From Halobellus salinus (GTDB taxonomy: Archaea > Halobacteriota > Halobacteria > Halobacteriales > Haloferacaceae): a stretch of 64,000 bases of DNA. The position numbers and the translations under genes were made by a program. A model generated the notes under the pieces. The model saw nothing but the letters and a program-made list of their open reading frames with translations, ran no database searches and was not told the origin of the DNA. The stretch is from contig NZ_BMOC01000007.1 of NCBI RefSeq assembly GCF_014646875.1, positions 1 through 64,000 of the forward strand, written 5' to 3'. Positions 1 to 64,000 of this stretch are shown one piece after another; the stretch's first letter is position 1, and every line of letters starts with the position of its first letter.

Positions 1-74
1 CACTTCGTGACGGTCACGAAGTGATATTGGAGCGCATAGACCGTGTGCGACCCGGTTTCGAGGTTGTACTTCAT
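1..74 (-). CDS. tnpA: IS200/IS605-type TnpA transposase, N-terminal fragment cut by window edge
   Basis: On the minus strand an ATG at 74 opens a frame running off the window. Its 24 residues (MKYNLETGSHTVYALQYHFV...) look like the start of haloarchaeal Y1 (HUH) transposases of the IS200/IS605 family, where a short beta strand of the form YHFVxxxK follows the start. The HUH and tyrosine motifs would lie outside the window. The identification rests on the N-terminus alone, recalled from the family. A hairpin at 180-197 is positioned where the left end of such an element would be expected. Confidence 0.65.
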   Translation of the reverse strand, partial: MKYNLETGSHTVYALQYHFVTVTK

Positions 75-179
75 TTGGCCGTACCGACTTCTATACACCC
101 AATTCTGATAAAGGTTCGTAGTCGTGGGGTATTCGGCCTGCAACCGATGGTGGTTCGTGTAGGAGTTGTCGGCTTCACG

Positions 180-197
180 CCCGCCCTAAAGGGCGGG
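180..197. repeat. Perfect hairpin, likely left-end structure of the IS200/IS605 element
   Basis: CCCGCCC, TAAA, GGGCGGG forms a perfect 7-bp stem with a 4-nt loop, about 105 bp upstream of the minus-strand tnpA start. Subterminal hairpins of this kind are recognised by TnpA in IS200/IS605 elements. The exact cleavage site is not identified. The stretch from about 200 to 308, before the helicase gene, shows no other feature. Confidence 0.5.
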
Positions 198-308
198 ATT
201 CTCGCCTTGAAAAAAGATAGTTGGAACCCGACGAAGTACGACGCGTAACTACAGGCGACCACCGGACCCGTCAGAGGGTTTTAATCGCAGGAGGGCCGAA
301 GCTCACGC

Positions 309-2486
309 GTGTCGACGACGGCCGACTACGATCGGTTCTTCCCGTACGAGGAGCCTTACCCCAACCAGCGCTCCGCGATGTCGGGGATCGCCGAGGCGCT
401 CGATGACCAGCGCGACGTGCTCCTGGAGGGCGCGCCGGGGACGGGCAAGACCCTCTCGGCGCTCGTGCCCGCCCTGGAGTACGCCCGCCGGACCGACAAG
501 ACCGTGATCATCACCACCAACGTCCACCAGCAGATGCGGCAGTTCATCCAAGACGCCCGCGCGATCACCGACGAGGAACCCCTCAGGGCGGTCGTATTCA
601 AAGGGAAGTCGTCGATGTGCCACATCGACGTCAACTACCAGGAATGTCAGACCCTCCGAGACACCACCCGTGACCTCGTGGAGACCGAACAGGACCACGA
701 CGAACTCAGTCGGCAGGCAGACGCTTTGCTTGACCGGATGCGGGAGGGCCAGGACGGCGCCGGCGAGGCCCGCACGGCGGTGACCGACGAACTCGACGAC
801 CTGGAGACCGAACTCGAAGAGCTGCGGGAGGGTAACGTCTGCGAACACTACTACAACAACCTCGTCGAGGACACCGACGCGTTCTTCGAGTGGCTCTTCG
901 AGGACATCCGAACCCCCGAGGACATCTACGCCTACGCCGACGAACGGCATCTCTGTGGGTACGAGCTGCTGAAAGAAGGGATGGAGGCGGTGGATCTGGT
1001 TGTCTGCAACTACCACCACCTGCTGGATCCGATGATCCGCAAACAGTTCTTCCGGTGGCTCGGCCGCGACCCCGACGAGGTGGTGACGGTCTTCGACGAG
1101 GCGCACAACATCGAGTCGGTCGCCCGCGACCACGCCACCCGGACCTTGACCGAGACCACCCTCGAGTCCGCGCTCCGGGAGCTCGAGGACGCCGACGACT
1201 CCCGGGTCGATCCCGCTGAGAACGTGCTCTCGGCGTTTCTGGGGGCGCTCCGGGAGACCTACGACGACGCGCTCGGGTTCGGCGAGCACGAACAGGTCGA
1301 CGAGGAGTGGTACGACCTCTCGATCGCGAACCAGGATCGACGGGACGATCTGACGATGGCGTTCCTGGCTCGCTACGAGGGCCGGGGGATCGACGCGGAG
1401 ATCGACCTCGCGCTCCAGCTCGGAACGGCGCTGGACCGGGAGTACGAGGACGCTTACCGGAACGGGTCGGCGACAACGCGTGCGGAGTGTCAGACCCTCC
1501 AGGCCGCGGAGTTCGTGGCGTCGTGGATGGCCGAGGGCGGGGAACTGGGTCAGCATCCGATGTGTGCGGTGCGACGCGACGCCGGAAGCGAGGAGATCTA
1601 CGGCCGCGCGGAGCTGTACACCTGCATCCCGCGGGACGTGACCGAGGGCCTGTTCGATGAGGTCGACACCACCATCCTCATGTCGGCGACGCTCCGCCCG
1701 TTCGACGTGGTCGAAGACGTCCTCGGAGTCTCCGATCCGGTGACGATGGCCTACGGCCTGGAGTATCCCGAAGAGCGCCGGCGGACCCTCGCGGTTGAGG
1801 CGCCTGCGCTCTTCAGTTCCGACCGGGACGACCCCGACACACAGACGGCCATCACGGACGTCCTTGCCGACGCCGTCCGGTTCACGCCCGGGAACTGCCT
1901 GCTCTTTTTTCCGTCGTACGCGGAGGCCGAGCGCTACCACGACCGGCTTCGGGGCCGATCGGACGTCGAGGCAACCCTCCTCTGCGACGGATCGGACGAG
2001 GACACCGAGTCCCTCCGGCAGTCGTTTGTCAACAGCGACAACACGGCGCTCTGTACCTCGCTGTGGGGCACGCTCGCGGAGGGCGTGAGTTTCGACGACG
2101 ACGACGCCCGGACGGTCGCGGTCGTCGGCGTTCCCTACCCACGGCTCTCCGAGCGGCTGGAGGCGATCCAGGACGCCTACGACCGGGTGTACGACGACCG
2201 GGAGAAGGCGGGGTGGCGGTACGCCGTGGAGATCCCCACCATCCGAAAGACCAGACAGGCGCTCGGTCGCGTGATCCGGTCGCCGGAGGACTACGGCGTC
2301 CGGCTGTTGGTCGACCGGCGGTACACCCAGGAGAGCGTCGAGATGGGGAAGTACGGCGTCCGCGAGAGCTTCCCGCGCGAGGAGCGGGCGGAACTCGTCG
2401 ACGTCGCCCCGGAGAAGCTGAAGTTCTCGATGCTGAACTTCTACGCCGACCTCGACGCCTACGACGGGGCGCCGCCGCGGCCGTGA
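309..2486 (+). CDS. XPD/Rad3-related DNA helicase (superfamily 2, Fe-S type)
   Basis: The product is a 725-residue ATP-dependent helicase of the XPD/DinG family, expected to unwind DNA 5'-3' in repair. Walker A is EGAPGTGKT near residues 40-48. The Walker B/DEAH box is VFDEAHN near 260. The C-terminal half has the SATL motif and QALGRVIRSPEDYG, the SF2 motif VI. Cysteines near residues 104, 113, 178 and 216 lie between the first motifs, where XPD proteins bind a 4Fe-4S cluster; KGKSSMC and CEHYY mark the region. The start is GTG. The gene stands alone, with an IS200-type end on its left and a candidate small RNA on its right. A role in nucleotide excision repair is inferred from the family. 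Confidence 0.9.
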   Translation: MSTTADYDRFFPYEEPYPNQRSAMSGIAEALDDQRDVLLEGAPGTGKTLSALVPALEYARRTDKTVIITTNVHQQMRQFIQDARAITDEEPLRAVVFKGKSSMCHIDVNYQECQTLRDTTRDLVETEQDHDELSRQADALLDRMREGQDGAGEARTAVTDELDDLETELEELREGNVCEHYYNNLVEDTDAFFEWLFEDIRTPEDIYAYADERHLCGYELLKEGMEAVDLVVCNYHHLLDPMIRKQFFRWLGRDPDEVVTVFDEAHNIESVARDHATRTLTETTLESALRELEDADDSRVDPAENVLSAFLGALRETYDDALGFGEHEQVDEEWYDLSIANQDRRDDLTMAFLARYEGRGIDAEIDLALQLGTALDREYEDAYRNGSATTRAECQTLQAAEFVASWMAEGGELGQHPMCAVRRDAGSEEIYGRAELYTCIPRDVTEGLFDEVDTTILMSATLRPFDVVEDVLGVSDPVTMAYGLEYPEERRRTLAVEAPALFSSDRDDPDTQTAITDVLADAVRFTPGNCLLFFPSYAEAERYHDRLRGRSDVEATLLCDGSDEDTESLRQSFVNSDNTALCTSLWGTLAEGVSFDDDDARTVAVVGVPYPRLSERLEAIQDAYDRVYDDREKAGWRYAVEIPTIRKTRQALGRVIRSPEDYGVRLLVDRRYTQESVEMGKYGVRESFPREERAELVDVAPEKLKFSMLNFYADLDAYDGAPPRP

Positions 2487-2596
2487 ACAGTCGGGGTTGG
2501 AGTCGAGTACGCCGTTCGCACTGGTAGTCCCCGCTACGATGTCGCCCACGGTCCCCGGCCAGTGCGCCCGAGGCCGACCGGGAGGCTCCGACGCGC

Positions 2597-2712
2597 AAAT
2601 TTATATGCGGAACCGCGGCCACCCCAGGTGTGACCTGACCGTCACCCCGCGCCGGGCAGCGATTGCTCGGCACGTCGGCGCGGGGAGCGAGTGTGCCGAC
2701 TGTTCGCCACGC
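2597..2712 (+). ncRNA. Candidate structured small RNA with its own TATA box (copy 1 of 2)
   Basis: A TATA-like TTTATAT (about 2600-2606) precedes a block that recurs at 35,576-35,712. The core is a perfect 10-bp inverted repeat, CCCCGCGCCG at 2645-2654 and CGGCGCGGGG at 2676-2685, enclosing a small AGC-GATT-GCT hairpin. The tail CGACTGTTCGCCAC is also shared with the other copy. No reading frame explains the conservation: both strands can be translated but contain no sensible start. In copy 2 one base of the stem changes to keep a G-U pair, which suits a folded RNA. Transcription from about 2626 is inferred from the TATA position. A DNA-level element is the alternative. Confidence 0.5.
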
Positions 2713-2731
2713 AGGTTGCCGTCCCCGACTC

Positions 2732-3403
2732 CTACACGACGCCGGCGACGCCCAGCACCCACCACGCTGCAACCACGCCGGCGACGCCGACACCCAACAC
2801 CGACAGGAAGACCGCGAGCCCCAACACCGCCACCGCCACGCTGTCGCGTCGCTTCCCGCGTGGGTCTGCCAGCCGTGCCTCCAACAGCCGGACGTTTCGG
2901 TCGTTCGCGCGCCAGACGACGTCGAACGCGTCGCCGACAAGCGGAATTGACCCGAAGACGGCGTCCGCGAGGAGGTTCAGACACATCCGGAGCAGCGTCG
3001 CTCGGGGGACGCCGAGCGCCGCGGCCTCGGCGACGATATACGCCGACGCGGCCGTCGGGACGACGTCACCGACCCCTGGGAGCACGCCGACAATCGGGTC
3101 GAGTCCGACCCTGATGTTCGTCCGTGGAATAGTGACCGCGCTGTCGAGGATGCGACTCACCCGGCGCAGCCTGGCCACCCGCTCGGGAAAGTCGTGACCG
3201 TCGGAACCCGGGGCGACGACCTCGTCGAGCGCGTCGACTTCGGCCCTCGTCGCGCTGCTGTCGACCGTCTCGCGGTCGGCCGAGTCAGTCGGCGGCACGA
3301 CCGGATCTCGTTGTCGAGAGGCATTGACCTTTCGCCGGGACAACCGAACCGTCCTCCCTCTTCGGCCCCCGATGCTTGCGTCGTTCGGGTGCGACGGACC
3401 CAC
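2732..3403 (-). CDS. DUF4112 family membrane protein
   Basis: The central part reads VARLRRVSRILDSAVTIPRT, then GLDPIVGVLPGVGDVV and FGSIPLVGDAFDVVWRAN, the signature of DUF4112 proteins: small membrane-associated proteins of unknown function. The C-terminal 40 residues form hydrophobic segments (VAVAVLGLAVFLSVL, then GVVAAWWVL). The N-terminus is uncertain. The ATG at 3403 gives 223 residues, but the first 35 are poor in family features, and an in-frame GTG at 3298 (starting VPPTDSAD) is a plausible alternative. It is divergent from the ABC transporter genes that start at 3475. Confidence 0.75.
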   Translation of the reverse strand: MGPSHPNDASIGGRRGRTVRLSRRKVNASRQRDPVVPPTDSADRETVDSSATRAEVDALDEVVAPGSDGHDFPERVARLRRVSRILDSAVTIPRTNIRVGLDPIVGVLPGVGDVVPTAASAYIVAEAAALGVPRATLLRMCLNLLADAVFGSIPLVGDAFDVVWRANDRNVRLLEARLADPRGKRRDSVAVAVLGLAVFLSVLGVGVAGVVAAWWVLGVAGVV

Positions 3404-3474
3404 AGCCGGGTGGTTCTCTCACACCGGATCCGGCTTCGACGGGCTTAGGTCCGGCCGGATCCTCCAATCCTGTA

Positions 3475-4431
3475 ATGGATGCTGCCCTCGAACTTCGCGG
3501 TCTACAGAAGTCCTACGGGGATGTACAGGCGCTCGGCGGGGTCGACCTGACAGTTCCGAGCGGCTCGTTTTTCGGCTTGCTCGGCCCCAACGGTGCGGGT
3601 AAGACCACACTGATCGGAATCCTGGTCGGGTTGGTCCGTAAGACCGGCGGCGAGGCCCGCGTGTTCGGCCACGACGTCGAGACCGACTACCGCGAGGCCC
3701 GCGACCGGATCGGACTGGCCCCCCAGGAGTTCAACGTGGATCGGTTCTTTCCGATCCGCGAGGTGCTCGAACACAAAGCTGGCTACCACGGGATCCCGAC
3801 GGATCGCGCCCGTGACCGAGCCGACGAGGTGCTGAAACGCGTCGGGATCTACGACAAGCGCGACACTCGCTTCGACTGGCTCTCCGGCGGGATGAAACGC
3901 CGGTTCGTGCTCGCGCGGGCGCTAATCACCGATCCCGACCTGCTCATCCTCGACGAACCCACAGCCGGTGTCGACGTCCAGCTTCGTCACGAGTTGTGGG
4001 AGACCATCGTCGATCTGAACCAGCAGGGGACGACCGTCCTCCTCACGACCCACTACATCGAGGAGGCCGAGCGGCTCTGCGACGAGGTCGCGATCCTGGA
4101 TTCGGGCCGTGTACTCGACGTCGCCAGCCCCGAAGAGCTGATGCGCCGCGGCACGGACGACGTCGTTGTCGAACTCCGGACCGAGCCGACCGCGGTCCCG
4201 GACTTCGCGGCGCTCGACGACCGTGTCGAGTCGGTCGACCTCAACGGGGCACGACTCGTCGTCACCGCGCGTCAGGGCGGGCTAGTCGCCCCCGAGGTCG
4301 TCCGGCGGCTCGACGACACCGGCCACGAAATCGTCGATTTGGAGATCCAACGGACCTCACTCGAGGAGGTTTTCGTAGAGATGACGCGGGCCGGCGAGGG
4401 GCGCGCTACCCCGGAGGTGGCCTCACAATGA
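3475..4431 (+). CDS. ABC transporter ATP-binding protein (ABC-2 export type)
   Basis: This is a cytoplasmic ATPase subunit of an ABC exporter, 318 residues. Walker A is GPNGAGKT at residues 37-44, the signature is LSGGMKRRF, and Walker B is LLILDEPTAGVD, followed by the H-loop TTHYIEEAERLCDEV. The C-terminal 80 residues form the regulatory extension common in DrrA/CcmA-like subunits. The start is taken at ATG 3475, because residues before it in the open frame are unlike the family. The stop overlaps the permease start by 4 bp (ATGA), so the two are translationally coupled. The substrate cannot be read from sequence. Confidence 0.93.
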   Translation: MDAALELRGLQKSYGDVQALGGVDLTVPSGSFFGLLGPNGAGKTTLIGILVGLVRKTGGEARVFGHDVETDYREARDRIGLAPQEFNVDRFFPIREVLEHKAGYHGIPTDRARDRADEVLKRVGIYDKRDTRFDWLSGGMKRRFVLARALITDPDLLILDEPTAGVDVQLRHELWETIVDLNQQGTTVLLTTHYIEEAERLCDEVAILDSGRVLDVASPEELMRRGTDDVVVELRTEPTAVPDFAALDDRVESVDLNGARLVVTARQGGLVAPEVVRRLDDTGHEIVDLEIQRTSLEEVFVEMTRAGEGRATPEVASQ

Positions 4432-5231
4432 GCTCCGAAACGGCGGATAAAAGCGCTTCACCCGCCGGCTCCGACACCACGGGGTTCTACGCGCTGTTCA
4501 GACGAGAGGTGCTCCGGTTCGTTCGCCGGCCGCGGAACACCTTCGTTCCGCCGTTCATCACGAACGTGCTCTACTTCTCGGTGTTCGGCGTGATCCTCGG
4601 TGAACGGATTAACGAGATCGCGGGCGTCCCGTACATCCTGTTCATCCTTCCCGGGTTGGTCGTGCTGGGTGCCATCTCCAACGCGTTCGAGAACACTTCG
4701 TTTACCATCTTCCACGGCCGGTGGAACCGGTATATCGAGGAGGTGCTGACCTCGCCGCTGTCCTACCGGACGATGGTCGGGGCGTACGTCCTCGCCGCCG
4801 CACTCAGGGGGCTCATCGTCGGCGTCCTGATCGCGCTCATCGGCGCGTTCTTCACCGCTGTCGGCGTCGTTCGGCCGCTCTACCTGATGGCGTTTGGGAT
4901 CGTGATCACGCTGCTGTTCGCGGCGCTGGGCGTCGCCGGTGGGCTGTGGGCCGACGATTTCGACGACCTCACGATGTTGAACCAGTTCATTCTCCGGCCG
5001 CTGGTGTTCTTCGGCGGTGTTTTCTACTCGCTGAACGAGCTGCCGGCAACGGTCCAGCAGGTGTCGCTTCTGAACCCGATGATTTACATGGTCAACGGGG
5101 TCCGGTTCGGGTTCCTCGGCGTCAGCGAGGTTGACCCCAACGCGTCGCTGGCGGTGCTCAGCGGGCTGACGGTCCTGGTCGTCGCGATCGACATCTCGCT
5201 GTTCCGCCGCGGGTACGGACTGTCCGAGTGA
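4428..5231 (+). CDS. ABC-2 type transporter permease
   Basis: The 267-residue integral membrane protein pairs with the upstream ATPase. After a soluble N-terminus, about six hydrophobic segments follow, starting at FVPPFITNVLYFSVFGVIL. The conserved ABC-2 stretch ILPGLVVLGAISNAFENTS precedes the coupling region, and LNPMIYMVNGVRFGFLG lies near the C-terminus, as in DrrB/NodJ-type permeases. The start ATG overlaps the ATPase stop. It likely exports a lipid, polysaccharide or drug-like compound; nothing in the sequence distinguishes these. Confidence 0.9.
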   Translation: MSSETADKSASPAGSDTTGFYALFRREVLRFVRRPRNTFVPPFITNVLYFSVFGVILGERINEIAGVPYILFILPGLVVLGAISNAFENTSFTIFHGRWNRYIEEVLTSPLSYRTMVGAYVLAAALRGLIVGVLIALIGAFFTAVGVVRPLYLMAFGIVITLLFAALGVAGGLWADDFDDLTMLNQFILRPLVFFGGVFYSLNELPATVQQVSLLNPMIYMVNGVRFGFLGVSEVDPNASLAVLSGLTVLVVAIDISLFRRGYGLSE

Positions 5232-5295
5232 CTCAAATGTGTGTTTTCGTCTAAGGAATCACTTTACGAATCCCACGACAGCGTCGACGTGCAGC

Positions 5296-6222
5296 ATGAA
5301 CAAAGACACATCAGAAGCGTCGGCGAGGACGATATTCGTTGTCGCCGTTGTTGCGGCCGTCCTGGTGAGTGCGATACTCGCCCCCGTTGCCTACGACGCC
5401 GCGCAGTCCGCGCAGTCGGAGGGAACGGTGTCGGTCATCACCGTATCCGGCATCATCACCGGTTCGACGGTCGACGGCGTCTCCGAGGACCTCCGTGAAG
5501 CCCGGACGAACGAATCGATCCGCGCAGTGGTACTGAAAGTCGACAGTGGCGGCGGGCTCGTCGCCCCCAGCGAACGGCTCTATCTCGAGGTGTTGCGCAC
5601 GTCCGAACAGATGCCGGTCGTCGCGTCGGTGCAGGGTATCGGGGCTTCGGGCGCCTACTACGGGATGCTCCCGGCCGACGAGATCTACGTGCTGTCCTCC
5701 TCGGAGGTGGGCAGCGTCGGCGTGATCGGCCCCGGCGGGAGCACCCCCGTCCCGGACTCGATCATCCGGACCGGCCCGGACAAGGCACAGCCGACCGCCG
5801 AGGACCGCCGGCGGGCGATCGAGTCGCTGAAGCGGCAGTTCGTCGGCCGTGTGGTTGAGCACCGCGGCGAGGAGCTGTCGGTTTCCCGCGAGGAGGTCGC
5901 CTACGCGAAGACCTACCTCGGCCCGGAGGCCGCGAGCAACGGCTACGCCGACGGCGTCGGCGCGCTCCCGACCGCGATCGACCGCGCGGCCGAGATGGCC
6001 GGTATCGAGAACTACGACGTCGCGAGGCAGGAACCGCCGTTCCGCGGGGGCTTCTTCCTGTTGACCGCAGAAAACAACAACAAAACAATGGTTTACAAGC
6101 AGGGACCGGGTATTGACACTCCTGTCCCGGTCACACAACCGCTCTTGGTGGACGAGATACCCGATCACGACCCGGAACTTTCGACCGACGACTCGGAGGT
6201 GACTCGCAATGCCAGCGCGTGA
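5296..6222 (+). CDS. SppA-like signal peptide peptidase (S49 family), membrane anchored
   Basis: Residues 12-32 form a membrane anchor (TIFVVAVVAAVLVSAILAPVAY). The crotonase-fold protease domain follows: ITVSGIITG, VVLKVDSGGG (oxyanion region), then VQGIGASGAYYGMLPADEIY with the nucleophile serine in ASG, and SEVGSVGVIG. The segment aligning with the bacterial GRQAKKLGLVDELG motif here reads GPEAASNGYADGVG, so the usual lysine of the Ser/Lys dyad seems absent. The start is placed at MNKDTSEA, because the 19 residues before it are unlike a leader. The 3' end overlaps the next gene by 14 bp, suggesting one transcript. Confidence 0.8.
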   Translation: MNKDTSEASARTIFVVAVVAAVLVSAILAPVAYDAAQSAQSEGTVSVITVSGIITGSTVDGVSEDLREARTNESIRAVVLKVDSGGGLVAPSERLYLEVLRTSEQMPVVASVQGIGASGAYYGMLPADEIYVLSSSEVGSVGVIGPGGSTPVPDSIIRTGPDKAQPTAEDRRRAIESLKRQFVGRVVEHRGEELSVSREEVAYAKTYLGPEAASNGYADGVGALPTAIDRAAEMAGIENYDVARQEPPFRGGFFLLTAENNNKTMVYKQGPGIDTPVPVTQPLLVDEIPDHDPELSTDDSEVTRNASA

Positions 6223-7204
6223 CTTCGTCGCGCCCGTGGTCGCGTTCGTGGTGCTCGTCGCGGTGATCGTCGGCGGCGCCGCGGCCGTCCCGTTCGTTTC
6301 CGGTGGGGAGTCCACCGATGTGACCAACCTGGCGGACAGACAGACCGACATCGACGCCGTGACCGTCTCCGAGGCGGAAGCGGAGGGGACAATCACGATG
6401 GACAGCGACGCCGAATCGAAGACGGTGCTGATCGATCAGGCGCACGCAAACCAGGTCTCCGACAAGAAGCTCTCGACGCTGACAAACACGTTGGTCGAGA
6501 ACGGCCACGAGGTGGAGTACGTCACCCAGGAGCAGGCCCGCGGGCCGGCGTGGAACGAGTCGCTCCGTAGCGCCGATGCGTTCCTGATCGCGAACCCGAA
6601 TCAGCCGTACACCTCCGGCCAGCTCGCCGGCGTGCAGGCGTTCGCCGACGCCGGCGGGCGCGTCGTGATGCTGTCGGACCCCGCGTCGATCCAACGGTTC
6701 GGGATCTTCGGCTTCGGGTTGCAACAGCAGTCGAACGACGACCCCGCGCTCAACTCCGAGTTCGGGATCTCTGCGCAGTCCGGTTACCTGTTCAACATGA
6801 ACGACTACCAGCAGACGTTCAAGAGCGTCTACGCCGCGCCGGGTGATGGCCCGCTCTCGGCGGGCGTCGACCGGGTCGTGGTTCGTGACGCCGCCGCGGT
6901 CTCGGTCGCCGACGGACAGACCGCGCTGCGGGCCGGCGAGCAGACCCGACTGTCGACCACCCGCCGCGCCGACACGTACGGGGTCGCGGTGCAGTCCGGC
7001 AATGTATCGATGGTGGGCGACACCGACTTCCTGACGCCCGAAACCGCCTACGTCGCCGACAACAACGTGTTCATCGGCAACCTCGCGGACTTCCTCGTGA
7101 GCGGCGAGAAGACCGAGAACGCGCCCGCGCCGCCGTCGGAGGGGTCCAGCGGTCCCGGTGGCCCGTCGGAACCCACTCGACCGACGCCTGAACCGGTCGT
7201 CTGA
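6209..7204 (+). CDS. DUF4350-like membrane-anchored protein
   Basis: The protein has an N-terminal transmembrane segment (FVAPVVAFVVLVAVIVGGAAA) and then a Rossmann/GATase-like extracytoplasmic domain: KTVLIDQAHANQ, ADAFLIANPNQPYT, and FADAGGRVVMLSDP. The ending VSMVGDTDFLTPETAYVADNNVFIGNLADFLV resembles DUF4350 proteins, in which a glutamine-amidotransferase-like fold lacks known catalysis. The C-terminal 30 residues are Pro/Ser/Gly-rich and disordered. It overlaps the SppA-like gene by 14 bp and probably acts with it at the membrane. Function unknown. Confidence 0.7.
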   Translation: MPARDFVAPVVAFVVLVAVIVGGAAAVPFVSGGESTDVTNLADRQTDIDAVTVSEAEAEGTITMDSDAESKTVLIDQAHANQVSDKKLSTLTNTLVENGHEVEYVTQEQARGPAWNESLRSADAFLIANPNQPYTSGQLAGVQAFADAGGRVVMLSDPASIQRFGIFGFGLQQQSNDDPALNSEFGISAQSGYLFNMNDYQQTFKSVYAAPGDGPLSAGVDRVVVRDAAAVSVADGQTALRAGEQTRLSTTRRADTYGVAVQSGNVSMVGDTDFLTPETAYVADNNVFIGNLADFLVSGEKTENAPAPPSEGSSGPGGPSEPTRPTPEPVV

Positions 7205-7268
7205 CGCAGCCACCGCGTTTTTCGTCCGCGAACGGACGATTCTTGCCCGTTGAGTCCGGACTCCGGGT

Positions 7269-7865
7269 ATGCGACAGTTCCTGGTCGTCAGCCACGACGC
7301 CCCGACCACACCGGAGTTCTCGCTCGACGACCTGGCGGGGGGCGCCGGACGCCTCGACGTCCTCTGTCGGTGCGTCACGAGCGCGTTGTTCCTCTCGCAC
7401 TCGATCCGGGAGGCGGTCCGGGTCCACCTGGTGCTCGGCGACGAGTTCACCGTCCGATTCGACGGGGCGACGATCAGGCGGCTCAACCCCGACGAGCGGA
7501 GCACCGCCGCGCTGATCCGGACCGCCCTGGAACACCGGAAGGACGCGATCGGACACGTGCCTGCCGAGAGCACGCCAGGAGTCACAATCCGCCGGATGGG
7601 CCTCGCGGCGACGCTCGAGGGGCTCGCAGCCGATGCGACCGTCGTGACACTCCACGAGGACGGCGATCCGGCCGCCGCCGTCGACCCGCCGACAGACCCG
7701 CTGTTCGTGCTCTCGGACCATCGGGATTTCACCGACAGCGAGTCGTCGCTGCTCGCGTCGACCGCGGACGAACGCCTCCGACTCGGGCCCGAAGTCCTCC
7801 ACGCCGACCACGCGATCACCGTCGCACACAACTACCTCGACACCGAGGGGTACACGGCGCACTGA
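7269..7865 (+). CDS. trmY: tRNA (pseudouridine54-N1)-methyltransferase TrmY
   Basis: The 198-residue protein matches archaeal TrmY, a SPOUT-class enzyme that methylates N1 of pseudouridine 54 in the tRNA T-loop with S-adenosylmethionine. Recognisable segments are the N-terminal [29 protein letters not shown], the [12 protein letters not shown] stretch, the region [15 protein letters not shown] that forms part of the trefoil knot, and the C-terminal [20 protein letters not shown]. Length fits the family. It lies 65 bp after the DUF4350-like gene and 2 bp before the broken zinc-finger gene, on the same strand. Confidence 0.93.
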
Positions 7866-7867
7866 GG

Positions 7868-8317
7868 ATGCGCGGCGACAGTCCAGCGTGGGACGCCGAC
7901 GGGAGCGCCCCCGAGCACCGAACGGTCCACGCGCCCGCCACCGACAGCCGGTTCCGGATCCCACTCCGCGGCGTCGCGGCCCGCCCCGAACCCCGGTGTG
8001 CGCACTGGAACTCGGAACGAGACGTCGTGGCTCTCCGGTTCGGATGCTGTGGGGCGTTCTTTCCGTGTCACACCCGTCACGTCGCGACCGCCGACCACGA
8101 CCACGAGCCGTGACCGCGGGCGCGCTTCAACGACCCCGCGGTCCTGTGTGGCGCCTGTGGGGCGACGCTGTCGGCACGGACGTACCTCGACGGCGACAGC
8201 GAGGGACGGAGTCCCTCAGGTAGTCGGGCGAAGCCCGACGACAACTCGTGTCCGGCGTGTGGGGCCGAATTCAATCCCGGGTGTCGTCGCCACCCGGATC
8301 GGTATTTCGAGCCGTGA
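7868..8317 (+). pseudogene. CHY-type zinc-finger protein, interrupted by one in-frame TGA
   Basis: An ATG two bases after trmY opens a frame with the CHY zinc-finger pattern: CAHWNSERDVVALRF, GCCGAFFPCHTRHVATADH. It stops at TGA 8111-8113. The same frame continues cleanly for 68 more codons with the rest of the domain: RFNDPAVLCGACGATLSARTYL, CPACGAEFNPGCRRHPDRYF and a natural TGA at 8315-8317. At the stop position, related proteins (from memory) usually carry Trp (EPWPR), so a single TGG-to-TGA change explains the break. The stretch between the last two CxxC pairs also has a low-complexity insert (GDSEGRSPSGSRAKPDD). Possibly a recent pseudogene or a sequencing error. Confidence 0.8.
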
Positions 8318-8383
8318 TCGGTCGGGTGCGTCCCGCTATCCGTTCGGAAGGGTTAAAAGAACGAACGGCGACGGTTAGGGTGC

Positions 8384-8456
8384 GGGCCGGTGGGGTAGCT
8401 TGGTATCCTTCGGCCTTCGGGTGGCCGTAACCGCAGTTCGAATCTGCGCCGGCCCA
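8384..8456 (+). tRNA. tRNA-Pro (anticodon CGG)
   Basis: The 7-bp acceptor stem is GGGCCGG/CCGGCCC with discriminator A. The D-arm contains GGGTAGCTTGGTATCC. The anticodon stem is CGGCC/GGCCG around the loop TTCGGGT, so positions 34-36 read CGG (proline, codon CCG). The T-arm is CGCAG-TTCGAAT-CTGCG. CCA is not encoded. An AT-rich GGTTAAAAGA at 8351-8360 is a reasonable TATA box about 28 bp upstream. Confidence 0.95.
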
Positions 8457-8473
8457 CTTCTCCCGCACTGCGT

Positions 8474-8563
8474 TTTGTGACGGCGTTCATTTGTGATGGC
8501 TTTCATTTGTGATGGCTTTCATTTGTGACGGCTTTCATTTGTGACGGCTTTCATTTGTGACGG
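8474..8563 (+). repeat. 16-bp direct tandem repeat, about 5.5 units, just after tRNA-Pro
   Basis: The unit TTTGTGACGGCTTTCA (with C/T variation at the eighth base and a G in the first copy) is repeated head to tail. The array begins 18 bp after the tRNA and ends by running into a copy of the tRNA 3' half. There are no spacers, so it is not CRISPR. It may be a leftover of slippage within an integrated element. Confidence 0.85.
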
Positions 8564-8661
8564 CCGTAACCGCATCCCCACGAGCGAAGCGAGTGGGGGC
8601 CGGCGAGACGAGCGAAGCGAGTCTCGACTCGGTTCGAATCTGCGCCGGCCCACTTCTCCCG
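8562..8661 (+). repeat. Interrupted second copy of the tRNA-Pro 3' half
   Basis: Bases 8562-8574 repeat tRNA positions 8423-8435 exactly (13 bp), and 8632-8661 repeat 8436-8465 exactly (30 bp, the tRNA 3' end plus 9 bp of flank). Together they duplicate 43 contiguous bases. They are separated by a 57-bp insert built from two CGAGCGAAGCGAG-cored hairpins (CCCCAC...GTGGGG and GAGAC...GTCTC). A duplicated tRNA 3' end is the usual footprint of integrase-mediated insertion, so this could be an old att site later hit by a small repeat element. Confidence 0.8.
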
Positions 8662-8744
8662 ACGCAGCGTGTGAGGAGCGACAGCGACGAGCACGCGTAT
8701 GGAGCACGAAAGATTCGAGCACGTCTCCCGCGTGCGTCACGGCA

Positions 8745-9272
8745 CTACGAGTCCGCTTGCGGAGTCGGGAGGCCGTCCCGCGCGAGCAGAGCCCCGACAG
8801 CCGCCCAGATGACGAGTTCGACGTAACACGAGGGCGTCCCGACGTACTGGACGGCGAACGTGCCCGGTGCGGCGTCTATCCAGTCCCACTCGCTGATGAC
8901 GGGCCACAGTAGGAAGACGGTGTCCTCCGGACGCCCGTTGGTGATGATGTGGACGGCGTCGGCCAGGAGGTGACTCCCCCCGCCGAGCGCCACCGCCGCA
9001 ACGCGCCCGACGCCTGAGGGGTCACCACGCCGGCGCACCAGAAGGAGCGCGACGGCAGCCCGGAGCGCAACGAGCGCCGAGTGAGCGACGGAGTGGTACG
9101 CGGAGATCACCCCCAACATCGCCAGCGGTTTGTCGACGAGGTCCGGTAGCGCGGCGCCGGCAACCACCCAAGCCGTCGGGAACCTGCTCCGCGCACCCCG
9201 ACCGCGATGACCAGATGCGTCGGAAACAGCATACGTCTCCGTGTGGGCTCCGTGCGAGTGTGTCTTGCCCAC
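8745..9272 (-). CDS. DUF457 (YdjM-like) membrane hydrolase homologue with abnormal N-terminus
   Basis: The core matches the DUF457 membrane family, annotated as metal-dependent hydrolases: GAALPDLVDKPLAML, then HSVAHSALVALRAAVALLLV, GGGSHLLADAVHI and VFLLWPVISEWDW. Asp and His residues in these motifs are the proposed metal ligands. The first transmembrane helix expected before LPDLVDKP is missing or scrambled; the N-terminal 45 residues are hydrophilic. An in-frame GTG at 9272 is chosen as start, because a frame from 9353 would overlap the start of the divergent gene at 9340. It may be a decayed copy. Confidence 0.6.
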   Translation of the reverse strand: MGKTHSHGAHTETYAVSDASGHRGRGARSRFPTAWVVAGAALPDLVDKPLAMLGVISAYHSVAHSALVALRAAVALLLVRRRGDPSGVGRVAAVALGGGSHLLADAVHIITNGRPEDTVFLLWPVISEWDWIDAAPGTFAVQYVGTPSCYVELVIWAAVGALLARDGLPTPQADS

Positions 9273-9339
9273 GGTCGCCGAGCGTACCCACTCCGCTCGC
9301 CGACCCCGTGACACCCGCGCCGGCGAACGAAGCCGCCAA

Positions 9340-10623
9340 ATGTCGCGAATCAAAAGTCGGGTTGTGACGCCGCCCAGGCTCGTGCTGACGTGTTTGGTAG
9401 TTATCCCGCTGGTGGTGACCGCCGCAACGAATCCGGTGCTCGTGTCGGGCGAGTCGCGCTACTCGACCGACGGGGGCGGCTCCGTTTCCGGACTGACGGC
9501 GATCACCGGAACGGAGTTGGTGGTGGTTGAGGGGGAGGGCACGATCGACTACCGTGACACGCGACGTGACGAGTACTGGGACGTCGATCCGGTTCCGAAC
9601 ACGTCCGCGGTCGTCGTCTCGACGGTGGTCAAAAACCCCGACCGGCTCGACTGTTCGGACTGTACAGTCCAGCGGATCGAGCGAATCGACGTCGCGACGG
9701 GCGACCGGAGGGTGTTGTACACCGAGGTCACGCCCGGAACCCGGAATGTCGAGTGGCACGACGTCGATCGGATCAACCGAACACACCACCTGATCGCCGA
9801 CATGTCACAACACGAGGTGGAGATGGTTGATGTCTCGACGGGCACGACGGATTGGGAGTGGAGCGCCTACACCGCGCTGTCCCCGGGGTCCGGCGGTGCG
9901 TTCGACGGTGACTGGACACACCTAAACGACGTTGAGATCGTTCGTAACGGGCAGTACGTGGCTGCGAGCCTCCGCAACCACGACACCGTGGTCTTCATCA
10001 ACCGAACCTCCGGGTCGGTGAACGAAACCATCTCGCTCGGCGAGGACGACGACCACTCGATACTGTACGAACAACACAACCCGGATCATATCCCCGCGGA
10101 TCGTGGCGGGCCGGCAATGATCGTCGCCGACTCGAACAACGACCGGATTGTCGAGTACCAACGTAGCGACGGCGAGTGGGTCGAATCGTGGGTGTGGCAG
10201 GACGACCAGCTCAAGTGGCCTCGTGACGCCGACCGGCTCCCGAACGGCCACACCCTCATCACGGACACGAACAACAACCGTGTTCTTGAAGTCGACGCGC
10301 GGGGGCGAGTTCAGTGGTCGATATTCACGCCGATCAACGTTTACGACGCCGAACGGCTCTCGACGCCCGCCGAGAGTGGCGGCGGGGTGACGGCCGCAGC
10401 CGCGGATCTGGAGTCGCGAACCGTCCGCCCGGAAACCGCGCCGGAGCGGCTCCAAGCCGGCGTTGAGGCGACCCTCGGGCCGCGTGCGGTGAACGGAATC
10501 CTCTGGGTAACCCCCAGTTGGATGCGCCTCCCCGAGTTCGCGACCGTTCTCCTGAGCCTCCTGTCGGCACTCGCGCTGGCCGGCTACGAGGCGTCCGTCC
10601 GCGGGCTCCTCTCGGGCCGGTAG
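9340..10623 (+). CDS. Arylsulfotransferase (ASST)-like extracytoplasmic protein, paralogue 1
   Basis: After a basic start, residues 14-33 form a signal anchor (LVLTCLVVIPLVVTAATN). A beta-propeller-like domain follows, with DWTHLNDVEIV, YEQHNPDHI, ADSNNDRIVEYQR, WPRDADRLPNGHTLITDTNNNRVLEVD, typical of ASST/aryl-sulfate sulfotransferase-like proteins in haloarchaea. A second hydrophobic segment lies near the C-terminus (FATVLLSLLSALALAGYEA). The bacterial catalytic histidine cannot be assigned with confidence. The start is ATG 9340. It is paralogous to the protein at 12,513, with the same motif order. Confidence 0.75.
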   Translation: MSRIKSRVVTPPRLVLTCLVVIPLVVTAATNPVLVSGESRYSTDGGGSVSGLTAITGTELVVVEGEGTIDYRDTRRDEYWDVDPVPNTSAVVVSTVVKNPDRLDCSDCTVQRIERIDVATGDRRVLYTEVTPGTRNVEWHDVDRINRTHHLIADMSQHEVEMVDVSTGTTDWEWSAYTALSPGSGGAFDGDWTHLNDVEIVRNGQYVAASLRNHDTVVFINRTSGSVNETISLGEDDDHSILYEQHNPDHIPADRGGPAMIVADSNNDRIVEYQRSDGEWVESWVWQDDQLKWPRDADRLPNGHTLITDTNNNRVLEVDARGRVQWSIFTPINVYDAERLSTPAESGGGVTAAAADLESRTVRPETAPERLQAGVEATLGPRAVNGILWVTPSWMRLPEFATVLLSLLSALALAGYEASVRGLLSGR

Positions 10624-10849
10624 CCCTGGGGGCTGGCGGACCACCGAGCGAACGGGGAGGCCGCCGGCGGTCGCTCGGATCCGCGGTTCCGATCGAATAA
10701 GCCCGATTAGTCTCGATTTGATCCGGACTGACTGTCTCTGAGAGGGGGAGCGGTGGGGCGGACCGCCGGGGCCGGAGTAGTAGACGTCGCGCGCGACCCG
10801 GGGCGTCGAAACACCGGGGCAACGGTCGGACTCGACGCGCGAGCACCGA

Positions 10850-11899
10850 TCAGACCAGTGCATACACAACCGTGTACGCGACCGAAGCCAGGGTGAGCGC
10901 CGTCACGCCGGCGACCACGCCGGTGTAGACAGCGCCGGTCCGTCGGGCGTCCGCGTCGGCGTGGGCAACCGCGACCCCGCGTGGGAACGAGGTGTAGCCC
11001 ACCCACACCCCGACAACAGCGGCGAACGGGACGATCGTGGCGCCCAGCACGTGTGCGTCGACGATCGTCGGTCGGGGGAGAAGCCCCGCAGCGGGGGCGT
11101 ACGCGAGGCCGACACCGGCTCGCCGGTCGAGCGCGTCCCGAAGCCGGCCACCGATATCGGTGCGGTGGCCGGCCACCCGAGAGAACACGACGAGCCCCGC
11201 CCAGACGGCCGCCAGCTCCGCGAACAGCACGGAGACGATGTCGAGAGTCGGATCCGCCGCCAGCGAGACCCGTCCGGTCCACACCGGCGGCCCGAACGGC
11301 GAGAGAAGCGGCGGCGGCGCGGCCAGCAAGGTGTCGCCGAACGGATGCGACAGGAACCCGACGCCCGCGGCGGCGATCGTCCCCGACAGCGACAGGGCCG
11401 TCCGCGTGGCGAGGAGCCACCCGGCGACTGCAACACACGCGAGGAATCCGCCGGCGACGGCCGCGGCCGCCGGGGAGACGACGGTCCGGAACCCCCAGAG
11501 CAGCACCGCGCTCCCGACAACGGCGGAACCAGCAAGTGCGACCCTCGCGATCCGTTCCGACCGGGGTCGCGACCGGCCGCCGGGCGCGCTCCTCTGTCCC
11601 CGCGAACCCGCGACAGCCGCGCCGAGTACCAGCGTCGCGACGACCCCGGTCGGGAGCGGATGGGTCGCGACCCGGTGGGTTGCGTTCGCGACGCCCCAAA
11701 ACGTCTCCCACCCGAGCGGCGTCCCGCCCGCGACTGCGACGGCGTAGGTGGCGGCGGCGTACCCGACGTCGAAATCAGGGAGTAAAGCGGCGACGGCGGC
11801 GACCACGCCGGCGTTGAGCGCCGTCCGGTCGTCGCGGCCGACTCCGAGAGCGCCCCACCCGGCGAGCGCGAACGCCAGGAACTCGTGGCCCACGAACAT
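10850..11899 (-). CDS. DUF457-type membrane-bound hydrolase homologue
   Basis: The 349-residue polytopic membrane protein starts MFVGHEFLAFALAG, the usual start of haloarchaeal metal-dependent hydrolases of the DUF457 family. It carries LLPDFDVGY, ATHRVATHPLPTGVVATL and GFLSHPFGDTLLAAPP, giving the Asp and His positions of the proposed metal site. Eight or more hydrophobic segments are visible. The start is set at 11,899 because this matches family starts. A TATA-like CATATG region lies just upstream. The 226 bases between 10,623 and 10,850 show nothing beyond the convergent ends. Confidence 0.8.
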   Translation of the reverse strand: MFVGHEFLAFALAGWGALGVGRDDRTALNAGVVAAVAALLPDFDVGYAAATYAVAVAGGTPLGWETFWGVANATHRVATHPLPTGVVATLVLGAAVAGSRGQRSAPGGRSRPRSERIARVALAGSAVVGSAVLLWGFRTVVSPAAAAVAGGFLACVAVAGWLLATRTALSLSGTIAAAGVGFLSHPFGDTLLAAPPPLLSPFGPPVWTGRVSLAADPTLDIVSVLFAELAAVWAGLVVFSRVAGHRTDIGGRLRDALDRRAGVGLAYAPAAGLLPRPTIVDAHVLGATIVPFAAVVGVWVGYTSFPRGVAVAHADADARRTGAVYTGVVAGVTALTLASVAYTVVYALV

Positions 11900-12027
11900 C
11901 GCTTGTGTCGGGAGTCCCCGGCGCGGCGCATATGTCTTCGGTTGAGCGCTCGTCGGACGGCGGTCGACGTCGGGACGTCCCCGCGCCCACCGCGGGGATT
12001 TTGAGCCGGCGGCCGGAACCACACCGT

Positions 12028-12432
12028 ATGGACGCGACAGAGATCGATCACGCGAAACTCCGGATCCCCGCCGACGGCATCGACACTTCGCTCGGGTTCT
12101 ACCGCGACGCGCTCGGGTTCGGGATCGACGGGATGGACCTGTACGAGTCGGGCGACAAGCCGTTCTTTTCGGTCCGGCTCACCCCGGGTTCGGTGATCCA
12201 CGTCGAACCCGACAAGGGGTTCGAGCCACCGGCGCGGACCGCCTACGACCACGTCGCGGTCCGGATCGACGACACGATCGACGGGATCGAGCGGGACCTA
12301 CAGGCCGCGGGTGTCGAGGTTGACCGGCGGCTCGACCCCCTCGGCGCGACGGGCGTCGCGCCCGCCGTCTACGTCACCGACCCGTTCGGGTACCGGCTCG
12401 AACTGAAGGCCGAGCGGACCGCCGAGGCGTAG
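12028..12432 (+). CDS. VOC/glyoxalase-fold protein
   Basis: The 134-residue protein has the paired beta-alpha-beta-beta-beta modules of the vicinal oxygen chelate superfamily. DHAKLRIPADGIDTSLGFYRDALGF opens module one, and YDHVAVRIDDTIDGIERDLQAAGVEV opens module two, ending in VYVTDPFGYRLEL with the usual Glu metal ligand. One His lies in each half. The substrate is unknown; lactoylglutathione lyase activity should not be assumed. Start ATG 12028 fits the family length. Confidence 0.85.
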   Translation: MDATEIDHAKLRIPADGIDTSLGFYRDALGFGIDGMDLYESGDKPFFSVRLTPGSVIHVEPDKGFEPPARTAYDHVAVRIDDTIDGIERDLQAAGVEVDRRLDPLGATGVAPAVYVTDPFGYRLELKAERTAEA

Positions 12433-12512
12433 CGCGTCCCCGCAGACCGGGAGACGGGGCGGCGTTGACACCGAACGGCTTTTCTCGTCGGTCGTGTTTA
12501 CCACACCCAGGA

Positions 12513-13811
12513 ATGGGACCACCGGCCCCCGGCGACGCGGACGACGGCACCGGACAGCGAACGGGCGCAGTCATCGTCGTCGCCGGCGTCGCCCTCTTCG
12601 CGACCGCCCTCCTCGCTGGCGCCGCGCTCGCGCCGGACGTCGGTGCCGCCGGCGACGACGCAAGCGGGACGCTCGTCGGGTCCCACGGCGGCGGCGCGGG
12701 GCTCCACGAACGGGGGTCGGTCTACCTGCTCGACGGCCGCGAGATCGCGTGGCGCGCGGGCGACACGGACAGCTACTTCGACGTCACGAAACTCGACAAC
12801 GGGAGCGTGATGGCGGGGTTTATGCAGAGCGGCTACGACGAGTGCGGCCCCTACGAGTCGCCGTGTGCCCACACCGGCTTCCGGATCATCGACCCCAACC
12901 CCGACTCCGGTGCGGACCCGGAGATCACCCACGAGTACTCCTTTCCGGTCCGGTCCGAGAAAAATAGCGAGGTCCACGACGTGGAACTGCTCGACTCCGG
13001 GGAGTTCCTGGTCACGGACATGGACCGCGAGCGGATCTTCACCGTCCGCGGCGACGAGATCACGTGGCAGTGGAACGCTAGCCAGCGGTACGACGCCCCT
13101 GAGGATCCCACCCGGACCGACTGGCTCCACATCAACGACGTCGACGTGATCGGCGAAGACCGATATCTGGTGTCGGTCCGGAACGCGCACCAACTCGTGG
13201 TGGTTGCGCGCGGCGAGGGCGTCGTCGAGGTGATCAACGAGGGCGACCCCGAGTCCACCCGCGGGGATCCGACGCTGCTCCGCCAGCAGCACAACCCCCA
13301 GTGGCTGGGGAACGACAGCGTGCTCGTCGCCGACAGCCACAACGACCGGATCGTGGAACTCGAACGCGGGGCCGACGGCGAGTGGACGGTCGCCTGGGAG
13401 ATCTACGCTGCCGAGGGCGTGAACTTCAACTGGCCCCGCGACGCCGACCGGTTGGCGAACGGCAACACCCTGATCACCGACTCCCTGAACAAGCGGGTCG
13501 TGGAGGTCAACCGGTCGGGGGAGACCGTCTGGAGCTACAACACCCCCGAGGTCCCCTACGAGGCCGAACGCCTGCCGGAGGGCGAGACGGTCGGTGGGAC
13601 CTCCTACGCCGACGGGGGCGGCGACACGACCACGATCGGCGAGGGCAGGGACGTCCCCGTGCTGTCGTTTCTGCTGGTGATCGTCCAGACCGCGGTCCAA
13701 ACCCCGTTTTGGTTCACCGAGGTCCACGTCGCTGTCACGCTGGTGTCTCTGGTCGCCGTTCTCGTCGGGCTCGGATCTATCATCCGGGCCCGCGTTCGTG
13801 CCCGGAGGTAG
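12513..13811 (+). CDS. Arylsulfotransferase (ASST)-like extracytoplasmic protein, paralogue 2
   Basis: A signal anchor at about residues 18-42 (GAVIVVAGVALFATALLAGAAL) precedes a propeller-like domain: TKLDNGSVMAGFM, EVHDVELLDSGEFLVTDMD, DWLHINDVDVI, RQQHNPQWL, ADSHNDRIVELER and WPRDADRLANGNTLITDSLNKRVVEVN. A C-terminal transmembrane segment (VHVAVTLVSLVAVLVGLGSII) would anchor it outside the cell. Motif order is the same as in the gene at 9,340, so the two arose by duplication. A cysteine pair (DECGPYESPCAH) is present only here. Start ATG 12513. Confidence 0.75.
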   Translation: MGPPAPGDADDGTGQRTGAVIVVAGVALFATALLAGAALAPDVGAAGDDASGTLVGSHGGGAGLHERGSVYLLDGREIAWRAGDTDSYFDVTKLDNGSVMAGFMQSGYDECGPYESPCAHTGFRIIDPNPDSGADPEITHEYSFPVRSEKNSEVHDVELLDSGEFLVTDMDRERIFTVRGDEITWQWNASQRYDAPEDPTRTDWLHINDVDVIGEDRYLVSVRNAHQLVVVARGEGVVEVINEGDPESTRGDPTLLRQQHNPQWLGNDSVLVADSHNDRIVELERGADGEWTVAWEIYAAEGVNFNWPRDADRLANGNTLITDSLNKRVVEVNRSGETVWSYNTPEVPYEAERLPEGETVGGTSYADGGGDTTTIGEGRDVPVLSFLLVIVQTAVQTPFWFTEVHVAVTLVSLVAVLVGLGSIIRARVRARR

Positions 13812-13897
13812 CCGGCCGGCAATACGTGTCGCGTTCGGGGCGACGGCCACCGCCCCGTCGGAGCACCACTTTTGTTCGTCCGGCCGGATTCGGTGGT

Positions 13898-14494
13898 ATG
13901 GCCGACACTGACGCGCCCGACGGATCTGGGTCCGACACCGCCGAGGCCGACGAGCTGGCGTGGCGCACGACCGGGAGCGAGACCGAGTACACCTGTCCGG
14001 GATTTTCGGTCCGCCGTGACGACGTGGTCCTCCCGGACGGCACTGAGACCGACTTTCATTCGGTCGAGGACCCGCCAGCGGTGGTGATTCTCCCCTTCAC
14101 CCCCGACGGCGACGTGGTCGTGATCGAGGAGTGGCGGCAGTCGGTCGGGCGGGTCAACCGCGGGCTGCCGGCCGGGACCGTCGACGCCGACGACGCCGAC
14201 CTCGCCGCGGTCGCCCGCCGGGAACTCGCCGAGGAGACCGGGTACGAGGCCGAGTCGCTCCGGTATCTGTGCGCGGTCGAGCCCGCGAACGGGCTGTTGG
14301 ACAGCGTCCACCACTACTACCTGGCGCACGGGTGTGCGCCGACCGCCGACCGCGACCTCGACTTCAACGAGAGCATCCGCGTCGGGGTGGCTGACTACGA
14401 CGATCTTCTGGACGACGTTCTCGACGGGACCGTCCGCGACGGCCGCACGGTCCTCGGCGTCACCAGGTACGAACTCGCGGAGCGGTGGCGGTAG
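13898..14494 (+). CDS. NUDIX hydrolase, ADP-ribose pyrophosphatase-like
   Basis: The 198-residue protein contains the Nudix box GTVDADDADLAAVARRELAEETGY, matching G-x5-E-x7-REUxEExGU apart from an Asp in place of the first Glu. Upstream segments VVILPFTPDGDVVVIEEWRQSVGRV resemble the ADP-ribose/ADP-glucose pyrophosphatase subfamily, including the conserved E-x-x-R before the box. It probably hydrolyses a nucleoside-diphosphate sugar in the cytoplasm. The start at 13,898 gives the usual length. Confidence 0.85.
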   Translation: MADTDAPDGSGSDTAEADELAWRTTGSETEYTCPGFSVRRDDVVLPDGTETDFHSVEDPPAVVILPFTPDGDVVVIEEWRQSVGRVNRGLPAGTVDADDADLAAVARRELAEETGYEAESLRYLCAVEPANGLLDSVHHYYLAHGCAPTADRDLDFNESIRVGVADYDDLLDDVLDGTVRDGRTVLGVTRYELAERWR

Positions 14495-14550
14495 GGCGGC
14501 ACTGAGGAGACAGCCGCGGAGGGAAGGATTTTGACCCGCGACACCTTACT

Positions 14551-15378
14551 GTGGGTGTGTCCTCCGATCCGACTCCAGTCGATCGACCGGACGGTGTCGA
14601 GGCCCCGCGGTCCCCGCGCGCCGTGGCCCGAGCCTTCGCCGTGGCGATCCTGCTCTCAACGGGCGGCATCGGCGTCGGGCTATTCCTAGTGATTGTCGGT
14701 GCCCTTGTCCTCGGAGCAGCCGGGGTAGAGATCACGCCGCTTCTGGAGATTATTCTCTCCTTGGTGCTCCTAACGGTCGTAGGGTTCGGAGGTGTCGCCC
14801 TGGCGTACCTCCGGTACCGCGATTGCGATATCGACTATGTCGGGATCAATATGCCCTCGATCCGCGAGGTTGCCTACGTGATCGCGGGCTATGTCGCGTC
14901 ACTCGCACTGTTGATTATGGCCGGTGTCGTCCTTGCTGTCACCAACACTGAGTCCGCCCCGAACGCGGTAGCCGAGTCCGGAATGCAAAACCCCGAGATT
15001 TTTTTGCTTTTGATTCCGGCTTCGTTCCTCCTGATCGGCCCCTTCGAAGAACTGCTCTACCGTGGGGTGGTCCAGAACCGGTTGAGCGAAGCGTTGCCGG
15101 CCCCCGCCGCGATCGTGCTCGCGAGCCTGATCTTCGCGTCGATCCACTTCTTCTCGCTCGCGGGTGCGCCACGGGCCCAACTCGCCAGCATCTCGGTGTT
15201 GGTGCTCCCGACGCTGGTGTTCGGGACCCTGTACGAACTCACCGACAACATCGTGGTGCCGGCGCTGATCCACGGCGCGTACAACGCGACGCTGTTCTCG
15301 CTTCTGTACGTCACGCTCCGGTTCGCCCCGGACGACGCGACCCAGTTGCCCGAGGCGGTGACCGCGCTGCCGGTCTGA
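14551..15378 (+). CDS. CPBP family intramembrane metalloprotease (CAAX protease and bacteriocin-processing)
   Basis: The polytopic membrane protein has about eight hydrophobic helices. The catalytic motifs of the Abi/CPBP family are all visible: [14 protein letters not shown] (EExxxR), SIHFFSL with the first His, and [12 protein letters not shown] with the second His and Asn. The start is a GTG at 14,551, with another GTG six bases downstream as the alternative. It is 172 bp from the neighbour upstream. Substrate unknown; archaeal members are thought to process membrane proteins. Confidence 0.88.
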
Positions 15379-15475
15379 AATATTTCGTGGGTCGGGTACG
15401 GCGAGTCGAACGCCGCGAACACCGCTGCTCGGCCGATATGCGACCATACTTACCACGTCACGACTACGTCCGTGT

Positions 15476-16975
15476 ATGCGCGATCACTTCGAGCTCCGGG
15501 ACGGGGATGCCGCGGGTCGGATCGGCGAGCTCTCGGTCCCCCGCGCCGGGGTGACAGTCGAGACCCCGGCGCTGATGCCGGTGATCAACCCCAACATCCG
15601 CACCATCCCGCCCGCCGAGCTCGAATCGGCGTTCGGCGCGGAGATCCTGATCACGAACGCGTACATCATCCACTCCGGCGACGACCTTCGCGAGCGGGCC
15701 CTGTCGGAGGGGCTCCACGAGCTGCTCGGTTTCGACGGCGCCGTCGTCACCGACTCCGGATCGTTCCAGTTGGCCGAGTACGGCGATGTGGAGGTGACAA
15801 CCCGGGAGATCCTCGAATTCCAGTACGACATCGGCTCCGACATCGGGACCCCGGTCGACATCCCGACGCCGCCCGACGTCTCCCGGGAACGGGCCGAAGC
15901 CGACCTCACAAGAACGGAAGCGGCGCTGTCGGACGCTGAATCGGTCGACACCGGCGAGATGCTGGTGAACGCGCCCGTCCAGGGGTCGACGTACCCCGAC
16001 CTCCGGGAGGAAGCCGGACGGCATGCGGACGCGACCGCCCTCGATGTGTTCCCGATCGGCGCGGTCGTGCCGCTCATGAACGGCTACCGGTACGCCGACA
16101 TGACCGACGTCGTCGCCGCCGCAAAGCGCGGACTCGGCCGCGACGCCCCGGTCCACCTGTTCGGCGCGGGCCACCCGATGATGTTCGCGCTGGCGGTCGC
16201 GGCGGGGTGTGACATGTTCGACTCGGCGGCGTACGCCATCTACGCCCGCGACGACCGCTACCTGACCGTCCGGGGAACCGAACACCTCGATGACCTGGAC
16301 TACTTCCCGTGTTCGTGTCCGATCTGCACCCGCCACGACCCCAACGGGCTTCGGGCGTGCGACGAGGGCGAGCGGGAACGGCTGCTCGCGGCGCACAATC
16401 TTCACGCGTCCTTCGCAGAGATCCGGCGGATCAAGCAGGCCATCCGGTCGGGGACCCTCCTGGAACTCGTGGAGTCGCGGGCGCGCGGCCACCCTCGGGT
16501 GCTCGACGGCTACCGCGCGCTCTTGGATCACGCCGACCAACTCGAACGCGAGGACCCGGTCTCGAAGGGGTCGTTCTTCGCGCTGTCGGCGGAGTCCGCG
16601 CGCCGGCCCGAGGTCCGACGACACCACGACCGGCTCGACCGACTCGACGCCGAAGGGCGGGTGCTGCTGACCGAGGGGGGGACGCCGTCCGGCGACGAGT
16701 ACGACGCGGTCTGGCGGGTCGTGCCGCCGTTCGGGCCGTTCCCGCGAGCGCTCTCGGAGACGTACCCGCTGACCGCAACAGTCCCGGACCGTGCCGACGC
16801 GGCGGCGCAGAGAGCCGCAGCCGAGGGCGTGTGCCGAGTGGTGGCGGCCAACCCCGACGCCGACTTCGCGCTCGCACACGAGGGGTGGCCCGACGCGGCG
16901 CTAGGGCGGCTCCCCGGGGGGGTCGCGGTTGAGTCGCTGGCGGAGCGAAGCGACCCCGGCGACGACCGGGGCTGA
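15476..16975 (+). CDS. tgtA: Archaeal tRNA-guanine(15) transglycosylase TgtA
   Basis: This enzyme exchanges guanine-15 of tRNA for preQ0, the first tRNA-bound step of archaeosine synthesis. The 499-residue protein has [38 protein letters not shown] with the substrate-binding Asp, [12 protein letters not shown] and [25 protein letters not shown] containing the nucleophile Asp. The zinc site is CSCPICTRH. It is followed about 100 bp later by arcS, which performs the next step, so the pathway is clustered. Confidence 0.95.
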
Positions 16976-17081
16976 CACCCCGGATGTGGCTGCCAGCAAA
17001 TATCCGTTTCCTGTCACATACGCGAGCTGTCTAGGAACGCAAACGGACAGATAATTCACGCTCCCCACCGATTAGGCGTGT

Positions 17082-18926
17082 ATGACCGACTACTTCGAGG
17101 TCCACGGACGCGACGGGGCCGCCAGGGTGGGAGAACTCCGGCTCGCGGACCCGCTCACGACGCCGGCGCTCGTCGACGACAGCGTCGACGACGGGGGGAG
17201 CCTCTGGGCGGCCGACCGGGAGGTGCCGCGGGGGTACCGGGAACTCCTGACGGTGCTGCCTCACCGGTCGTTCCCGGCGGGTACCGACGAGACCGTCCAG
17301 GACGCCTTCGCGGTGGACTATCCCGACGTCGACTACCCCAGCGCCGCGGTGGTCACGAGCGAGACCGCCGCCGACCACGGCGCGGACGTGTACATCCCCT
17401 CGGACGCCCCGGGGTTCGTGGGTCATGCCGCTGCCTTTCGTGACGAGATCATCGCCGCCCGCGAGGCGCTGCCGCCGGACACCGGGCTGTACCTCTCGGG
17501 CGTCGCCACCCCGCGGAACGCCGCGACCCTGGTCTACGCCGGGGTGGATCTGCTGGACGCCAAACGCGCGCGGGTCAGGGGGCTCCAGGGGTTCTACCTC
17601 ACCCGCGAGGACGAGCAGTTCCTCGCGGATCTGACAGAACTCCCGTGTTCGTGTCCGGCGTGTCGCGGGAAGCGGACCGTCGCGGATATCCATCCCGACG
17701 CCGACACCGAGGCCGCCGCCGACGCCCGCGAGGACCCCGCTGTCTTCGGCCGCGAGGACTGCGCCGACCACAACGAGTACGCGCTCCGGTCGGAACTCGC
17801 GACGATCCGCCGGCGGATCCGCGACGGGCGGCTCCGGGACTACGTCGAGGCGCAGGCGCGCCACGATCAGTGGCTCACGGCGGCGTTCCGGGAGTTCGAC
17901 GACGAGTACAGGTACGTAGAGGAGCGGACACCGGTGATCCGCGACGCCGAACTCACTGCGGCCAGCGAGGACACCCTCCGGCGCGTGGAGATCCAGCGGT
18001 TCGCCGACCGGGTGACTTCCAGATATCGGAACCGCTTCTCCAATCCCCTGGTCCTCGTTCCGTGCTCCGCGACGAAGCCCTACAGCGAGTCACAGAGCCA
18101 CGAGCAGTTCCACGACGCGATCCAGTACCGCGGCCACACCGTCTCGATGACCTCCCCGATCGGGGTGGTGCCGATGGAGTTGGAGCTGACGTATCCGGCC
18201 CAACACTACGACGCCGTGGTCACGGGCCGGTGGTCCGACGACGAGGTCTCGTTCGTCGCGAGCGTGTTTCGACAGTACCTCGCTCGCAACGACTACCCAC
18301 GGGTGATCGCGCACGTCCCCGACGGCGGCTACCGCGAGGTCTGCGAGCGGGTCGAAGCCGATCTCGATGTCGAATTCGAGTACACTGTGACGGGACACCC
18401 CACCGACACCGACTCGATCGCGAACCTGATGTCGACGCTCGACGGCGAGTTGAAATACGGAAAGAGAGAGCGCCAGCACAATACCGTAAAGGCGCTCGCG
18501 GACTACCAGTTCGGCCCCGACGCCGGCGACGACCTCTTCGCGGACGTCGACCTGCAGACGACGAGCCGGTATCCGAAGCTCCAGGTTCGAGACCGGGAGC
18601 GAGAGGACGAGAACGGCACCGGCGGCGAACAGCTGGCGACGATGGTGCCGCAGTACGGCGTGCTCGCGCTGACACTCGCCGGCGCACGGCTGTGGGACCG
18701 GTCGGACGTCCCGACAAGGCGCGTCGAGATCGACGGGTTCGTGCCGCACGGCAGCGTGCTCGCGCCGGGCGTGGTCGACGCGGACGAGGACATCCGGGTC
18801 GGCGACGAGGTGGTTGTCGAGGGACCCGACGCCTACGCCGTGGGGCGCGCGCGGATGTTCGGCCGGGAGATGGCCGAGTCGACCCGGGGGGAGGCGGTGC
18901 AGGTGCGGCACGTCACTGAGCGGTAG
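17082..18926 (+). CDS. arcS: Archaeosine synthase ArcS (TgtA2)
   Basis: ArcS converts the preQ0 base at tRNA position 15 into archaeosine. The N-terminal half is a diverged TGT-like domain that retains the zinc site CSCPACRGK but lacks the TgtA catalytic DSGSFQ. The middle contains the ArcS-specific core PLVLVPCSATKPYSESQSH and YRGHTVSMTSPIGVVPMELE. The C-terminus is a PUA domain (RRVEIDGFVPHGSVLAPGVVDADEDIRVGDEVVV). 614 residues fit the haloarchaeal form. It lies directly downstream of tgtA. Confidence 0.93.
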   Translation: MTDYFEVHGRDGAARVGELRLADPLTTPALVDDSVDDGGSLWAADREVPRGYRELLTVLPHRSFPAGTDETVQDAFAVDYPDVDYPSAAVVTSETAADHGADVYIPSDAPGFVGHAAAFRDEIIAAREALPPDTGLYLSGVATPRNAATLVYAGVDLLDAKRARVRGLQGFYLTREDEQFLADLTELPCSCPACRGKRTVADIHPDADTEAAADAREDPAVFGREDCADHNEYALRSELATIRRRIRDGRLRDYVEAQARHDQWLTAAFREFDDEYRYVEERTPVIRDAELTAASEDTLRRVEIQRFADRVTSRYRNRFSNPLVLVPCSATKPYSESQSHEQFHDAIQYRGHTVSMTSPIGVVPMELELTYPAQHYDAVVTGRWSDDEVSFVASVFRQYLARNDYPRVIAHVPDGGYREVCERVEADLDVEFEYTVTGHPTDTDSIANLMSTLDGELKYGKRERQHNTVKALADYQFGPDAGDDLFADVDLQTTSRYPKLQVRDREREDENGTGGEQLATMVPQYGVLALTLAGARLWDRSDVPTRRVEIDGFVPHGSVLAPGVVDADEDIRVGDEVVVEGPDAYAVGRARMFGREMAESTRGEAVQVRHVTER

Positions 18927-19018
18927 GAGACGTATTTGCCGCAAAGTCCGTTTCTCGAACGCGGAATTATATTTTTCAGGTGCAAAGTTTATGTAGTGAT
19001 TGGCAGTACAAATAGCTG

Positions 19019-19288
19019 ATGTCTCACCAACAAGAGGAGGCGTGCCCTCCGGCCGACGAGCTCCCCGAAAACGAAGACGTCGACTGGACAATCCTTCGGT
19101 CGATGCTCGCAGCCAGTAACGAGACGTCACAGGCGATGGAGTCACACCTCTTACGTGTCTACTACAGTGAGGGCGAGGACTCTCAGGTCGCACAGACCGA
19201 AGAACATCTGGAGCGTGCCATCGCACGGCACGAACGGATCATCGAGAACCTCGGGTTGGCCAAGAAGATGGTCGACAGGCGTGGCTGA
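19019..19288 (+). CDS. Small acidic protein of unknown function
   Basis: This 89-residue protein is not recognised. It has an acidic N-terminus (PPADELPENEDVDW), then two likely helices (TILRSMLAASNETSQAMESHLLRVYY and QTEEHLERAIARHERIIENLGLAKKMV). An AT-rich region (AATTATATTTTT at about 18,964-18,975) upstream suits a promoter. Its stop codon lies inside a transposon-end hairpin region at 19,283-19,320, so the C-terminal residues may come from an insertion. No function can be proposed. Confidence 0.6.
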   Translation: MSHQQEEACPPADELPENEDVDWTILRSMLAASNETSQAMESHLLRVYYSEGEDSQVAQTEEHLERAIARHERIIENLGLAKKMVDRRG

Positions 19289-19320
19289 CATCCTCCCACG
19301 ACTGAAGTTGTGGGCGTTCC
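19283..19320 (-). mobile_element. Solo right-end hairpin of an IS200/IS605 (TnpB-type) element
   Basis: On the minus strand the sequence reads as a hairpin CCCACAAC-TTCA-GTCGTGGG followed by AGGATGTCAG. This is the form of the right end of haloarchaeal tnpB-bearing elements, where the 3' scaffold of the TnpB guide RNA is encoded. The same hairpin and tail recur at 45,789-45,818 on the plus strand. No tnpB gene is next to either. The following 19,321-19,467 holds no gene that can be supported. Confidence 0.55.
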
Positions 19321-19467
19321 CGTCGAGCCACTGTAACGGGCGGTCGTGTGTGGATGTCGACCGGATGTTGAAAAACAATGCCAAATTCGGTAGATGGTGT
19401 CGGAAATCGGCAAACATACCGATGCTACATAGAAGAGTATTTCTATTAGGCGTAGTATGCGCGTCGT

Positions 19468-19818
19468 ATGCGACTATCGACGCCAGTAGATTTCGAGATC
19501 CTCAACGCTCTCTCTAACGGGCGCCGGAACACGGCGGCGAACCTCTCGAAGATCATTGACCGGAGTCGGTCGTACATCAACACGCGGCTGCCGGTGCTCG
19601 CGGACTACGGGCTTGTGACGCGGATCGGACCGGCAGAGAACAGCGGGCTCTACGAGATCACCGACAAGGGACTCGTCGCGACGGCGAATCGCGAGGCGTA
19701 CGCCCGTGACGACGTCGACTTCGACGAACTCGTCGAACGGAAGGTCGAACAGCGGCGGGCGTCGGACGACGGCGACACCGCCGGGTCGGACGGTTCCGGC
19801 CCGGGGACCGACGAGTAG
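19468..19818 (+). CDS. Winged-helix DNA-binding protein (PhiH1 repressor-like), paralogue 1
   Basis: The 116-residue protein opens VDFEILNALSNGRRNTAANLSKIIDRSRSYINTRLPVLADYGLVTRIGP, a helix-turn-helix and winged-helix fold of the type found in haloarchaeal PhiH1-repressor-like and MarR-like regulators. SGLYEITDKG forms the wing. The last 40 residues are acidic and disordered. A TATA-like TTTCTATTA lies about 25 bp upstream of the ATG, suggesting a leaderless transcript. The gene at 19,980 is a close paralogue. Confidence 0.8.
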   Translation: MRLSTPVDFEILNALSNGRRNTAANLSKIIDRSRSYINTRLPVLADYGLVTRIGPAENSGLYEITDKGLVATANREAYARDDVDFDELVERKVEQRRASDDGDTAGSDGSGPGTDE

Positions 19819-19921
19819 CTCTCTGCGGTACTGCTTTTTCGCTCCCAGTACGGACTCGGTCTTCGGATCGGGTAGAACCCGCACACTCGGTCGCGGCGGT
19901 CCCGCCGGCCAACAGCTATAT

Positions 19922-19938
19922 ACCGTCGGTAACTACCG
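19922..19938. promoter_or_regulatory. Candidate operator ACCGNCGGNAANNACCG, copy 1, next to a TATA box
   Basis: Directly after TATA-like CTATATA (19,915-19,921) lies ACCGTCGGTAACTACCG, which includes the 11-bp palindrome TACCGTCGGTA at 19,921-19,931. A matching 17-mer occurs at 20,414-20,430. This position, between TATA and the expected start site for the gene at 19,980, suits repressor binding. The role is inferred from position and repetition only. Confidence 0.45.
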
Positions 19939-19979
19939 CTGAGACAGAGCGGTCGGCGTCGCCGGCCGGTCGTAAATAC

Positions 19980-20294
19980 ATGGGACTGTACCTCGTCGAA
20001 CCCACGGACTTCGAGATCCTCGCGTATCTGGCCGACGTCGGTCGGAACAATGCGGTCAACATCGCCGTCGCCTTGGAGCAGAACCGCGAGTATATGAACG
20101 CCCGGCTGCACGCGCTCGCGAGCCACGAGTGCGTCGAGCGGATCGGCCCGGCCGACAACAGCGGGCTCTACGAGATCACGGCGAAAGGCGAGGCTGCGCT
20201 GGAATTCCGGGAGTTGCGCGACGACCCCGACGCCGACTTCGGCGCACGCGTCGAGGCCGCGATCAGCGACGACACCGCGGCCGCGGAGGACTGA
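19980..20294 (+). CDS. Winged-helix DNA-binding protein (PhiH1 repressor-like), paralogue 2
   Basis: The 104-residue protein shares the layout of the gene at 19,468: TDFEILAYLADVGRNNAVNIAVALEQNREYMNARLHALASHECVERIGPADNSGLYEITAKG. The helix-turn-helix and the wing (SGLYEIT) are clear; the acidic tail is shorter. The pair probably arose by tandem duplication. A candidate operator lies at 19,922-19,938 beside its TATA box, so autoregulation or cross-regulation by the paralogue is plausible. Confidence 0.8.
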   Translation: MGLYLVEPTDFEILAYLADVGRNNAVNIAVALEQNREYMNARLHALASHECVERIGPADNSGLYEITAKGEAALEFRELRDDPDADFGARVEAAISDDTAAAED

Positions 20295-20413
20295 GACGGA
20301 CTCCCCGAGCGCCGCCCCCGTCGCACGGGTGGGGACGACCACCGGTCGGTGCAGGCGGTTTCGTCGGTGCGGTCGGGCGGCCCGTCGACAGCCACCGCTG
20401 TCCCGAAATTAGT

Positions 20414-20430
20414 ACCGACGGCAATAACCG
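20414..20430. promoter_or_regulatory. Candidate operator ACCGNCGGNAANNACCG, copy 2
   Basis: ACCGACGGCAATAACCG matches the site at 19,922-19,938 at 13 of 17 positions, and all conserved positions fall in the pattern ACCG-N-CGG-N-AA-NN-ACCG. An AT-rich AAATTAGT precedes it, as the TATA box precedes copy 1. It sits about 130 bp upstream of the ribbon-helix-helix gene. The rest of 20,295-20,562 shows no gene. Confidence 0.4.
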
Positions 20431-20562
20431 GAAAGAGTGACTGACAACAACTACCATCAGTAATTCTAAGTAATGTCATCCGGAATCAATTCCTGAGTGG
20501 TGGAGACGCCACCGAAAGCCACTCGATGGCGGTAGATTGCGGTAGAACGGAACATAGAGACG

Positions 20563-20727
20563 ATGACCACATCCAACGACGGCGGCGCGAGCGACGACAC
20601 GACGCACACGTCCATCGAAGTCGATCGCGACGTGTGGCGTCACCTCAGAAGCGACGCCGTTGCAGACGGGAAGAACGTCTCAGAGAAACTTCAGGAGGTG
20701 CTCGAGGATTATTACGACCTCGATTGA
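20563..20727 (+). CDS. Small ribbon-helix-helix type DNA-binding protein
   Basis: A 54-residue frame begins MTTSNDGGASDD. It continues with HTSIEVDRDVWRHLRSDAVADGKNVSEKLQEVLEDYYDLD, which has the beta strand followed by two helices seen in Arc/CopG/RHH antitoxin-like proteins. GKNVSEKLQEVLEDYY is typical of haloarchaeal members. No toxin gene is next to it. A direct repeat GCGGTAGA(TT)GCGGTAGA lies shortly upstream and may be an operator half-site pair. Confidence 0.65.
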   Translation: MTTSNDGGASDDTTHTSIEVDRDVWRHLRSDAVADGKNVSEKLQEVLEDYYDLD

Positions 20728-20805
20728 CGCGCACGGCGCGAGTGCGTCGGAGCACGGCAGGGCGCATCGTTCGACGACTGACTACGATACAACTACAAAC
20801 ACGAA

Positions 20806-23800
20806 ATGACACGCGATAGACGCGAGATACGCGAGAAGACGCGTGCAGTGTTGCTGGCGGCCATTATGATTGTCTCCATCTTCGGAGGCACAATGGCGTT
20901 TGCCGGCAGTGCTGCGGCGCAACCGAGTAATACTTCGTTGAGCGATAGTCTCGTTCAACCCAGCGAATCAGTAACTATATCGGGAGATGTTCCCGAGGAC
21001 TTCGACCCCAATAATCAGGACCTATACGTCAACGTTGATGAGAACCAGGACGGGAGCGTCAACACTTCCGTAGTAGTTTCGGATGGCAATATCGACGCGG
21101 AAGCCGATACATTCGAGCAGTCGTTCGTAGTTGACGGTGGCCTCGAACTCGAAGACGGTGATGTCGCCGAAATCTACGTCGCCGAGGACCAGAGTTCACT
21201 CACTGACTTGGCTGGAACGCTCACCGTTGACGGGAGTTCTCCGACAATCGAGAACTTCTCACCCGAAGAGGACGCTGACGTAAACAATCCGTTCCAGCCG
21301 ATCACCGTCGACGTGTCGGACGAGGTGACCGCTAATGAAGACCTCTCCATTACAGTCAACGTCGACAACGCGGGGAACATCAACACCTACGAGATCAACC
21401 CCGAGACGGCGACCGGTGATGGCGTCGAGTACGCTGACGGTACAGTGACGATCGATCCGTCGAGTGACAACGTTCCGCGCTTCACCCAAGATACTGTCGA
21501 CGTTTCGGTGACCGTAGTCGACGAAGCCGGTAACGAAGGATCGGGGGACGTGACCTTCGAGGTCATTCAAGCTGCCGTTACGGCTGACTACAACATAGCT
21601 GACCCAGGGAACGACGTGAACGACGTGAACGAAACCGTCGAAGTCGAACTCACCGCACAAGGTGCGGGTCTCGAAGTCAATGACTCGACGGCGACACTGA
21701 CGATCACCGGGCCTGACGGCTACGAGCAATCGTTCGACTACACGGACGATCAGTACAACAACGACACCGATACGTTCAGTGTCACGCCTGACGGTGGCGA
21801 AACCGTCCCATCGTTCGATACGGACGGCTCCTACACCGTCAGCGTAAGCGCGTCGGACAGCGCGGGTAACTCCGTCGACGAAAGCGACGAAAGCGAGAGC
21901 TTCTTAGTCGACACCCAGTCGCCGAACGTCACGAGCGTCACGCTCACTGACGACAACCTCAACGTCAGCGATACAGACGAGAACGGCGAAGAGGTTCGCG
22001 TCACGTTCGACGAGTCGGGTACTGGTCCCAGCGCTGAATCAGGGGTCAATCCTGGTTCGGTTGAGGTAGCTGTCGATATCGGTGGGGAAGTCCAGACAGC
22101 CACCGGGACTGAGTTCGTTGACGATGACGTTGAAGAGACGGTCATCGTTCCGCTCGATCTCAGTAACGGGGGCTACGACGGCGTAGAAAACGAGTCTGCG
22201 ATCGTCAACGTCACCGCTGCGTCCGACACTGCCGGTAACTCGCTCGGCAACGCGGACGCAGACGAGAGTAACACCACGTTCGCTATCGACACTGACGGCC
22301 CGAGTGTCGAACTCAGTGGATTGCCCGCCGATGGAACCCTTAGCGGCTACGTGAACGTCACGTCGCTCATCGATAGCGACAAGACGAGCGATGTCGACGA
22401 GACGGTCGTTACTATCGAGGTCGGTGGTGAAGACGAAACAGTTCAGAACGCAGATGAACTCCCCGGAGCTATCGACCAGAACGCACTAGTCGATATCACT
22501 GGGACCGCCGAGAATCTGACGACGCAGGTGGATGCCTACCCTGACGGAACTCACGTACTAGTCGTAGCCGTTCAGGACGACGCAGGCAATCCCGCCTTTG
22601 CAACGAAGCCATTCACCCTAGATAACGGTGAGGGTGCGACGATCAACCAATCTGGTACGAACTATCTCCCCGGTGTCGTGACGCCGGTTGGTGTCGGGAC
22701 TTCGGATGTCGACGTATCCGAGGTATTCAACGAAGAGGAAAGTGAGCTGGAGTACGAGGTCAACGGGGATGGGGTCCTCGATGACTCCGTGATCGAGGCC
22801 GAGGACTTCCGCGGCCAGACGGTCAATGTGAGCGCGGAGACCGAGGATGGCTCCGATTCGACGCTCCCGGTTCAGATCCAGTTTGCGCCGCTCATCGGGG
22901 CCGAGAGCGTCAGCGGTGACGAGATCAACATCGGTGTCGAAACTGACGCCGAGAGCCTCGAAGAGCTCAACGTTACTGTTGAAGATACTGATGGCCACTT
23001 CGCGCAGACCGAGCGTCAGCTCACGCGCGACGACTTCACCGAGTACGGTGATGACAGCGGCATCTACACGGCGGATCCCGAGGGCTTCGACGACGGTGTC
23101 TACGAGGTCACGGTGACTGATGCCGTAGAGAACGGTGACGACGTGCTCGGACAGACCACCGATCTTGACGGAAACACTGAAGCAATTGTCGACGCTGGAG
23201 GTCCGAGTCCCGAAACGGCCTACGTGACTGGGAGCGACGGTCAGGCGACGTTCGTCCGCGTCGAGTTCAACGAAGTTGTCGACGATGTCGACGCCGAAGA
23301 TGTCTCCTTCGACGGCAGCGGTGACGCGGTCGTAAATGTCAACAACGGCGCAGACGATGGCATCCTGAACGTCACCCTCGACGGTGAGGTCCAGACTGCC
23401 GACGCGCCCCTGCTGAACGTTTCCGGGGTCACCGAGGCGACCGGCGACGGCTCGACTCTCGGAGCGGATGCGTCCACCAACGTCACGACGGCCAGCTTCG
23501 ACCTCGCAGCTGACGGCCTAAACGTCATCTCGCTGCCGGCCGAGGCCGGATCCAAGGACATTGCGGAAACTGGACTCAACAGCTCCGCTATCGAGACGGT
23601 CAGCGCGTACGACGCGACGACCGACTCGTTCGAGCAGTACTCGCCCGGTGCCGAAGAGAACGACCTCACCGAACTCGAAGGCGGTGTGGGCTACGTCGTG
23701 AACGTCGACGAGGACACGACGGTCGAGTTCAACGTGCAGAACGTCCCGAGTGAGGAGCTCCAGGCGCCGCAGTCACAGCAGATCAGCGAGGGTTACAACC

Positions 23801-26709
23801 TGATCGGTCACTACCAGGAAGGTCAGCAGTCCGTCGGCCAAGCGCTGACCTACTTGGACGCCACCTACGACATCGAGCGTGGGTACAGCGGTACCCAGGT
23901 TAGCGCGCTCGAAGCCGGCGAGGGCTACTGGCTCTTCTCCAACGGGGCCGGCACGCACGCACCCGTGAACTACGGCGGCGTGAGCAGCGAACAGCCCAGC
24001 GTCGGTAGTGTTCAGCTGACTGAGACCAACGATGACGGCGTCCTCCGGCAGAGCGAGCAGGTCGAGATCTCTGCCACAGTGCAGCACGACGACGTCATCG
24101 ATTCGGTGACCGCGGATCCGCCGAGCGAGATCGCGGCTGGCACGGGTCCGGTCACTCTGACCGACGACAACAACGACGGCGAGTACACCGGCACGCTGAC
24201 GGTGAACTTCAGCGACGACGCTGAGGGCGACACCACGCTCACCATCCCAGTCCAAGCGGTCGACGTTGACGGGAACGCCGGAATCGCCGACAGCGGTGAG
24301 GTGCAGACGGCGTCCGACGCCGGCAGCGACGATCCGAGAGAGCCGAAGGCGGTGACGAACCTCGACACCGGTGTCGAGTACAACAGCCTCACCGCCGCGC
24401 TGAACGAGGCCGAGGAGTTCCAGACGCTCGAACTCACGCGCGGGAACTTCTCCGAGGACCGCGACTCGCTGACAGTCTCGACGAACAACCTCGAACTCGT
24501 CGGCCAAGGTGAGGCCGGCGCGCCGGAGGGGACGACCATCGTGCCCGAGCTGCGGATCACCGGCGACAGCGTTGAGGTCGAGAACATCAGCTTCGAGGAG
24601 ATCAACCCCAGTGGTGACGTGACCGTCATAGGTGACGGCGTCACGCTGGACAATGTCAACGCCGACAACACGATCACCATCGAGGGGAATCAGGCGAGCG
24701 TCGACGACTCTAACGCCACCTCGATCGACATCACCGGTTCGGAGGCCTCGGTCAGTAACAGCCAGGCCACCTCGGTGACTATCGAGGCTGACGACACCTC
24801 AGTGACGGGTGGTTCGGCAGAGACGATCACCATCGCTGACGGGAGTACCGGCAGCAGTATCAGCGGGACCCAGACGACTGAGGGTATTGATGATCAAAGT
24901 GGTAACGCGACCACGTCGGATATCAACCCGGCCGATGATGTCGTCGTGAACTCCGATACTGGCGAGACGTTCGACAGCATCCAGAACGCGGTTGACAATG
25001 CGAGCAGCGACGAGACGCTCCGTGTCGGTGCTGGTACGTTCAATGAGTCGGTGACGGTTGATACCGAGGGCCTGACGCTCGAAGGCCCGAACGCTGAGCT
25101 CGCTGGTGACAGCGACGCCCGCGGTGACGAGGCATTGATCAATCGGACCGGTACGCCTGTGAGTGGTGGCTCGGCTGTAAGCATCACCGAAGCAGGCGTG
25201 ACTGTTGATGGATTCCAGATTGAGAGTGCCGCACAAAACGGTATCTCGGTTGACCAGCCTGTCAACGATACAACCATCCAGAACAATCGCATCACGAGTG
25301 TTGCTGGAAACACATTCGGAAGTAACAGTGGTCCTAGAGCGACTGGCAACGGAATCACGTTCGGATTACCACGTGATGTGAGTCAGACCACTGTTACAGG
25401 CGCTGTCATCAGTGACAATGTGATTTCAGGGGTTACAACCGAAGACCTGGGTACTGACGAAGACCGCACGACTGCTAATGGTATTCAGATTCTCACGCGT
25501 CAGCACAACGTCGAGGGTATGGAGATTACCGGCAACGTCATTTCCGACTTGGAGGCCGGAACCTCTGGCGACAGTGGTGACAAGCGTGCCCGTGGGATCA
25601 TAGTCAATGTCGGTGACGATGGTGGTACAATCGGAGCCGCCGACGGGGTCACTATCGCGGACAACGACATCTCCGGTGTCACCGGCGCCGGTGGGTTCTC
25701 TGACGCCACTGGAGTTGGCCTGTTCGAAGCTGGTGGTGCCGCCAGCGACACGCAGCCACGGGTCGGACCTGAGAACTTCACTGTGACGAATAATCAGTTC
25801 GACGACCTCACCAACAATGGAAAAGATCCTGCACCGGCAATCTTTGTCGGTGGAATCGAGACGCTCGGTGAGAGCCACAGTGTGACCCAAAACCAGATTG
25901 ACGATGGGTCGATAATCCGGTTCGCTGGCGATCAGATAGGCTTTGATCCCGCCGCTGCTGACGCGTTGAACGCCAGCGGAAACACGTTTACTGACGAGAA
26001 CGCTGAGGTCTATTACGTTGATGCGACCGACGCGGCTGACCTCAACACCGTGCTCAACGACAACACATTTGAGCCTGAGGTCATCGCCGGTGATGCGGCA
26101 ATCCTGGCACCACCCGCTGAGGGTGAAGTCCTGAACCTCAACACCGGCGAGCGGTTCGACGGTGACAAGCCGATTAGTACTGCCGTGGACAATGCCAACC
26201 CCGACGACACGCTCCGTGTCGGGCCTGGTACCTACACTGCGGGAGAAGGTGATAATTCTGAAAACGAGCGAACGATTGATGTGACAGGCCTGACGCTGGA
26301 AGGCCCGAATGCTGGCATCGACGGTAACAGTAGCGAGCGCGGTAGTGAAGCGACGATTAATGGACCGTTGATGATTGGAGCAGACGAGGTCACTGTTGAT
26401 GGGCTCGCCATCGACGACACTGACGCTAATTCCGGTGGCGATCTCCCCGGCCCAGGTGCAGTCCAGATTGCTGTGGGCGGTGCCTACGGTGATACCGCTG
26501 ACAATGCTACGGTCAGAAATAATGTTATTATTGCTGGTACTAATAATAACAATGTTAATTTCGGAGTGGTCTACGGCGAGGGTACCACTAACGCGACCGT
26601 AACTCAGAATCTCTTCGACGAGGGGCAGTATAGCGCCTCAGCCTCAGCGGCGTTCGGTGATCAGCCTGATTTTGAAGAAATCAATAACACCGACGAAACT
26701 ACCGGCTAA
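20806..26709 (+). CDS. Giant secreted surface protein with halobacterial S-layer signal and beta-helix repeats
   Basis: The 1,967-residue protein begins with a typical halobacterial surface-glycoprotein signal peptide (REKTRAVLLAAIMIVSIFGG...AGSAAA, cleavage near residue 39). The first 800 residues are Ig-like/cadherin-like beta repeats rich in Asp, Glu and Thr with many N-x-S/T sites. A middle segment (about 900-1050) resembles a haloarchaeal S-layer domain (LNVISLPAEAGSKDIAETGL, YNLIGHYQEG, GYWLFSNGAG). From about 1180, right-handed beta-helix (NosD-like) repeats follow, with the unit TGETFDSIQNAV...TLRVGAGTF...GLTLEGPNA appearing again near 1780. No C-terminal anchor is visible; it ends inside the beta-helix repeats. 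Codon use is more AT-rich than in neighbours. Confidence 0.8.
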   Translation: MTRDRREIREKTRAVLLAAIMIVSIFGGTMAFAGSAAAQPSNTSLSDSLVQPSESVTISGDVPEDFDPNNQDLYVNVDENQDGSVNTSVVVSDGNIDAEADTFEQSFVVDGGLELEDGDVAEIYVAEDQSSLTDLAGTLTVDGSSPTIENFSPEEDADVNNPFQPITVDVSDEVTANEDLSITVNVDNAGNINTYEINPETATGDGVEYADGTVTIDPSSDNVPRFTQDTVDVSVTVVDEAGNEGSGDVTFEVIQAAVTADYNIADPGNDVNDVNETVEVELTAQGAGLEVNDSTATLTITGPDGYEQSFDYTDDQYNNDTDTFSVTPDGGETVPSFDTDGSYTVSVSASDSAGNSVDESDESESFLVDTQSPNVTSVTLTDDNLNVSDTDENGEEVRVTFDESGTGPSAESGVNPGSVEVAVDIGGEVQTATGTEFVDDDVEETVIVPLDLSNGGYDGVENESAIVNVTAASDTAGNSLGNADADESNTTFAIDTDGPSVELSGLPADGTLSGYVNVTSLIDSDKTSDVDETVVTIEVGGEDETVQNADELPGAIDQNALVDITGTAENLTTQVDAYPDGTHVLVVAVQDDAGNPAFATKPFTLDNGEGATINQSGTNYLPGVVTPVGVGTSDVDVSEVFNEEESELEYEVNGDGVLDDSVIEAEDFRGQTVNVSAETEDGSDSTLPVQIQFAPLIGAESVSGDEINIGVETDAESLEELNVTVEDTDGHFAQTERQLTRDDFTEYGDDSGIYTADPEGFDDGVYEVTVTDAVENGDDVLGQTTDLDGNTEAIVDAGGPSPETAYVTGSDGQATFVRVEFNEVVDDVDAEDVSFDGSGDAVVNVNNGADDGILNVTLDGEVQTADAPLLNVSGVTEATGDGSTLGADASTNVTTASFDLAADGLNVISLPAEAGSKDIAETGLNSSAIETVSAYDATTDSFEQYSPGAEENDLTELEGGVGYVVNVDEDTTVEFNVQNVPSEELQAPQSQQISEGYNLIGHYQEGQQSVGQALTYLDATYDIERGYSGTQVSALEAGEGYWLFSNGAGTHAPVNYGGVSSEQPSVGSVQLTETNDDGVLRQSEQVEISATVQHDDVIDSVTADPPSEIAAGTGPVTLTDDNNDGEYTGTLTVNFSDDAEGDTTLTIPVQAVDVDGNAGIADSGEVQTASDAGSDDPREPKAVTNLDTGVEYNSLTAALNEAEEFQTLELTRGNFSEDRDSLTVSTNNLELVGQGEAGAPEGTTIVPELRITGDSVEVENISFEEINPSGDVTVIGDGVTLDNVNADNTITIEGNQASVDDSNATSIDITGSEASVSNSQATSVTIEADDTSVTGGSAETITIADGSTGSSISGTQTTEGIDDQSGNATTSDINPADDVVVNSDTGETFDSIQNAVDNASSDETLRVGAGTFNESVTVDTEGLTLEGPNAELAGDSDARGDEALINRTGTPVSGGSAVSITEAGVTVDGFQIESAAQNGISVDQPVNDTTIQNNRITSVAGNTFGSNSGPRATGNGITFGLPRDVSQTTVTGAVISDNVISGVTTEDLGTDEDRTTANGIQILTRQHNVEGMEITGNVISDLEAGTSGDSGDKRARGIIVNVGDDGGTIGAADGVTIADNDISGVTGAGGFSDATGVGLFEAGGAASDTQPRVGPENFTVTNNQFDDLTNNGKDPAPAIFVGGIETLGESHSVTQNQIDDGSIIRFAGDQIGFDPAAADALNASGNTFTDENAEVYYVDATDAADLNTVLNDNTFEPEVIAGDAAILAPPAEGEVLNLNTGERFDGDKPISTAVDNANPDDTLRVGPGTYTAGEGDNSENERTIDVTGLTLEGPNAGIDGNSSERGSEATINGPLMIGADEVTVDGLAIDDTDANSGGDLPGPGAVQIAVGGAYGDTADNATVRNNVIIAGTNNNNVNFGVVYGEGTTNATVTQNLFDEGQYSASASAAFGDQPDFEEINNTDETTG

Positions 26710-26798
26710 CTGGAGTAAGTAGGTTACTACCTACCTTTTCTCTTCGTACCGCTCGCTAATTGACCGCGGCTTCTTTCGATTATCAAACCACACAACGA

Positions 26799-27986
26799 AT
26801 GAAAAACGACACAACGATACTTCGACTCGTCATCGTCACTGTTGCGCTCGCAACAGTCGTCGGTGCGGTAGCACCGGGGATGGCGGTCGCCCAAGAGGAC
26901 CCGCCCGTGCCGCCCCACCGCTACTACGGCACGGTGAGCGACGCCAACGGCAACGCGATCAGCGGCGTGACCGTCGAGGTCGTCTACGACGGCGCGGAAG
27001 TCGCCAACGATACTACCGACGCCGACGGCTACTACGACCTCCAAGTCCCACAGGAGAACGGGATCGAGGAGGGCGACAAAGTCACCATCACCGTCCGCGA
27101 TAGCTCCCAGAACGCGGCCTGGGAACCCGGCGGTGCCACCAAGGTGAACTTCGAGGCCGAGCCACCGGAAGAAACGCCCACCCCGACGCCCGAACCCGGT
27201 GACGGCGGCGGCGGTGGTGGCGGTGGTGGTGGTGGCGGCGGCGGCGGCGGTGCCGCCCCCGCCCCCGAACAGGATGTCGAGGGTGACGCGGCCGCCGACT
27301 CCAGCTTCGACGGCCGGACGCTCTCGACGCAGGTCGACAGCGCGAGCGCCGGCAGCAGCGTCACGTCCTCGCTGAACGACGACACCGTCGACGAGAACAT
27401 CCAGAACACCGGCGCATCGCTGAACTCGCTGACCACCGAGTTCGCGAACGACGTGTCGAACGCCGACTTCGACACGACCTACAGCGCGACGAACCCGAGC
27501 GACGACGTGCCGGACCTCTCGTCGCAGACCGACGCTGACGAGGTCGCGTACGTCAACGTCGACACCGACGTCGCCGAGGACGATCTCGACAGCGTGACCT
27601 TCGAGTTCAGCGTGAGCCGCGACCGGCTGTCCGAAGCCGGATTCGACCCCGACGAAGTCGCGCTCTACCGGTACAACGGTGGCGAGTACACCGAACTCGA
27701 CACGTCGATCGACTCGGAAGGTGACGACCGCGTCACCTACACCGCCGAGTCGCCCGGCCTGTCGGTGTTCGCCATCGGCGCGGCGAGCGAGCAGGTGACC
27801 ACTACGGCAACGCCGGAACCGGACACTGCGACGCCCGAGCCGGACACCGCGACGCCGGAACCGGACACCGCGACGCCGACCGACACCCAGACGACGACGG
27901 ACACTGGGACGCCCGGCTTCGGCCCGATTGTCGCGATCACCGCGCTGCTGGCGCTCGCGTTCGCGGCGCTGCGACGGCGCGCGTAA
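26799..27986 (+). CDS. PGF-CTERM surface protein with carboxypeptidase-like and PGF-pre-PGF domains
   Basis: An N-terminal signal (RLVIVTVALATVVGAVAPGMAVA) is followed by a carboxypeptidase-regulatory-like beta sandwich (YYGTVSDANGNAISGVTVEVVYDGAEV). A 17-Gly linker follows, then a PGF-pre-PGF-like domain (DSVTFEFSVSRDRLSEAGFDPDEVALYRYNGGEY...LSVFAIGA). A Thr/Pro spacer leads to TPGFGPIVAITALLALAFAALRRRA. The PGF motif plus transmembrane helix plus basic tail is the archaeosortase A sorting signal. It lies 90 bp after the giant surface protein and may act with it in the envelope. Start ATG 26,799. Confidence 0.85.
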   Translation: MKNDTTILRLVIVTVALATVVGAVAPGMAVAQEDPPVPPHRYYGTVSDANGNAISGVTVEVVYDGAEVANDTTDADGYYDLQVPQENGIEEGDKVTITVRDSSQNAAWEPGGATKVNFEAEPPEETPTPTPEPGDGGGGGGGGGGGGGGGGAAPAPEQDVEGDAAADSSFDGRTLSTQVDSASAGSSVTSSLNDDTVDENIQNTGASLNSLTTEFANDVSNADFDTTYSATNPSDDVPDLSSQTDADEVAYVNVDTDVAEDDLDSVTFEFSVSRDRLSEAGFDPDEVALYRYNGGEYTELDTSIDSEGDDRVTYTAESPGLSVFAIGAASEQVTTTATPEPDTATPEPDTATPEPDTATPTDTQTTTDTGTPGFGPIVAITALLALAFAALRRRA

Positions 27987-28086
27987 CCACGACTGACCGC
28001 CGGTAGCGGTCGCCCGCGTTCACTTTTTATCCGCGCTCGAACGACGAACGACCACCGTTTTCTCCGCCCCCTCCCACACACCACGT

Positions 28087-28893
28087 ATGCCCCCGACCGT
28101 CGCGGCCTGCCAACTTTCGATTGCGGACCTCGATCCCGCCGCAAACCTCGCGACCGTCGAATCCCGACTCGACAGCCTCCCTGACGCCGTCGACGTCGCG
28201 GTCTTCCCCGAGTGCGCGCTCACCGGGTTCGTGCCCGACGACCGGGTCGAAGACGCCGCGCTCCGGATCGACGGCGACCGGATCGCCCGCCTCCGCGAGA
28301 TCGCAGCAGCACGGCGGACGGCACTCCTCGTCGGGTTCGTCGAGACCGACGGCGACGACCTGTACAACACCACGGCGTACCTCGCGCCCGACGGCACGAC
28401 GACCACCTACCGGAAACGCCACCTCTGGGGTCGCGAGGCCGAGGTCCTGACCGCTGGCGACGACCTCGTGACCGTCGAGACGCCGGTCGGAACCGCCGGC
28501 GTCCTCACCTGCTACGACCTCAACTTCGTGGGCGACAGCGCCGACCTGGCAGATAGAGACGTCGACGCGCTGTTCGTCGTGGGCGCGTGGCCCGCGGCGT
28601 ACAGCGAGAACTGGCGGCTCCTGCTCCGGGCCCGCGCGCTCGACGGCGTCCGGTGGGTGGTCGGCGCGGGGCGGACCGGGCGGCGGAGCGTCCCCGGCGA
28701 CAGCGACGCGGACACCAGCACTGACGGCGACACCACGACCGACGCCGTCGCGTACGCCGGCCGCTCCGCCGTGATCCGCCCGGACGGTGGGATCCACGCC
28801 GCGTTGGACCGCCGCGAGGACGATCTCGTCGCCGAACTCGATCCCGACACCCTCGCGGCCCACCGCGAGTTCGTCGGGTCGGTTTCGGAGTGA
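28087..28893 (+). CDS. Carbon-nitrogen hydrolase (nitrilase superfamily)
   Basis: The 268-residue cytoplasmic enzyme has the catalytic triad of the nitrilase superfamily: Glu in VFPECALTGF near residue 40, Lys in TTYRKRHLW near 105, and Cys in GVLTCYDLNF near 143. It fits the amidase/omega-amidase-like branch; the substrate cannot be decided. A low-complexity insert (GDSDADTSTDGDTTTDA) appears near residue 205, within an otherwise conserved region, and a disordered surface loop is likely. Confidence 0.88.
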   Translation: MPPTVAACQLSIADLDPAANLATVESRLDSLPDAVDVAVFPECALTGFVPDDRVEDAALRIDGDRIARLREIAAARRTALLVGFVETDGDDLYNTTAYLAPDGTTTTYRKRHLWGREAEVLTAGDDLVTVETPVGTAGVLTCYDLNFVGDSADLADRDVDALFVVGAWPAAYSENWRLLLRARALDGVRWVVGAGRTGRRSVPGDSDADTSTDGDTTTDAVAYAGRSAVIRPDGGIHAALDRREDDLVAELDPDTLAAHREFVGSVSE

Positions 28894-28930
28894 CCGCGAC
28901 TTTTTCACCCCGGCACCCATCGATGCGGGT

Positions 28931-29344
28931 ATGACCGACGACGACACCTCACAGACGGATCGCGAGGTCTCCTTGGGCGTCCCGCGCGGCGTCCTCGACT
29001 CCCTGCCGGAGGATGGCGACAGCGCCGCCGCGGACATAAAGAAGGCCGTTGCGGGGCTCGAAGGCAGCCTGAACGACGCCATCGCTTCTGCGGAGTCGGA
29101 CTCGGAGGCCGCGAGCCACGCGGCCGACGCCGTTGAGCACCTCGAAGACCGGATGGAGACCTACGACGAGTTCGTCCCCGAACTCAGGGCGTGGGGGCAG
29201 TCGCCGATCTACGCGATCGCGTGGCGGAACCTCTACGCCGAACTGATCGCCCAGCTCTACGACCACGAGTGGCTCGCCGCCCAGATCGACCGCGAGCGCA
29301 ACTACCGGCTGGTTGAAGATGGGATCCGGTTCGGGAAAGACTAA
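28931..29344 (+). CDS. Conserved haloarchaeal protein of unknown function
   Basis: The 137-residue acidic protein is largely helical. It has a disordered N-terminus, then LEGSLNDAIASAESDSEAASHAADAVEHLEDRMETYDEFVPELRAWGQSPIYAIAWRNLYAELIAQLYDHEWLAAQID. The hydrophobic, Trp/Tyr-rich second half suggests a helical bundle or protein-binding surface. No family with known function is recognised. Start ATG 28,931, 38 bp after the nitrilase gene. The 198 bases that follow hold no gene. Confidence 0.7.
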   Translation: MTDDDTSQTDREVSLGVPRGVLDSLPEDGDSAAADIKKAVAGLEGSLNDAIASAESDSEAASHAADAVEHLEDRMETYDEFVPELRAWGQSPIYAIAWRNLYAELIAQLYDHEWLAAQIDRERNYRLVEDGIRFGKD

Positions 29345-29542
29345 CGACTCACGAGGCCACAGCCGGCGATTGCAGGCGACTTCGGACGCGCGATGGCTGG
29401 TCGGGACTCCGCCATCGTGAGACTGGACGGGGCCGCGGGGGCCTCCGGAGTCTTCCCCGCACCAGTCACGACAGTTCCACTCAGGACAACACAGTACACG
29501 CAGTACGCGCACTTTTTTGTCCAGCGGCTCCGACTACCGTGT

Positions 29543-29833
29543 ATGTCGCTGGAACTGCGGTTCTTCGCCACCTTCCGCGAGGCGGTCGGGACGAAGACCA
29601 TCAACCGGGAGTACGACGCCGCCACCGTCGGCGACGTTCTGGTCGCGCTCGAGTCCGAGTTCGAGGGGTTGGCGGGGGAGGTTCTCGACGACGGCGCGGT
29701 CCAACCCCAGGTGAACGTCCTGCTGAACGGCCGGGACGTGACCCACGAGCAGGGCATCGACACGCCGATCGAGCCCGACGACACCGTGAGCGTCTTTCCG
29801 CCCGTCGCGGGCGGCACGAGGGCGGGGGCGTGA
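29543..29833 (+). CDS. SAMP/MoaD-like ubiquitin-fold protein with a 5-residue tail after Gly-Gly
   Basis: The 96-residue beta-grasp protein resembles archaeal small modifier proteins and MoaD: ELRFFATFREAVGTKTI, then VLLNGRDVTHEQGIDTPIEPDDTVSVFPPVAGG. Such proteins are adenylated on the C-terminal Gly-Gly for sulfur transfer or protein conjugation. Here the frame continues TRAGA before the stop, so Gly-Gly is not terminal. The stop overlaps the GTG start of the next gene. It would need trimming to be active, or it has lost function. Confidence 0.82.
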   Translation: MSLELRFFATFREAVGTKTINREYDAATVGDVLVALESEFEGLAGEVLDDGAVQPQVNVLLNGRDVTHEQGIDTPIEPDDTVSVFPPVAGGTRAGA

Positions 29834-30099
29834 CCGACGCGCGCGTCACTCGGGAGAAGTCCTACCGCGGGATCTCGCTGCGGCTCGCCCGGGAGTACCT
29901 GGTGAAGCTCGGCGGCGACGCCGTCGCTGACGGCCGCGTCGAAGCCGACGAGTGGGCTGCGTCGCTGTCGGCAGAGACGGTGTCGATCGGCCCGACGATC
30001 GAACTGACGGAGGTGACAGTCGTTTTCGAGGGGGACACCGACGCGCTCGAGGGACTCGTCCCGCGGTTCTCCCAGAAGGCGATGCGTGCGGGTGGGTGA
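29830..30099 (+). CDS. MoaD-associated small domain protein (DUF1952-like, tentative)
   Basis: A GTG at 29,830 overlaps the stop of the MoaD-like gene by 4 bp. The 89-residue product reads SYRGISLRLAREYLVKLGGDA, EWAASLSAETVSIGPTIELTEVTVVFEGDTDALEGLVPRFSQKAMRAGG. In other prokaryotes a similar domain is linked to MoaD-like proteins as a C-terminal module, which fits the overlap. It also ends in Gly-Gly. Family assignment is from memory and tentative. Confidence 0.6.
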   Translation: MTDARVTREKSYRGISLRLAREYLVKLGGDAVADGRVEADEWAASLSAETVSIGPTIELTEVTVVFEGDTDALEGLVPRFSQKAMRAGG

Positions 30100-30559
30100 G
30101 ACACCGTCGGACGGCGACGACCGACACGGCCGCGACTCCCACCGCGACCGGTGGAGTCGCCTCCCGTCGGGCCGCGGCCCGACGCCGGCCGACGACGAGA
30201 GCGGGTCGTCGCTCCCGCTCGACGGCGACGTGTTGCTCTACACCGGCGCGACCGCGAGCGTCGCCCCCGAGCGGATCGAGCCGCTGCTCCGGGCGGCGCA
30301 GACGTACCTCCAGGAGCGTGTGGACCGCTACCGCCGCGGCTACGAGTCGGCGTTCGTCGACGACGAGCGGCGGATGCTGCTGGTGCCGGCGGGTCACTGG
30401 GCGGAAGTCGGCGCGGAGTTGGGGCTGCCCGAGCGGGAGGTTGACGCCGTCCGGCGGGCGCACGCCCAACAGCTCAGGCGGATCGGCTCGACGGCGGATA
30501 GACGCGAGGAGTTCGAGACCGCCCTGGAGATCCGCGAGGCGGTCGTGATCGGCGAGTAG
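30086..30559 (+). CDS. Hypothetical haloarchaeal protein
   Basis: The 157-residue frame starts at a GTG that overlaps the previous gene by 14 bp. After a disordered basic/acidic N-terminus of about 40 residues it has a helical domain: LLYTGATASVAPERIEPLLRAAQTYLQERVDRYRRGYESAF, VPAGHWAEVGAELGLPEREVDAVRRAHAQQLRRIGS. It is not recognised beyond conserved haloarchaeal proteins of unknown function. It probably shares a transcript with the MoaD-like pair. Confidence 0.6.
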   Translation: MRVGETPSDGDDRHGRDSHRDRWSRLPSGRGPTPADDESGSSLPLDGDVLLYTGATASVAPERIEPLLRAAQTYLQERVDRYRRGYESAFVDDERRMLLVPAGHWAEVGAELGLPEREVDAVRRAHAQQLRRIGSTADRREEFETALEIREAVVIGE

Positions 30560-30563
30560 GCGG

Positions 30564-31106
30564 CTACGACTCGCGGCCGGGCCCCCCGGCGGGGCCGTAG
30601 CGCTCCTCGACCGCCCGGAGATACTCGGCCAGAAAGGCCCGGTCGGCGTCGGGCCGTCCACCGTCGGTTGCGTCTGCGTCAACGTCGACGTCGACGTCGA
30701 CGTCGACGTCGGCAGGCGGGTTCGGGTCGGGCGCCGAATCGGGGTCAGCCTCGGAACCGGAGTCGGGCGCCGAATCGGGGTCAGCCTCGGAACCGGAGTC
30801 GAGCGCCGAATCGGGGTCAGCCTCGGAACCGGGGCCGACCCCGGAAGCCCGGGAACCGCCGGGATCCCGGGAAGCGACGGCCGAGACGGCCCGCTCGACG
30901 TCAACGAGGAGGGCTTCGAGTTCGTCGCGGGGCTGGTGACACAGCCCTCGGTAACACTCCTTGCAGAGGTGCTCGAAGGACTTGTCGTGTCGCTCCCAGC
31001 GGTTGCCCTGCTTGTCGTACTCGCGTGCTTCCGACCGGGGGAGCGACGTGCCGCAGGCGATACAGACGACCGTCGTCCCGTCCCGGTTGGTCCGGGAACG
31101 CCACAT
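30564..31106 (-). CDS. Zinc-finger protein with acidic repeat tail
   Basis: The start MWRSRTNRDGTTVVCIACGTSLPRSEAREYDKQGNRWER gives a first CxxC; HLCKECYRGLCHQPRDELE gives the second, so one zinc site is likely. The remaining 110 residues are low complexity: GSEADPDSAPDS in three tandem units and a DVDVDVDVDVDAD run. The C-terminus (DADRAFLAEYLRAVEERYG) is a helix. Such zinc proteins are common and uncharacterised in haloarchaea. Convergent with the gene ending at 30,559. The 270 bases upstream to 31,376 show only a TATA-like TTTATCG for the next gene. Confidence 0.75.
   Translation of the reverse strand: MWRSRTNRDGTTVVCIACGTSLPRSEAREYDKQGNRWERHDKSFEHLCKECYRGLCHQPRDELEALLVDVERAVSAVASRDPGGSRASGVGPGSEADPDSALDSGSEADPDSAPDSGSEADPDSAPDPNPPADVDVDVDVDVDADATDGGRPDADRAFLAEYLRAVEERYGPAGGPGRES
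30681..30835. repeat. Coding tandem repeats: GTCGAC runs and a 36-bp unit
   Basis: Bases 30,681-30,711 are five near-perfect copies of the hexamer ACGTCG (poly Asp-Val in the product). From about 30,726 a 36-bp unit (GTCGGGCGCCGAATCGGGGT and 16 more bases) is repeated three times with few changes. Both lie inside the zinc-finger gene, preserve its frame, and probably expand by slippage. Confidence 0.85.
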
Positions 31107-31376
31107 ACACCCACCCAGGATCCACCGGCACTTAGCGTTTATCGATAGGACGACCGCACTGGTCAGTGGAGGTGAACGTGGAGGCAACAGCGGAGCGACG
31201 GCCTCGGAAGCCCCCTCGCGCTCGCGGGACTCCGGGTCGGCGGTGGATTCTCGAGCACCCCCCGCTGGCTCACGCGCGAGTGAAACGCCCGGCCGAGTGT
31301 GGCCCCAGCGGTCGACACCGCCCGTCCGAGACGGTATCCCGCGCCATTTATCGGCCGCCCCCGCGTGAAACCGGGT

Positions 31377-31859
31377 ATGCAGGTGAAATCCCGACACCAC
31401 CTCCGCGCGGACGAGATCGATGACCTGGAGGCGACCATCGCCGCGGGAACCGGCGTCGATCTCCCCGGCGACACCTACGAAATGGTCGACCTCGGCGACG
31501 AGTCGTTCGGCGTCGTCCTCGTCGACGGCAATCCCGACGTGGTCCGGTTCGGCGACGGCGAGGCGTTCCTGACTGTCCGGGGCGCGAACCGCCACGAACC
31601 CACACGCGGGATCGTGACCGTCGATGCGGGCGCGATCTCGTTCGTCAGCGACGGCGCGGACGTGATGCGCCCGGGGATTGTCGAGGCCGACGCCGAGATC
31701 GGGGCGGGCGATCTCGTCACGATCGCCGAGGAGACCCACGGAAAGACGCTCGCGATCGGGCGGGCGCTGGTCGACGGCCCGGAGATGGTCGGAAATTCGG
31801 GGAAGGTCGTGGAGTCGATCCACCACGTCGGCGACGACCTCTTTCAGTTTGCGGTGTGA
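31377..31859 (+). CDS. PUA-domain RNA-binding protein (DUF1947 plus PUA type)
   Basis: The 160-residue protein has an N-terminal pre-PUA domain (MQVKSRHHLRADEIDDLEATIAAGTGVDLPGD) and a C-terminal PUA domain (GIVTVDAGAISFVSDGADVMRPGIVEADAEIGAGDLVTIAEETHGKTLAIGRAL). This matches archaeal proteins related to eukaryotic MCT-1, implicated in tRNA or translation-related RNA binding. ATG 31,377 follows a TATA-like element by about 25 bp, consistent with a leaderless message. Confidence 0.85.
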   Translation: MQVKSRHHLRADEIDDLEATIAAGTGVDLPGDTYEMVDLGDESFGVVLVDGNPDVVRFGDGEAFLTVRGANRHEPTRGIVTVDAGAISFVSDGADVMRPGIVEADAEIGAGDLVTIAEETHGKTLAIGRALVDGPEMVGNSGKVVESIHHVGDDLFQFAV

Positions 31860-31976
31860 GAGGCTAGAAACCGGTGTTGTGTGGGGGTTCGACGAACCGG
31901 CCGCGTCACGATCTGCGACCGCGTCAGACGGACGTCTGACGTAAGAACTAACCCGGTACTGACGCTTGAGGATTCT

Positions 31977-32330
31977 ATGGGAATTATGAGCAAGATCATT
32001 GGCAGTGACGGACAGCACTCGACTGATGAGTACCTCGATCTCGACGTCGACGGGATCGAAGCCTCCCGCGGCGACGCCGGGATGAGCGTCCGGATCGCGA
32101 CCATCAGCGAGCGCCAGGACGTCATCGACATCAAAGACGCCGTCTACGACGGTGATCTCGTCATCGCCGACATCACCCGCCACACCACGAGCGACAACAC
32201 GATGAAACGCATCGTTGATGAACTCCGGCAGGTCGCCGAGGAAGTCGACGGCGACATCGCCCAGAAGGCCGACGAACAGATCATCGTCACTCCCACCGAC
32301 GTCGCGGTCGCCCGCGAGAAACTGAACTGA
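31977..32330 (+). CDS. sepF: Archaeal cell-division protein SepF
   Basis: The 117-residue protein starts MGIMSKIIG, the short amphipathic membrane-targeting helix of SepF, followed by a disordered linker and the core [70 protein letters not shown]. SepF tethers FtsZ1/FtsZ2 rings to the membrane in archaea that use FtsZ. The length and both modules fit. It is a single gene with its own promoter region. Confidence 0.9.
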
Positions 32331-32339
32331 CGGCCGCGT

Positions 32340-32471
32340 CGCGAGTCCCGGCGGAGCGTTTCTATTCGTTTTTTACAGGCTGCCGCGTCGAGTCGTCCGT
32401 CCTGCGGCCACGACCTCGCCGGCGGGGAGAACTTCTGCCCCGAGTGCGGCACCGACATCGCCGCCGACTGA
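32340..32471 (+). pseudogene. Zinc-ribbon fragment without a start codon
   Basis: In the same frame as sepF, beyond its stop, the sequence encodes [25 protein letters not shown] and a TGA at 32,469-32,471. This is a half zinc ribbon of the kind at the C-terminus of many archaeal proteins (one clean CPEC pair; the first CxxC has decayed to SCG). No ATG or GTG lies between the sepF stop and the fragment, so it is probably a gene remnant. Confidence 0.45.
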
Positions 32472-32591
32472 TCGCCGCAGCGTGCGTTCGCGGACGGCCG
32501 TCCGGGCTCGCAACCCAGCGGGTCGAGCATCCGTAGCCGGGGTTCCCAGAACCGACGGGCTTTCCTCTCCGCTCTCCGTACCCCGTCGTAG

Positions 32592-35546
32592 ATGAGCAAG
32601 GACTTCATCGAGGTTCGGGGCGCTGAGGAGCACAACCTCACGGACCTCGACGTCCGGATCCCGCGCGAAACGTTCACTGTGGTCACCGGCCTCTCGGGGT
32701 CGGGCAAGTCGTCGCTCGCCTTTGAGACCGTCTACGCGGAAGGCCAGCGCCGGTACATCGAGTCGCTGTCGGCGTACGCCCGCAACTTCCTGGGGCAGAT
32801 GGACAAACCGCAGGTCGAGTCCGTGGAGGGGCTCTCGCCCGCGATCTCCATCGACCAGAAGAACGCCGCCAACAACCCCCGGTCCACGGTAGGGACGGTC
32901 ACGGAGCTCCACGACTACCTCCGCCTGCTGTACGCTCGGGTCGGCGTGCAGTACGATCCCGACACCGGAGAGGAGGTCGGCGAGCAGTCGGCGCAGGACA
33001 TGGTGTCGCAACTGTTGGAACTGCCCGCAGGCACCCGCGCGAAGATCGCCGCGCCGATCGCCCGCGACCAGAAGGGCGCCTTCGAGGACCGCTTCGAGGA
33101 CCTCGTCGCCGACGGGTACGCCCGCGTTGAGGTCGACGGCGAACCCTACGACCTCACCACCGAGACCCCCGACCTCGACAAGAACTACGACCACACCATC
33201 GACGTGATCGTCGACCGGGTGAAGATCGACCCCGATGCGCGGTCGCGGATCGCCGACTCCGTCGAGACCGCCTTAGACGAGGCCGACGGGGTCCTGAAAG
33301 TGATTGTTCCCGACCCGCCGGCGGACGTGCCGTTCGGGTCGAACACTCGGTCGACGGGGTCGCTCGCCGAGGGCAGCGACGGCGACGACCGACTGACAGT
33401 GGAGTTCTCCGAGGAACTCGGCAACCCCAACTCCGATTTCCAGTTCTCCGCGATCGAGACGCGGTCGTTCTCGTTCAACAGCCCCTACGGCGCGTGTCCG
33501 GAGTGTGAGGGCCTCGGCCAGACAAAGGAGGTCGACGAGGAGCTGGTGGTCCGCGACCGCTCGAAACCGATCAAACACGTCTTCGAGGCGTGGTCGTACA
33601 ACCGGTCGTACTACCGGACGCGGCTCGACGCCGTCGCGAACCACTTCGGCGTGAGCGTCGGGACACCGTTCGACGACCTCAACGAGGACGTCCAGCGACA
33701 GTTCCTCTACGGAACGGATCGAGAAGTCGTCTTCGAGCGCCAGACCCGAAACGGAACGCGCCGGAAGACAAAGCGCTTCGAGGGCGTGCTCCCCAACCTC
33801 GAACGCCGTCACGTCGAGACCGACTCCGACTCCACGAGAGAACACATCGAGGACTACATGGCCGTCACCACCTGTCCGGTCTGCGAGGGGACACGGCTGA
33901 AAGAGCAGTCACGGTACGTCCGGATCGCGGACACCTCGATCACCGAGGTCAACCGGATGAGCATCGGGGACGCCCTGGAACATTTCGAGGGGTTGGAAGC
34001 CGAGTTGACCGAACGCGAGCGCACCATCGCCGAGGAGATCCTCAAGGAGATCCGTGCACGACTCGGATTCATGCAGGAGGTCGGGTTGGAGTACCTCACG
34101 CTCGACCGCGAGGCGTCGACGCTCTCGGGCGGAGAGAGCCAACGCATCCGGCTCGCGACCCAGGTCGGGTCCGGGCTGGTCGGGGTGTTGTACGTCCTCG
34201 ATGAACCATCGATCGGGCTCCACCAGCGGGACAACGACCGGCTGCTCGACACCCTCGAAGGGCTGCGCGACCTTGGCAACACCCTGCTCGTGGTCGAACA
34301 CGACGAGGAGACGATGCGCCGCGCCGACAACATCATCGATATGGGCCCCGGCCCGGGCGCTCGCGGCGGCGAGATCGTCGTGCAGGGCGACTTCGAGGAC
34401 GTCTGCAACGCCGACGACTCCGTCACCGGCGACTACCTCGCGGGCCGACGGTCGGTGCCGGTCCCGGAAGAACGCCGCGACTCTGACATCTTCATCACGA
34501 TCCGCGGCGCGCGCCAACACAACCTGAACGAACTCGACGTGCCGATCCCAGTCGGAGAGTTCACCGCGATCACCGGTGTGTCGGGGTCGGGGAAATCCAC
34601 CCTGATGCACGAGATCCTGTATAAGGGCCTCGCCCGGGAGATGAACGATAACACCTCGGTCGACCCCGGCGACCACGACGCCATTGAGGGGACCAACCAC
34701 ATCGAGACCGTGCGGCTGATCGATCAGTCGCCGATCGGTCGGACCCCACGGTCGAACCCCGCGACCTACACCGGCGTCTTCGACCACGTCCGGAAGCTGT
34801 TCGCGGAGACGAAGCTCTCGAAGCAGCGCGGCTACGAGAAGGGCCGCTTCTCGTTCAACGTGAAGGGCGGACGGTGTGAGGCCTGCGGCGGGCAAGGAAC
34901 CGTCAAGATCGAGATGAACTTCCTCTCGGACGTGTACGTCCCCTGTGAGGAGTGCGACGGCGCGCGGTACAACGACCGCACCCTCGACGTGACCTACAAG
35001 GGCGAGACCATCGCCGACGTGCTGGACATGGAGGTCTCCGAAGCCCTCGAATTCTTCGAGGCCAACTCCCAGCTTCGGCGGCGGCTCCAGTTGCTTGAAG
35101 ACGTCGGCCTCGGGTACATGACTCTCGGCCAGCCCTCGACGACGCTCTCCGGCGGCGAGGCCCAGCGCGTGAAACTCGCGGAGGAACTGGGCAAAAAGCA
35201 GACCGGCGACACGCTCTATCTGCTCGACGAGCCGACGACCGGACTACACAAAGCCGACGAGCGGAAGCTGATCGAGGTGCTCCAGCGACTCACCGACAAC
35301 GGGAACACTGTGGTCGTGGTCGAACACGAACTCGACCTGGTGAAAAACGCCGACACTATCGTCGACCTCGGCCCCGAGGGCGGCGAGGGCGGCGGGCAGG
35401 TCGTCGCCACCGGCACGCCCGAGGCGGTCGCCCGCACCGACGACTCCCACACCGGCCGCTACCTCCGGGACCTCCTGCCCGATGTCGACCTGGAGGGCCC
35501 GCGGTCGGACCGGCGAATGCCGGCACTTGCGGACGACGACGACTGA
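32592..35546 (+). CDS. uvrA: UvrABC excinuclease subunit A
   Basis: The 984-residue protein is the damage-recognition ATPase of bacterial-type nucleotide excision repair. First Walker A is GLSGSGKSS at residues 33-41, with signature [16 protein letters not shown]; second Walker A is GVSGSGKST, with signature [15 protein letters not shown] and Walker [13 protein letters not shown]. Zinc modules are CPEC...CPVC in the first half and CEACGGQG...CEEC in the second. Length fits the family. Haloarchaea acquired uvrABC from bacteria. uvrB and uvrC are not in this window. Confidence 0.97.
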
Positions 35547-35575
35547 TTCGCGACTGTCGGGCAGTCCGGGCCCGG

Positions 35576-35712
35576 AGATTTATATACGAATCCGGGACCA
35601 CCCGGCCCGTGAACTGACTACGGCCCCGCGTCGGGCAGCGATTGCTCGGCACGTCGGCGCGGGGCGCGGGGCGCGGGGCGCGGGGAGCGGGAGTGTCGAC
35701 TGTTCGCCACCC
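35576..35712 (+). ncRNA. Candidate structured small RNA with its own TATA box (copy 2 of 2)
   Basis: TTTATATA at 35,579-35,586 is followed by the same block as at 2,597-2,712. The stem is CCCCGCGTCG (35,624-35,633) and CGGCGCGGGG (35,655-35,664); a core of about 33 bases is identical to copy 1, as is the tail CGACTGTTCGCCAC. Compared with copy 1, three additional CGCGGGG units (21 bp) have been inserted after the stem. The stem change C-to-T at one position converts a C-G into a T-G (U-G) pair. It lies between uvrA and a flavoprotein gene. Transcription is inferred, not shown. Confidence 0.5.
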
Positions 35713-35780
35713 TCGAACCGGACCCACCCTGGTGTCCGGACAGAGAAGGTATTTGACCGCGCGGCCGGTACGGTTCGGTA

Positions 35781-36863
35781 ATGTACGACTTCGCAGTCGT
35801 CGGCGTCGGCCCCGCCGGGGCGCGGTTCGCCCGCCGCGTCGCCGAGGCGGGGTACGACGTCGTCGCGTTCGAGCAGGGGAGCGTCGGAACGCCGCTTGCG
35901 TGTTCGGGCCACGTCAGCACCGACGTCTGGGGATATGTCCCTGACGGCGCGAAAACGGACCTCCTCCAGAACCGCGTCTACGGCGCGCGGTTCCACGTCG
36001 GGGGCCCCGACACCGCCGCCCACCCATTCTACAAATCCGAGGAGATCTCGAACGTGATCGACCGAGTCGAACTCGACCGAACGCTCGCGGCCTGCGCGGA
36101 GGAGGCGGGCGCGGACGTGCGGGAAAATCACACTGTTGTCGACATCGAAGAGCGACACGATGCCGTTGCACTCACGGTCTCGAACACCGGCGGGATCGAG
36201 ACCGTCCGGGCCAAGATGGTCGCGGGGTGTGACGGTCCCACATCCCGGGTTCGTCGGCAGTCGGGGCTCCCGGAACCGGACGAACTCCTCCACGGCGTGC
36301 TCGCGTTCGATCCCAGCCCCGACGACGGCGACTTCGTTGACGTCCACCTGACGGCGCCGCGGTTTTTCGCGTGGCGGATCCCCCGCGGTGACGCCGGCGT
36401 CGAGTACGGGCTGGGCGCCCCGCCCGGCGCGTCGGTCAACGAGCTGTTCGACCGGCTGACCGAGGTCTACAACGTCGAGACCGAGCACTTCTGTTCGGGG
36501 GCGATCCCGATCGGGCCGCCGGAGCGGGTCCACACCCGCCGGGCGTTCCTGATCGGTGACGCCGCCGCCCAGACCAAGCCGTTCACCGGCGGCGGGATCC
36601 TCTACGGAATGACCGCAGCCGACTGCGCGGCCGGAGTGGTCAACCCGGATGACCCCGGGTCGATCCGGGATTACGAGTCGGCGTGGCGGTCGGCGCTTTC
36701 GCAAGAGATTGCACTGGGCCACTGGATCCGGCGGGCGTATTCGCTGCCGGAACCGCTCCAGCGGGGGGGGCTCCGGGCGCTTTCCGGCGAGATCGGCGTC
36801 CACATGGACCAGCCGACGTCGTTTTTCTCCCGGGAGCACCTCTCGAAGCTGGTGAGTCGGTAG
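35781..36863 (+). CDS. Geranylgeranyl reductase family FAD-dependent oxidoreductase
   Basis: The 360-residue flavoprotein has an N-terminal Rossmann FAD motif (DFAVVGVGPAGARFARRVAEAGYDVVAFEQ) and the family motif ACSGHVSTDVW near residue 40. The second FAD motif RRAFLIGDAAAQTKPFTGGGILYGMTAA lies near residue 270. These are typical of archaeal geranylgeranyl-reductase-like enzymes that saturate isoprenoid chains of lipids or quinones. Whether this one acts on lipids or another substrate is open; haloarchaea carry several paralogues. It is convergent with the gene ending at 36,887. Confidence 0.85.
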   Translation: MYDFAVVGVGPAGARFARRVAEAGYDVVAFEQGSVGTPLACSGHVSTDVWGYVPDGAKTDLLQNRVYGARFHVGGPDTAAHPFYKSEEISNVIDRVELDRTLAACAEEAGADVRENHTVVDIEERHDAVALTVSNTGGIETVRAKMVAGCDGPTSRVRRQSGLPEPDELLHGVLAFDPSPDDGDFVDVHLTAPRFFAWRIPRGDAGVEYGLGAPPGASVNELFDRLTEVYNVETEHFCSGAIPIGPPERVHTRRAFLIGDAAAQTKPFTGGGILYGMTAADCAAGVVNPDDPGSIRDYESAWRSALSQEIALGHWIRRAYSLPEPLQRGGLRALSGEIGVHMDQPTSFFSREHLSKLVSR

Positions 36864-36886
36864 CGGCGTTGCCGGCTGTCCGGCGA

Positions 36887-37993
36887 CTACGGCTCCGGAT
36901 ATGTCGGGCGGCGCTCCGAGACGGCACCGCCGTCAACGAAGGGCAGCGGCGTGCGAGTCGCATCGACTGCGCCGTCGTCGCCGTCGATCGACACCGACGC
37001 GCTGCCGGCGTCGAAGTCGACGAGCGCGAGCGCGATCGGCGCCTCGAGCGACGGACTCTCGACGGCCCGCGTCACCTCCCCGATCGAGTCGCCGCCGGTG
37101 GTGACAGGCGTGCCCGGGTCCGGAAGGGGATCGGTGCCCTCCGGTCCGAGTTGAAGCCCGACCAGCCGTTGGCTCGGCTGTCCCCGGTTTTCGACCTTCG
37201 AGACCACCTCCTGGCCGACGTAACACCCTTTCGCGAAGTCGAGCGCGTTCCGGAGGCCAACAACGTTCGGGATCCGGCCGTCGAGTTCGGTGTGGAAAAG
37301 CGGCGTGCCGGCCTCCGTTGTGAGCGTCCGCCACGTCCGATACCCGAACGGGACGGCGTTCATTCCGAATGACAGAAGCGTCTCGAACACCCGGTGGGCG
37401 GCGTCAGCGGTACACACCACCTCGTAGCCCTCCTCGCCGGTGAGGCCGTCGCCGGCGACCACGGTCACACCCTCCCCGCCCATCGACCCGCGGACGAACG
37501 TCAGTTCGGGTTCCGGCGACCCGGCACCGTTGAGCACGCTCGCGACCTTCTCCGTCGAGTTCGGCCCGTGGACACCGAAGACCGCGAACTCCGTCGACGC
37601 CGCCCGAACCGCAACATCGCGGATGAACACGTTCCCCGCCCACTCCTCGGCGAGTGGTTCGGCCCGATCCGGCGGCGTGAAACACAGCAGCCGCTCGCCG
37701 GCGTTGTAGACGTAGAGGTCGGTCTCGATGCGACCTTGCGGGGTGAGAAGCAGCGCGTAAACGCCCGCCCCATCCGCGTCCGGAACCTGGTTCGAGACGG
37801 TGTCGTCGACGAACTCAACGCGGTCATCGCCCTCGACCACGACAACCCCGTACCCCATCTCAACGACGCCGACTCCGTTACGGACGGCACGGTGCGTCCG
37901 CTCGGGGCGGCCGTAGTCGCGGACGAACCGCCGGTCGCCGCGTTCGAAGAACGTCGCACCGTGCGCCTCGTGCATCTCGGCGACGACAGTCAT
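36887..37993 (-). CDS. YgfZ/GcvT-domain protein (folate-binding, Fe-S cluster related)
   Basis: The 368-residue protein has the aminomethyltransferase fold: the N-terminal domain begins HGATFFERGDRRFVRDYG; LTGEEGYEVVC and the signature DFAKGCYVGQEVVSKVENRGQPSQRLVGLQL identify YgfZ/GcvT-like proteins. The K-G-C-Y-x-G-Q-E motif is the YgfZ hallmark. YgfZ helps maintain Fe-S enzymes using tetrahydrofolate; true GcvT works in glycine cleavage, and no gcvH or gcvP lies nearby. Start ATG 37,993 is chosen over an upstream in-frame ATG because of the family N-terminus. Confidence 0.82.
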   Translation of the reverse strand: MTVVAEMHEAHGATFFERGDRRFVRDYGRPERTHRAVRNGVGVVEMGYGVVVVEGDDRVEFVDDTVSNQVPDADGAGVYALLLTPQGRIETDLYVYNAGERLLCFTPPDRAEPLAEEWAGNVFIRDVAVRAASTEFAVFGVHGPNSTEKVASVLNGAGSPEPELTFVRGSMGGEGVTVVAGDGLTGEEGYEVVCTADAAHRVFETLLSFGMNAVPFGYRTWRTLTTEAGTPLFHTELDGRIPNVVGLRNALDFAKGCYVGQEVVSKVENRGQPSQRLVGLQLGPEGTDPLPDPGTPVTTGGDSIGEVTRAVESPSLEAPIALALVDFDAGSASVSIDGDDGAVDATRTPLPFVDGGAVSERRPTYPEP

Positions 37994-38444
37994 CGCGGTA
38001 GTATCGGCGACACGGGAATAAATGCGTTCGGCACGCGGTAGCGCACGCGGCGCACCCACCGGCGTCTACAGAGTAGCGAGGCGAGTGCCTCGGGGTCGCC
38101 CGGAGATCGAAGATTTCCGTGATCACGAGAATCGAAGATCCTCGAACGACTTGCCCCCGAAGGTGAAGCCGACACGAAGATTTGATAGATATATCACTCA
38201 CATAGACTACAGTCAGAGAACTCACAAGACGGGTTAACGACCGTAATCCAGTGGTGACTGAGCAAGCTTTGGAAATGCGACTCCTCTCAAAACCCACGTT
38301 TGATGTGGTGCGACGGGAGTTGTCGGGCGGGGTGGAGCCGCCGACCCTCACGGACGCACCGGGCGTTCGGGTGTGAATTCCAACCGACCCAGTTCGGGAA
38401 GGCCGAGGGGAATTACATTCGCCTGCGGGTACAGTGCGGTCCTA
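37994..38444. other. Gene-free stretch, probably decayed sequence
   Basis: About 450 bp hold no gene that can be supported. An AT-rich TTTGATAGATATATCAC at about 38,180-38,196 could be a promoter. Short frames such as the one at about 38,275-38,376 have no recognisable protein. The stretch runs into the 80-bp palindromic element and a hairpin, so it is probably mobile-element debris. Confidence 0.5.
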
Positions 38445-38524
38445 ATACTGTCGGCTATAGTCGCGTGACGTATTTCGACACCCCGGGGTGTCGAAAACCT
38501 TCACGTAGTTATAGCCGACAGTAT
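38445..38524. mobile_element. 80-bp near-palindromic MITE-like element
   Basis: The ends are perfect 15-bp inverted repeats: ATACTGTCGGCTATA at 38,445-38,459 and TATAGCCGACAGTAT at 38,510-38,524. Inside, CGACACCCC and GGGGTGTCG form a second perfect inverted repeat, and most of the arms in between also pair, so the whole element can fold into one long hairpin. It encodes nothing. The terminal sequence recurs as a 25-bp solo form at 54,938-54,962. It is probably a non-autonomous relative of an insertion sequence whose transposase is not in this window. Confidence 0.7.
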
Positions 38525-38530
38525 AAGATC

Positions 38531-38565
38531 GTGAAGCCTCGGGGTTCGTCCCTGAGGTACTTCAC
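38531..38565. terminator. Hairpin at the convergent end of the DUF6432-like gene (terminator or IS605-type end)
   Basis: GTGAAG-CCTCGGGG-TTCG-TCCCTGAGG-TACTTCAC forms a long imperfect hairpin that includes the stop codon region of the minus-strand gene ending at 38,562. It resembles right-end hairpins of haloarchaeal IS200/IS605 elements but could equally act as a transcription stop. The two cannot be separated from sequence alone. Confidence 0.4.
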
Positions 38566-38861
38566 AACCCGAACCGTTCTCGGAGCGCATCCAGGTACCC
38601 CTGCTCCTCGTGGTGTTCGGCGTCGGGATCGGGGACGACGCGATCGGCAACCAGGATCACCACCTGGTCGCTGCCGTCCTCGACCGAGATCAAGCCGTCC
38701 TGTTTCAGCGCCGCGAGCGCCGCCTCGATGTCGTCGATGTCGGTATCGACGGCAGCGCGCACCTCGAAGACAGTCATTCCCTCCTCTGCGCGGTCGACGA
38801 GCGCATCAAGGACTTCCACCTCGACGTCCCGCCGGTCCCGGAACTCGCGCTGCGCTCTCAT
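38562..38861 (-). CDS. Small winged-helix protein (DUF6432-like)
   Basis: The 99-residue protein starts MRAQREFRDRRDVEVEVLDALVDRAEEGMTVFEVRAAVDTDIDDIEAALAALKQDGLISVEDGSDQVVILV, a winged-helix fold common to a haloarchaeal family I recall as DUF6432. It may bind DNA or act in protein interaction. The start at 38,861 is preferred because residues before it in the open frame are unlike the family. It has no obvious partner; the next gene is divergent at 39,034. Confidence 0.75.
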   Translation of the reverse strand: MRAQREFRDRRDVEVEVLDALVDRAEEGMTVFEVRAAVDTDIDDIEAALAALKQDGLISVEDGSDQVVILVADRVVPDPDAEHHEEQGYLDALRERFGL

Positions 38862-39033
38862 ACCCGGGTGTTGTCCCGCATCGGGTATACGCTTACCGCC
38901 GTCACGGGTGCCGGTCGTCACGGACCCGGCTCACGGGCCGTGCGGTAGGGCTCGGAGACACACCGACGCGGCGTCTGCCGTCCGTCTGACGGAGCAGGTA
39001 CACTTTTGATGGTGACCGCCGCAACACCGCGTA

Positions 39034-40470
39034 ATGGGACTGAAATGTCGTCTCTTCGGGCACACGTACGGGAACCCCGAAGTCGAGCGCAGCCGCAAGG
39101 AGGAGGGTGACGAAGTCGTCGTCACCATCCGAAACGTGAAGCGGTGCGAACGGTGTGGGGACGAGAAGATGGTGAACCAGACCAAGGAAGTCACGTCGGT
39201 TCGCACCCCTGAAGAGGTCGGGCTCAACGCGGCCGAGGACGACTCGGCAACCCCGAATTCCGCAAGCGAGGGAGACGGCGGCCCGCCAACGGGGCCGGAA
39301 TCGCCGGTGACACCGGTGGAGTCGGAACCGACACCGGCGGCGGAGCCGACCCCCGATCTGGACGCCGCGGCGGACGCGACCGCAGACGGCGACGCGGAGC
39401 CGACAGTCGAGATCCCCACCGAGTTCCGGGGGGGTGGGATCGACGACAGCACCGCGGCCGACCCCGCTGAGGACGCGGCGGACGCCCGGCCCGAATCGGG
39501 CGACACCCCCGGAACGGACGGCGAGTGGGACGCTGAGACGGTGGTTGAGGAACCGGACGAACAGACCGGAACGGCCGGTGTGGAGCCGTCTGCGGCCGAT
39601 GACCCCGACGAGGGCGTGGCGTCAGAGCGCGACGAGGGCCGGGAGACGGGAAGCGACGAGGGTTGGGAGACGGGAAGCGACGAGGGCCGGGAGACGGGAA
39701 GCGACGAGGGCCGGGAGACGGGAAGCGACGAGGGCCGGGAGACGGGAAGTGACGAGGGCCGGGAGACGGGAAGCGACGAGGGTTGGGAGACGGGAAGCGA
39801 CGACTGGGACGATGTCGAGCCGGATCCCGATGTCGACGACGCGGTGATTCTCGACGCTGGTGAGACCGAGCGCGACGACGTCCAGTGGCCCGAGGACCCG
39901 GACGCCGACCCGGATCCGGCCACTGATGCCGTCGACTCGGAGGCACCACACCCGGCGGACGAACGCCGGACCACTGACGCCGAGATCATCGACGCCAGGG
40001 AGGCGGAAGCCGAGCCAGCGGGCGGCTCAGCGGGCGGGTGGCCCGAGAACGACGACACGGGGGGAGCCGATGGGTGGCCCGACCACGAGGGCGCCGACGA
40101 GGGCTACTCCGCGACCCCCAACGGCGATATCGACGCCGAGTTCGCCGGGGACGGACTGACACCCGAGGCGAACGGCGGTGCCCCTGACGACCCCGTCGCA
40201 GTCGACGGCATCACCGTGGGGGGCGGCGCAGCCGAGGGGGCGCACGCGGACGCCGGGACGGACTCGGACCCCGAAGCCGGGGGCGACACCGGGACCGGCG
40301 AGGGGTTCGTCCGCGCCGGGAAATCGACGGCGGACGACGTCCCCGCAGACCGGGTTGAGTTTTACTGCCCCAACTGCGAGCACGCCCGGGTCGCCGGCGC
40401 CTCCCCCATCCGCGCCGGCGACATCTGTCCCGGGTGCAAACAGGGATACATCGCCGAACGCGAGCGGTGA
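39034..40470 (+). CDS. Haloarchaeal zinc-ribbon protein with long acidic repeat linker (DUF7093-like)
   Basis: The 478-residue protein has an N-terminal zinc module (MGLKCRLFGHTYGNPEVERSRKEEGDEVVVTIRNVKRCERCGDEK). It then has about 380 residues of acidic, disordered sequence including seven tandem DEGRETGS/DEGWETGS units, and a C-terminal zinc ribbon (FYCPNCEHARVAGASPIRAGDICPGCKQGYIAERER). The layout matches haloarchaeal DUF7093-type proteins of unknown function. The C-terminal ribbon is duplicated as a separate small gene 50 bp downstream. Confidence 0.75.
   Translation: MGLKCRLFGHTYGNPEVERSRKEEGDEVVVTIRNVKRCERCGDEKMVNQTKEVTSVRTPEEVGLNAAEDDSATPNSASEGDGGPPTGPESPVTPVESEPTPAAEPTPDLDAAADATADGDAEPTVEIPTEFRGGGIDDSTAADPAEDAADARPESGDTPGTDGEWDAETVVEEPDEQTGTAGVEPSAADDPDEGVASERDEGRETGSDEGWETGSDEGRETGSDEGRETGSDEGRETGSDEGRETGSDEGWETGSDDWDDVEPDPDVDDAVILDAGETERDDVQWPEDPDADPDPATDAVDSEAPHPADERRTTDAEIIDAREAEAEPAGGSAGGWPENDDTGGADGWPDHEGADEGYSATPNGDIDAEFAGDGLTPEANGGAPDDPVAVDGITVGGGAAEGAHADAGTDSDPEAGGDTGTGEGFVRAGKSTADDVPADRVEFYCPNCEHARVAGASPIRAGDICPGCKQGYIAERER
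39631..39798. repeat. 24-bp coding tandem repeat, seven units
   Basis: The unit GACGAGGGCCGGGAGACGGG plus AAGC is repeated seven times in frame, with GGTTGG replacing GGCCGG in units 2 and 7. It encodes DEGR/WETGS. No spacers exist, so it is an expansion within the gene. Confidence 0.95.
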
Positions 40471-40519
40471 ACCCGCTGGTGTCCGGGAATCCGTCCGGCG
40501 ACACGGCGCGGGAGGGGGT

Positions 40520-40639
40520 ATGAACCTGTTCTACCGCCCGAACTGCGCACACCACGCGGCCGAGACTGACTCGTCGCTGCGTACGGGCGACATCTGCCCC
40601 GAGTGCAAGCGGGGATATATCGCCCGACGCGAGCGGTAA
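40520..40639 (+). CDS. 39-residue zinc-ribbon protein, partial duplicate of the upstream C-terminus
   Basis: An ATG at 40,520 gives MNLFYRPNCAHHAAETDSSLRTGDICPECKRGYIARRER. This aligns with the last 37 residues of the gene ending at 40,470 (FYCPNCEHARVAGASPIRAGDICPGCKQGYIAERER). The first CxxC has become PxxC, so the zinc site is incomplete, although two His residues in NCAHHAA might replace a ligand. It is either a small functional relic or a decaying duplicate. Confidence 0.6.
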   Translation: MNLFYRPNCAHHAAETDSSLRTGDICPECKRGYIARRER

Positions 40640-40685
40640 CGCGCGGGACGAAACTGGTAAACCACCACCTGTCGAACCACGGGCC

Positions 40686-41066
40686 ATGAAGCAGTACAAG
40701 ATGCGCCGCGGGGAGACTCTAGAGGAGCGTATTCCGGATATGGAGTCGACCGTCGAAGAGTATTTCGGCCCGATCACGGGGACGACAGAGCACAGGGGAA
40801 GCGACCTCTACGTGGTCGGAGAGCCCGACAACCCGGTGTTCGAGCGGGTCATTGCCGGCACCGTCGCATACAGCAGCAAGAAGGATCGGTTAGGCGTCGA
40901 GTTCGAGGAGCGCGACCCCACCGAACTGGGCCCCGACGAACTCGAAGCCGCCGGCGAAGCCGTCGAGAAGAAAAACGATTTTCTGCTCGAGGCGACCGGC
41001 CGTGACGCGAAGTCCCGCCGGGATTCGATGAAGCGCGATGTCGAGGACGACGCCCCCGACTACTGA
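40686..41066 (+). CDS. DUF5611 family protein
   Basis: The 126-residue protein begins MKQYKMRRGETLEERIPDMESTVEEYFGPITG, the start of a conserved haloarchaeal family that I recall as DUF5611. It continues with a beta-rich region (SDLYVVGEPDNPVFERVIAGTVAYSSKKDRLGVEFEERDPTEL) and a charged helical tail. Function unknown. It stands alone between the zinc-ribbon genes and glucokinase. Confidence 0.75.
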   Translation: MKQYKMRRGETLEERIPDMESTVEEYFGPITGTTEHRGSDLYVVGEPDNPVFERVIAGTVAYSSKKDRLGVEFEERDPTELGPDELEAAGEAVEKKNDFLLEATGRDAKSRRDSMKRDVEDDAPDY

Positions 41067-41187
41067 GCCGGGTCGGCCCGCCACCGACGCCACCGCCCGT
41101 GCGGTGTCTCTCCGGGGCGTACACGGTGGGGCCGGGGTCGGGCGCGAACCCGCTTAATTAAGTATCGCGCTCACTCGTACCGACACG

Positions 41188-42156
41188 ATGGCCAACTACG
41201 TTGGCGTCGACTTGGGGGCGACGAACATCCGGGCGGTCGCCGCCGGAGGCGACGGCACGATCTTGGGGGCGGCCGACGACGACACTCCGCGGAGTCCCAC
41301 CGGAATCGGCGTCACCGAGGCCGTACTAGGTGTCGTCCGCGAGGCGTGCGCCGAGGCGAGTGTCGACCCGGAGTCGGTGACTGCGGCCGGAATCGGATCG
41401 ATCGGGCCGCTTGACCTCGCGGAGGGGGCGGTCGAAAACCCCGCGAACCTTCCGGACACCATCGATCGGATCCCGCTTGTCGGGCCGCTGTCAGTGCTTC
41501 TCGACACCGGCCAAGTGTACCTCCACAACGACACGAGCGCGGGCGTGATCGGCGAGCGGTTCTACTCCGAGCGGAACCCCGACGACATGGTGTATCTCAC
41601 CATCTCCTCAGGGATCGGCGCGGGCGTCTGCGTTGACGGCCACGTCCTCGCGGGGTGGGACGGTAACGCGGGCGAGGCCGGGCACATGACCGTCGACCCA
41701 CAGGGTCGGCTTACCTGTGGGTGCGGCCACGACGGCCACTGGGAGGGATACTGCTCGGGAAACCACATACCCCGGTACGCGGCGTATCTCCACGACAACG
41801 ACCCCGTCGAGACGGCGCTGCCCATAGACGACCCATCGTTTTCGGCGGCGGACGTCTTCGAACACGACCGCAGCGACGAGTTTGCGACCCACGTGGTCGA
41901 TCAGATCGCCCACTGGAACGCCATGGGCGTTGCGAACATCGTCCACGCGTACGCGCCGCTCGTGATCTACGTCGGCGGCGCGGTCGCGCTCAACAACCCC
42001 GACCGAACCTTGGACCCGATCCGCGACCGGATGGCGGACATGGTGATGTCGAACGTCCCCGAGATCCGGCTGACCACCCTCGGCGACGACGTGGTGGTGA
42101 AAGGCGCCTTAGCGAGCGCTATGACCGGCGGGACGGGGGACGCCTCCCGGGCGTGA
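41188..42156 (+). CDS. ROK-family glucokinase
   Basis: The 322-residue sugar kinase has the N-terminal phosphate motif [14 protein letters not shown]. It has the ROK signature around [36 protein letters not shown] and the zinc-binding [16 protein letters not shown]. The sugar-binding E-x-G-H is present (EAGH). It phosphorylates glucose or a related hexose with ATP in the cytoplasm. The stop codon overlaps the start of the next gene by one base (TGATG). Confidence 0.9.
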
Positions 42157-43730
42157 TGCGACGACGGCGCTTCCTCCGGGGTGTCGGCAGCGGGTTCGGG
42201 ACAGCCGCGGGCGTCGCGGTCGGCGGGCGGGCGTCGACCCGCCGGGTCGCGGCCCACCCCGGCCCCTACGAGCCGTACGGCTCGATCGACGTTGCGGGCG
42301 CGAGGGAGGCGGTCGTCGACCCCGACGGCGACGTGGCGTACCTCGCCACCACCACGGGCTACGCGACTGTCGACGTGTCTGCACCCGACCGGCCCGAACT
42401 CCTGGCGGACGTCCGCGACCCGCTGACCGACCGCGAGGGCGGCCCGCTCCGGGGAATCTTCGACGCGAAGCTCGACGCGACCGATCCGACGACTCTCGTG
42501 GTCGCCGGCCCCGCGAACCCCCTGCGCGGCGCGGTGTCGGGGATCCTCGTGGTCGACGTGTCGGACTCCGCCCGGCCCGACGAGGTCGTGTTCCACGCGA
42601 CTGACGGTCCGGTCCACAACTGCTTCGTGCGCGACGGCCTCGCGTACATCACCGGCAACGACGGTGGCCGGAACCCGGTCGTGATCGTCGACCTCGGGAC
42701 GGGCACGGAGGTGGGGCGGTGGTCGGTGACGGACGTCGCCGACGCGTGGGCAGCGGTGCCGAGCGGCCTCCGGAGCGTCCACGACGTGTACGTTGCCGGC
42801 GACACCGCGTTCGTCGCGCTGTGGGACGCCGGTACCTGGCTGCTGGACGTGTCGGATCCCGCCGACCCGACCGTCCGGGGACGGGTTGACGTCCCCGATC
42901 CGGAGCCGCTCGCGGACCTCTCGGAGTCGGCGGTCCGGCGCCGGGCGACGCTGCCGCCGGGGAACCACCACTACGTCGCGACCGACGAGTCGGGAACGCT
43001 CCTCGGCGTGGGTCGGGAGTCGTGGGGACGCCGGGTCGACCAGAACGCCACCGCGACCCCCGCGGCCGACGTGACGGCGACCGACTCGGGGCCGGCACCT
43101 GGAACCGCCGCGCCGCTCTCGGCCGGAGCGGACGCGAAGTTCGTCGGTGGCCCCTCGGGGATCGACCTCTGGGACGTGTCGGATCCTGCAGAGCCGGTCC
43201 CACGGGCGACTGTTCCGGCGCCCGCGTCGCCGGACCCCACATACGGCGGCGTGTGGACCACCGCCCACAACTTCGAGCTCTCGGGGGAGGTCCTCTACTC
43301 CTCGTGGTACCGCGGGGGAGTCAAGCGCCACGACGTGTCGGAGCCGAGCACCCCCAAGGAACTGTCGTGGTGGCGCGACCCCGAGACCGCCAGCTTCTGG
43401 ACTGCGCGGCTGGCAGCGCCCGGCGAGCGCGACGGCTTCTTCGTCGCCAGCAGTTGGGGCGTCGACGACGTGGCCGCCGGGCTGTACACGTTCCCCGACC
43501 ACGCGGGCGAGCAGGCCGATCCGCCGGGCGTGCTGCCGTCGGGGACCGCGACGCCGCGACCGCGGTACGAAACGGCGACGCGGACGCCGGAGCGATCGGC
43601 GACGACAACCGCCCCGGAGACGGCGGTCGGCGGCGGCATCGGTGCCCCCGGGTTCGGCGTCGCCGCCGCCGTCGGGGGGGTTGCGCTCGCGACGTGGCGG
43701 CTCCTGTGTCGGGCCGAGGAGCGGAAGTAG
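42156..43730 (+). CDS. Tat-exported LVIVD beta-propeller repeat protein with PGF-like C-terminal anchor
   Basis: The start [14 protein letters not shown] is a twin-arginine signal, consistent with Tat dependence. The body consists of LVIVD-type repeats ([79 protein letters not shown]), expected to form a beta propeller. The C-terminus has a Thr/Pro spacer and [29 protein letters not shown], a PGF-CTERM-like sorting tail. It is coupled to the glucokinase gene by a one-base overlap, though a functional link is unclear. Confidence 0.82.
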
Positions 43731-43834
43731 CCCGCTCGCCCAACCCGTGCATAACCGTGACACACTTTAATCGACGCCGGAGCGTCACGAGTACAACCGC
43801 AAAGCTCCAAAACGTCGGGCCCGAAAGCAAGGTG

Positions 43835-44167
43835 ATGAGCAACTCCGAGAACTCCCTCAAACACCGGATCGAGGAGTGGATGGTGGGCCAGATGCCGATC
43901 ATCCAGATGCACGGCGGCGACAGTGTCGTCCGGAAGGCCGACCCCGACACCGGCGAGGTGGTGGTGGAGCTCGGCGGCGCCTGCGCGGGGTGTGGCATCT
44001 CCGACATCACCGCCAACAACATCAAATCCGACCTGATTATGGACTTCGAGGACATCGACAGCGTGGTCGTGAAGATCCCGAGCTCCGGCGATCACGGCAG
44101 CAGCACCGTCGAGGGCGGCCGCGGCGGCGAGCTCCAGTACGGCACCGACGATCCGGGCCACTTCTGA
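43835..44167 (+). CDS. NifU C-terminal domain protein (Nfu-type Fe-S carrier)
   Basis: The 110-residue protein contains the Nfu domain: [58 protein letters not shown]. The CxxC in GACAGCGI binds a bridging Fe-S cluster between subunits. The usual role is delivery of Fe-S clusters. The start is ATG 43,835; an in-frame GTG lies one codon earlier. The last 25 residues are Gly/Ser-rich. Confidence 0.88.
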
Positions 44168-44180
44168 CGCCGGCGAGCGG

Positions 44181-45191
44181 ATGCCGGCCGACGAGACCGA
44201 CTCGCCGAGGGAGTTCGCCTTCGAGGTGGCGCTGTGTTCGTTCTTGGAGGGCCAGACCGACTGGGTGATCGCCCGCCAACTCGGCGCGGCAGTCGCCGAT
44301 CCTGGCCGCCGGATCGCGGACGTCGTGGGCGTGGTCCCGGGGTCGAACTTCGACGCTCGAGTGGCGGTCACACCCGACACCATCCCGGTCCGCGCCGTCG
44401 AGAGCGACGTGGGCGCCGGGCGGGCGGTGCCGCGGCGGCGGGCGGTTCGGGAGTCACCGGTCCTCCGAGAATCGACTGTCGACGCCGCGGTCGACGCGGG
44501 GTTTTTTACCACCGAACGCCGCGACGGCAGGGAGTACGTCCGGCAGGCCACCCGCTACCCGACCGGATGGTTCGGCGGGGTGGTCGGGATCGAGAACAAG
44601 CCCGACCTCGGGGAGCCGGGGTCGCTGGAGCGGCAACTCCGCGTCGACGTCGAACTCGGGGTGTTCGACCGGGTGGTGGTCGCCACGGAGAGCCACGTCA
44701 CCCGCGCGCACCTCAACCGCCTCCCTCCGGAAGCGGGCGTGTGGCGGTTCGATCCCGATTCCGGCGACCGAACAGTCGTCCGCGAGCCGACGCCGCTCCC
44801 CGTCGACGATCCGGGAATCGAACTCCTGGCGGACCGACCGCTCGAAACCGAGGTCGAGATCGTCGACGCCGACGCGAAGGCACGGGCCCGGCGTCGGATC
44901 GCCGAGCGCGCCTACGGCAAGGGGTGGCGGAGCTACGGCTTCCCAGCGTGCGCCCGTGTTGACGTGACCCGGGACGGCCGCCCGTACTGTGCGTGGTTCG
45001 ACCGCGTTGTCGACCCGCGACGGGAGTGCGGCCCCGACTGTCCCGGCCACGACCCCGGGCCGGCACCCGACGTCGACGCCGCCGCACTCAGGAACGCACG
45101 GACACCCTGGCGGCGTGACCCGCCGGGCGTGGTCCGGCGGCAGTCGGGGCTCGACCGGTTCCGGATGAGCGACGCGGGACCGGACCCCTGA
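44181..45191 (+). CDS. DUF5787 family protein
   Basis: The 336-residue haloarchaeal protein begins REFAFEVALCSFLEGQTDWVIARQLGAAVADPGRRIADVVGVVPGSNFDARVAVTPDTIP. It has a nuclease-like pattern in its middle (YPTGWFGGVVGIENKPDLGEPGSLERQLRVDVELGVFDRVVVATES), where E-x-K and D residues resemble a PD-(D/E)xK fold. The C-terminus has CxxD/C residues (CGPDCPGHD). It is recalled as DUF5787; nuclease activity is an inference from motif spacing only. Confidence 0.75.
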   Translation: MPADETDSPREFAFEVALCSFLEGQTDWVIARQLGAAVADPGRRIADVVGVVPGSNFDARVAVTPDTIPVRAVESDVGAGRAVPRRRAVRESPVLRESTVDAAVDAGFFTTERRDGREYVRQATRYPTGWFGGVVGIENKPDLGEPGSLERQLRVDVELGVFDRVVVATESHVTRAHLNRLPPEAGVWRFDPDSGDRTVVREPTPLPVDDPGIELLADRPLETEVEIVDADAKARARRRIAERAYGKGWRSYGFPACARVDVTRDGRPYCAWFDRVVDPRRECGPDCPGHDPGPAPDVDAAALRNARTPWRRDPPGVVRRQSGLDRFRMSDAGPDP

Positions 45192-45251
45192 TCGGGGCCT
45201 GAGCCACCGAAGACGACCCGACTCGCCTGCACTGTGAACTGCTGAAAGCCG

Positions 45252-45567
45252 TCAGGAACTCCTGATGCGGCGGTAGGCATCGTCAACTGACAACCCCGTT
45301 CGTCCGGTGAAACGTGCCCACCATAGCACGAGTCCAACGAGGAGAACCCCTGGCAGCAAAATCAGCAGTGTATCGAGAGTCCCAGCCACCGTTCGCTCGG
45401 CCGTGACAAGCTTTGGGTACGGACTGGCACCCGTTCCGACGACCAGGTGAAGTGGATGCCGGTTGGGAGCGCGAGACGTCCCGTTGACAGATATGCGTAA
45501 GAATCCGCTTGACGGCCGTCCGCCTGTCTGTGGTTTGGGTTTCTTCCTCTCGGTTCGTCGGTTGCAT
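45252..45567 (-). pseudogene. Small membrane-protein gene with a frameshift
   Basis: On the minus strand an ATG at 45,567 follows a TATA-like GATATAC by about 20 bp, a good leaderless promoter. The frame begins MQPTNREEETQTTDRRTAVKRIL. It soon loses protein-like character, while another frame then encodes PYPKLVTAERTVAGTLDTLLILLPGVLLVGLVLWWARF and SVDDAYRRIRSS, a transmembrane helix with a charged tail and a stop at 45,252. A one-base indel would join the two parts. Protein family unknown. Confidence 0.35.
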
Positions 45568-45699
45568 ATGTGTCCCTACTCAGTATATCACACCACCCGA
45601 AACAACGACCACGGTTCGTGTTGTGAGTAGTGCTACCGAGTCCCGGGTACGGATATACACCCCTCGTGGGGCAAAACAACGCCCACTATCCGAGTCGGG

Positions 45700-45818
45700 G
45701 GCCGAACTGGCACGGCCCACAACCCCACCGTGCGGTGCCACGGGTGAGGAACCTCCCGCCGTGGGACGGCCGGTCTGTGACCGGTACCCCCACGACTTCA
45801 GTCGTGGAAGAATGTCAG
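45700..45818 (+). mobile_element. Solo right end of a tnpB-type IS200/IS605 element
   Basis: The hairpin CCCACGAC-TTCA-GTCGTGG (45,789-45,807) followed by AAGAATGTCAG matches the reverse strand of the element end at 19,283-19,320. Upstream, GAGGAACCTCCCGCCGTGGGACGGCCGGTCTGTGACCGG contains further short inverted repeats (CCGGTC...GACCGG), as expected for the scaffold part of a TnpB guide RNA. No tnpB remains. Boundaries on the left are approximate. Confidence 0.5.
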
Positions 45819-45893
45819 AACGCTAACTATACGCCCGTTCGACACATTGGAGACAGATTCACACTCATCTGCGGCACCCTCGGATACGACTGC

Positions 45894-46127
45894 TCATCGG
45901 TCTCGGTTTGTCGTTGTCCCCGTGTGTCGATGCGCAGCGTCCCACTCCTCAAACATACCGTAGTCGGTCATCGTTGTCATACCAGCGATTGCAGCTCGAA
46001 GACTAATTCCGACCAGCGGAATGTCAGCAACTGTCACGATCACGTCCGCTTGCACTACGACACCCTCACGTAACAGCACGTCGACAAGCTCGACTATTGC
46101 GTGGGTCTCGTCTTTCGTTGGCTCCAT
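45894..46127 (-). CDS. gvpM: Gas vesicle protein GvpM
   Basis: GvpM is a GvpA-family minor protein needed early in gas-vesicle assembly. The 77-residue product has the GvpA-like core IVELVDVLLREGVVVQADVIVTVADIPLVGISLRAAIAGMTTMTDYG. The start is [10 protein letters not shown] at 46,127, which overlaps the gvpL stop by one base. It is the last gene of the leftward gvpD-M set. Confidence 0.9.
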   Translation of the reverse strand: MEPTKDETHAIVELVDVLLREGVVVQADVIVTVADIPLVGISLRAAIAGMTTMTDYGMFEEWDAAHRHTGTTTNRDR

Positions 46128-46981
46128 TACTCTGATCCAATATCTGGCGCGAACGTATACGGGGGCCACGGCCCGGTGAATCGGATCTCTACCCCATTCT
46201 GTTCGACGATTGTATCCAATCGCTCACCGAGCAGCTTTTCGGCGTCTTCGTCCGCAAGAACGGCTACTTGTAAGACCTGCTCCTGCTCGGTAGATGTGTC
46301 GGCATCGCCGGAGAGCGTGGGGCGCGAGTCCTGTTCGACGAGGCTGTTCACCACCGGGGTGATAGTCTCTTTCAACTGCGCTGCTAGTTCGGTCCGTTGA
46401 TCGTGTTTCAATTCTCGAACGTGCTTATCGTACTGTTTCTCGAGCAGGAACTGTTTTCCTGCACCCGATTGTTGTTGGCGCTGTTGCAACTCCTGAAGTC
46501 GGTCATCCCGCTCCGTAATTCGGTCCTCAAACGGGGACGGATCCCACTCCAGAGTGATGCGGTACTCCCACATCCCTGCAAACGACTGTACGTCTCTGTG
46601 GATGCTCTCATACTGGTCGGCCAACCAGTGTTTGACGCTTTCGTCACCCCCCTCAAGAACGGTGTCAAACCGCATTGGCAGCGGTGTCCCGAATACGTCA
46701 CCTGCTGCGTCAACCACCTGCTGGTGGGTAACCACCCATTGTTTGATCCGTTCGAGGTCGTCTGCAGTATACACCGTGTCACAGTCGTGAACGACAGCAC
46801 CGATTTCGTCACTCTCGATGAGGTACACGCGGTTCCCGTCGATGCCTGCCGTGGGTAGTGTCTCTGTGTCCGAGGTCGTGGTATCGACCGCACAGTACAG
46901 ATAGCGCCCCTGCCGAACGGATTGCTCATCGTCCGCCGCGGTGGTCTGTGCGTCGTCCAGCGACCGGGAGCGATCTGTCAT
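46127..46981 (-). CDS. gvpL: Gas vesicle protein GvpL
   Basis: The 284-residue protein is GvpL of the GvpF/L family, which interacts with several minor Gvp proteins during nucleation. It contains [50 protein letters not shown] and the family hallmark near the C-terminus, [16 protein letters not shown] central coiled-coil-like, Gln-rich region ([11 protein letters not shown]) is present. It overlaps gvpK by 4 bp and gvpM by 1 bp. Confidence 0.95.
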
Positions 46982-47319
46982 CCGTTATCGTCCTGTCCGT
47001 GCGCTGCCCTCTGAAACGGGTGCGTTTCGTGCTCGGAGACCTGTTCGATCGCGTCGCGGACGACGTGGTCGAGATCATTCTTGAACTCAGACACGTCGTC
47101 ATCGATGTCTTCTTGCTGTTTCAGCCGCTCAATCTCGTCTTCCAGCGCTTGCAACTGCTGACCCAACTGTTCGATGTCCTCCTCCGAGAGCGTCCCTGAT
47201 TCCATCCGACGGACGGCCTCTTGCTCGAGAGCTTCAACCAGCAGTTCGATAACGGTTACAACCAGTGCCGTAAGCCCACCTTGGACATCATCGGCGTCAT
47301 CATCAAGGGCCAGTTGCAT
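46978..47319 (-). CDS. gvpK: Gas vesicle protein GvpK
   Basis: The 113-residue acidic protein has the GvpK core: [56 protein letters not shown]. It is an essential minor assembly protein. The start is [11 protein letters not shown] at 47,319; the frame open before it overlaps gvpJ and has no family features. It lies one base after the gvpJ stop and overlaps gvpL by 4 bp. Confidence 0.93.
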
Positions 47320-47320
47320 A

Positions 47321-47671
47321 TTAATCGCTCTGCTCCGACGATGAGGGTGGTGTCGATGAGGGACTCCCCGACGGGGACGGTGCCGGTTCGGTCGCTGGCG
47401 AGGGCTCGGTTTCGGTGCCGGACTCGGACGGGTCTGCCGGGATATTCGCAGCGGATTCGACACGCTCCATGTCTGTCCCAGTAGGAAATTCGAGCCCGTA
47501 CTCAGCCGCTGTTTCGAAGGAGGCAATCGCCGCCCGCAGTTCGATCCCAAGCAGCTCTGTATCCCCAACGCTGACGACGACATCGGCGTTGACGACAACC
47601 CCCTTATCCAACAGCATCTCTACCATTTCGGCGAGGTCACCTTGCGAGCGCGTCGGCTTCGGATCACTCAT
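47321..47671 (-). CDS. gvpJ: Gas vesicle protein GvpJ
   Basis: The 116-residue minor structural protein of the GvpA family has the core [51 protein letters not shown]. It is followed by a long Ser/Pro/Glu-rich tail, as in haloarchaeal GvpJ. It is thought to sit at the conical ends of the vesicle. It overlaps gvpI by 8 bp. Confidence 0.94.
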
Positions 47672-48095
47672 TAGTCTGGTCCTCGTTAGTACTCCGGTCT
47701 AACGGAGTCGTAGTGGTGTCCGACGTACCGGCTGACCCCGCGGGTTCGCTTGTTGTTCGCTGGTGGAGACGCTGTCCGTACAACCGCTCGCGCCCCGGCG
47801 CAGCCGAGTACTTGGGGGTCGACGGGACGGCCGAGTGAGAGTTTCGAACCGCGTTTTCAGCGTTCGTCTTCTGCGGCGGCACCGTTGAGTGCGCCGCCGG
47901 GTTTTCTACCCCGTCTCCACTCTCATCAGCCTCGTTGCGTCGGGCCTCCGACTGCTCGCGGTTACGTTTCCGCCGTCGAGCGAGGTTCTCGCGCTGTCGG
48001 AGCAACTTGCGGCGCGCGTTGTCCCGGCTGTGTTGTGCTTTAGCCCGTGCTTGTCGCGCTTTCCGCTCGTGTCGCTGTTGGTGTTTGTCACTCAT
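47664..48095 (-). CDS. gvpI: Gas vesicle protein GvpI
   Basis: The 143-residue, strongly basic protein starts MSDKHQQRHERKARQARAKAQHSRDNARRKLLRQRENLARRRKRNREQ and continues as low-complexity sequence. High positive charge and position between gvpH and gvpJ identify GvpI, an accessory protein affecting vesicle shape. It overlaps gvpH by 4 bp and gvpJ by 8 bp. Confidence 0.9.
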   Translation of the reverse strand: MSDKHQQRHERKARQARAKAQHSRDNARRKLLRQRENLARRRKRNREQSEARRNEADESGDGVENPAAHSTVPPQKTNAENAVRNSHSAVPSTPKYSAAPGRERLYGQRLHQRTTSEPAGSAGTSDTTTTPLDRSTNEDQTNE

Positions 48096-48658
48096 GTAGT
48101 CTCACCTCGGCTGGAATCCGACGCGTGTGAGGCGCGTATTTCGAGCACCTGGTTGTTGACCGTTATGTCGGTAATCCTCACTTCGGACTGACCAAGCGGA
48201 ACCCGCTTGATTTCCGTCCCATTGACCCAGAGGATCAACTCCGGCTCATCGGCAGCAATCTCGGCATCAACAACGTCGTCGTCAGCCACACCCGGCAGAT
48301 CAGCGATTATGATACGTTCGTCATCACTTGTTCCCTCACGGGTTTCGATGGCTATCGAATCACCCACGCTTCTCCGGGGGTACGATCGCTGTTCGGAATG
48401 CGACCGAGACGGTGATGCCCCCGTGCCCGGTGAGTGGTCACTCTGTCCCAGCCCGATTGACACAGTATACTCATAGTCGATGCGACTCGCTCCGCGGTCA
48501 CTCTGTCCCGACCCGCGGCGGTGACCTCCTTCCTCCCTGTCGATCTCGGCAAGCGCCTTGAGGAGGATCTGCAACTGGTCAAGCAGACCTGTCGGCTGGG
48601 TGGCTGTGTTCTCACGCTCGCTGTCGGGCGTCTCGTCGTTGTCTTTGTGCGGTGGCAT
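48092..48658 (-). CDS. gvpH: Gas vesicle protein GvpH
   Basis: The 188-residue protein has an N-terminal helix common to GvpH (LLDQLQILLKALAEIDREEGGHRRGSG). Its C-terminal domain resembles Hsp20/alpha-crystallin (DERIIIADLPGVADDDVVDAEIAADEPELILWVNGTEIKRVPL). It is an accessory protein, likely chaperone-like for vesicle proteins. It overlaps gvpG by one base and gvpI by 4 bp. Confidence 0.93.
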   Translation of the reverse strand: MPPHKDNDETPDSERENTATQPTGLLDQLQILLKALAEIDREEGGHRRGSGQSDRGASRIDYEYTVSIGLGQSDHSPGTGASPSRSHSEQRSYPRRSVGDSIAIETREGTSDDERIIIADLPGVADDDVVDAEIAADEPELILWVNGTEIKRVPLGQSEVRITDITVNNQVLEIRASHASDSSRGETT

Positions 48659-48909
48659 TACTGTTTGATCTCCACGCGGCCGCGCATCTGTTCTTGTATC
48701 TGTTGCGCCAGTTCGAGTTGTATCTCGAGCTCTTGCTTGCGCCGTTGATATTCGTCTTCGGACCGCTCACCCACCTCGTAGAGAAGTCGGTTTTCCTTGA
48801 TATCATCCCGGATCGCGTCGGTATCGTACATCTCGTCAAGCGCCATCGTGTGTATGATGTCCACCAGCGAGAGAAACGGTTTCACCAGCAGATCGTCTAT
48901 AATGAACAT
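48658..48909 (-). CDS. gvpG: Gas vesicle protein GvpG
   Basis: The 83-residue protein has the GvpG pattern: MFIIDDLLVKPFLSLVDIIHTMALDEMYDTDAIRDDIKENRLLYEVGERSEDEYQRRKQELEIQLELAQQIQEQMRGR. It is mostly helical with a coiled-coil C-terminus. It is an essential minor protein in early assembly. It is 3 bp after gvpF and overlaps gvpH by one base. Confidence 0.95.
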   Translation of the reverse strand: MFIIDDLLVKPFLSLVDIIHTMALDEMYDTDAIRDDIKENRLLYEVGERSEDEYQRRKQELEIQLELAQQIQEQMRGRVEIKQ

Positions 48910-48912
48910 GTG

Positions 48913-49554
48913 TTACCGCCCCCCCTGTTGCTCGGCCCCAATATGGATATCTACGAAGTTGTATGGGGGCCACGGTCCGGTGTACTTGATGATCAACTCG
49001 TCGTCGTACTCCGACTCAATCCCATCAATCGCGGCATCGAAGGCGTCGCGCTGGTCACGGTCTACGAGGTACGACTTGTTGACGATCAGGCGGTCCATGA
49101 ACAGATCGTTCTCAGTTTCGCTGGCACTCAACCCTGTCAGTTGGTCTGTGACAGATGCGTAGACGTTTTCTCGAGGGGTCGCGTCGTCAGCAGGCGCGAG
49201 TATCTTCACACCAAGTTCGACAGTCCCCTTGATATCGTTGAACGTACTACGCAACGCGCGTCGTGCGCTGCGTAGTACGCCTTTGAGCGTGCGCTTGTTT
49301 TTGAACGCCATCCCAAAACTCATCGGGACGACTGTCCGCCCCCCATCGTACTCCAGCACGCGTTGTAAGACGGTATTGTGCGCCTCTACGTCCTCGTCGG
49401 TACGTTCAGGCTCAGTCGTATCGATGTCGGACACGACTGCGGAGAAGGTCCTGTAATCAACCGTGTAAATCCGGTCTGCGCCAGCGACGCCTTCGGTGGC
49501 TACCTCAAGATCTTCCTGTTCGACAATTCCGTACGTGTATATGTTCTCACTCAT
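48913..49554 (-). CDS. gvpF: Gas vesicle protein GvpF
   Basis: The 213-residue protein begins [18 protein letters not shown] and carries VVPMSFGMAFKNKRTLKGVLRSARRALRSTFNDIKGTVELGVKIL and the terminal YTGPWPPYNFVDIHIGA, the GvpF/L hallmark. GvpF binds GvpA and is proposed to start vesicle formation. Start 49,554 overlaps the gvpE stop by 8 bp. Confidence 0.95.
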   Translation of the reverse strand: MSENIYTYGIVEQEDLEVATEGVAGADRIYTVDYRTFSAVVSDIDTTEPERTDEDVEAHNTVLQRVLEYDGGRTVVPMSFGMAFKNKRTLKGVLRSARRALRSTFNDIKGTVELGVKILAPADDATPRENVYASVTDQLTGLSASETENDLFMDRLIVNKSYLVDRDQRDAFDAAIDGIESEYDDELIIKYTGPWPPYNFVDIHIGAEQQGGR

Positions 49555-50122
49555 TGGTCGAACTCCGATGGTGTTGATTGTCCTTGCAATCACTCAGGGC
49601 TACTCTGAGCACGAACGAAAACAGCAGTAACTGATCAGCCACGCGGTCTACTCGGGTGAGTACCTCCTCGAGATCCGATATCTTGTACACCTTGCTCTTA
49701 CGCAATCTGTGTACCTCAATAGTGCCACTGTCTGCAAGGTCGGTCAAATGCGGATACACCGTGCCCGGGCTCAGGTCCGTATTAAACACCCTCCGAACGT
49801 CCTCTAACAGTTCCTTGCCGCAGGCACCGTTGCGCATACCAATCATAAGGAGAAGGATTTCGTCGATATACTCGGTAACGATCTCATCCCTGACCGTGTG
49901 CAGTTGGTCACTGTCAACCCACCTGCCCATCGTCGTAGACGCGTCGTCAGTCAGCGGCGCGTCCGCGTGGTGTTGCACCGACCACTCGTCGTCCCGTCGG
50001 CTTGCCTGAGGTGACTCACTACCGGTGTCGAGTATCGATTCGAGGTCTGAGAATGTAACTGAGCCTACGGTGTCGGTATCAACGTCCGCGGCGAGTTCTT
50101 CCAGTAGGTCGTCCACTGTCAC
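49547..50122 (-). CDS. gvpE: Transcriptional activator of gas vesicle genes GvpE
   Basis: The 191-residue regulator has a disordered acidic N-terminus and a PadR-like winged helix: [76 protein letters not shown]. GvpE activates the gvpA and gvpD promoters through an upstream activating sequence. A cysteine-containing tail follows. It overlaps gvpD by 4 bp and gvpF by 8 bp, so activator, repressor and minor proteins are co-transcribed. Confidence 0.93.
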
Positions 50123-51729
50123 ACCATCTCCGTGAGCGTGGTTTTTGTGATCGACTCAGACCGCGTGGTACCGATTCCGAGCAGGGGTGTCAGTGGGTTC
50201 TCGCCATACAGGATAGTGGCATCACCAAATCGTTCCAGCCGAAGGTGCATATCCGCAACTCGATCCGCCCACGTGCGGAGTTCAGTCCCAGGGTTGGTGA
50301 GGAGGAGAGCCAGATCGTTGTGGAGCGCGACGTAGTTCGCAAAGTCCCCCAACCTGGCTTCGAACGCCTCCTGCGCTGCGTCCATACTGATCACGTGCAA
50401 CAGCGGATCTTCGGTTTCGTTCCGCACCTGTTCGGTATAGGTTATATACGCCCCATACGAGAGCTGACCGCCTTTCACTGGCGACTCGAACTTGTTACCG
50501 ACCGGCCGCGACTGCTCTCGCCCCGCAACTCCGTCAACTGACGGGGGCTTCTCGCCCTGTGTACACGTCGCCTCTGCCGGCGTCGCTGTGACGGCCCGTG
50601 TGGATGTCGGTGTCGTCTCCCCAGCGGACGCGTGAGTGTCCGGCTGGGCGCCTTGACCTCCGCCGTCAGTGGGGCCCACATACGCCTCGAATATATGACA
50701 GTAATCGTCGAAGGTCTGTTGAGACAGCACCGTGGTGAGGTCGTTGTGTAGTAAGCCAGGACTGGCTTTCTGTGGGGGGACAACCGCGACACCCATCTTC
50801 CGGGAAAGGAAGTTGCGAATTGTCGGGAGCGTCAGCACGGACCACGCGTCACGGCACAGTTCGGCCCCGAAGTCGAGATGAACGACGCTGCCGCGGTTGT
50901 ACCCGTCCGAGAGGAAACGATCGAGGTCACGGATACCCGTCGAGAATTTGGCCTTTGAGTTCACCAATGACTCCCACGAGCCATCTCCCGTTCCTGTTCT
51001 GACCGTCGGCAGTCTGACCGGTGTGATCGATTGAAACCGGCCGTCGGCCAGGGTGAACGGCTGTAAACGGTTCCCGATCCGGACACCCCGGAGCTTTTTT
51101 AACTGAAGATACCGACGTGTTCGCCCCCGCTCGTCGTCTTCAACATTGAGGGTGATGACACCATCAACGACGTACTCAAGCGATACGGGCTCTGCTGTTT
51201 CCGACACCAAGATCAAACGGATGTTCTCCTCACGCGCAAGAACGACCAGCTGGTTCGTCACCGCCTCGATGCTGGGGGGGTCGTCGCTGCGCGCACTCAG
51301 GTACTCGTAGGTGAGTTCCCAGCTGTCGAATGCGATTGTGAGTTGGGTGGTCGCAGCGCTGATCTCTTGGATCCACCTGATCAGTGAGTCCAGGTTGAGT
51401 TTCTCGAACGGAACGTCTACATCCAGTGGGAGGTCGAATGGGTCCTGCGAGAGGTCGAGAATCGCAGTCGTGTTGAGCGATGAGTGATCGTCGAAGTACA
51501 TCCCGTGGATCGTCTCTTGGTCAACACGTGTGGACACGTAGAGGGCATCACCATCCCGATTCATCATGTCGAGACCACGGATTGTAAACAGGGTTTTGCC
51601 TGTGCCTGGTGCACCGTTGACGAGGAGCGCCTGCCCGACGTCACCCGTGAAAAAGCGGCTAACTTCCCGGGGGAATGGCGCGAAGCCACCGTGGTCTGCA
51701 GGCGATTGAGCCGGACGTGGTGAAATCAT
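50119..51729 (-). CDS. gvpD: Gas vesicle regulator GvpD (P-loop repressor)
   Basis: The 536-residue protein has a P-loop NGAPGTGKT at residues 39-46 within a RecA/KaiC-like domain ([41 protein letters not shown]). A second RecA-like half follows ([26 protein letters not shown]). GvpD reduces expression by binding GvpE and promoting its loss. A disordered segment lies near residues 360-420. The start ATG 51,729 leaves a 180-bp divergent region to gvpA. Confidence 0.95.
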
Positions 51730-51791
51730 TATACTCTAGTCGCGGTAGCGGGCGTTCACCACCGCTGTATGGGGACCGCTCCACACCCCGT

Positions 51792-51823
51792 CACCGGAGT
51801 TTCCGGTGCATTTACACTTATAG
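51792..51823 (-). promoter_or_regulatory. gvpD promoter and leader hairpin
   Basis: Reading leftward, CTATAAGTG at 51,823-51,815 is a good TATA box, predicting a start near 51,790-51,795 and a leader of about 65 nt before the gvpD ATG. A perfect 7-bp hairpin (CACCGGA-GTT/AAC-TCCGGTG) at 51,792-51,808 falls around the predicted start site. Its role is unknown. Confidence 0.55.
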
Positions 51824-51844
51824 ATTTTCCTCATTACAGACAGT

Positions 51845-51870
51845 GAAATCATCCAAACATAATTTTAATA
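51845..51870 (+). promoter_or_regulatory. gvpA promoter with candidate GvpE activating sequence
   Basis: TTTTAATA at 51,863-51,870 is the TATA box. Immediately upstream GAAATCATCCAAACA (51,845-51,859) resembles the two-part activating sequence described for haloarchaeal gvpA promoters, which sits next to the BRE. The predicted start near 51,890-51,895 gives a leader of roughly 20 nt, as known for gvpA messages. Confidence 0.6.
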
Positions 51871-51909
51871 GCCGGATCTGGTTACGACCGGGTAACACCC
51901 AGATTACCG

Positions 51910-52128
51910 ATGGCACAACCAGATTCCTCAAGCTTGGCAGAAGTCCTTGACCGCGTACTGGACAAAGGCGTTGTCGTAGACGTATACGCCCGCCTGTCTT
52001 TGGTGGGCATCGAGATCCTGACCGTCGAGGCACGAGTCGTCGCCGCCTCGGTGGACACGTTCCTCCACTACGCAGAGGAAATCGCTAAAATCGAACAGGC
52101 CGAACTTACTGCCGGCGCCGAGGCCTGA
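51910..52128 (+). CDS. gvpA: Major gas vesicle structural protein GvpA
   Basis: GvpA forms the ribbed wall of the gas vesicle. The 72-residue protein is nearly invariant across haloarchaea: [65 protein letters not shown]. The C-terminus stops a few residues earlier than in the classic Halobacterium protein, as I recall it. It starts the rightward gvpA-C-N-O set. Confidence 0.97.
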
Positions 52129-52208
52129 CGTACGGGCCTCCTAACCCGGCGTGTGAGTACTGTATTGTCCCTGAAACAGCATTACCACCCCGGGTACACA
52201 GTCACCCT

Positions 52209-53318
52209 ATGAGTGTCACAGACAAACGCGACGAGATGAGAGCGGCCCGCGAGGAGTTCGCGGAGGCACAGTACGAGTTCGAATCATACGCTGAGGAGTT
52301 TGCAGCCGACGTCGAAACGAAAGCAGACGAGGTCGACGACCTCGTTGCTGCGATCAGCGATGTCCGGGCGGAGATGGGTAGTACGACAGATGCATTCGAC
52401 AGGTACCGCGACGAGTTCGCCGCCGACGTTGGGGTTTTGCGCGACGACATTGACACCCAGCGGGACGTGATCCGCGAGCTCCGAGACGCGTTCAACACAT
52501 ACGCTGACACCTTCGCGGCAGACGTCGAAGACAAACAGGACATCGACGACCTCCTGGCCGCGATTGCGGCGTTCCGGACGGAAATGAACACCACCAACGA
52601 GGCGTTTGCGGCGTACTCCGACGAGTTCAACGCCGAGATCGATCAGTTCCACGCCGCCACCGCGGACCAACGCGACAGCTTCGATGCCACCGCCGACGCC
52701 GTCGCAGAGTACCGAGAGGAGTTCCACGCCGAAGGGGTTGACTCACTGCGTGAGGCGATCGGTGACTTCCGAGCAGAGCTCGAAGCGACCGAGCAAGGCT
52801 TCGCCGCCTTCGTTCGTAGGTTCTACGGCCACGAGGCCACAACCGAGGCAGTTGCCGCTGACACGGAGGCCGAATCCGCCGAAATCGACACTGACGTCGA
52901 CGCGGACGCAGAGGCCTCACCAGACGACACTGACGTCGACGCGGACGCAGAGACCTCACCAGACGACACTGACGTCGACGCGGACGCAGAGGCCTCACCA
53001 GACGACACTGACGTCGACGCGGACGCAGAGGCCTCACCAGACGACACTGACGTCGACGCCCGTGGCGTCGAAGCAGACACCGACCCGGTCGAAGCTGAAC
53101 CACCGGCTCAGGACGCAGCAGGTGGTCCTGCGAATGTGTCCGACGAGACAGGCGAAGAACACGTCACGGAGGAAGCACCGGAAAATATGATCGAGTGTCG
53201 GATGTGTGGCGAATACTACAAGGCGATCACGGAACCCCACCTCCAGACACACGATATGACGATTCAGGACTACCGCGATGAGTTCGGCGATGACGCCCCA
53301 CTCCGGCCAAATGATTAA
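52209..53318 (+). CDS. gvpC: Gas vesicle outer-surface protein GvpC
   Basis: The 369-residue protein strengthens the outside of the vesicle. Residues 1-215 contain several imperfect repeats of about 32-38 residues around F..Y..EFAADV...DD, such as FESYAEEFAADVETKADEVDDLVAAI. An acidic tandem-repeat segment follows (four 13-residue DTDVDADAEASPD units). The C-terminal domain has ECRMCGEYYKAITEPHLQTHDMTIQDYRDEFGDDAPL, a C2H2-like metal site seen in haloarchaeal GvpC. It is 80 bp after gvpA. Confidence 0.93.
   Translation: MSVTDKRDEMRAAREEFAEAQYEFESYAEEFAADVETKADEVDDLVAAISDVRAEMGSTTDAFDRYRDEFAADVGVLRDDIDTQRDVIRELRDAFNTYADTFAADVEDKQDIDDLLAAIAAFRTEMNTTNEAFAAYSDEFNAEIDQFHAATADQRDSFDATADAVAEYREEFHAEGVDSLREAIGDFRAELEATEQGFAAFVRRFYGHEATTEAVAADTEAESAEIDTDVDADAEASPDDTDVDADAETSPDDTDVDADAEASPDDTDVDADAEASPDDTDVDARGVEADTDPVEAEPPAQDAAGGPANVSDETGEEHVTEEAPENMIECRMCGEYYKAITEPHLQTHDMTIQDYRDEFGDDAPLRPND
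52887..53060. repeat. 39-bp coding tandem repeat in gvpC, four units plus a partial
   Basis: The unit GACACTGACGTCGACGCGGA plus 19 bases is repeated at 52,887, 52,926, 52,965 and 53,004 with almost no change, then continues for 18 bases. The low divergence indicates recent expansion. Confidence 0.95.
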
Positions 53319-53320
53319 TT

Positions 53321-54364
53321 ATGGTGGACAACTCCCGGAAACGAAAGGTACGTGGCTCACAGGTGCGCTCCTCACACGAGGAAAAGAAACAACAGCGAAC
53401 ACAGCAGCAAGAAGATAAAGAGATCGAGCGGCTGGAAAAGACCCACGATGGTCGCCGTCAGGAGCCACCGACTGACACCGATGGGAATTTTATCCCCGAA
53501 CAGCAGCCGTTTATCGAAACCGAGGCCGTCAAGCAGGTGCAAACGCGGATGGAGCGGTGGCTTGATGTGGGGCGTCCTGTCCACGTGATCGGCCCCACCG
53601 GCAGCGGAAAAACCTCGGTGGCGATGCACGTCGCACGGGAGCGCGACCGCCCCGTGGTTTGGATCAACGGCGACGCCGAACTCACGACGAGCGATCTCGT
53701 TGGCGAATACGCTGAGGAAGAACGGATCTCAGAGCGGGATCAATACATCCATAATGTGTTCAAGAGCAAGGATATCATCCGAGATCGGTGGGTGGATAAC
53801 CCCCTGACACTCGCTGTTAAAGAGGGCGCGACGCTCGTCTACAACGAGTTCTCCCGCACCAAACCCGTCGCGAACAACGTGCTACTGTCGGTCTTCGAAG
53901 AAGGCGTTCTCGAGTTGCCGGGGAAGCGTGGCGACTCACGCCACGTCGATGTCCACCCCGAGTTTCAAGCCATCCTCACCTCGAACTCCGTTGAGTACGC
54001 CGGCGTCCACGAACCACAGGATGCGTTGCTCGATCGCCTCATCGGCATCTACATGAACTTCTACGACCGTGAGACGGAAATCGAGATCGTACAAGCCCAC
54101 GTGGAGGCGCTCGGCAGTACGGAGATTGAACAGATTGTGCGAATTATGCGCGAACTCCGCGAAACGCTCGACATTACTGTCGGCACACGAGCCGAAATTA
54201 TGGCCGCCGAAGGGGCAACCACCGCCGATACCCTTGATACGGCGACCATAGCTGACATCTGTACGGACGTACTGGCCTCAAAAGTGGGCCAGCGGAGCGA
54301 TGTCCACGAGCTCCGAGACGGGATCGATGCCACGCTTGACAGGATGGGAGCCAGTCTTTCTTAA
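53321..54364 (+). CDS. gvpN: Gas vesicle AAA+ ATPase GvpN
   Basis: The 347-residue MoxR-like AAA+ protein has Walker [10 protein letters not shown] at residues 91-99. It has the Walker B region [25 protein letters not shown] and sensor [35 protein letters not shown]. GvpN enhances vesicle growth. The first 60 residues are highly charged, longer than in some homologues. It lies 2 bp after gvpC. Confidence 0.96.
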
Positions 54365-54387
54365 GACTCGGTGTCCCAGACAGAAGT

Positions 54388-54819
54388 ATGACAAACCCAG
54401 CAAACGACCGATCGGATCACGACAACGAAAGCGAACGCGCCGAGGCGCTGTCCGCTCCCGACGGAGGGGACCCATCAGAGACAGCGGATGCCGGCGATAG
54501 CGACACCGAGCGGGACACGCAGGGCGACGACAACACCTCCTCACCGTCGAGCGAGGCGCTCAGTCTCGCTGATGCTCAACGACGAGCGGAGGAAGCCGCC
54601 AAAGCGCTGTTAGACCACCAATTCGAGGGAACTATTAAAGCGGAGACACCGGACGGCGGCGGCTGGCGGACGGTCGTTGAGGTGGTTGAGCGGAGTGCTA
54701 TCCCTAGCACACAGGATATTATCGGCCGCTACGAGATCATGTTTGATACGGCTGGGGAGGTAACCGGCTACGAACTACTTGAACGATACCGGCGTAACGA
54801 CATGAAAGAAGAGCTGTAA
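54388..54819 (+). CDS. gvpO: Gas vesicle protein GvpO
   Basis: The 143-residue protein has an acidic disordered N-terminus and the GvpO domain: [80 protein letters not shown]. It is required for vesicle formation in Halobacterium. It is 23 bp after gvpN and closes the rightward set. Confidence 0.94.
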
Positions 54820-54937
54820 TCGCACAGAGGGGCAAACTGTCGTGTTGCACAGCGGTGTCCCGTCGACAGCCGGAAGCTGCGTACCCCTGTACGAGTCTGT
54901 GAGCGGTGGTCTCAGAATTGGTGTACCTTCGGCCTCA

Positions 54938-54962
54938 TACTGTCGGCTATAGTCGACAGTAT
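54938..54962. repeat. Solo terminal inverted repeat related to the 80-bp MITE
   Basis: ATACTGTCGGCTATAGTC (54,938-54,955) is identical to the first 18 bases of the element at 38,445, and it is joined directly to GACAGTAT, the matching right end. It looks like an internal deletion of the element or an excision footprint. Nearby CTCAAACC/GGTTTGAG and CACGGC-TTCG-GCCGTG (55,003-55,018) form two more hairpins. No gene lies in 54,820-54,997. Confidence 0.65.
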
Positions 54963-54997
54963 CACTCAAACCCCGCGATTCAACGGAGCGGTTTGAG

Positions 54998-55761
54998 CTA
55001 TCCACGGCTTCGGCCGTGAGTGAACTGCCCGGAGAAGCCGCGCTGGACGACCTCCGAAAGCGCGGGGTGGATGTGGATCGACCCCCGGATGTCCTGGACA
55101 GTTCCCGATCCCGCCTTCATCGCCACCACGACCTCCTGGAACAGCGTCGCCGCGTCAGGGCCGACGATGTGACACCCTATGATGGTGCCGTTGCGGTCGA
55201 TAATCGCCTTTAGGAAGCCGTCGGCGTGCATAGCGTCGCCGCGATCGGTCTGGTTGTAGCGGTACGTCCGGGTGGCGTACTCCCGGCCCTCGTCCCGTAA
55301 TTCGTCTTCGGTCGCGCCGACGCCGGCGACCTCCGACGACGCGAACACCGCCCACGGCACGGCGGCGTAGTCGACCGGCACGAGGTCGTCGCCGAACATA
55401 TTCAGCGCCGTGGTCTGGGCCTCGTGGTTCGCACCGTATTTCAAGCGTTGAGTCCGCGTCGGATCGACGCCGCGTCCGCGTCGACGTCATTGTTCACCTC
55501 CCGGACGGCCGTCTCGAAGTCGACACCGTTCACTTCCGCGTCGATGCCGTACTCGCCGGCGCTTTGATGAGCTCCAGTATGTCGGCGTGGTACAGCAGCA
55601 TCTTCGAGGGGATGCACCCGCGGTTGAGACACGTCCCGCCGAGCGGCCCCTTCTCGACGATTCCGACGGACTGACCCTGGTTCGCGGCGGCGTTGGCGAC
55701 ATCCAACCGATCTCGAGCCGACAACGAGGAAGTCGAGTTCGTCCACACCGGTTTCACCCAC
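54998..55761 (-). pseudogene. Decayed dihydrolipoamide-dehydrogenase-like flavoprotein
   Basis: On the minus strand the gene starts [16 protein letters not shown] at 55,761, shifts frame, and continues [46 protein letters not shown] with the redox CxxxxC intact. Another shift follows. The middle of the protein (NAD domain, roughly 250-300 residues) is missing, and the sequence resumes with the C-terminal dimerisation domain: VDYAAVPWAVFASSEVAGVGATEDEL, GDAMHADGFLKAIIDRNGTIIGCHIVGPDAATLFQEVVVAMK, IHIHPALSEVV. It must be non-functional. It borders the gas-vesicle cluster and the solo inverted repeat. Confidence 0.85.
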
Positions 55762-55877
55762 CCCGTGAATAAGAAACGCCGGCGGGGCGTTTCCCAGCGG
55801 TCCCGAACGCAGCCGCGCCCGTCACACAACCCCCCGCGGGCGGTCCCAAACCACCACGACCAGCCGATAGGTGGTCG

Positions 55878-58139
55878 CTACCGCACGTCGGCCCGGGGAG
55901 CGGCCAGGTCCCGCCGGCCGCCGAGAGTCACGACGAACAGGATCCCCAGCCCGGCCCCGTACGCCGCCATCAGCGGGATGGTGACGATGAACATCGTGAG
56001 CACGTCCGCCGGTGTGAACAGCGCGGCGGCCGCGAGAACGGCGACAGTGACCTCCCGCCACCGGCCGCGCATCGAGTCGTAGCCGACTCCGGTTGTGTTC
56101 AAGAGGATCATCAGGATCGGTACGTCGGCTAGGAGCCCGATCCCCGCGGTAGTGAAGAAGATGAGCCAAAAGAAGTTGGTGATTCGGTAGGCGATCACCA
56201 TCTCCGCGACGACAGCGTCGTTGACCAGCCCTGAGATGATCGACGGCGCGATCGTGGTGTAACCGAGCGCGAACCCACCGAGCAGTCCCGCGGTGAGCGC
56301 GCCGGTCCACGCGAAGACCGCGCGGCGACGGTGGCGAACGAGGCTTCGGTCCCGGAACGCCGGCCACGCGTAGTACGCGATCAGTGGAAGCGTCACCAAC
56401 GCCGCGATGATTGTCGAGAGCTTCACCTCGAACACCAGCGCCTCCATCGGGTGGAGCGCAACGATGTTCAGCACCTCCTCGGGCCGTACCTGCGCGGGGA
56501 GCCGCGCCAGGAAGTCCTCGTAGACACGCTTGATCCCGCCGGTGTAGAGCCACCCGAACACCCCCGCGAGCACGATCATAAACAGCCCGACAATCCGGAA
56601 CGACCCGGAGGTGATAGAATCGAGAATGAACCTGAGGTCGGTGTAGTATCCCTCAAAGTCGTCGTCGGCCGCGTCGCCTTCGGCCGACGCGCCGGCACCG
56701 CCGGTGTCGGCCGTGTCGCCGTCGCCGGTGTCACTGGAGAACGCGTCGAAGAACGCGCCGCTGGCGCGTGTGGCCCGGTCGGCGATCCCGCCGGAGGTCG
56801 ATCCATCGCCGGTCGCGACCGACCCCGCCGGGGAGTCCGCTGCGGGTTCAGACTGGGGTTCGTCCTCGGCCGCTTCGTCCACACCGCCGTCCTCGTCGAA
56901 GCGGTTGACGATGGCTTGTGCTTTCTCCTTGTCGCCGGCGTCAATCGCGTCCCCGGCGGCGGCCATCGCCGCCTCCTCATCCAGCGTGGCGAAGACCTCC
57001 GGTGGGGCGGCGCGGACGCCCCCGGCGTCGAGATCCCCGAGGTCGATCGCGGCGGGGTCGCCGATGCCAGCCTCCACGACCGCGAGGTCATCGAGGTCGT
57101 TATAGACGAAGTAGCCGAGGGCGATCGCCGCGGCCGCGACCGCTGCGATGGTCACGTATGTGCCGAGAACGAGCGACGACTCCGGGGCGGTAACAACGTA
57201 GTCGCTGCCGATCGCGGCGAGGCCCCGGTCGACGTAGCTGACGCCGCCACGGGCGAAGAACGCGTACACGAGGAAGCCACCGACCGCCGCGGTCCCCGCG
57301 ATGGTGTTCCAGTGTGCCCGGGCGCTTCCGCGGACGTCCATCCGCTCGCTGCCGCGGCGGGCGGTGGTGACGACCTTCGCAAGGTAGAGGCTGAATCCGT
57401 AGAGGGACAACACCGGGATCGCCCACATAATCTGGGTGAACGGGTCCGGTGGCGTGAACAGTGCGCCGACGGCGAAGACGGCGACGACGGCGTACCGCCA
57501 CTTGTCGCGGAACGTCTCGTAGGGGACGATTTCGGCGTACGACAGCCCGGTCATCGCCAGCGGGAGTTGGCTCGCCAGCCCGAACGACGCGGTGAGAAGG
57601 AAAATGAACTGCGCCCACTTGACGATGGAGTAGGTAGGGGTGAACCCGGCGGCGATGGCGTTCTGTGCGAGGAACGCGAACGTGAATGGGAAAAAGACGT
57701 AGTAGCCGTACGCCACACCCGCAACGAAAAGCGTCAGTATCCCCGCGAAGATCAACGCGAGTTGCCAGGCCGGCACGGGCGAGGAGGGCCACAGATCGCG
57801 CTCCTTCAGCGCGTCCTGCGAGAAGTAGACGAACGACGGGACGGCGAGCACAACGCCGACAACAAGCCCGATCTTCGCTTGCAGCAGGATGACGTCAAAG
57901 GGGGTTTGGGCGATGATCGAGACGTCCCCACTGACCTGCGCGGACATCCGTGCGCGGGTGACCCGCTTGAGGAAGTCCCAGATGTAGAGTCGGAGCGCGT
58001 AGAACGTCCCGAGAAAGCCGACCAGAAAGAACACGAAGACCTTCTGGAGGTCCTTCTGGGCGGCCCGCAGCATAGCGCCGGCGGTCTCCCGGCCGGCGTT
58101 GAGGGTTGCCCGGGTGTCGTTGTCGAGCGCGCTGGACAT
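55878..58139 (-). CDS. tatC2: Double TatC protein (TatCt, two fused TatC domains)
   Basis: The 753-residue membrane protein is the haloarchaeal fused TatC. The first TatC domain begins AGAMLRAAQKDLQKVFVFFLVGFLGTFYALRLYIWDFLK and includes PFDVILLQAKIGLVVGVVLAVPSFVYFSQDAL. An acidic cytoplasmic linker of about 200 residues follows. The second domain includes LHPMEALVFEVKLSTIIAALVTLPLIAYYAWPAFRDRSL and VTIPLMAAYGAGLGILFVVTL. It forms part of the twin-arginine translocase. Start MSSALDNDTRATL at 58,139, divergent from tatC1. The bases 55,762-55,877 hold no gene. Confidence 0.93.
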   Translation of the reverse strand: MSSALDNDTRATLNAGRETAGAMLRAAQKDLQKVFVFFLVGFLGTFYALRLYIWDFLKRVTRARMSAQVSGDVSIIAQTPFDVILLQAKIGLVVGVVLAVPSFVYFSQDALKERDLWPSSPVPAWQLALIFAGILTLFVAGVAYGYYVFFPFTFAFLAQNAIAAGFTPTYSIVKWAQFIFLLTASFGLASQLPLAMTGLSYAEIVPYETFRDKWRYAVVAVFAVGALFTPPDPFTQIMWAIPVLSLYGFSLYLAKVVTTARRGSERMDVRGSARAHWNTIAGTAAVGGFLVYAFFARGGVSYVDRGLAAIGSDYVVTAPESSLVLGTYVTIAAVAAAAIALGYFVYNDLDDLAVVEAGIGDPAAIDLGDLDAGGVRAAPPEVFATLDEEAAMAAAGDAIDAGDKEKAQAIVNRFDEDGGVDEAAEDEPQSEPAADSPAGSVATGDGSTSGGIADRATRASGAFFDAFSSDTGDGDTADTGGAGASAEGDAADDDFEGYYTDLRFILDSITSGSFRIVGLFMIVLAGVFGWLYTGGIKRVYEDFLARLPAQVRPEEVLNIVALHPMEALVFEVKLSTIIAALVTLPLIAYYAWPAFRDRSLVRHRRRAVFAWTGALTAGLLGGFALGYTTIAPSIISGLVNDAVVAEMVIAYRITNFFWLIFFTTAGIGLLADVPILMILLNTTGVGYDSMRGRWREVTVAVLAAAALFTPADVLTMFIVTIPLMAAYGAGLGILFVVTLGGRRDLAAPRADVR

Positions 58140-58243
58140 ACCTGACATCAGCCCGTTGGCGGTTATCAATCTTTTCGACCGGGACCGACGGACCGAGCCG
58201 ATGCGGAAAGGCCTATAAGAACCGCGGAGCGATCCACGGGTGA

Positions 58244-60124
58244 ATGGGCGACGATTCGGAGCGTGCAGGTCGGGCCTCCGACGGCGAGTCCTCCGTGGAC
58301 GACGAGCCAGGGAGCGCTGCCGCCGGAACGCCGTCGGACGCCGACGCGCCCGCGTCCGACCCCTCGGACCGCTCCGACGACGACCCGGTCACGGCCGATT
58401 CGACCGACCCGGACGCCGACACTACCGGGGACGGGTCGGCTGACGGAGGACCGACCGAAGTTGACGCGGCGGAGACGGTTGAACGCCTGCGGGCCGGCAG
58501 CGGCAGTGACGACACCGGCAGCGACAGTGACGACACCGGCAGCGACAGTGACGACACCGGCAGCGACAGTGACGACACCGGCAGCGGCAGTGACGACACC
58601 GGCAGCGACAGTGACGACACCGGCAGCGACAGTGACGACACCGGCAGCGACAGTGACGACACCGGCAGCGACAGTGACGACACCGGCGAGTCAACCGACG
58701 ACACCTCCTCCGACGACGAGTCGGACGAGATCTGGCCCGACAACAGGGGCGCACCCGCCGACGCCGCCGAGGTCACCGGCACCGACGGGGGGACACCGAC
58801 GGCAGCGGGGGACGCCGCAACCGGGGGCGGGGCCGGGACGGCGTCCGAAGAGTCGCTGATCGACGACGGACTCGTCTCGGACGGCCCCGAGAGCGACGAG
58901 GAGATGCCGCTGGCCGATCACATCGAGGAGATGATCCACCGGCTGGCGGTCGTACTCGGGGTCGGCGGCATCATCACGCTACTGCTGTATCCCGGTGCGG
59001 ATCTCGCCAACTCGGCGTTCGGGCTCGATCTGGTGAGTTCGACCGAGGTTATCGACTTCCTCTGGAACAAACACGTCCCCGGCGCGCCGGAGCTCACGGA
59101 CCGCCGACCCCGGGTGTACGGCCCGCTTGAGCTCCTCCTGACCGAACTCAAGGTCGCCGCGCTGGGCGGGCTGGTGGTCGGGTTGCCGGTGTTCGTCTAC
59201 GAGACGTATCTGTTCATGCGCCCCGGGCTCTACCCGAAGGAGCGGCGCTACTACCTCGCGGCGGTCCCGACGAGCATCGTACTCGCGTTCGTCGGGATCT
59301 CGTTTGCACATTTCATCGTGCTTCCGGCGATCTTCGCGTACTTCACCTCCTACACCACCGGGACGGCGGTCGTGGCGTTCGGGCTGAAGGAGACGTTCAA
59401 CCTCATTCTGATCCTCATGGCGTACAACGCGATCATCTTCCAGATCCCGTTGTTCATCATGCTCGCGATCATGATGCGGCTCGTCACCCGGACGTGGCTG
59501 GAGGACCGCCGGTTGCTGTTCTGGGGGGCGTTCCTCGGGCTGGCGTTCCTGGTTAGCCCCGACCCGACGGGGATGGCGCCGATCATCATCGGCGTGACTA
59601 TGATCACGCTGTTCGAGGGGACGCTGCTCGCGCTCAGATGGACCGCGAGCGGGTCGTTCGCGCTCACCTCGGAGAAACTGGCGGCCCGGCGTCCCTACGC
59701 CGTCGTGGTCGCGGCGCTCGTCGGCTACCTCCTCAGCTCCCTGCCGGCTCCGGTGGGGTACTACGACCTCCTCCCCTCGGTGGCGGTCGAAACGCTCACC
59801 GCCAACGGCCTCGCGGTGTACACCCCCCTGCTCATCGCGGGTGCGCTCGTCGGTGTGTTCGAGCTTGTTTCGGTCCTCCTGCGTCGCTTCGGCCGCTCCC
59901 GACGGCTGCTCCGGGCACGCCTCGCGGTCGACACCGCCCGGCGTCCGGTGTGGCTCGTCGCCGCTATCGTGGGGTATCTCGGGAGCCCCGACCCGGTCGT
60001 GCTTCGGTTGATCGCCGGAGTGAGCCTCCGCCCGGTGGTGGCCGGCGGGATCGCTGTCGGACTGGTGGTCGGCTACGAGGCGCTCCGCCTCCTGCTCGGC
60101 GCTCGCGAGGATCGGTCGGGGTGA
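58244..60124 (+). CDS. tatC1: TatC protein (TatCo) with long acidic N-terminal repeat extension
   Basis: The 626-residue protein begins with about 220 residues of acidic, disordered sequence, including nine tandem GSDSDDT/GSGSDDT units. The TatC domain follows: EEMPLADHIEEMIHRLAVVLGVGGIITLLLYPG, GPLELLLTELKVAALGGLVVGLPVFVYETYLFMRPGLYPKERRYY, FGLKETFNLILILMAYNAIIFQIPLFIMLAI, LVSPDPTGMAPIIIG. Further hydrophobic helices extend the C-terminus to about ten segments. It is the Tat substrate receptor. It is divergent from tatC2 across 104 bp; the pair is typical of haloarchaea. Confidence 0.93.
   Translation: MGDDSERAGRASDGESSVDDEPGSAAAGTPSDADAPASDPSDRSDDDPVTADSTDPDADTTGDGSADGGPTEVDAAETVERLRAGSGSDDTGSDSDDTGSDSDDTGSDSDDTGSGSDDTGSDSDDTGSDSDDTGSDSDDTGSDSDDTGESTDDTSSDDESDEIWPDNRGAPADAAEVTGTDGGTPTAAGDAATGGGAGTASEESLIDDGLVSDGPESDEEMPLADHIEEMIHRLAVVLGVGGIITLLLYPGADLANSAFGLDLVSSTEVIDFLWNKHVPGAPELTDRRPRVYGPLELLLTELKVAALGGLVVGLPVFVYETYLFMRPGLYPKERRYYLAAVPTSIVLAFVGISFAHFIVLPAIFAYFTSYTTGTAVVAFGLKETFNLILILMAYNAIIFQIPLFIMLAIMMRLVTRTWLEDRRLLFWGAFLGLAFLVSPDPTGMAPIIIGVTMITLFEGTLLALRWTASGSFALTSEKLAARRPYAVVVAALVGYLLSSLPAPVGYYDLLPSVAVETLTANGLAVYTPLLIAGALVGVFELVSVLLRRFGRSRRLLRARLAVDTARRPVWLVAAIVGYLGSPDPVVLRLIAGVSLRPVVAGGIAVGLVVGYEALRLLLGAREDRSG
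58496..58684. repeat. 21-bp coding tandem repeat in tatC1, nine units
   Basis: The unit GGCAGCGACAGTGACGACAC plus C is repeated nine times head to tail, with GGCAGT replacing GACAGT in units 1 and 5. It encodes GSDSDDT. The high identity between units suggests recent slippage, and the length probably varies between strains. Confidence 0.95.
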
Positions 60125-60167
60125 ACTGTCGGCCGCGTCTCCCCGCTCCGGGAGGGACGGACCCGGA

Positions 60168-61148
60168 TCACTCCCCGGTCGGGTAGTCGGTACCGAAGAC
60201 GTCCGCGACGGCCGGGTCATCGGCGTCGCTACCGGTCTCCGTTTCGTCCGCGCCGTCCTCGTCTGGACTGACGCTCCCCGTCCGGTAGCCGTGGAGGTCG
60301 AGCGTGACGTGGTCGAACCCCAGATCCGAGAGGTGTTCCCGGGCGGCGACCACGAAGTCGTGATTCAGCGCGGCGTCGAGTTCGTCGGGGTCGATCTCGA
60401 TCCGAGCGAGGCCGTCGTGGTCGCGCACCCGGAACTGGGCGAACCCCCACTCTCTGAGCACGCGTTCGGCGGTCTCGATCCGCGAGAGCCGCTCGTCGGT
60501 GACCTCCAGTCCGGTCGGGATCCGCGAAGAGAGACACGCCATCGACGGCTTGTCCGCGACCGAAAGCCCACGACTGTCGGCGATCGCCCGGACCGCCGCC
60601 TTCCCGATTCCAGCCTCCAGGAGCGGCGACCGCACCTCCAACTCCTCGACGGCTTGGAGGCCCGGGCGGTGGCCCTCGCCGGGGTCGGAGGCGTTGGTGC
60701 CGTCGCACACCGTCGGAATCCCGAGGTCGTGGGCGGCTTCGTACATCCGACCCAGCCGCATCGTGCGGCAGTGGTAGCACCGGTCGTCGCCGTTCGCGAC
60801 GAAGTCGGGATCGTCGAGTTCGGAGAATTCGACGACCTCGTGGCGGATCCCAATCTCGTCGGCCACCCGGCGGGCGTCGTCGAGCTCCGCGGCGGGGAGC
60901 GTCTCGGATTTGGCGGTACACGCCACCGCGTCGTCGCCGAGCGCGTCGTGTGCGAGCGCCGCGACGACCGAGGAGTCGACACCGCCCGAAAAGGCGATCA
61001 GCACGCCGTCGCACTCGGCGAGCGACTCCCGGACTGTCGCGGCCTTGGTGTCGAGTGCGGTCGTGTCGCCGTTGGCGTTCGGATCAGCGGCGACGTCCAC
61101 GTCGCCCGCGTCGCCCGCGTCGGCTACGGCGTCGGAGTCGGTCTGCAT
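60168..61148 (-). CDS. larE: ATP-dependent sacrificial sulfur transferase LarE-like
   Basis: The 326-residue PP-loop ATPase has AFSGGVDSSVV near residue 52-62. It has the LarE-type stretch DDRCYHCRTMRLGRMYEAAHDLGIPTVCDGTNASDPGEGHRPGLQAVEEL and PSMACLSSRIPTGLEVTDERLSRIETAERVLRE. The Cys in ACLSSRIPTG aligns with the sacrificial cysteine of LarE. LarE adds sulfur to the nickel-pincer nucleotide precursor. larB and larC are not next to it, so a different acceptor is possible. Acidic disordered ends at both termini. Start ATG 61,148. Confidence 0.85.
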   Translation of the reverse strand: MQTDSDAVADAGDAGDVDVAADPNANGDTTALDTKAATVRESLAECDGVLIAFSGGVDSSVVAALAHDALGDDAVACTAKSETLPAAELDDARRVADEIGIRHEVVEFSELDDPDFVANGDDRCYHCRTMRLGRMYEAAHDLGIPTVCDGTNASDPGEGHRPGLQAVEELEVRSPLLEAGIGKAAVRAIADSRGLSVADKPSMACLSSRIPTGLEVTDERLSRIETAERVLREWGFAQFRVRDHDGLARIEIDPDELDAALNHDFVVAAREHLSDLGFDHVTLDLHGYRTGSVSPDEDGADETETGSDADDPAVADVFGTDYPTGE

Positions 61149-61400
61149 ACCCCGACCACTAGCGCGGAGTCGCAAAAGCGCGTTGTCGTGGCCTCGGTGG
61201 GGATGGGACGGCGCGAGCGGCGGCGAAAGGCCCGTGTTTGGATGTCAGAGTGCCGAACAGACAGCCACCGCTGGGTGGGACTGGAAGGGGCGGGGGCTTC
61301 CGGAATCGTCGTCACAGTTCCGGTGATCCTGTTCCCATCCCGCTCGTCGTACTACCAAGACCCGTAACGTTTTGTCGGATGCGGAGCCAACGCCGCTCGA

Positions 61401-63428
61401 ATGGAGTTCGAGGCCATCCCGGGGGTCGGCGAGAAGACCGCGGCCGCGCTTGCGGAGCTCGACGGCGCCGAACGGGCGCTCGAAGAGGGCGACGTCGCCA
61501 CCCTCGCGCGAGCCCCCGGCCTCTCGGAGGGGCGGGCCGCTGTGGTCGCCCGCGGGGCGATCCGGCGGCGCCACGGCGACGACGGCGGGTTTCTCGCCAC
61601 CGGCCGCGCCCGGGAGGTCTACGAGGACGCCCTCGATCTCCTCCGGGAGCGGACCGTCACCGACTACGGCGCCAAACGCGTCGCGACCTTCTATCCAACG
61701 CAATCGGCGTCGCGGATCTCGGAGGTCCGGGCGTTCGTCGACCGCGCGACCGACCGCGCGACCGACCGCGACTCCGATCCGGCGGTCCGCAACGCCCTGG
61801 CTGGCGTCGAACCCCTCGAACCGCCGCCGACGCGTCGGGTCCGTGATCGGTGTCTCGCCACCGCCGACGCCGAGCGGTTCGCCGCCGCGGAGGACGCATT
61901 CCCCGAACTCTCTGTCGAGGTCGTCGAAGACACCCGTGGGCTGGCGGAGCTCGCACGCTCCTATGCCACGGTGATCGCACTCGACGAGCGGTTCGCCGGC
62001 GTCGATGTCGACGGCGACGTTCGGATCCGCCCCGACGCGCTCGAACACCCCGACGAGATCGTCCCCGAGCGCGTGCTCGCCTTCTTCGCGAGGAACCGCT
62101 CCCGGCTCCTCGCGGCCGCCGAGGTCGCCGAAGCCGCCGGCATCTCCCCCGGCTGCGACCTCGACGCCCTCCGGAACGCGCTTGACCGAGTCGACGACGA
62201 CGGCACCGTGGTTGGCGACGTGGAACTCGGCCGTCTGTTGACCGCGGTCGGCGACCTCGACGCCGCGGTCAGTACGGCAGAATCGGTCGCTAACGACCGG
62301 CTGCGCGACGCGATCCGGGAGCGCGACGTGACCATCGATGGCACCGACTTCCTCTCCTTGGTCGAACAGGGCGCCCGCGTCGACTCCCTGTTAGACCGGG
62401 AGCTCGCCGACGAGTACGCCGACGCGGTCGACGCCGCCCGCGGGCACCTGGTTGAGGCGCTCGATCTCAAGCCCGAGGAGGCGGGGTTCGCCGAGCGGGC
62501 ATTTCCCGAGGACCCCGCCTTCCCCGTCGCCCACGAGGAGTCGGTGATCTCGCGGCTCCGGACCGAACTCAAAACCGCGAGAGACCGCCGCGCCGCCCGG
62601 TTGAAGCGGGAACTCGCGGCCGATCTCTCCGGGTTGCGCGACCCCGCGGAGTCGCTGGTCCGCGACGCACTGGAAGTCGACGTGGAGCTCGCAGTCGCGC
62701 GCTTTGCCGCCGACTTCGAGTGTACGCTACCGACATTCGTCGAGAGTGATGAGAGTGAAGGAAGCGAATCCGACGCCGACGGGGACGGTCACGGCATCAC
62801 CATCGAGGGCGGCCGCTCGCCGCTCTTGAACGTCGATTTCGAGAACGTCGACCCCGTCGACTACGCGGTGTCGGGCCCGACGCTGCTGTCGGGCGTCAAC
62901 TCCGGTGGGAAGACCTCGACGCTGGATCTGGCGGCGCTTGTGGTCGTGCTCGCTCAGATGGGGCTGCCCGTTCCCGCTGACCGGGTCGAACTCGCGCGCT
63001 TCTCGGAACTCCATTACTACGCGAAGACCCAGGGCACCCTCGACGCGGGGGCGTTCGAGAGTACGCTCCGGGATTTCCGGGGGGTCGCCGACGGCGCCGA
63101 AAACCGGCTCGTACTCGTCGACGAACTCGAAAGCATCACCGAACCCGGTGCCTCTGCGAAGATTGTCGCCGGGATCCTGGAGGCCTTAGCGGAGCAGGCC
63201 GCGACTGCGGTGTTCGTTTCGCATCTGGCCCGAGAGATCAGCGAGGCCGCAGACTTCGACGTCGCGGTCGACGGTATCGAGGCGCTCGGACTCGAAGACG
63301 GCGAACTCGTGGTGAACCGGTCGCCGGTCAAGGATCACCTCGCGCGGTCGACCCCCGAGCTCATTGTCGAGAAACTGGCCGAAGATGACGGCTCGGGCTT
63401 TTACGATCGGCTGCTGCGGAAGTTCTGA
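61401..63428 (+). CDS. MutS-family ATPase with N-terminal HhH (MutS2/MutS5-like)
   Basis: The 675-residue protein begins with a helix-hairpin-helix region (FEAIPGVGEKTAAALAELDGAERALEEGDVATLARAPGLSEGRAAVVARGA). The C-terminal third has the MutS ATPase: LLSGVNSGGKTSTLDLAALVVVLAQMGLPVPADRVELARF near residue 495, Walker B RLVLVDELESITEPGASA near 570, and TAVFVSHLAREISEAADFDV. No mismatch-binding domain (MutS I) or Smr nuclease domain is seen. Haloarchaeal genomes carry such proteins beside true MutS; the role may be recombination-related. Confidence 0.87.
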   Translation: MEFEAIPGVGEKTAAALAELDGAERALEEGDVATLARAPGLSEGRAAVVARGAIRRRHGDDGGFLATGRAREVYEDALDLLRERTVTDYGAKRVATFYPTQSASRISEVRAFVDRATDRATDRDSDPAVRNALAGVEPLEPPPTRRVRDRCLATADAERFAAAEDAFPELSVEVVEDTRGLAELARSYATVIALDERFAGVDVDGDVRIRPDALEHPDEIVPERVLAFFARNRSRLLAAAEVAEAAGISPGCDLDALRNALDRVDDDGTVVGDVELGRLLTAVGDLDAAVSTAESVANDRLRDAIRERDVTIDGTDFLSLVEQGARVDSLLDRELADEYADAVDAARGHLVEALDLKPEEAGFAERAFPEDPAFPVAHEESVISRLRTELKTARDRRAARLKRELAADLSGLRDPAESLVRDALEVDVELAVARFAADFECTLPTFVESDESEGSESDADGDGHGITIEGGRSPLLNVDFENVDPVDYAVSGPTLLSGVNSGGKTSTLDLAALVVVLAQMGLPVPADRVELARFSELHYYAKTQGTLDAGAFESTLRDFRGVADGAENRLVLVDELESITEPGASAKIVAGILEALAEQAATAVFVSHLAREISEAADFDVAVDGIEALGLEDGELVVNRSPVKDHLARSTPELIVEKLAEDDGSGFYDRLLRKF

Positions 63429-63444
63429 CTGGCCGGCGTGGGCG

Positions 63445-63612
63445 GTGGATTTTCACGTAGCGCTCGCAGGGATCGGACTCGCAGTCGCGGTCGGCGGGAT
63501 CGAGCCGTTCCTCCGCGGGTCCGTGTCCCTGACCGCGTTTGTGGCCGGCGTCGTCGCGCTCGCGGTCGCCGTCTTCGCCGCGGTTCGCGCCTACCGCCTC
63601 GTCACAGAGTGA
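63445..63612 (+). CDS. Small two-helix membrane protein
   Basis: A GTG at 63,445 gives a 55-residue product, VDFHVALAGIGLAVAVGGIEPFLRGSVSLTAFVAGVVALAVAVFAAVRAYRLVTE, with two hydrophobic helices joined by a short Pro/Arg turn. It is 16 bp after the MutS-like gene. The start is uncertain. Family unknown. The following 77 bases before the next gene hold no feature beyond a possible promoter. Confidence 0.6.
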   Translation: MDFHVALAGIGLAVAVGGIEPFLRGSVSLTAFVAGVVALAVAVFAAVRAYRLVTE

Positions 63613-63689
63613 GCCGCCCGGAACCCCCGATTCCCCCCGCATCGCCGGCTGGGGAACGGTTAAGTGAGTTCCTCGCCGTCGTTCACGTG

Positions 63690-64000
63690 ATGAGCGACGA
63701 CCCCGACGAGGGGATGCTGTCGTGGGACGAGTCGGTGTTCCGCGACGAGCACGTCTTCGAGATCGACTACGTGCCCGAGACCTTCGAGCACCGCGAGACC
63801 CAGCTCGAAAGCCTGAAATACGCGCTCCGCCCGGCAGTCCGCGGCTCGCGCCCGCTCAACACGATGATCCGCGGCCCGCCCGGGACCGGAAAGACCACCG
63901 CGGTCCAGAAGCTCTTCGGCGAACTCGGTGTCCAGACCGACGTCCGGACCGTCCGGGTCAACTGCCAGGTCGACTCGACGCGGTACGCCGTCTTCTCCCG
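63690..64000 (+). CDS. Orc1/Cdc6 family replication initiator, N-terminal part (cut by window edge)
   Basis: The start MSDDPDEGMLSWDESVFRDEHVFEIDYVPETFEHRETQLESLKYALRPAVRGSRPLNTMIRGPPGTGKTTAVQ is typical of haloarchaeal Orc1/Cdc6 proteins. The initial FEIDYVPETFEHRETQLESL stretch and P-loop GPPGTGKTT at residues 62-70 are clear. The gene runs off the window, so sensor and winged-helix parts are not seen. An in-frame GTG lies one codon before the ATG. No origin-recognition-box motifs are seen in the short upstream gap. Confidence 0.9.
   Translation, partial: MSDDPDEGMLSWDESVFRDEHVFEIDYVPETFEHRETQLESLKYALRPAVRGSRPLNTMIRGPPGTGKTTAVQKLFGELGVQTDVRTVRVNCQVDSTRYAVFS

Follow-up and report, generated by a model that had tools for sequence, protein, structure and literature searches.

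A putative ribosome-engaging small RNA family of haloarchaea that joins a two-codon mini-ORF to an H-type pseudoknot

Closest described systems

Viral stop-codon readthrough and −1 frameshift signals consist of a stop codon, a spacer of 6–8 nt and an H-type pseudoknot located at the ribosome entrance. Two-codon minigenes, of which lambda bar is one, are a further point of comparison. Bacterial representatives such as the LEE1 leader and mg2 of axe-txe carry a full ORF of start, one codon and stop whose effect comes from engaging the ribosome and not from a peptide; this engagement affects RNA stability and can stabilize RNA in cis, while overexpression is toxic via peptidyl-tRNA release (PMC8708949).

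In haloarchaea, several small intergenic RNAs of about 70–111 nt from Haloferax volcanii, namely rancRNA_s194, Hts4 (PMC6104027) and sRNA_61 (PMC12482152), are associated with ribosomes, and H. volcanii sRNAs with ribosome occupancy but without detectable protein are an established precedent (PMC12482152). Both s194 and Hts4 associate with polysomes, s194 preferring the 50S subunit (PMC6104027), and s194 has been reported from BLAST searches to be confined to H. volcanii (PMC3956466). SHOxi and sRNA132 (PMC12482152, PMC6560208) are also intergenic haloarchaeal sRNAs, with regulatory functions.

The family described here shares with rancRNA_s194, Hts4 and sRNA_61 a small size and an intergenic location; unlike them, as far as their published descriptions can be compared, it combines a start-codon-stop ORF with a pseudoknot, and unlike s194 it extends across a whole order. 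Its likeness to the rancRNA class is suggestive only in the spacing of its first helix relative to the ribosome edge (PMC6104027). With the bacterial minigenes it shares the complete start-codon-stop ORF. Those, however, reside in leaders or phage transcripts and are preceded by a Shine-Dalgarno sequence, whereas here the minigene would stand, leaderless, at the 5′ end of a separate RNA, and a covarying pseudoknot goes with it. SHOxi and sRNA132 are target-specific single sRNAs, with no multicopy family or shared pseudoknot reported for them.

Structure, distribution and genomic context of the family

The window, meaning the whole 64,000-nt stretch analyzed (Halobellus salinus, assembly GCF_014646875.1, contig NZ_BMOC01000007.1, positions 1–64,000, forward strand), contains two related blocks at 2,597–2,712 and 35,576–35,712. 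Re-reading the sequence found both as a preliminary description had given them, including the shared tail, with a core of 33 nt identical between the copies; the 21-nt center of this core had no match in 100 shuffled windows. All features of these two blocks lie on the forward strand. The description had also proposed a 10-bp stem with a 21-nt loop in each block. The pairing holds (2645–2654 with 2676–2685 in copy 1; 35624–35633 with 35655–35664 in copy 2), as does the C-G to U-G difference between the two stems, but the element is not a simple hairpin, as this stem forms one of the two helices of an H-type pseudoknot. YCGGCAC, which makes up the 3′ half of the loop, can pair with a GTGCCGR motif situated a few to some tens of nt past the stem. 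In copy 1, helix P1 (2645–2685) encloses loop L1 (2655–2666) and the 5′ strand of helix P2, TCGGCAC (2667–2673), which pairs with GTGCCGA at 2693–2699; in copy 2, P1 (35624–35664) encloses L1 and TCGGCAC (35646–35652), which pairs with GTGTCGA at 35693–35699, one of the pairs being G-U. The conserved unpaired tail CTGTTCGC follows at 2700–2707 in copy 1, where the 3′ end of the RNA is predicted at or after it, and at 35700–35707 in copy 2. The additional CGCGGGG units noted in copy 2 were confirmed; they expand in tandem the loop L3 between the two helices (35665–35692) and are absent from the ortholog in the congener G004 (L108 vs L264), a private, microsatellite-like growth within the RNA loop.

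Covariation, a check that the preliminary description had proposed, gave strongly positive results. In each of the 19 full copies inspected, a change at the variable base of P2 is matched by one in its partner, and the pseudoknot is paired at 96.6% in 28 sequences, a value equaled by none of 500 shuffles. Among 52 diverse sequences from many genera, 94.5% of cells are paired, double-sided changes number 166 compared with 58 in shuffles, covariation reaches 0.504 compared with 0.157 (0/500), and all ten P1 pairs show compensatory change, while sliding the P2 partner by 1–3 columns destroys the pairing signal. Every position of P2 is paired in at least 98% of 152 copies, in which the first P2 pair is C-G (48), G-C (44), U-A (39), A-U (18) or G-U (2). 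With the weak outermost P1 pair excluded, G-U combinations outnumber A-C by 108 to 19, which identifies the plus strand as the folded strand. Nested folding of the two window copies is unremarkable (z of −0.44 and −0.02) because the program cannot model a pseudoknot. Given these covarying pairs across relatives, the element is almost certainly a structured RNA gene.

Other foldings were also considered. An inner loop hairpin (GGGCA/TGCCC) was rejected by inspection, since it is broken in several copies in which P2 holds, and hairpins upstream near the start codon occur in some copies inconsistently. The length of L3 ranges from 5 to 68 nt, and in Halobellus-type genomes it often carries an additional variable hairpin-like insert (L039, L040, L041, L042, L045), so the pseudoknot tolerates a third stem. 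A tail variant, CTGTCAGC, replaces CTGTTCGC in L012, L026, L069, L077 and L109, which are separate copies from separate genera and possibly a subfamily.

The two blocks, at first taken to be the only copies, belong to a set of about 20 by BLAST, or 29 by covariance model at E < 2e-5, in the 3.07-Mb genome of the window, and about 30 occur in G004. DNA searches returned at least 10 matches in 11 of 16 congeners and no copy in the remaining five (G001, G008, G010, G012, G016); in G012 neither covariance model detected one. A sequence from Halobellus rarus (L115) is the same as L023 of the congener G011, which makes Halobellus the probable genus of the window. These copy-less congeners have either lost the whole family or carry sequences that the searches missed. 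Among 392 genomes of the order, model R1 detected the family in 213 and model R2 in 223, covering 54 of 95 genera, with per-genome counts that are lower bounds and amount to at least 10 in many genera. All matches in a phylum-wide sample fell within this same order. Carriers named by a pattern scan include Haloferax, Haloarcula, Halobellus, Halobaculum, Halorubrum and Halorussus, and the few bacterial matches of that scan, which lack the rest of the element, were set aside as chance.

Comparison with Rfam 15, the other check proposed at the outset, covered ribozymes, riboswitches and snoRNAs among its families; none matched the window at gathering scores, and six loci with diverse copies gave no match even when E was allowed to rise to 1. 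The literature, searched by family, by sequence and for minigenes of haloarchaea, likewise contained no account of it. More than half of the sampled haloarchaeal genomes, among them members of Haloferax and Haloarcula, carry the family, yet it is not in Rfam. From sequence comparison, this is a real, selected, order-wide structured RNA family, undescribed as far as searched, and the lack of a detectable copy in several genomes, including that of G012, indicates a function that is not essential to all haloarchaea.

The positions of the copies are stable. By flank identity, 26 of 30 own copies share their position with a G004 copy, most with 80–90% nucleotide identity on both sides, although one of these (L111) looks decayed and is weaker evidence. 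Nothing matched among viral contigs or phage records, and one plasmid record of Halobellus limi matched, with no annotated feature beneath the match. The presence of some 30 dispersed copies per Halobellus-like genome could recall a mobile DNA repeat of the MITE, REP or IS-end type; however, such repeats would vary in position between close species, and here positions are shared, pairing is compensatory and the only match among mobile elements is that one plasmid record, which leaves this reading barely credible. Stable positions likewise exclude the case that the preliminary description had named as its refutation, a mobile repeat without conserved pairing. On this comparative evidence, the copies are genes that keep their places and are maintained by selection, not repeats that transpose.

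Regarding gene neighborhood, copy 1 lies between a gene for an XPD-type helicase and, on its far side, a DUF4112 gene, and copy 2 between uvrA and, on its far side, a gene for an FAD-dependent oxidoreductase. Both repair-gene identities stand as first given, but the suggested link to nucleotide excision repair does not. Other copies flank varied genes that are unrelated to one another, no copy overlaps a predicted gene, and among 30 uvrA loci scanned the element lies downstream on the same strand only at that of the window. With orientation taken from a simple home-made gene caller, downstream genes are co-directional in 14 cases and convergent in 15, and upstream genes are split 14/15 as well. 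These varied neighbors, the random orientation and the single uvrA locus in 30 led us to reject the repair association. A genus of another family (g86; L063, L083) likewise has a copy immediately after uvrA, which may reflect chance or ancient synteny. The same orientation data bear on a cis-acting leader, such as an attenuator, riboswitch or uORF for the downstream gene: some copies do lie within 100 bp ahead of a co-directional gene, but as a group the copies are not placed upstream of and co-directional with a gene, and this explanation is close to refuted. The absence of gene overlap and the 15:14 neighbor orientation suggest instead that the RNA is autonomous.

Promoter, mini-ORF and spacing

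The TATA box TTTATAT noted earlier was confirmed at 2600–2606 in copy 1 and 35579–35585 in copy 2. A profile of 150 copies aligned at the start codon displays C-G at −36/−35 (BRE) and TTTATA from −30 to −25, with position −1 a pyrimidine and position +1 a purine, an arrangement typical of leaderless haloarchaeal promoters; the published haloarchaeal elements are a BRE of CGAAA, a TATA of TTWT and a WW −10 element (PMC4983044). In accordance with this profile, the basal promoter of copy 1 comprises a BRE-like CGCAAA and the TATA box (2594–2606), with a T at −30 from the start codon, and that of copy 2 a BRE-like CGGAGA and the TATA box (35573–35585). Where the A/T-rich −10 element would stand, the profile contains CGSGRCCA at −16 to −9, with almost no T. 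In copy 1 this family-specific element, which replaces the usual WW element, is CCGCGGCCA at 2613–2621 (−17 to −9), and in copy 2 it is CCGGGACCA at 35592–35600. Between orthologs the promoter element is 78% identical, compared with 61–67% in adjacent segments. A genome pattern search for this type of promoter, allowing up to three mismatches, matched solely at RNA copies; a promoter common to protein genes was therefore rejected, and CGSGRCCA seems to be a promoter feature dedicated to the family. At L020, 1503–1560 (G000:C15), TATA plus CGCGGCCA stands alone with no RNA after it, upstream of an ORF followed by a MinD-like gene; this may be what is left of a decayed copy, or the same control may act there on a protein gene.

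The TATA box at −30 and the pyrimidine at −1 fit a leaderless start, and the transcript is predicted to begin at or very near the ATG/GTG, at 2630 in copy 1. The earlier proposal that a TATA promoter drives independent transcription of a new small RNA is thereby supported as a prediction from sequence.

Neither copy had been thought to contain a credible reading frame, a view that proved wrong, since both contain a start-codon-stop ORF that is conserved across the family. In the alignments, the text upstream of P1 is GTGACCTGA-like and readable as a start, one codon and a stop; in copy 1 it is GTG-ACC-TGA (2630–2638) and in copy 2 GTG-AAC-TGA (35609–35617). An ATG or GTG separated by no more than two codons from a TGA, TAG or TAA is present in 155 of 167 unique copies and in 150 of 160 copies of a second, deduplicated set, almost always with one inner codon. 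When copies are anchored on P2, start triplets peak at −16 from P1 (69%) and in-frame stops at −10 (69%); a second stop peak at −15 (46%) corresponds to the out-of-frame TGA inside GTGA. TGG never occupies the position that holds TGA, TAG or TAA (Fisher p of 3e-12, a guide and not an exact probability, as relatedness is ignored). Between the two species, the stop is swapped for another stop in 5 of 21 orthologous pairs, among them both window copies, whose orthologs read GTG-ACG-TAG (copy 1) and GTG-CGA-TAG (copy 2, in G004). The second codon shows no conservation and hence implies no particular dipeptide or tRNA. Variants in length stay in frame, as in GTG ATC GAG TGA, GTG GAG GAG TGA and ATG TAA (L141, L184, L186). 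About 6% of copies lack the mini-ORF, and some of these appear decayed; in the orthologous pair L109/L275 it is missing from both species.

Selection on the start and the stop is also visible in the identity between orthologs, which is 95% for the start codon and 85% for the stop, against 58% for the linker and 61–67% for nearby non-coding flanks, while the P1 strands reach 89% and 83%, the P2 strands 95% and 96%, and the tail 94.6%. A start, one codon and a stop are thus maintained together, as expected of a two-codon minigene, and the comparisons constitute strong evidence that translation keeps the mini-ORF, which is probably read by ribosomes. The GTGNNNTRA block might alternatively be a DNA signal, that is, a transcription-factor or initiator motif with no translated ORF, given that it sits at the expected transcription start and beside the conserved CGSGRCCA; but the use of ATG as well as GTG, of all three stops and never TGG, the stop-for-stop swaps and the frame kept by the few copies with zero or two inner codons make this very unlikely.

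The spacing between the mini-ORF and the pseudoknot is similarly constrained. The start codon lies 16 nt from P1 (9-bp core) in 106 of 150 copies, which places the onset of P1 at about +16/17, and the linker between the stop and the pseudoknot is 6–7 nt. This onset coincides with the reported edge of the initiating haloarchaeal ribosome, the initiation toeprint in H. volcanii being at +15/16 (PMC6104027). Unlike recoding pseudoknots, the family has no conserved downstream ORF: L3 lengths are distributed 45:64:43 modulo 3, so that no read-through product is under selection, and such a product was rejected because the frame across L3 is not kept.

Proposed function of the RNA

The best explanation that we can offer, with confidence evenly poised for and against, is a new, autonomously transcribed, ribosome-engaging small RNA family, whose transcription and ribosome binding we infer. 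Each copy would be an individual gene for a small RNA of about 78 nt, in which a haloarchaeal promoter with the CGSGRCCA element would direct a leaderless transcript from the ATG/GTG. In this transcript the 6–7 nt linker would join a two-codon minigene at the 5′ end to a GC-rich H-type pseudoknot, and CUGUUCGC would follow as the tail. Leaderless transcripts make up 72% of the protein-coding transcripts of H. volcanii (PMC4983044). Since the ribosomes of haloarchaea begin translation directly at leaderless start codons, this RNA should recruit one without further help. With the pseudoknot beginning at the leading edge of that initiating ribosome, at most one peptide bond would form before the stop codon and the knot are met at the mRNA entrance. 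The RNA might in this way park or briefly sequester ribosomes, possibly with drop-off of dipeptidyl-tRNA, and tune translation in trans, while the bound ribosome may also protect the RNA. Holding or cycling a ribosome on the RNA is proposed as the simplest purpose of the co-conserved start, stop, spacing and knot. As the main function, ribosome parking is a tentative assignment, somewhat less than an even bet, and the strong conservation of the unpaired tail and L1, which it does not explain by itself, speaks against it, as do the copies that lack the mini-ORF and the genomes in which no copy was detected. The wider proposal is that up to about 30 such RNAs per genome, order-wide, autonomous and sharing one promoter type, act in trans to control either the availability of ribosomes or initiation on leaderless transcripts; it is advanced with still greater reserve.

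Two other RNA functions would leave the mini-ORF a subordinate role. In the first, the RNA would be a trans-acting base-pairing sRNA, with the pseudoknot and tail as scaffold and with mRNAs recognized by the variable linker or L3, while the ribosome on the mini-ORF only stabilizes or licenses the RNA, in keeping with the stabilization in cis known for two-codon minigenes. The linker is indeed the least conserved part, and the variation of L3 length is what copy-specific partners would lead one to expect; nevertheless, a target seed should be conserved between orthologs, whereas conservation of the linker does not exceed that of the flanks, and the most conserved single-stranded parts, L1 and the tail, are the same in all copies. 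We regard this as rather unlikely. In the second, a protein would bind L1, the pseudoknot and CUGUUCGC, and the mini-ORF would shield the knot from unfolding by stopping ribosomes after one codon. The near-identity of tail and P2 between orthologs and the location of the stop codon just before P1 agree with such a role; loss of the start would shield the knot equally well, yet the start is kept as strongly as P2, and we consider protein binding with shielding unlikely.

If the ribosome-engaging reading is true, translation would be regulated by an RNA that brings along a site for loading the ribosome, and some of the enigmatic non-coding sRNAs found with haloarchaeal ribosomes may be explained. 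The anatomy predicts a ribosome on a one-codon ORF jammed against a pseudoknot, a direct and inexpensive prediction about leaderless translation. An orthologous locus in H. volcanii lies between a DUF gene (MGFPVSYYCPHCGAVVELERDGYLADKSVTPYPLEGW...) and a HAD phosphatase gene near rtcB, where the predicted start is the GTG of GTGCGTTGA.
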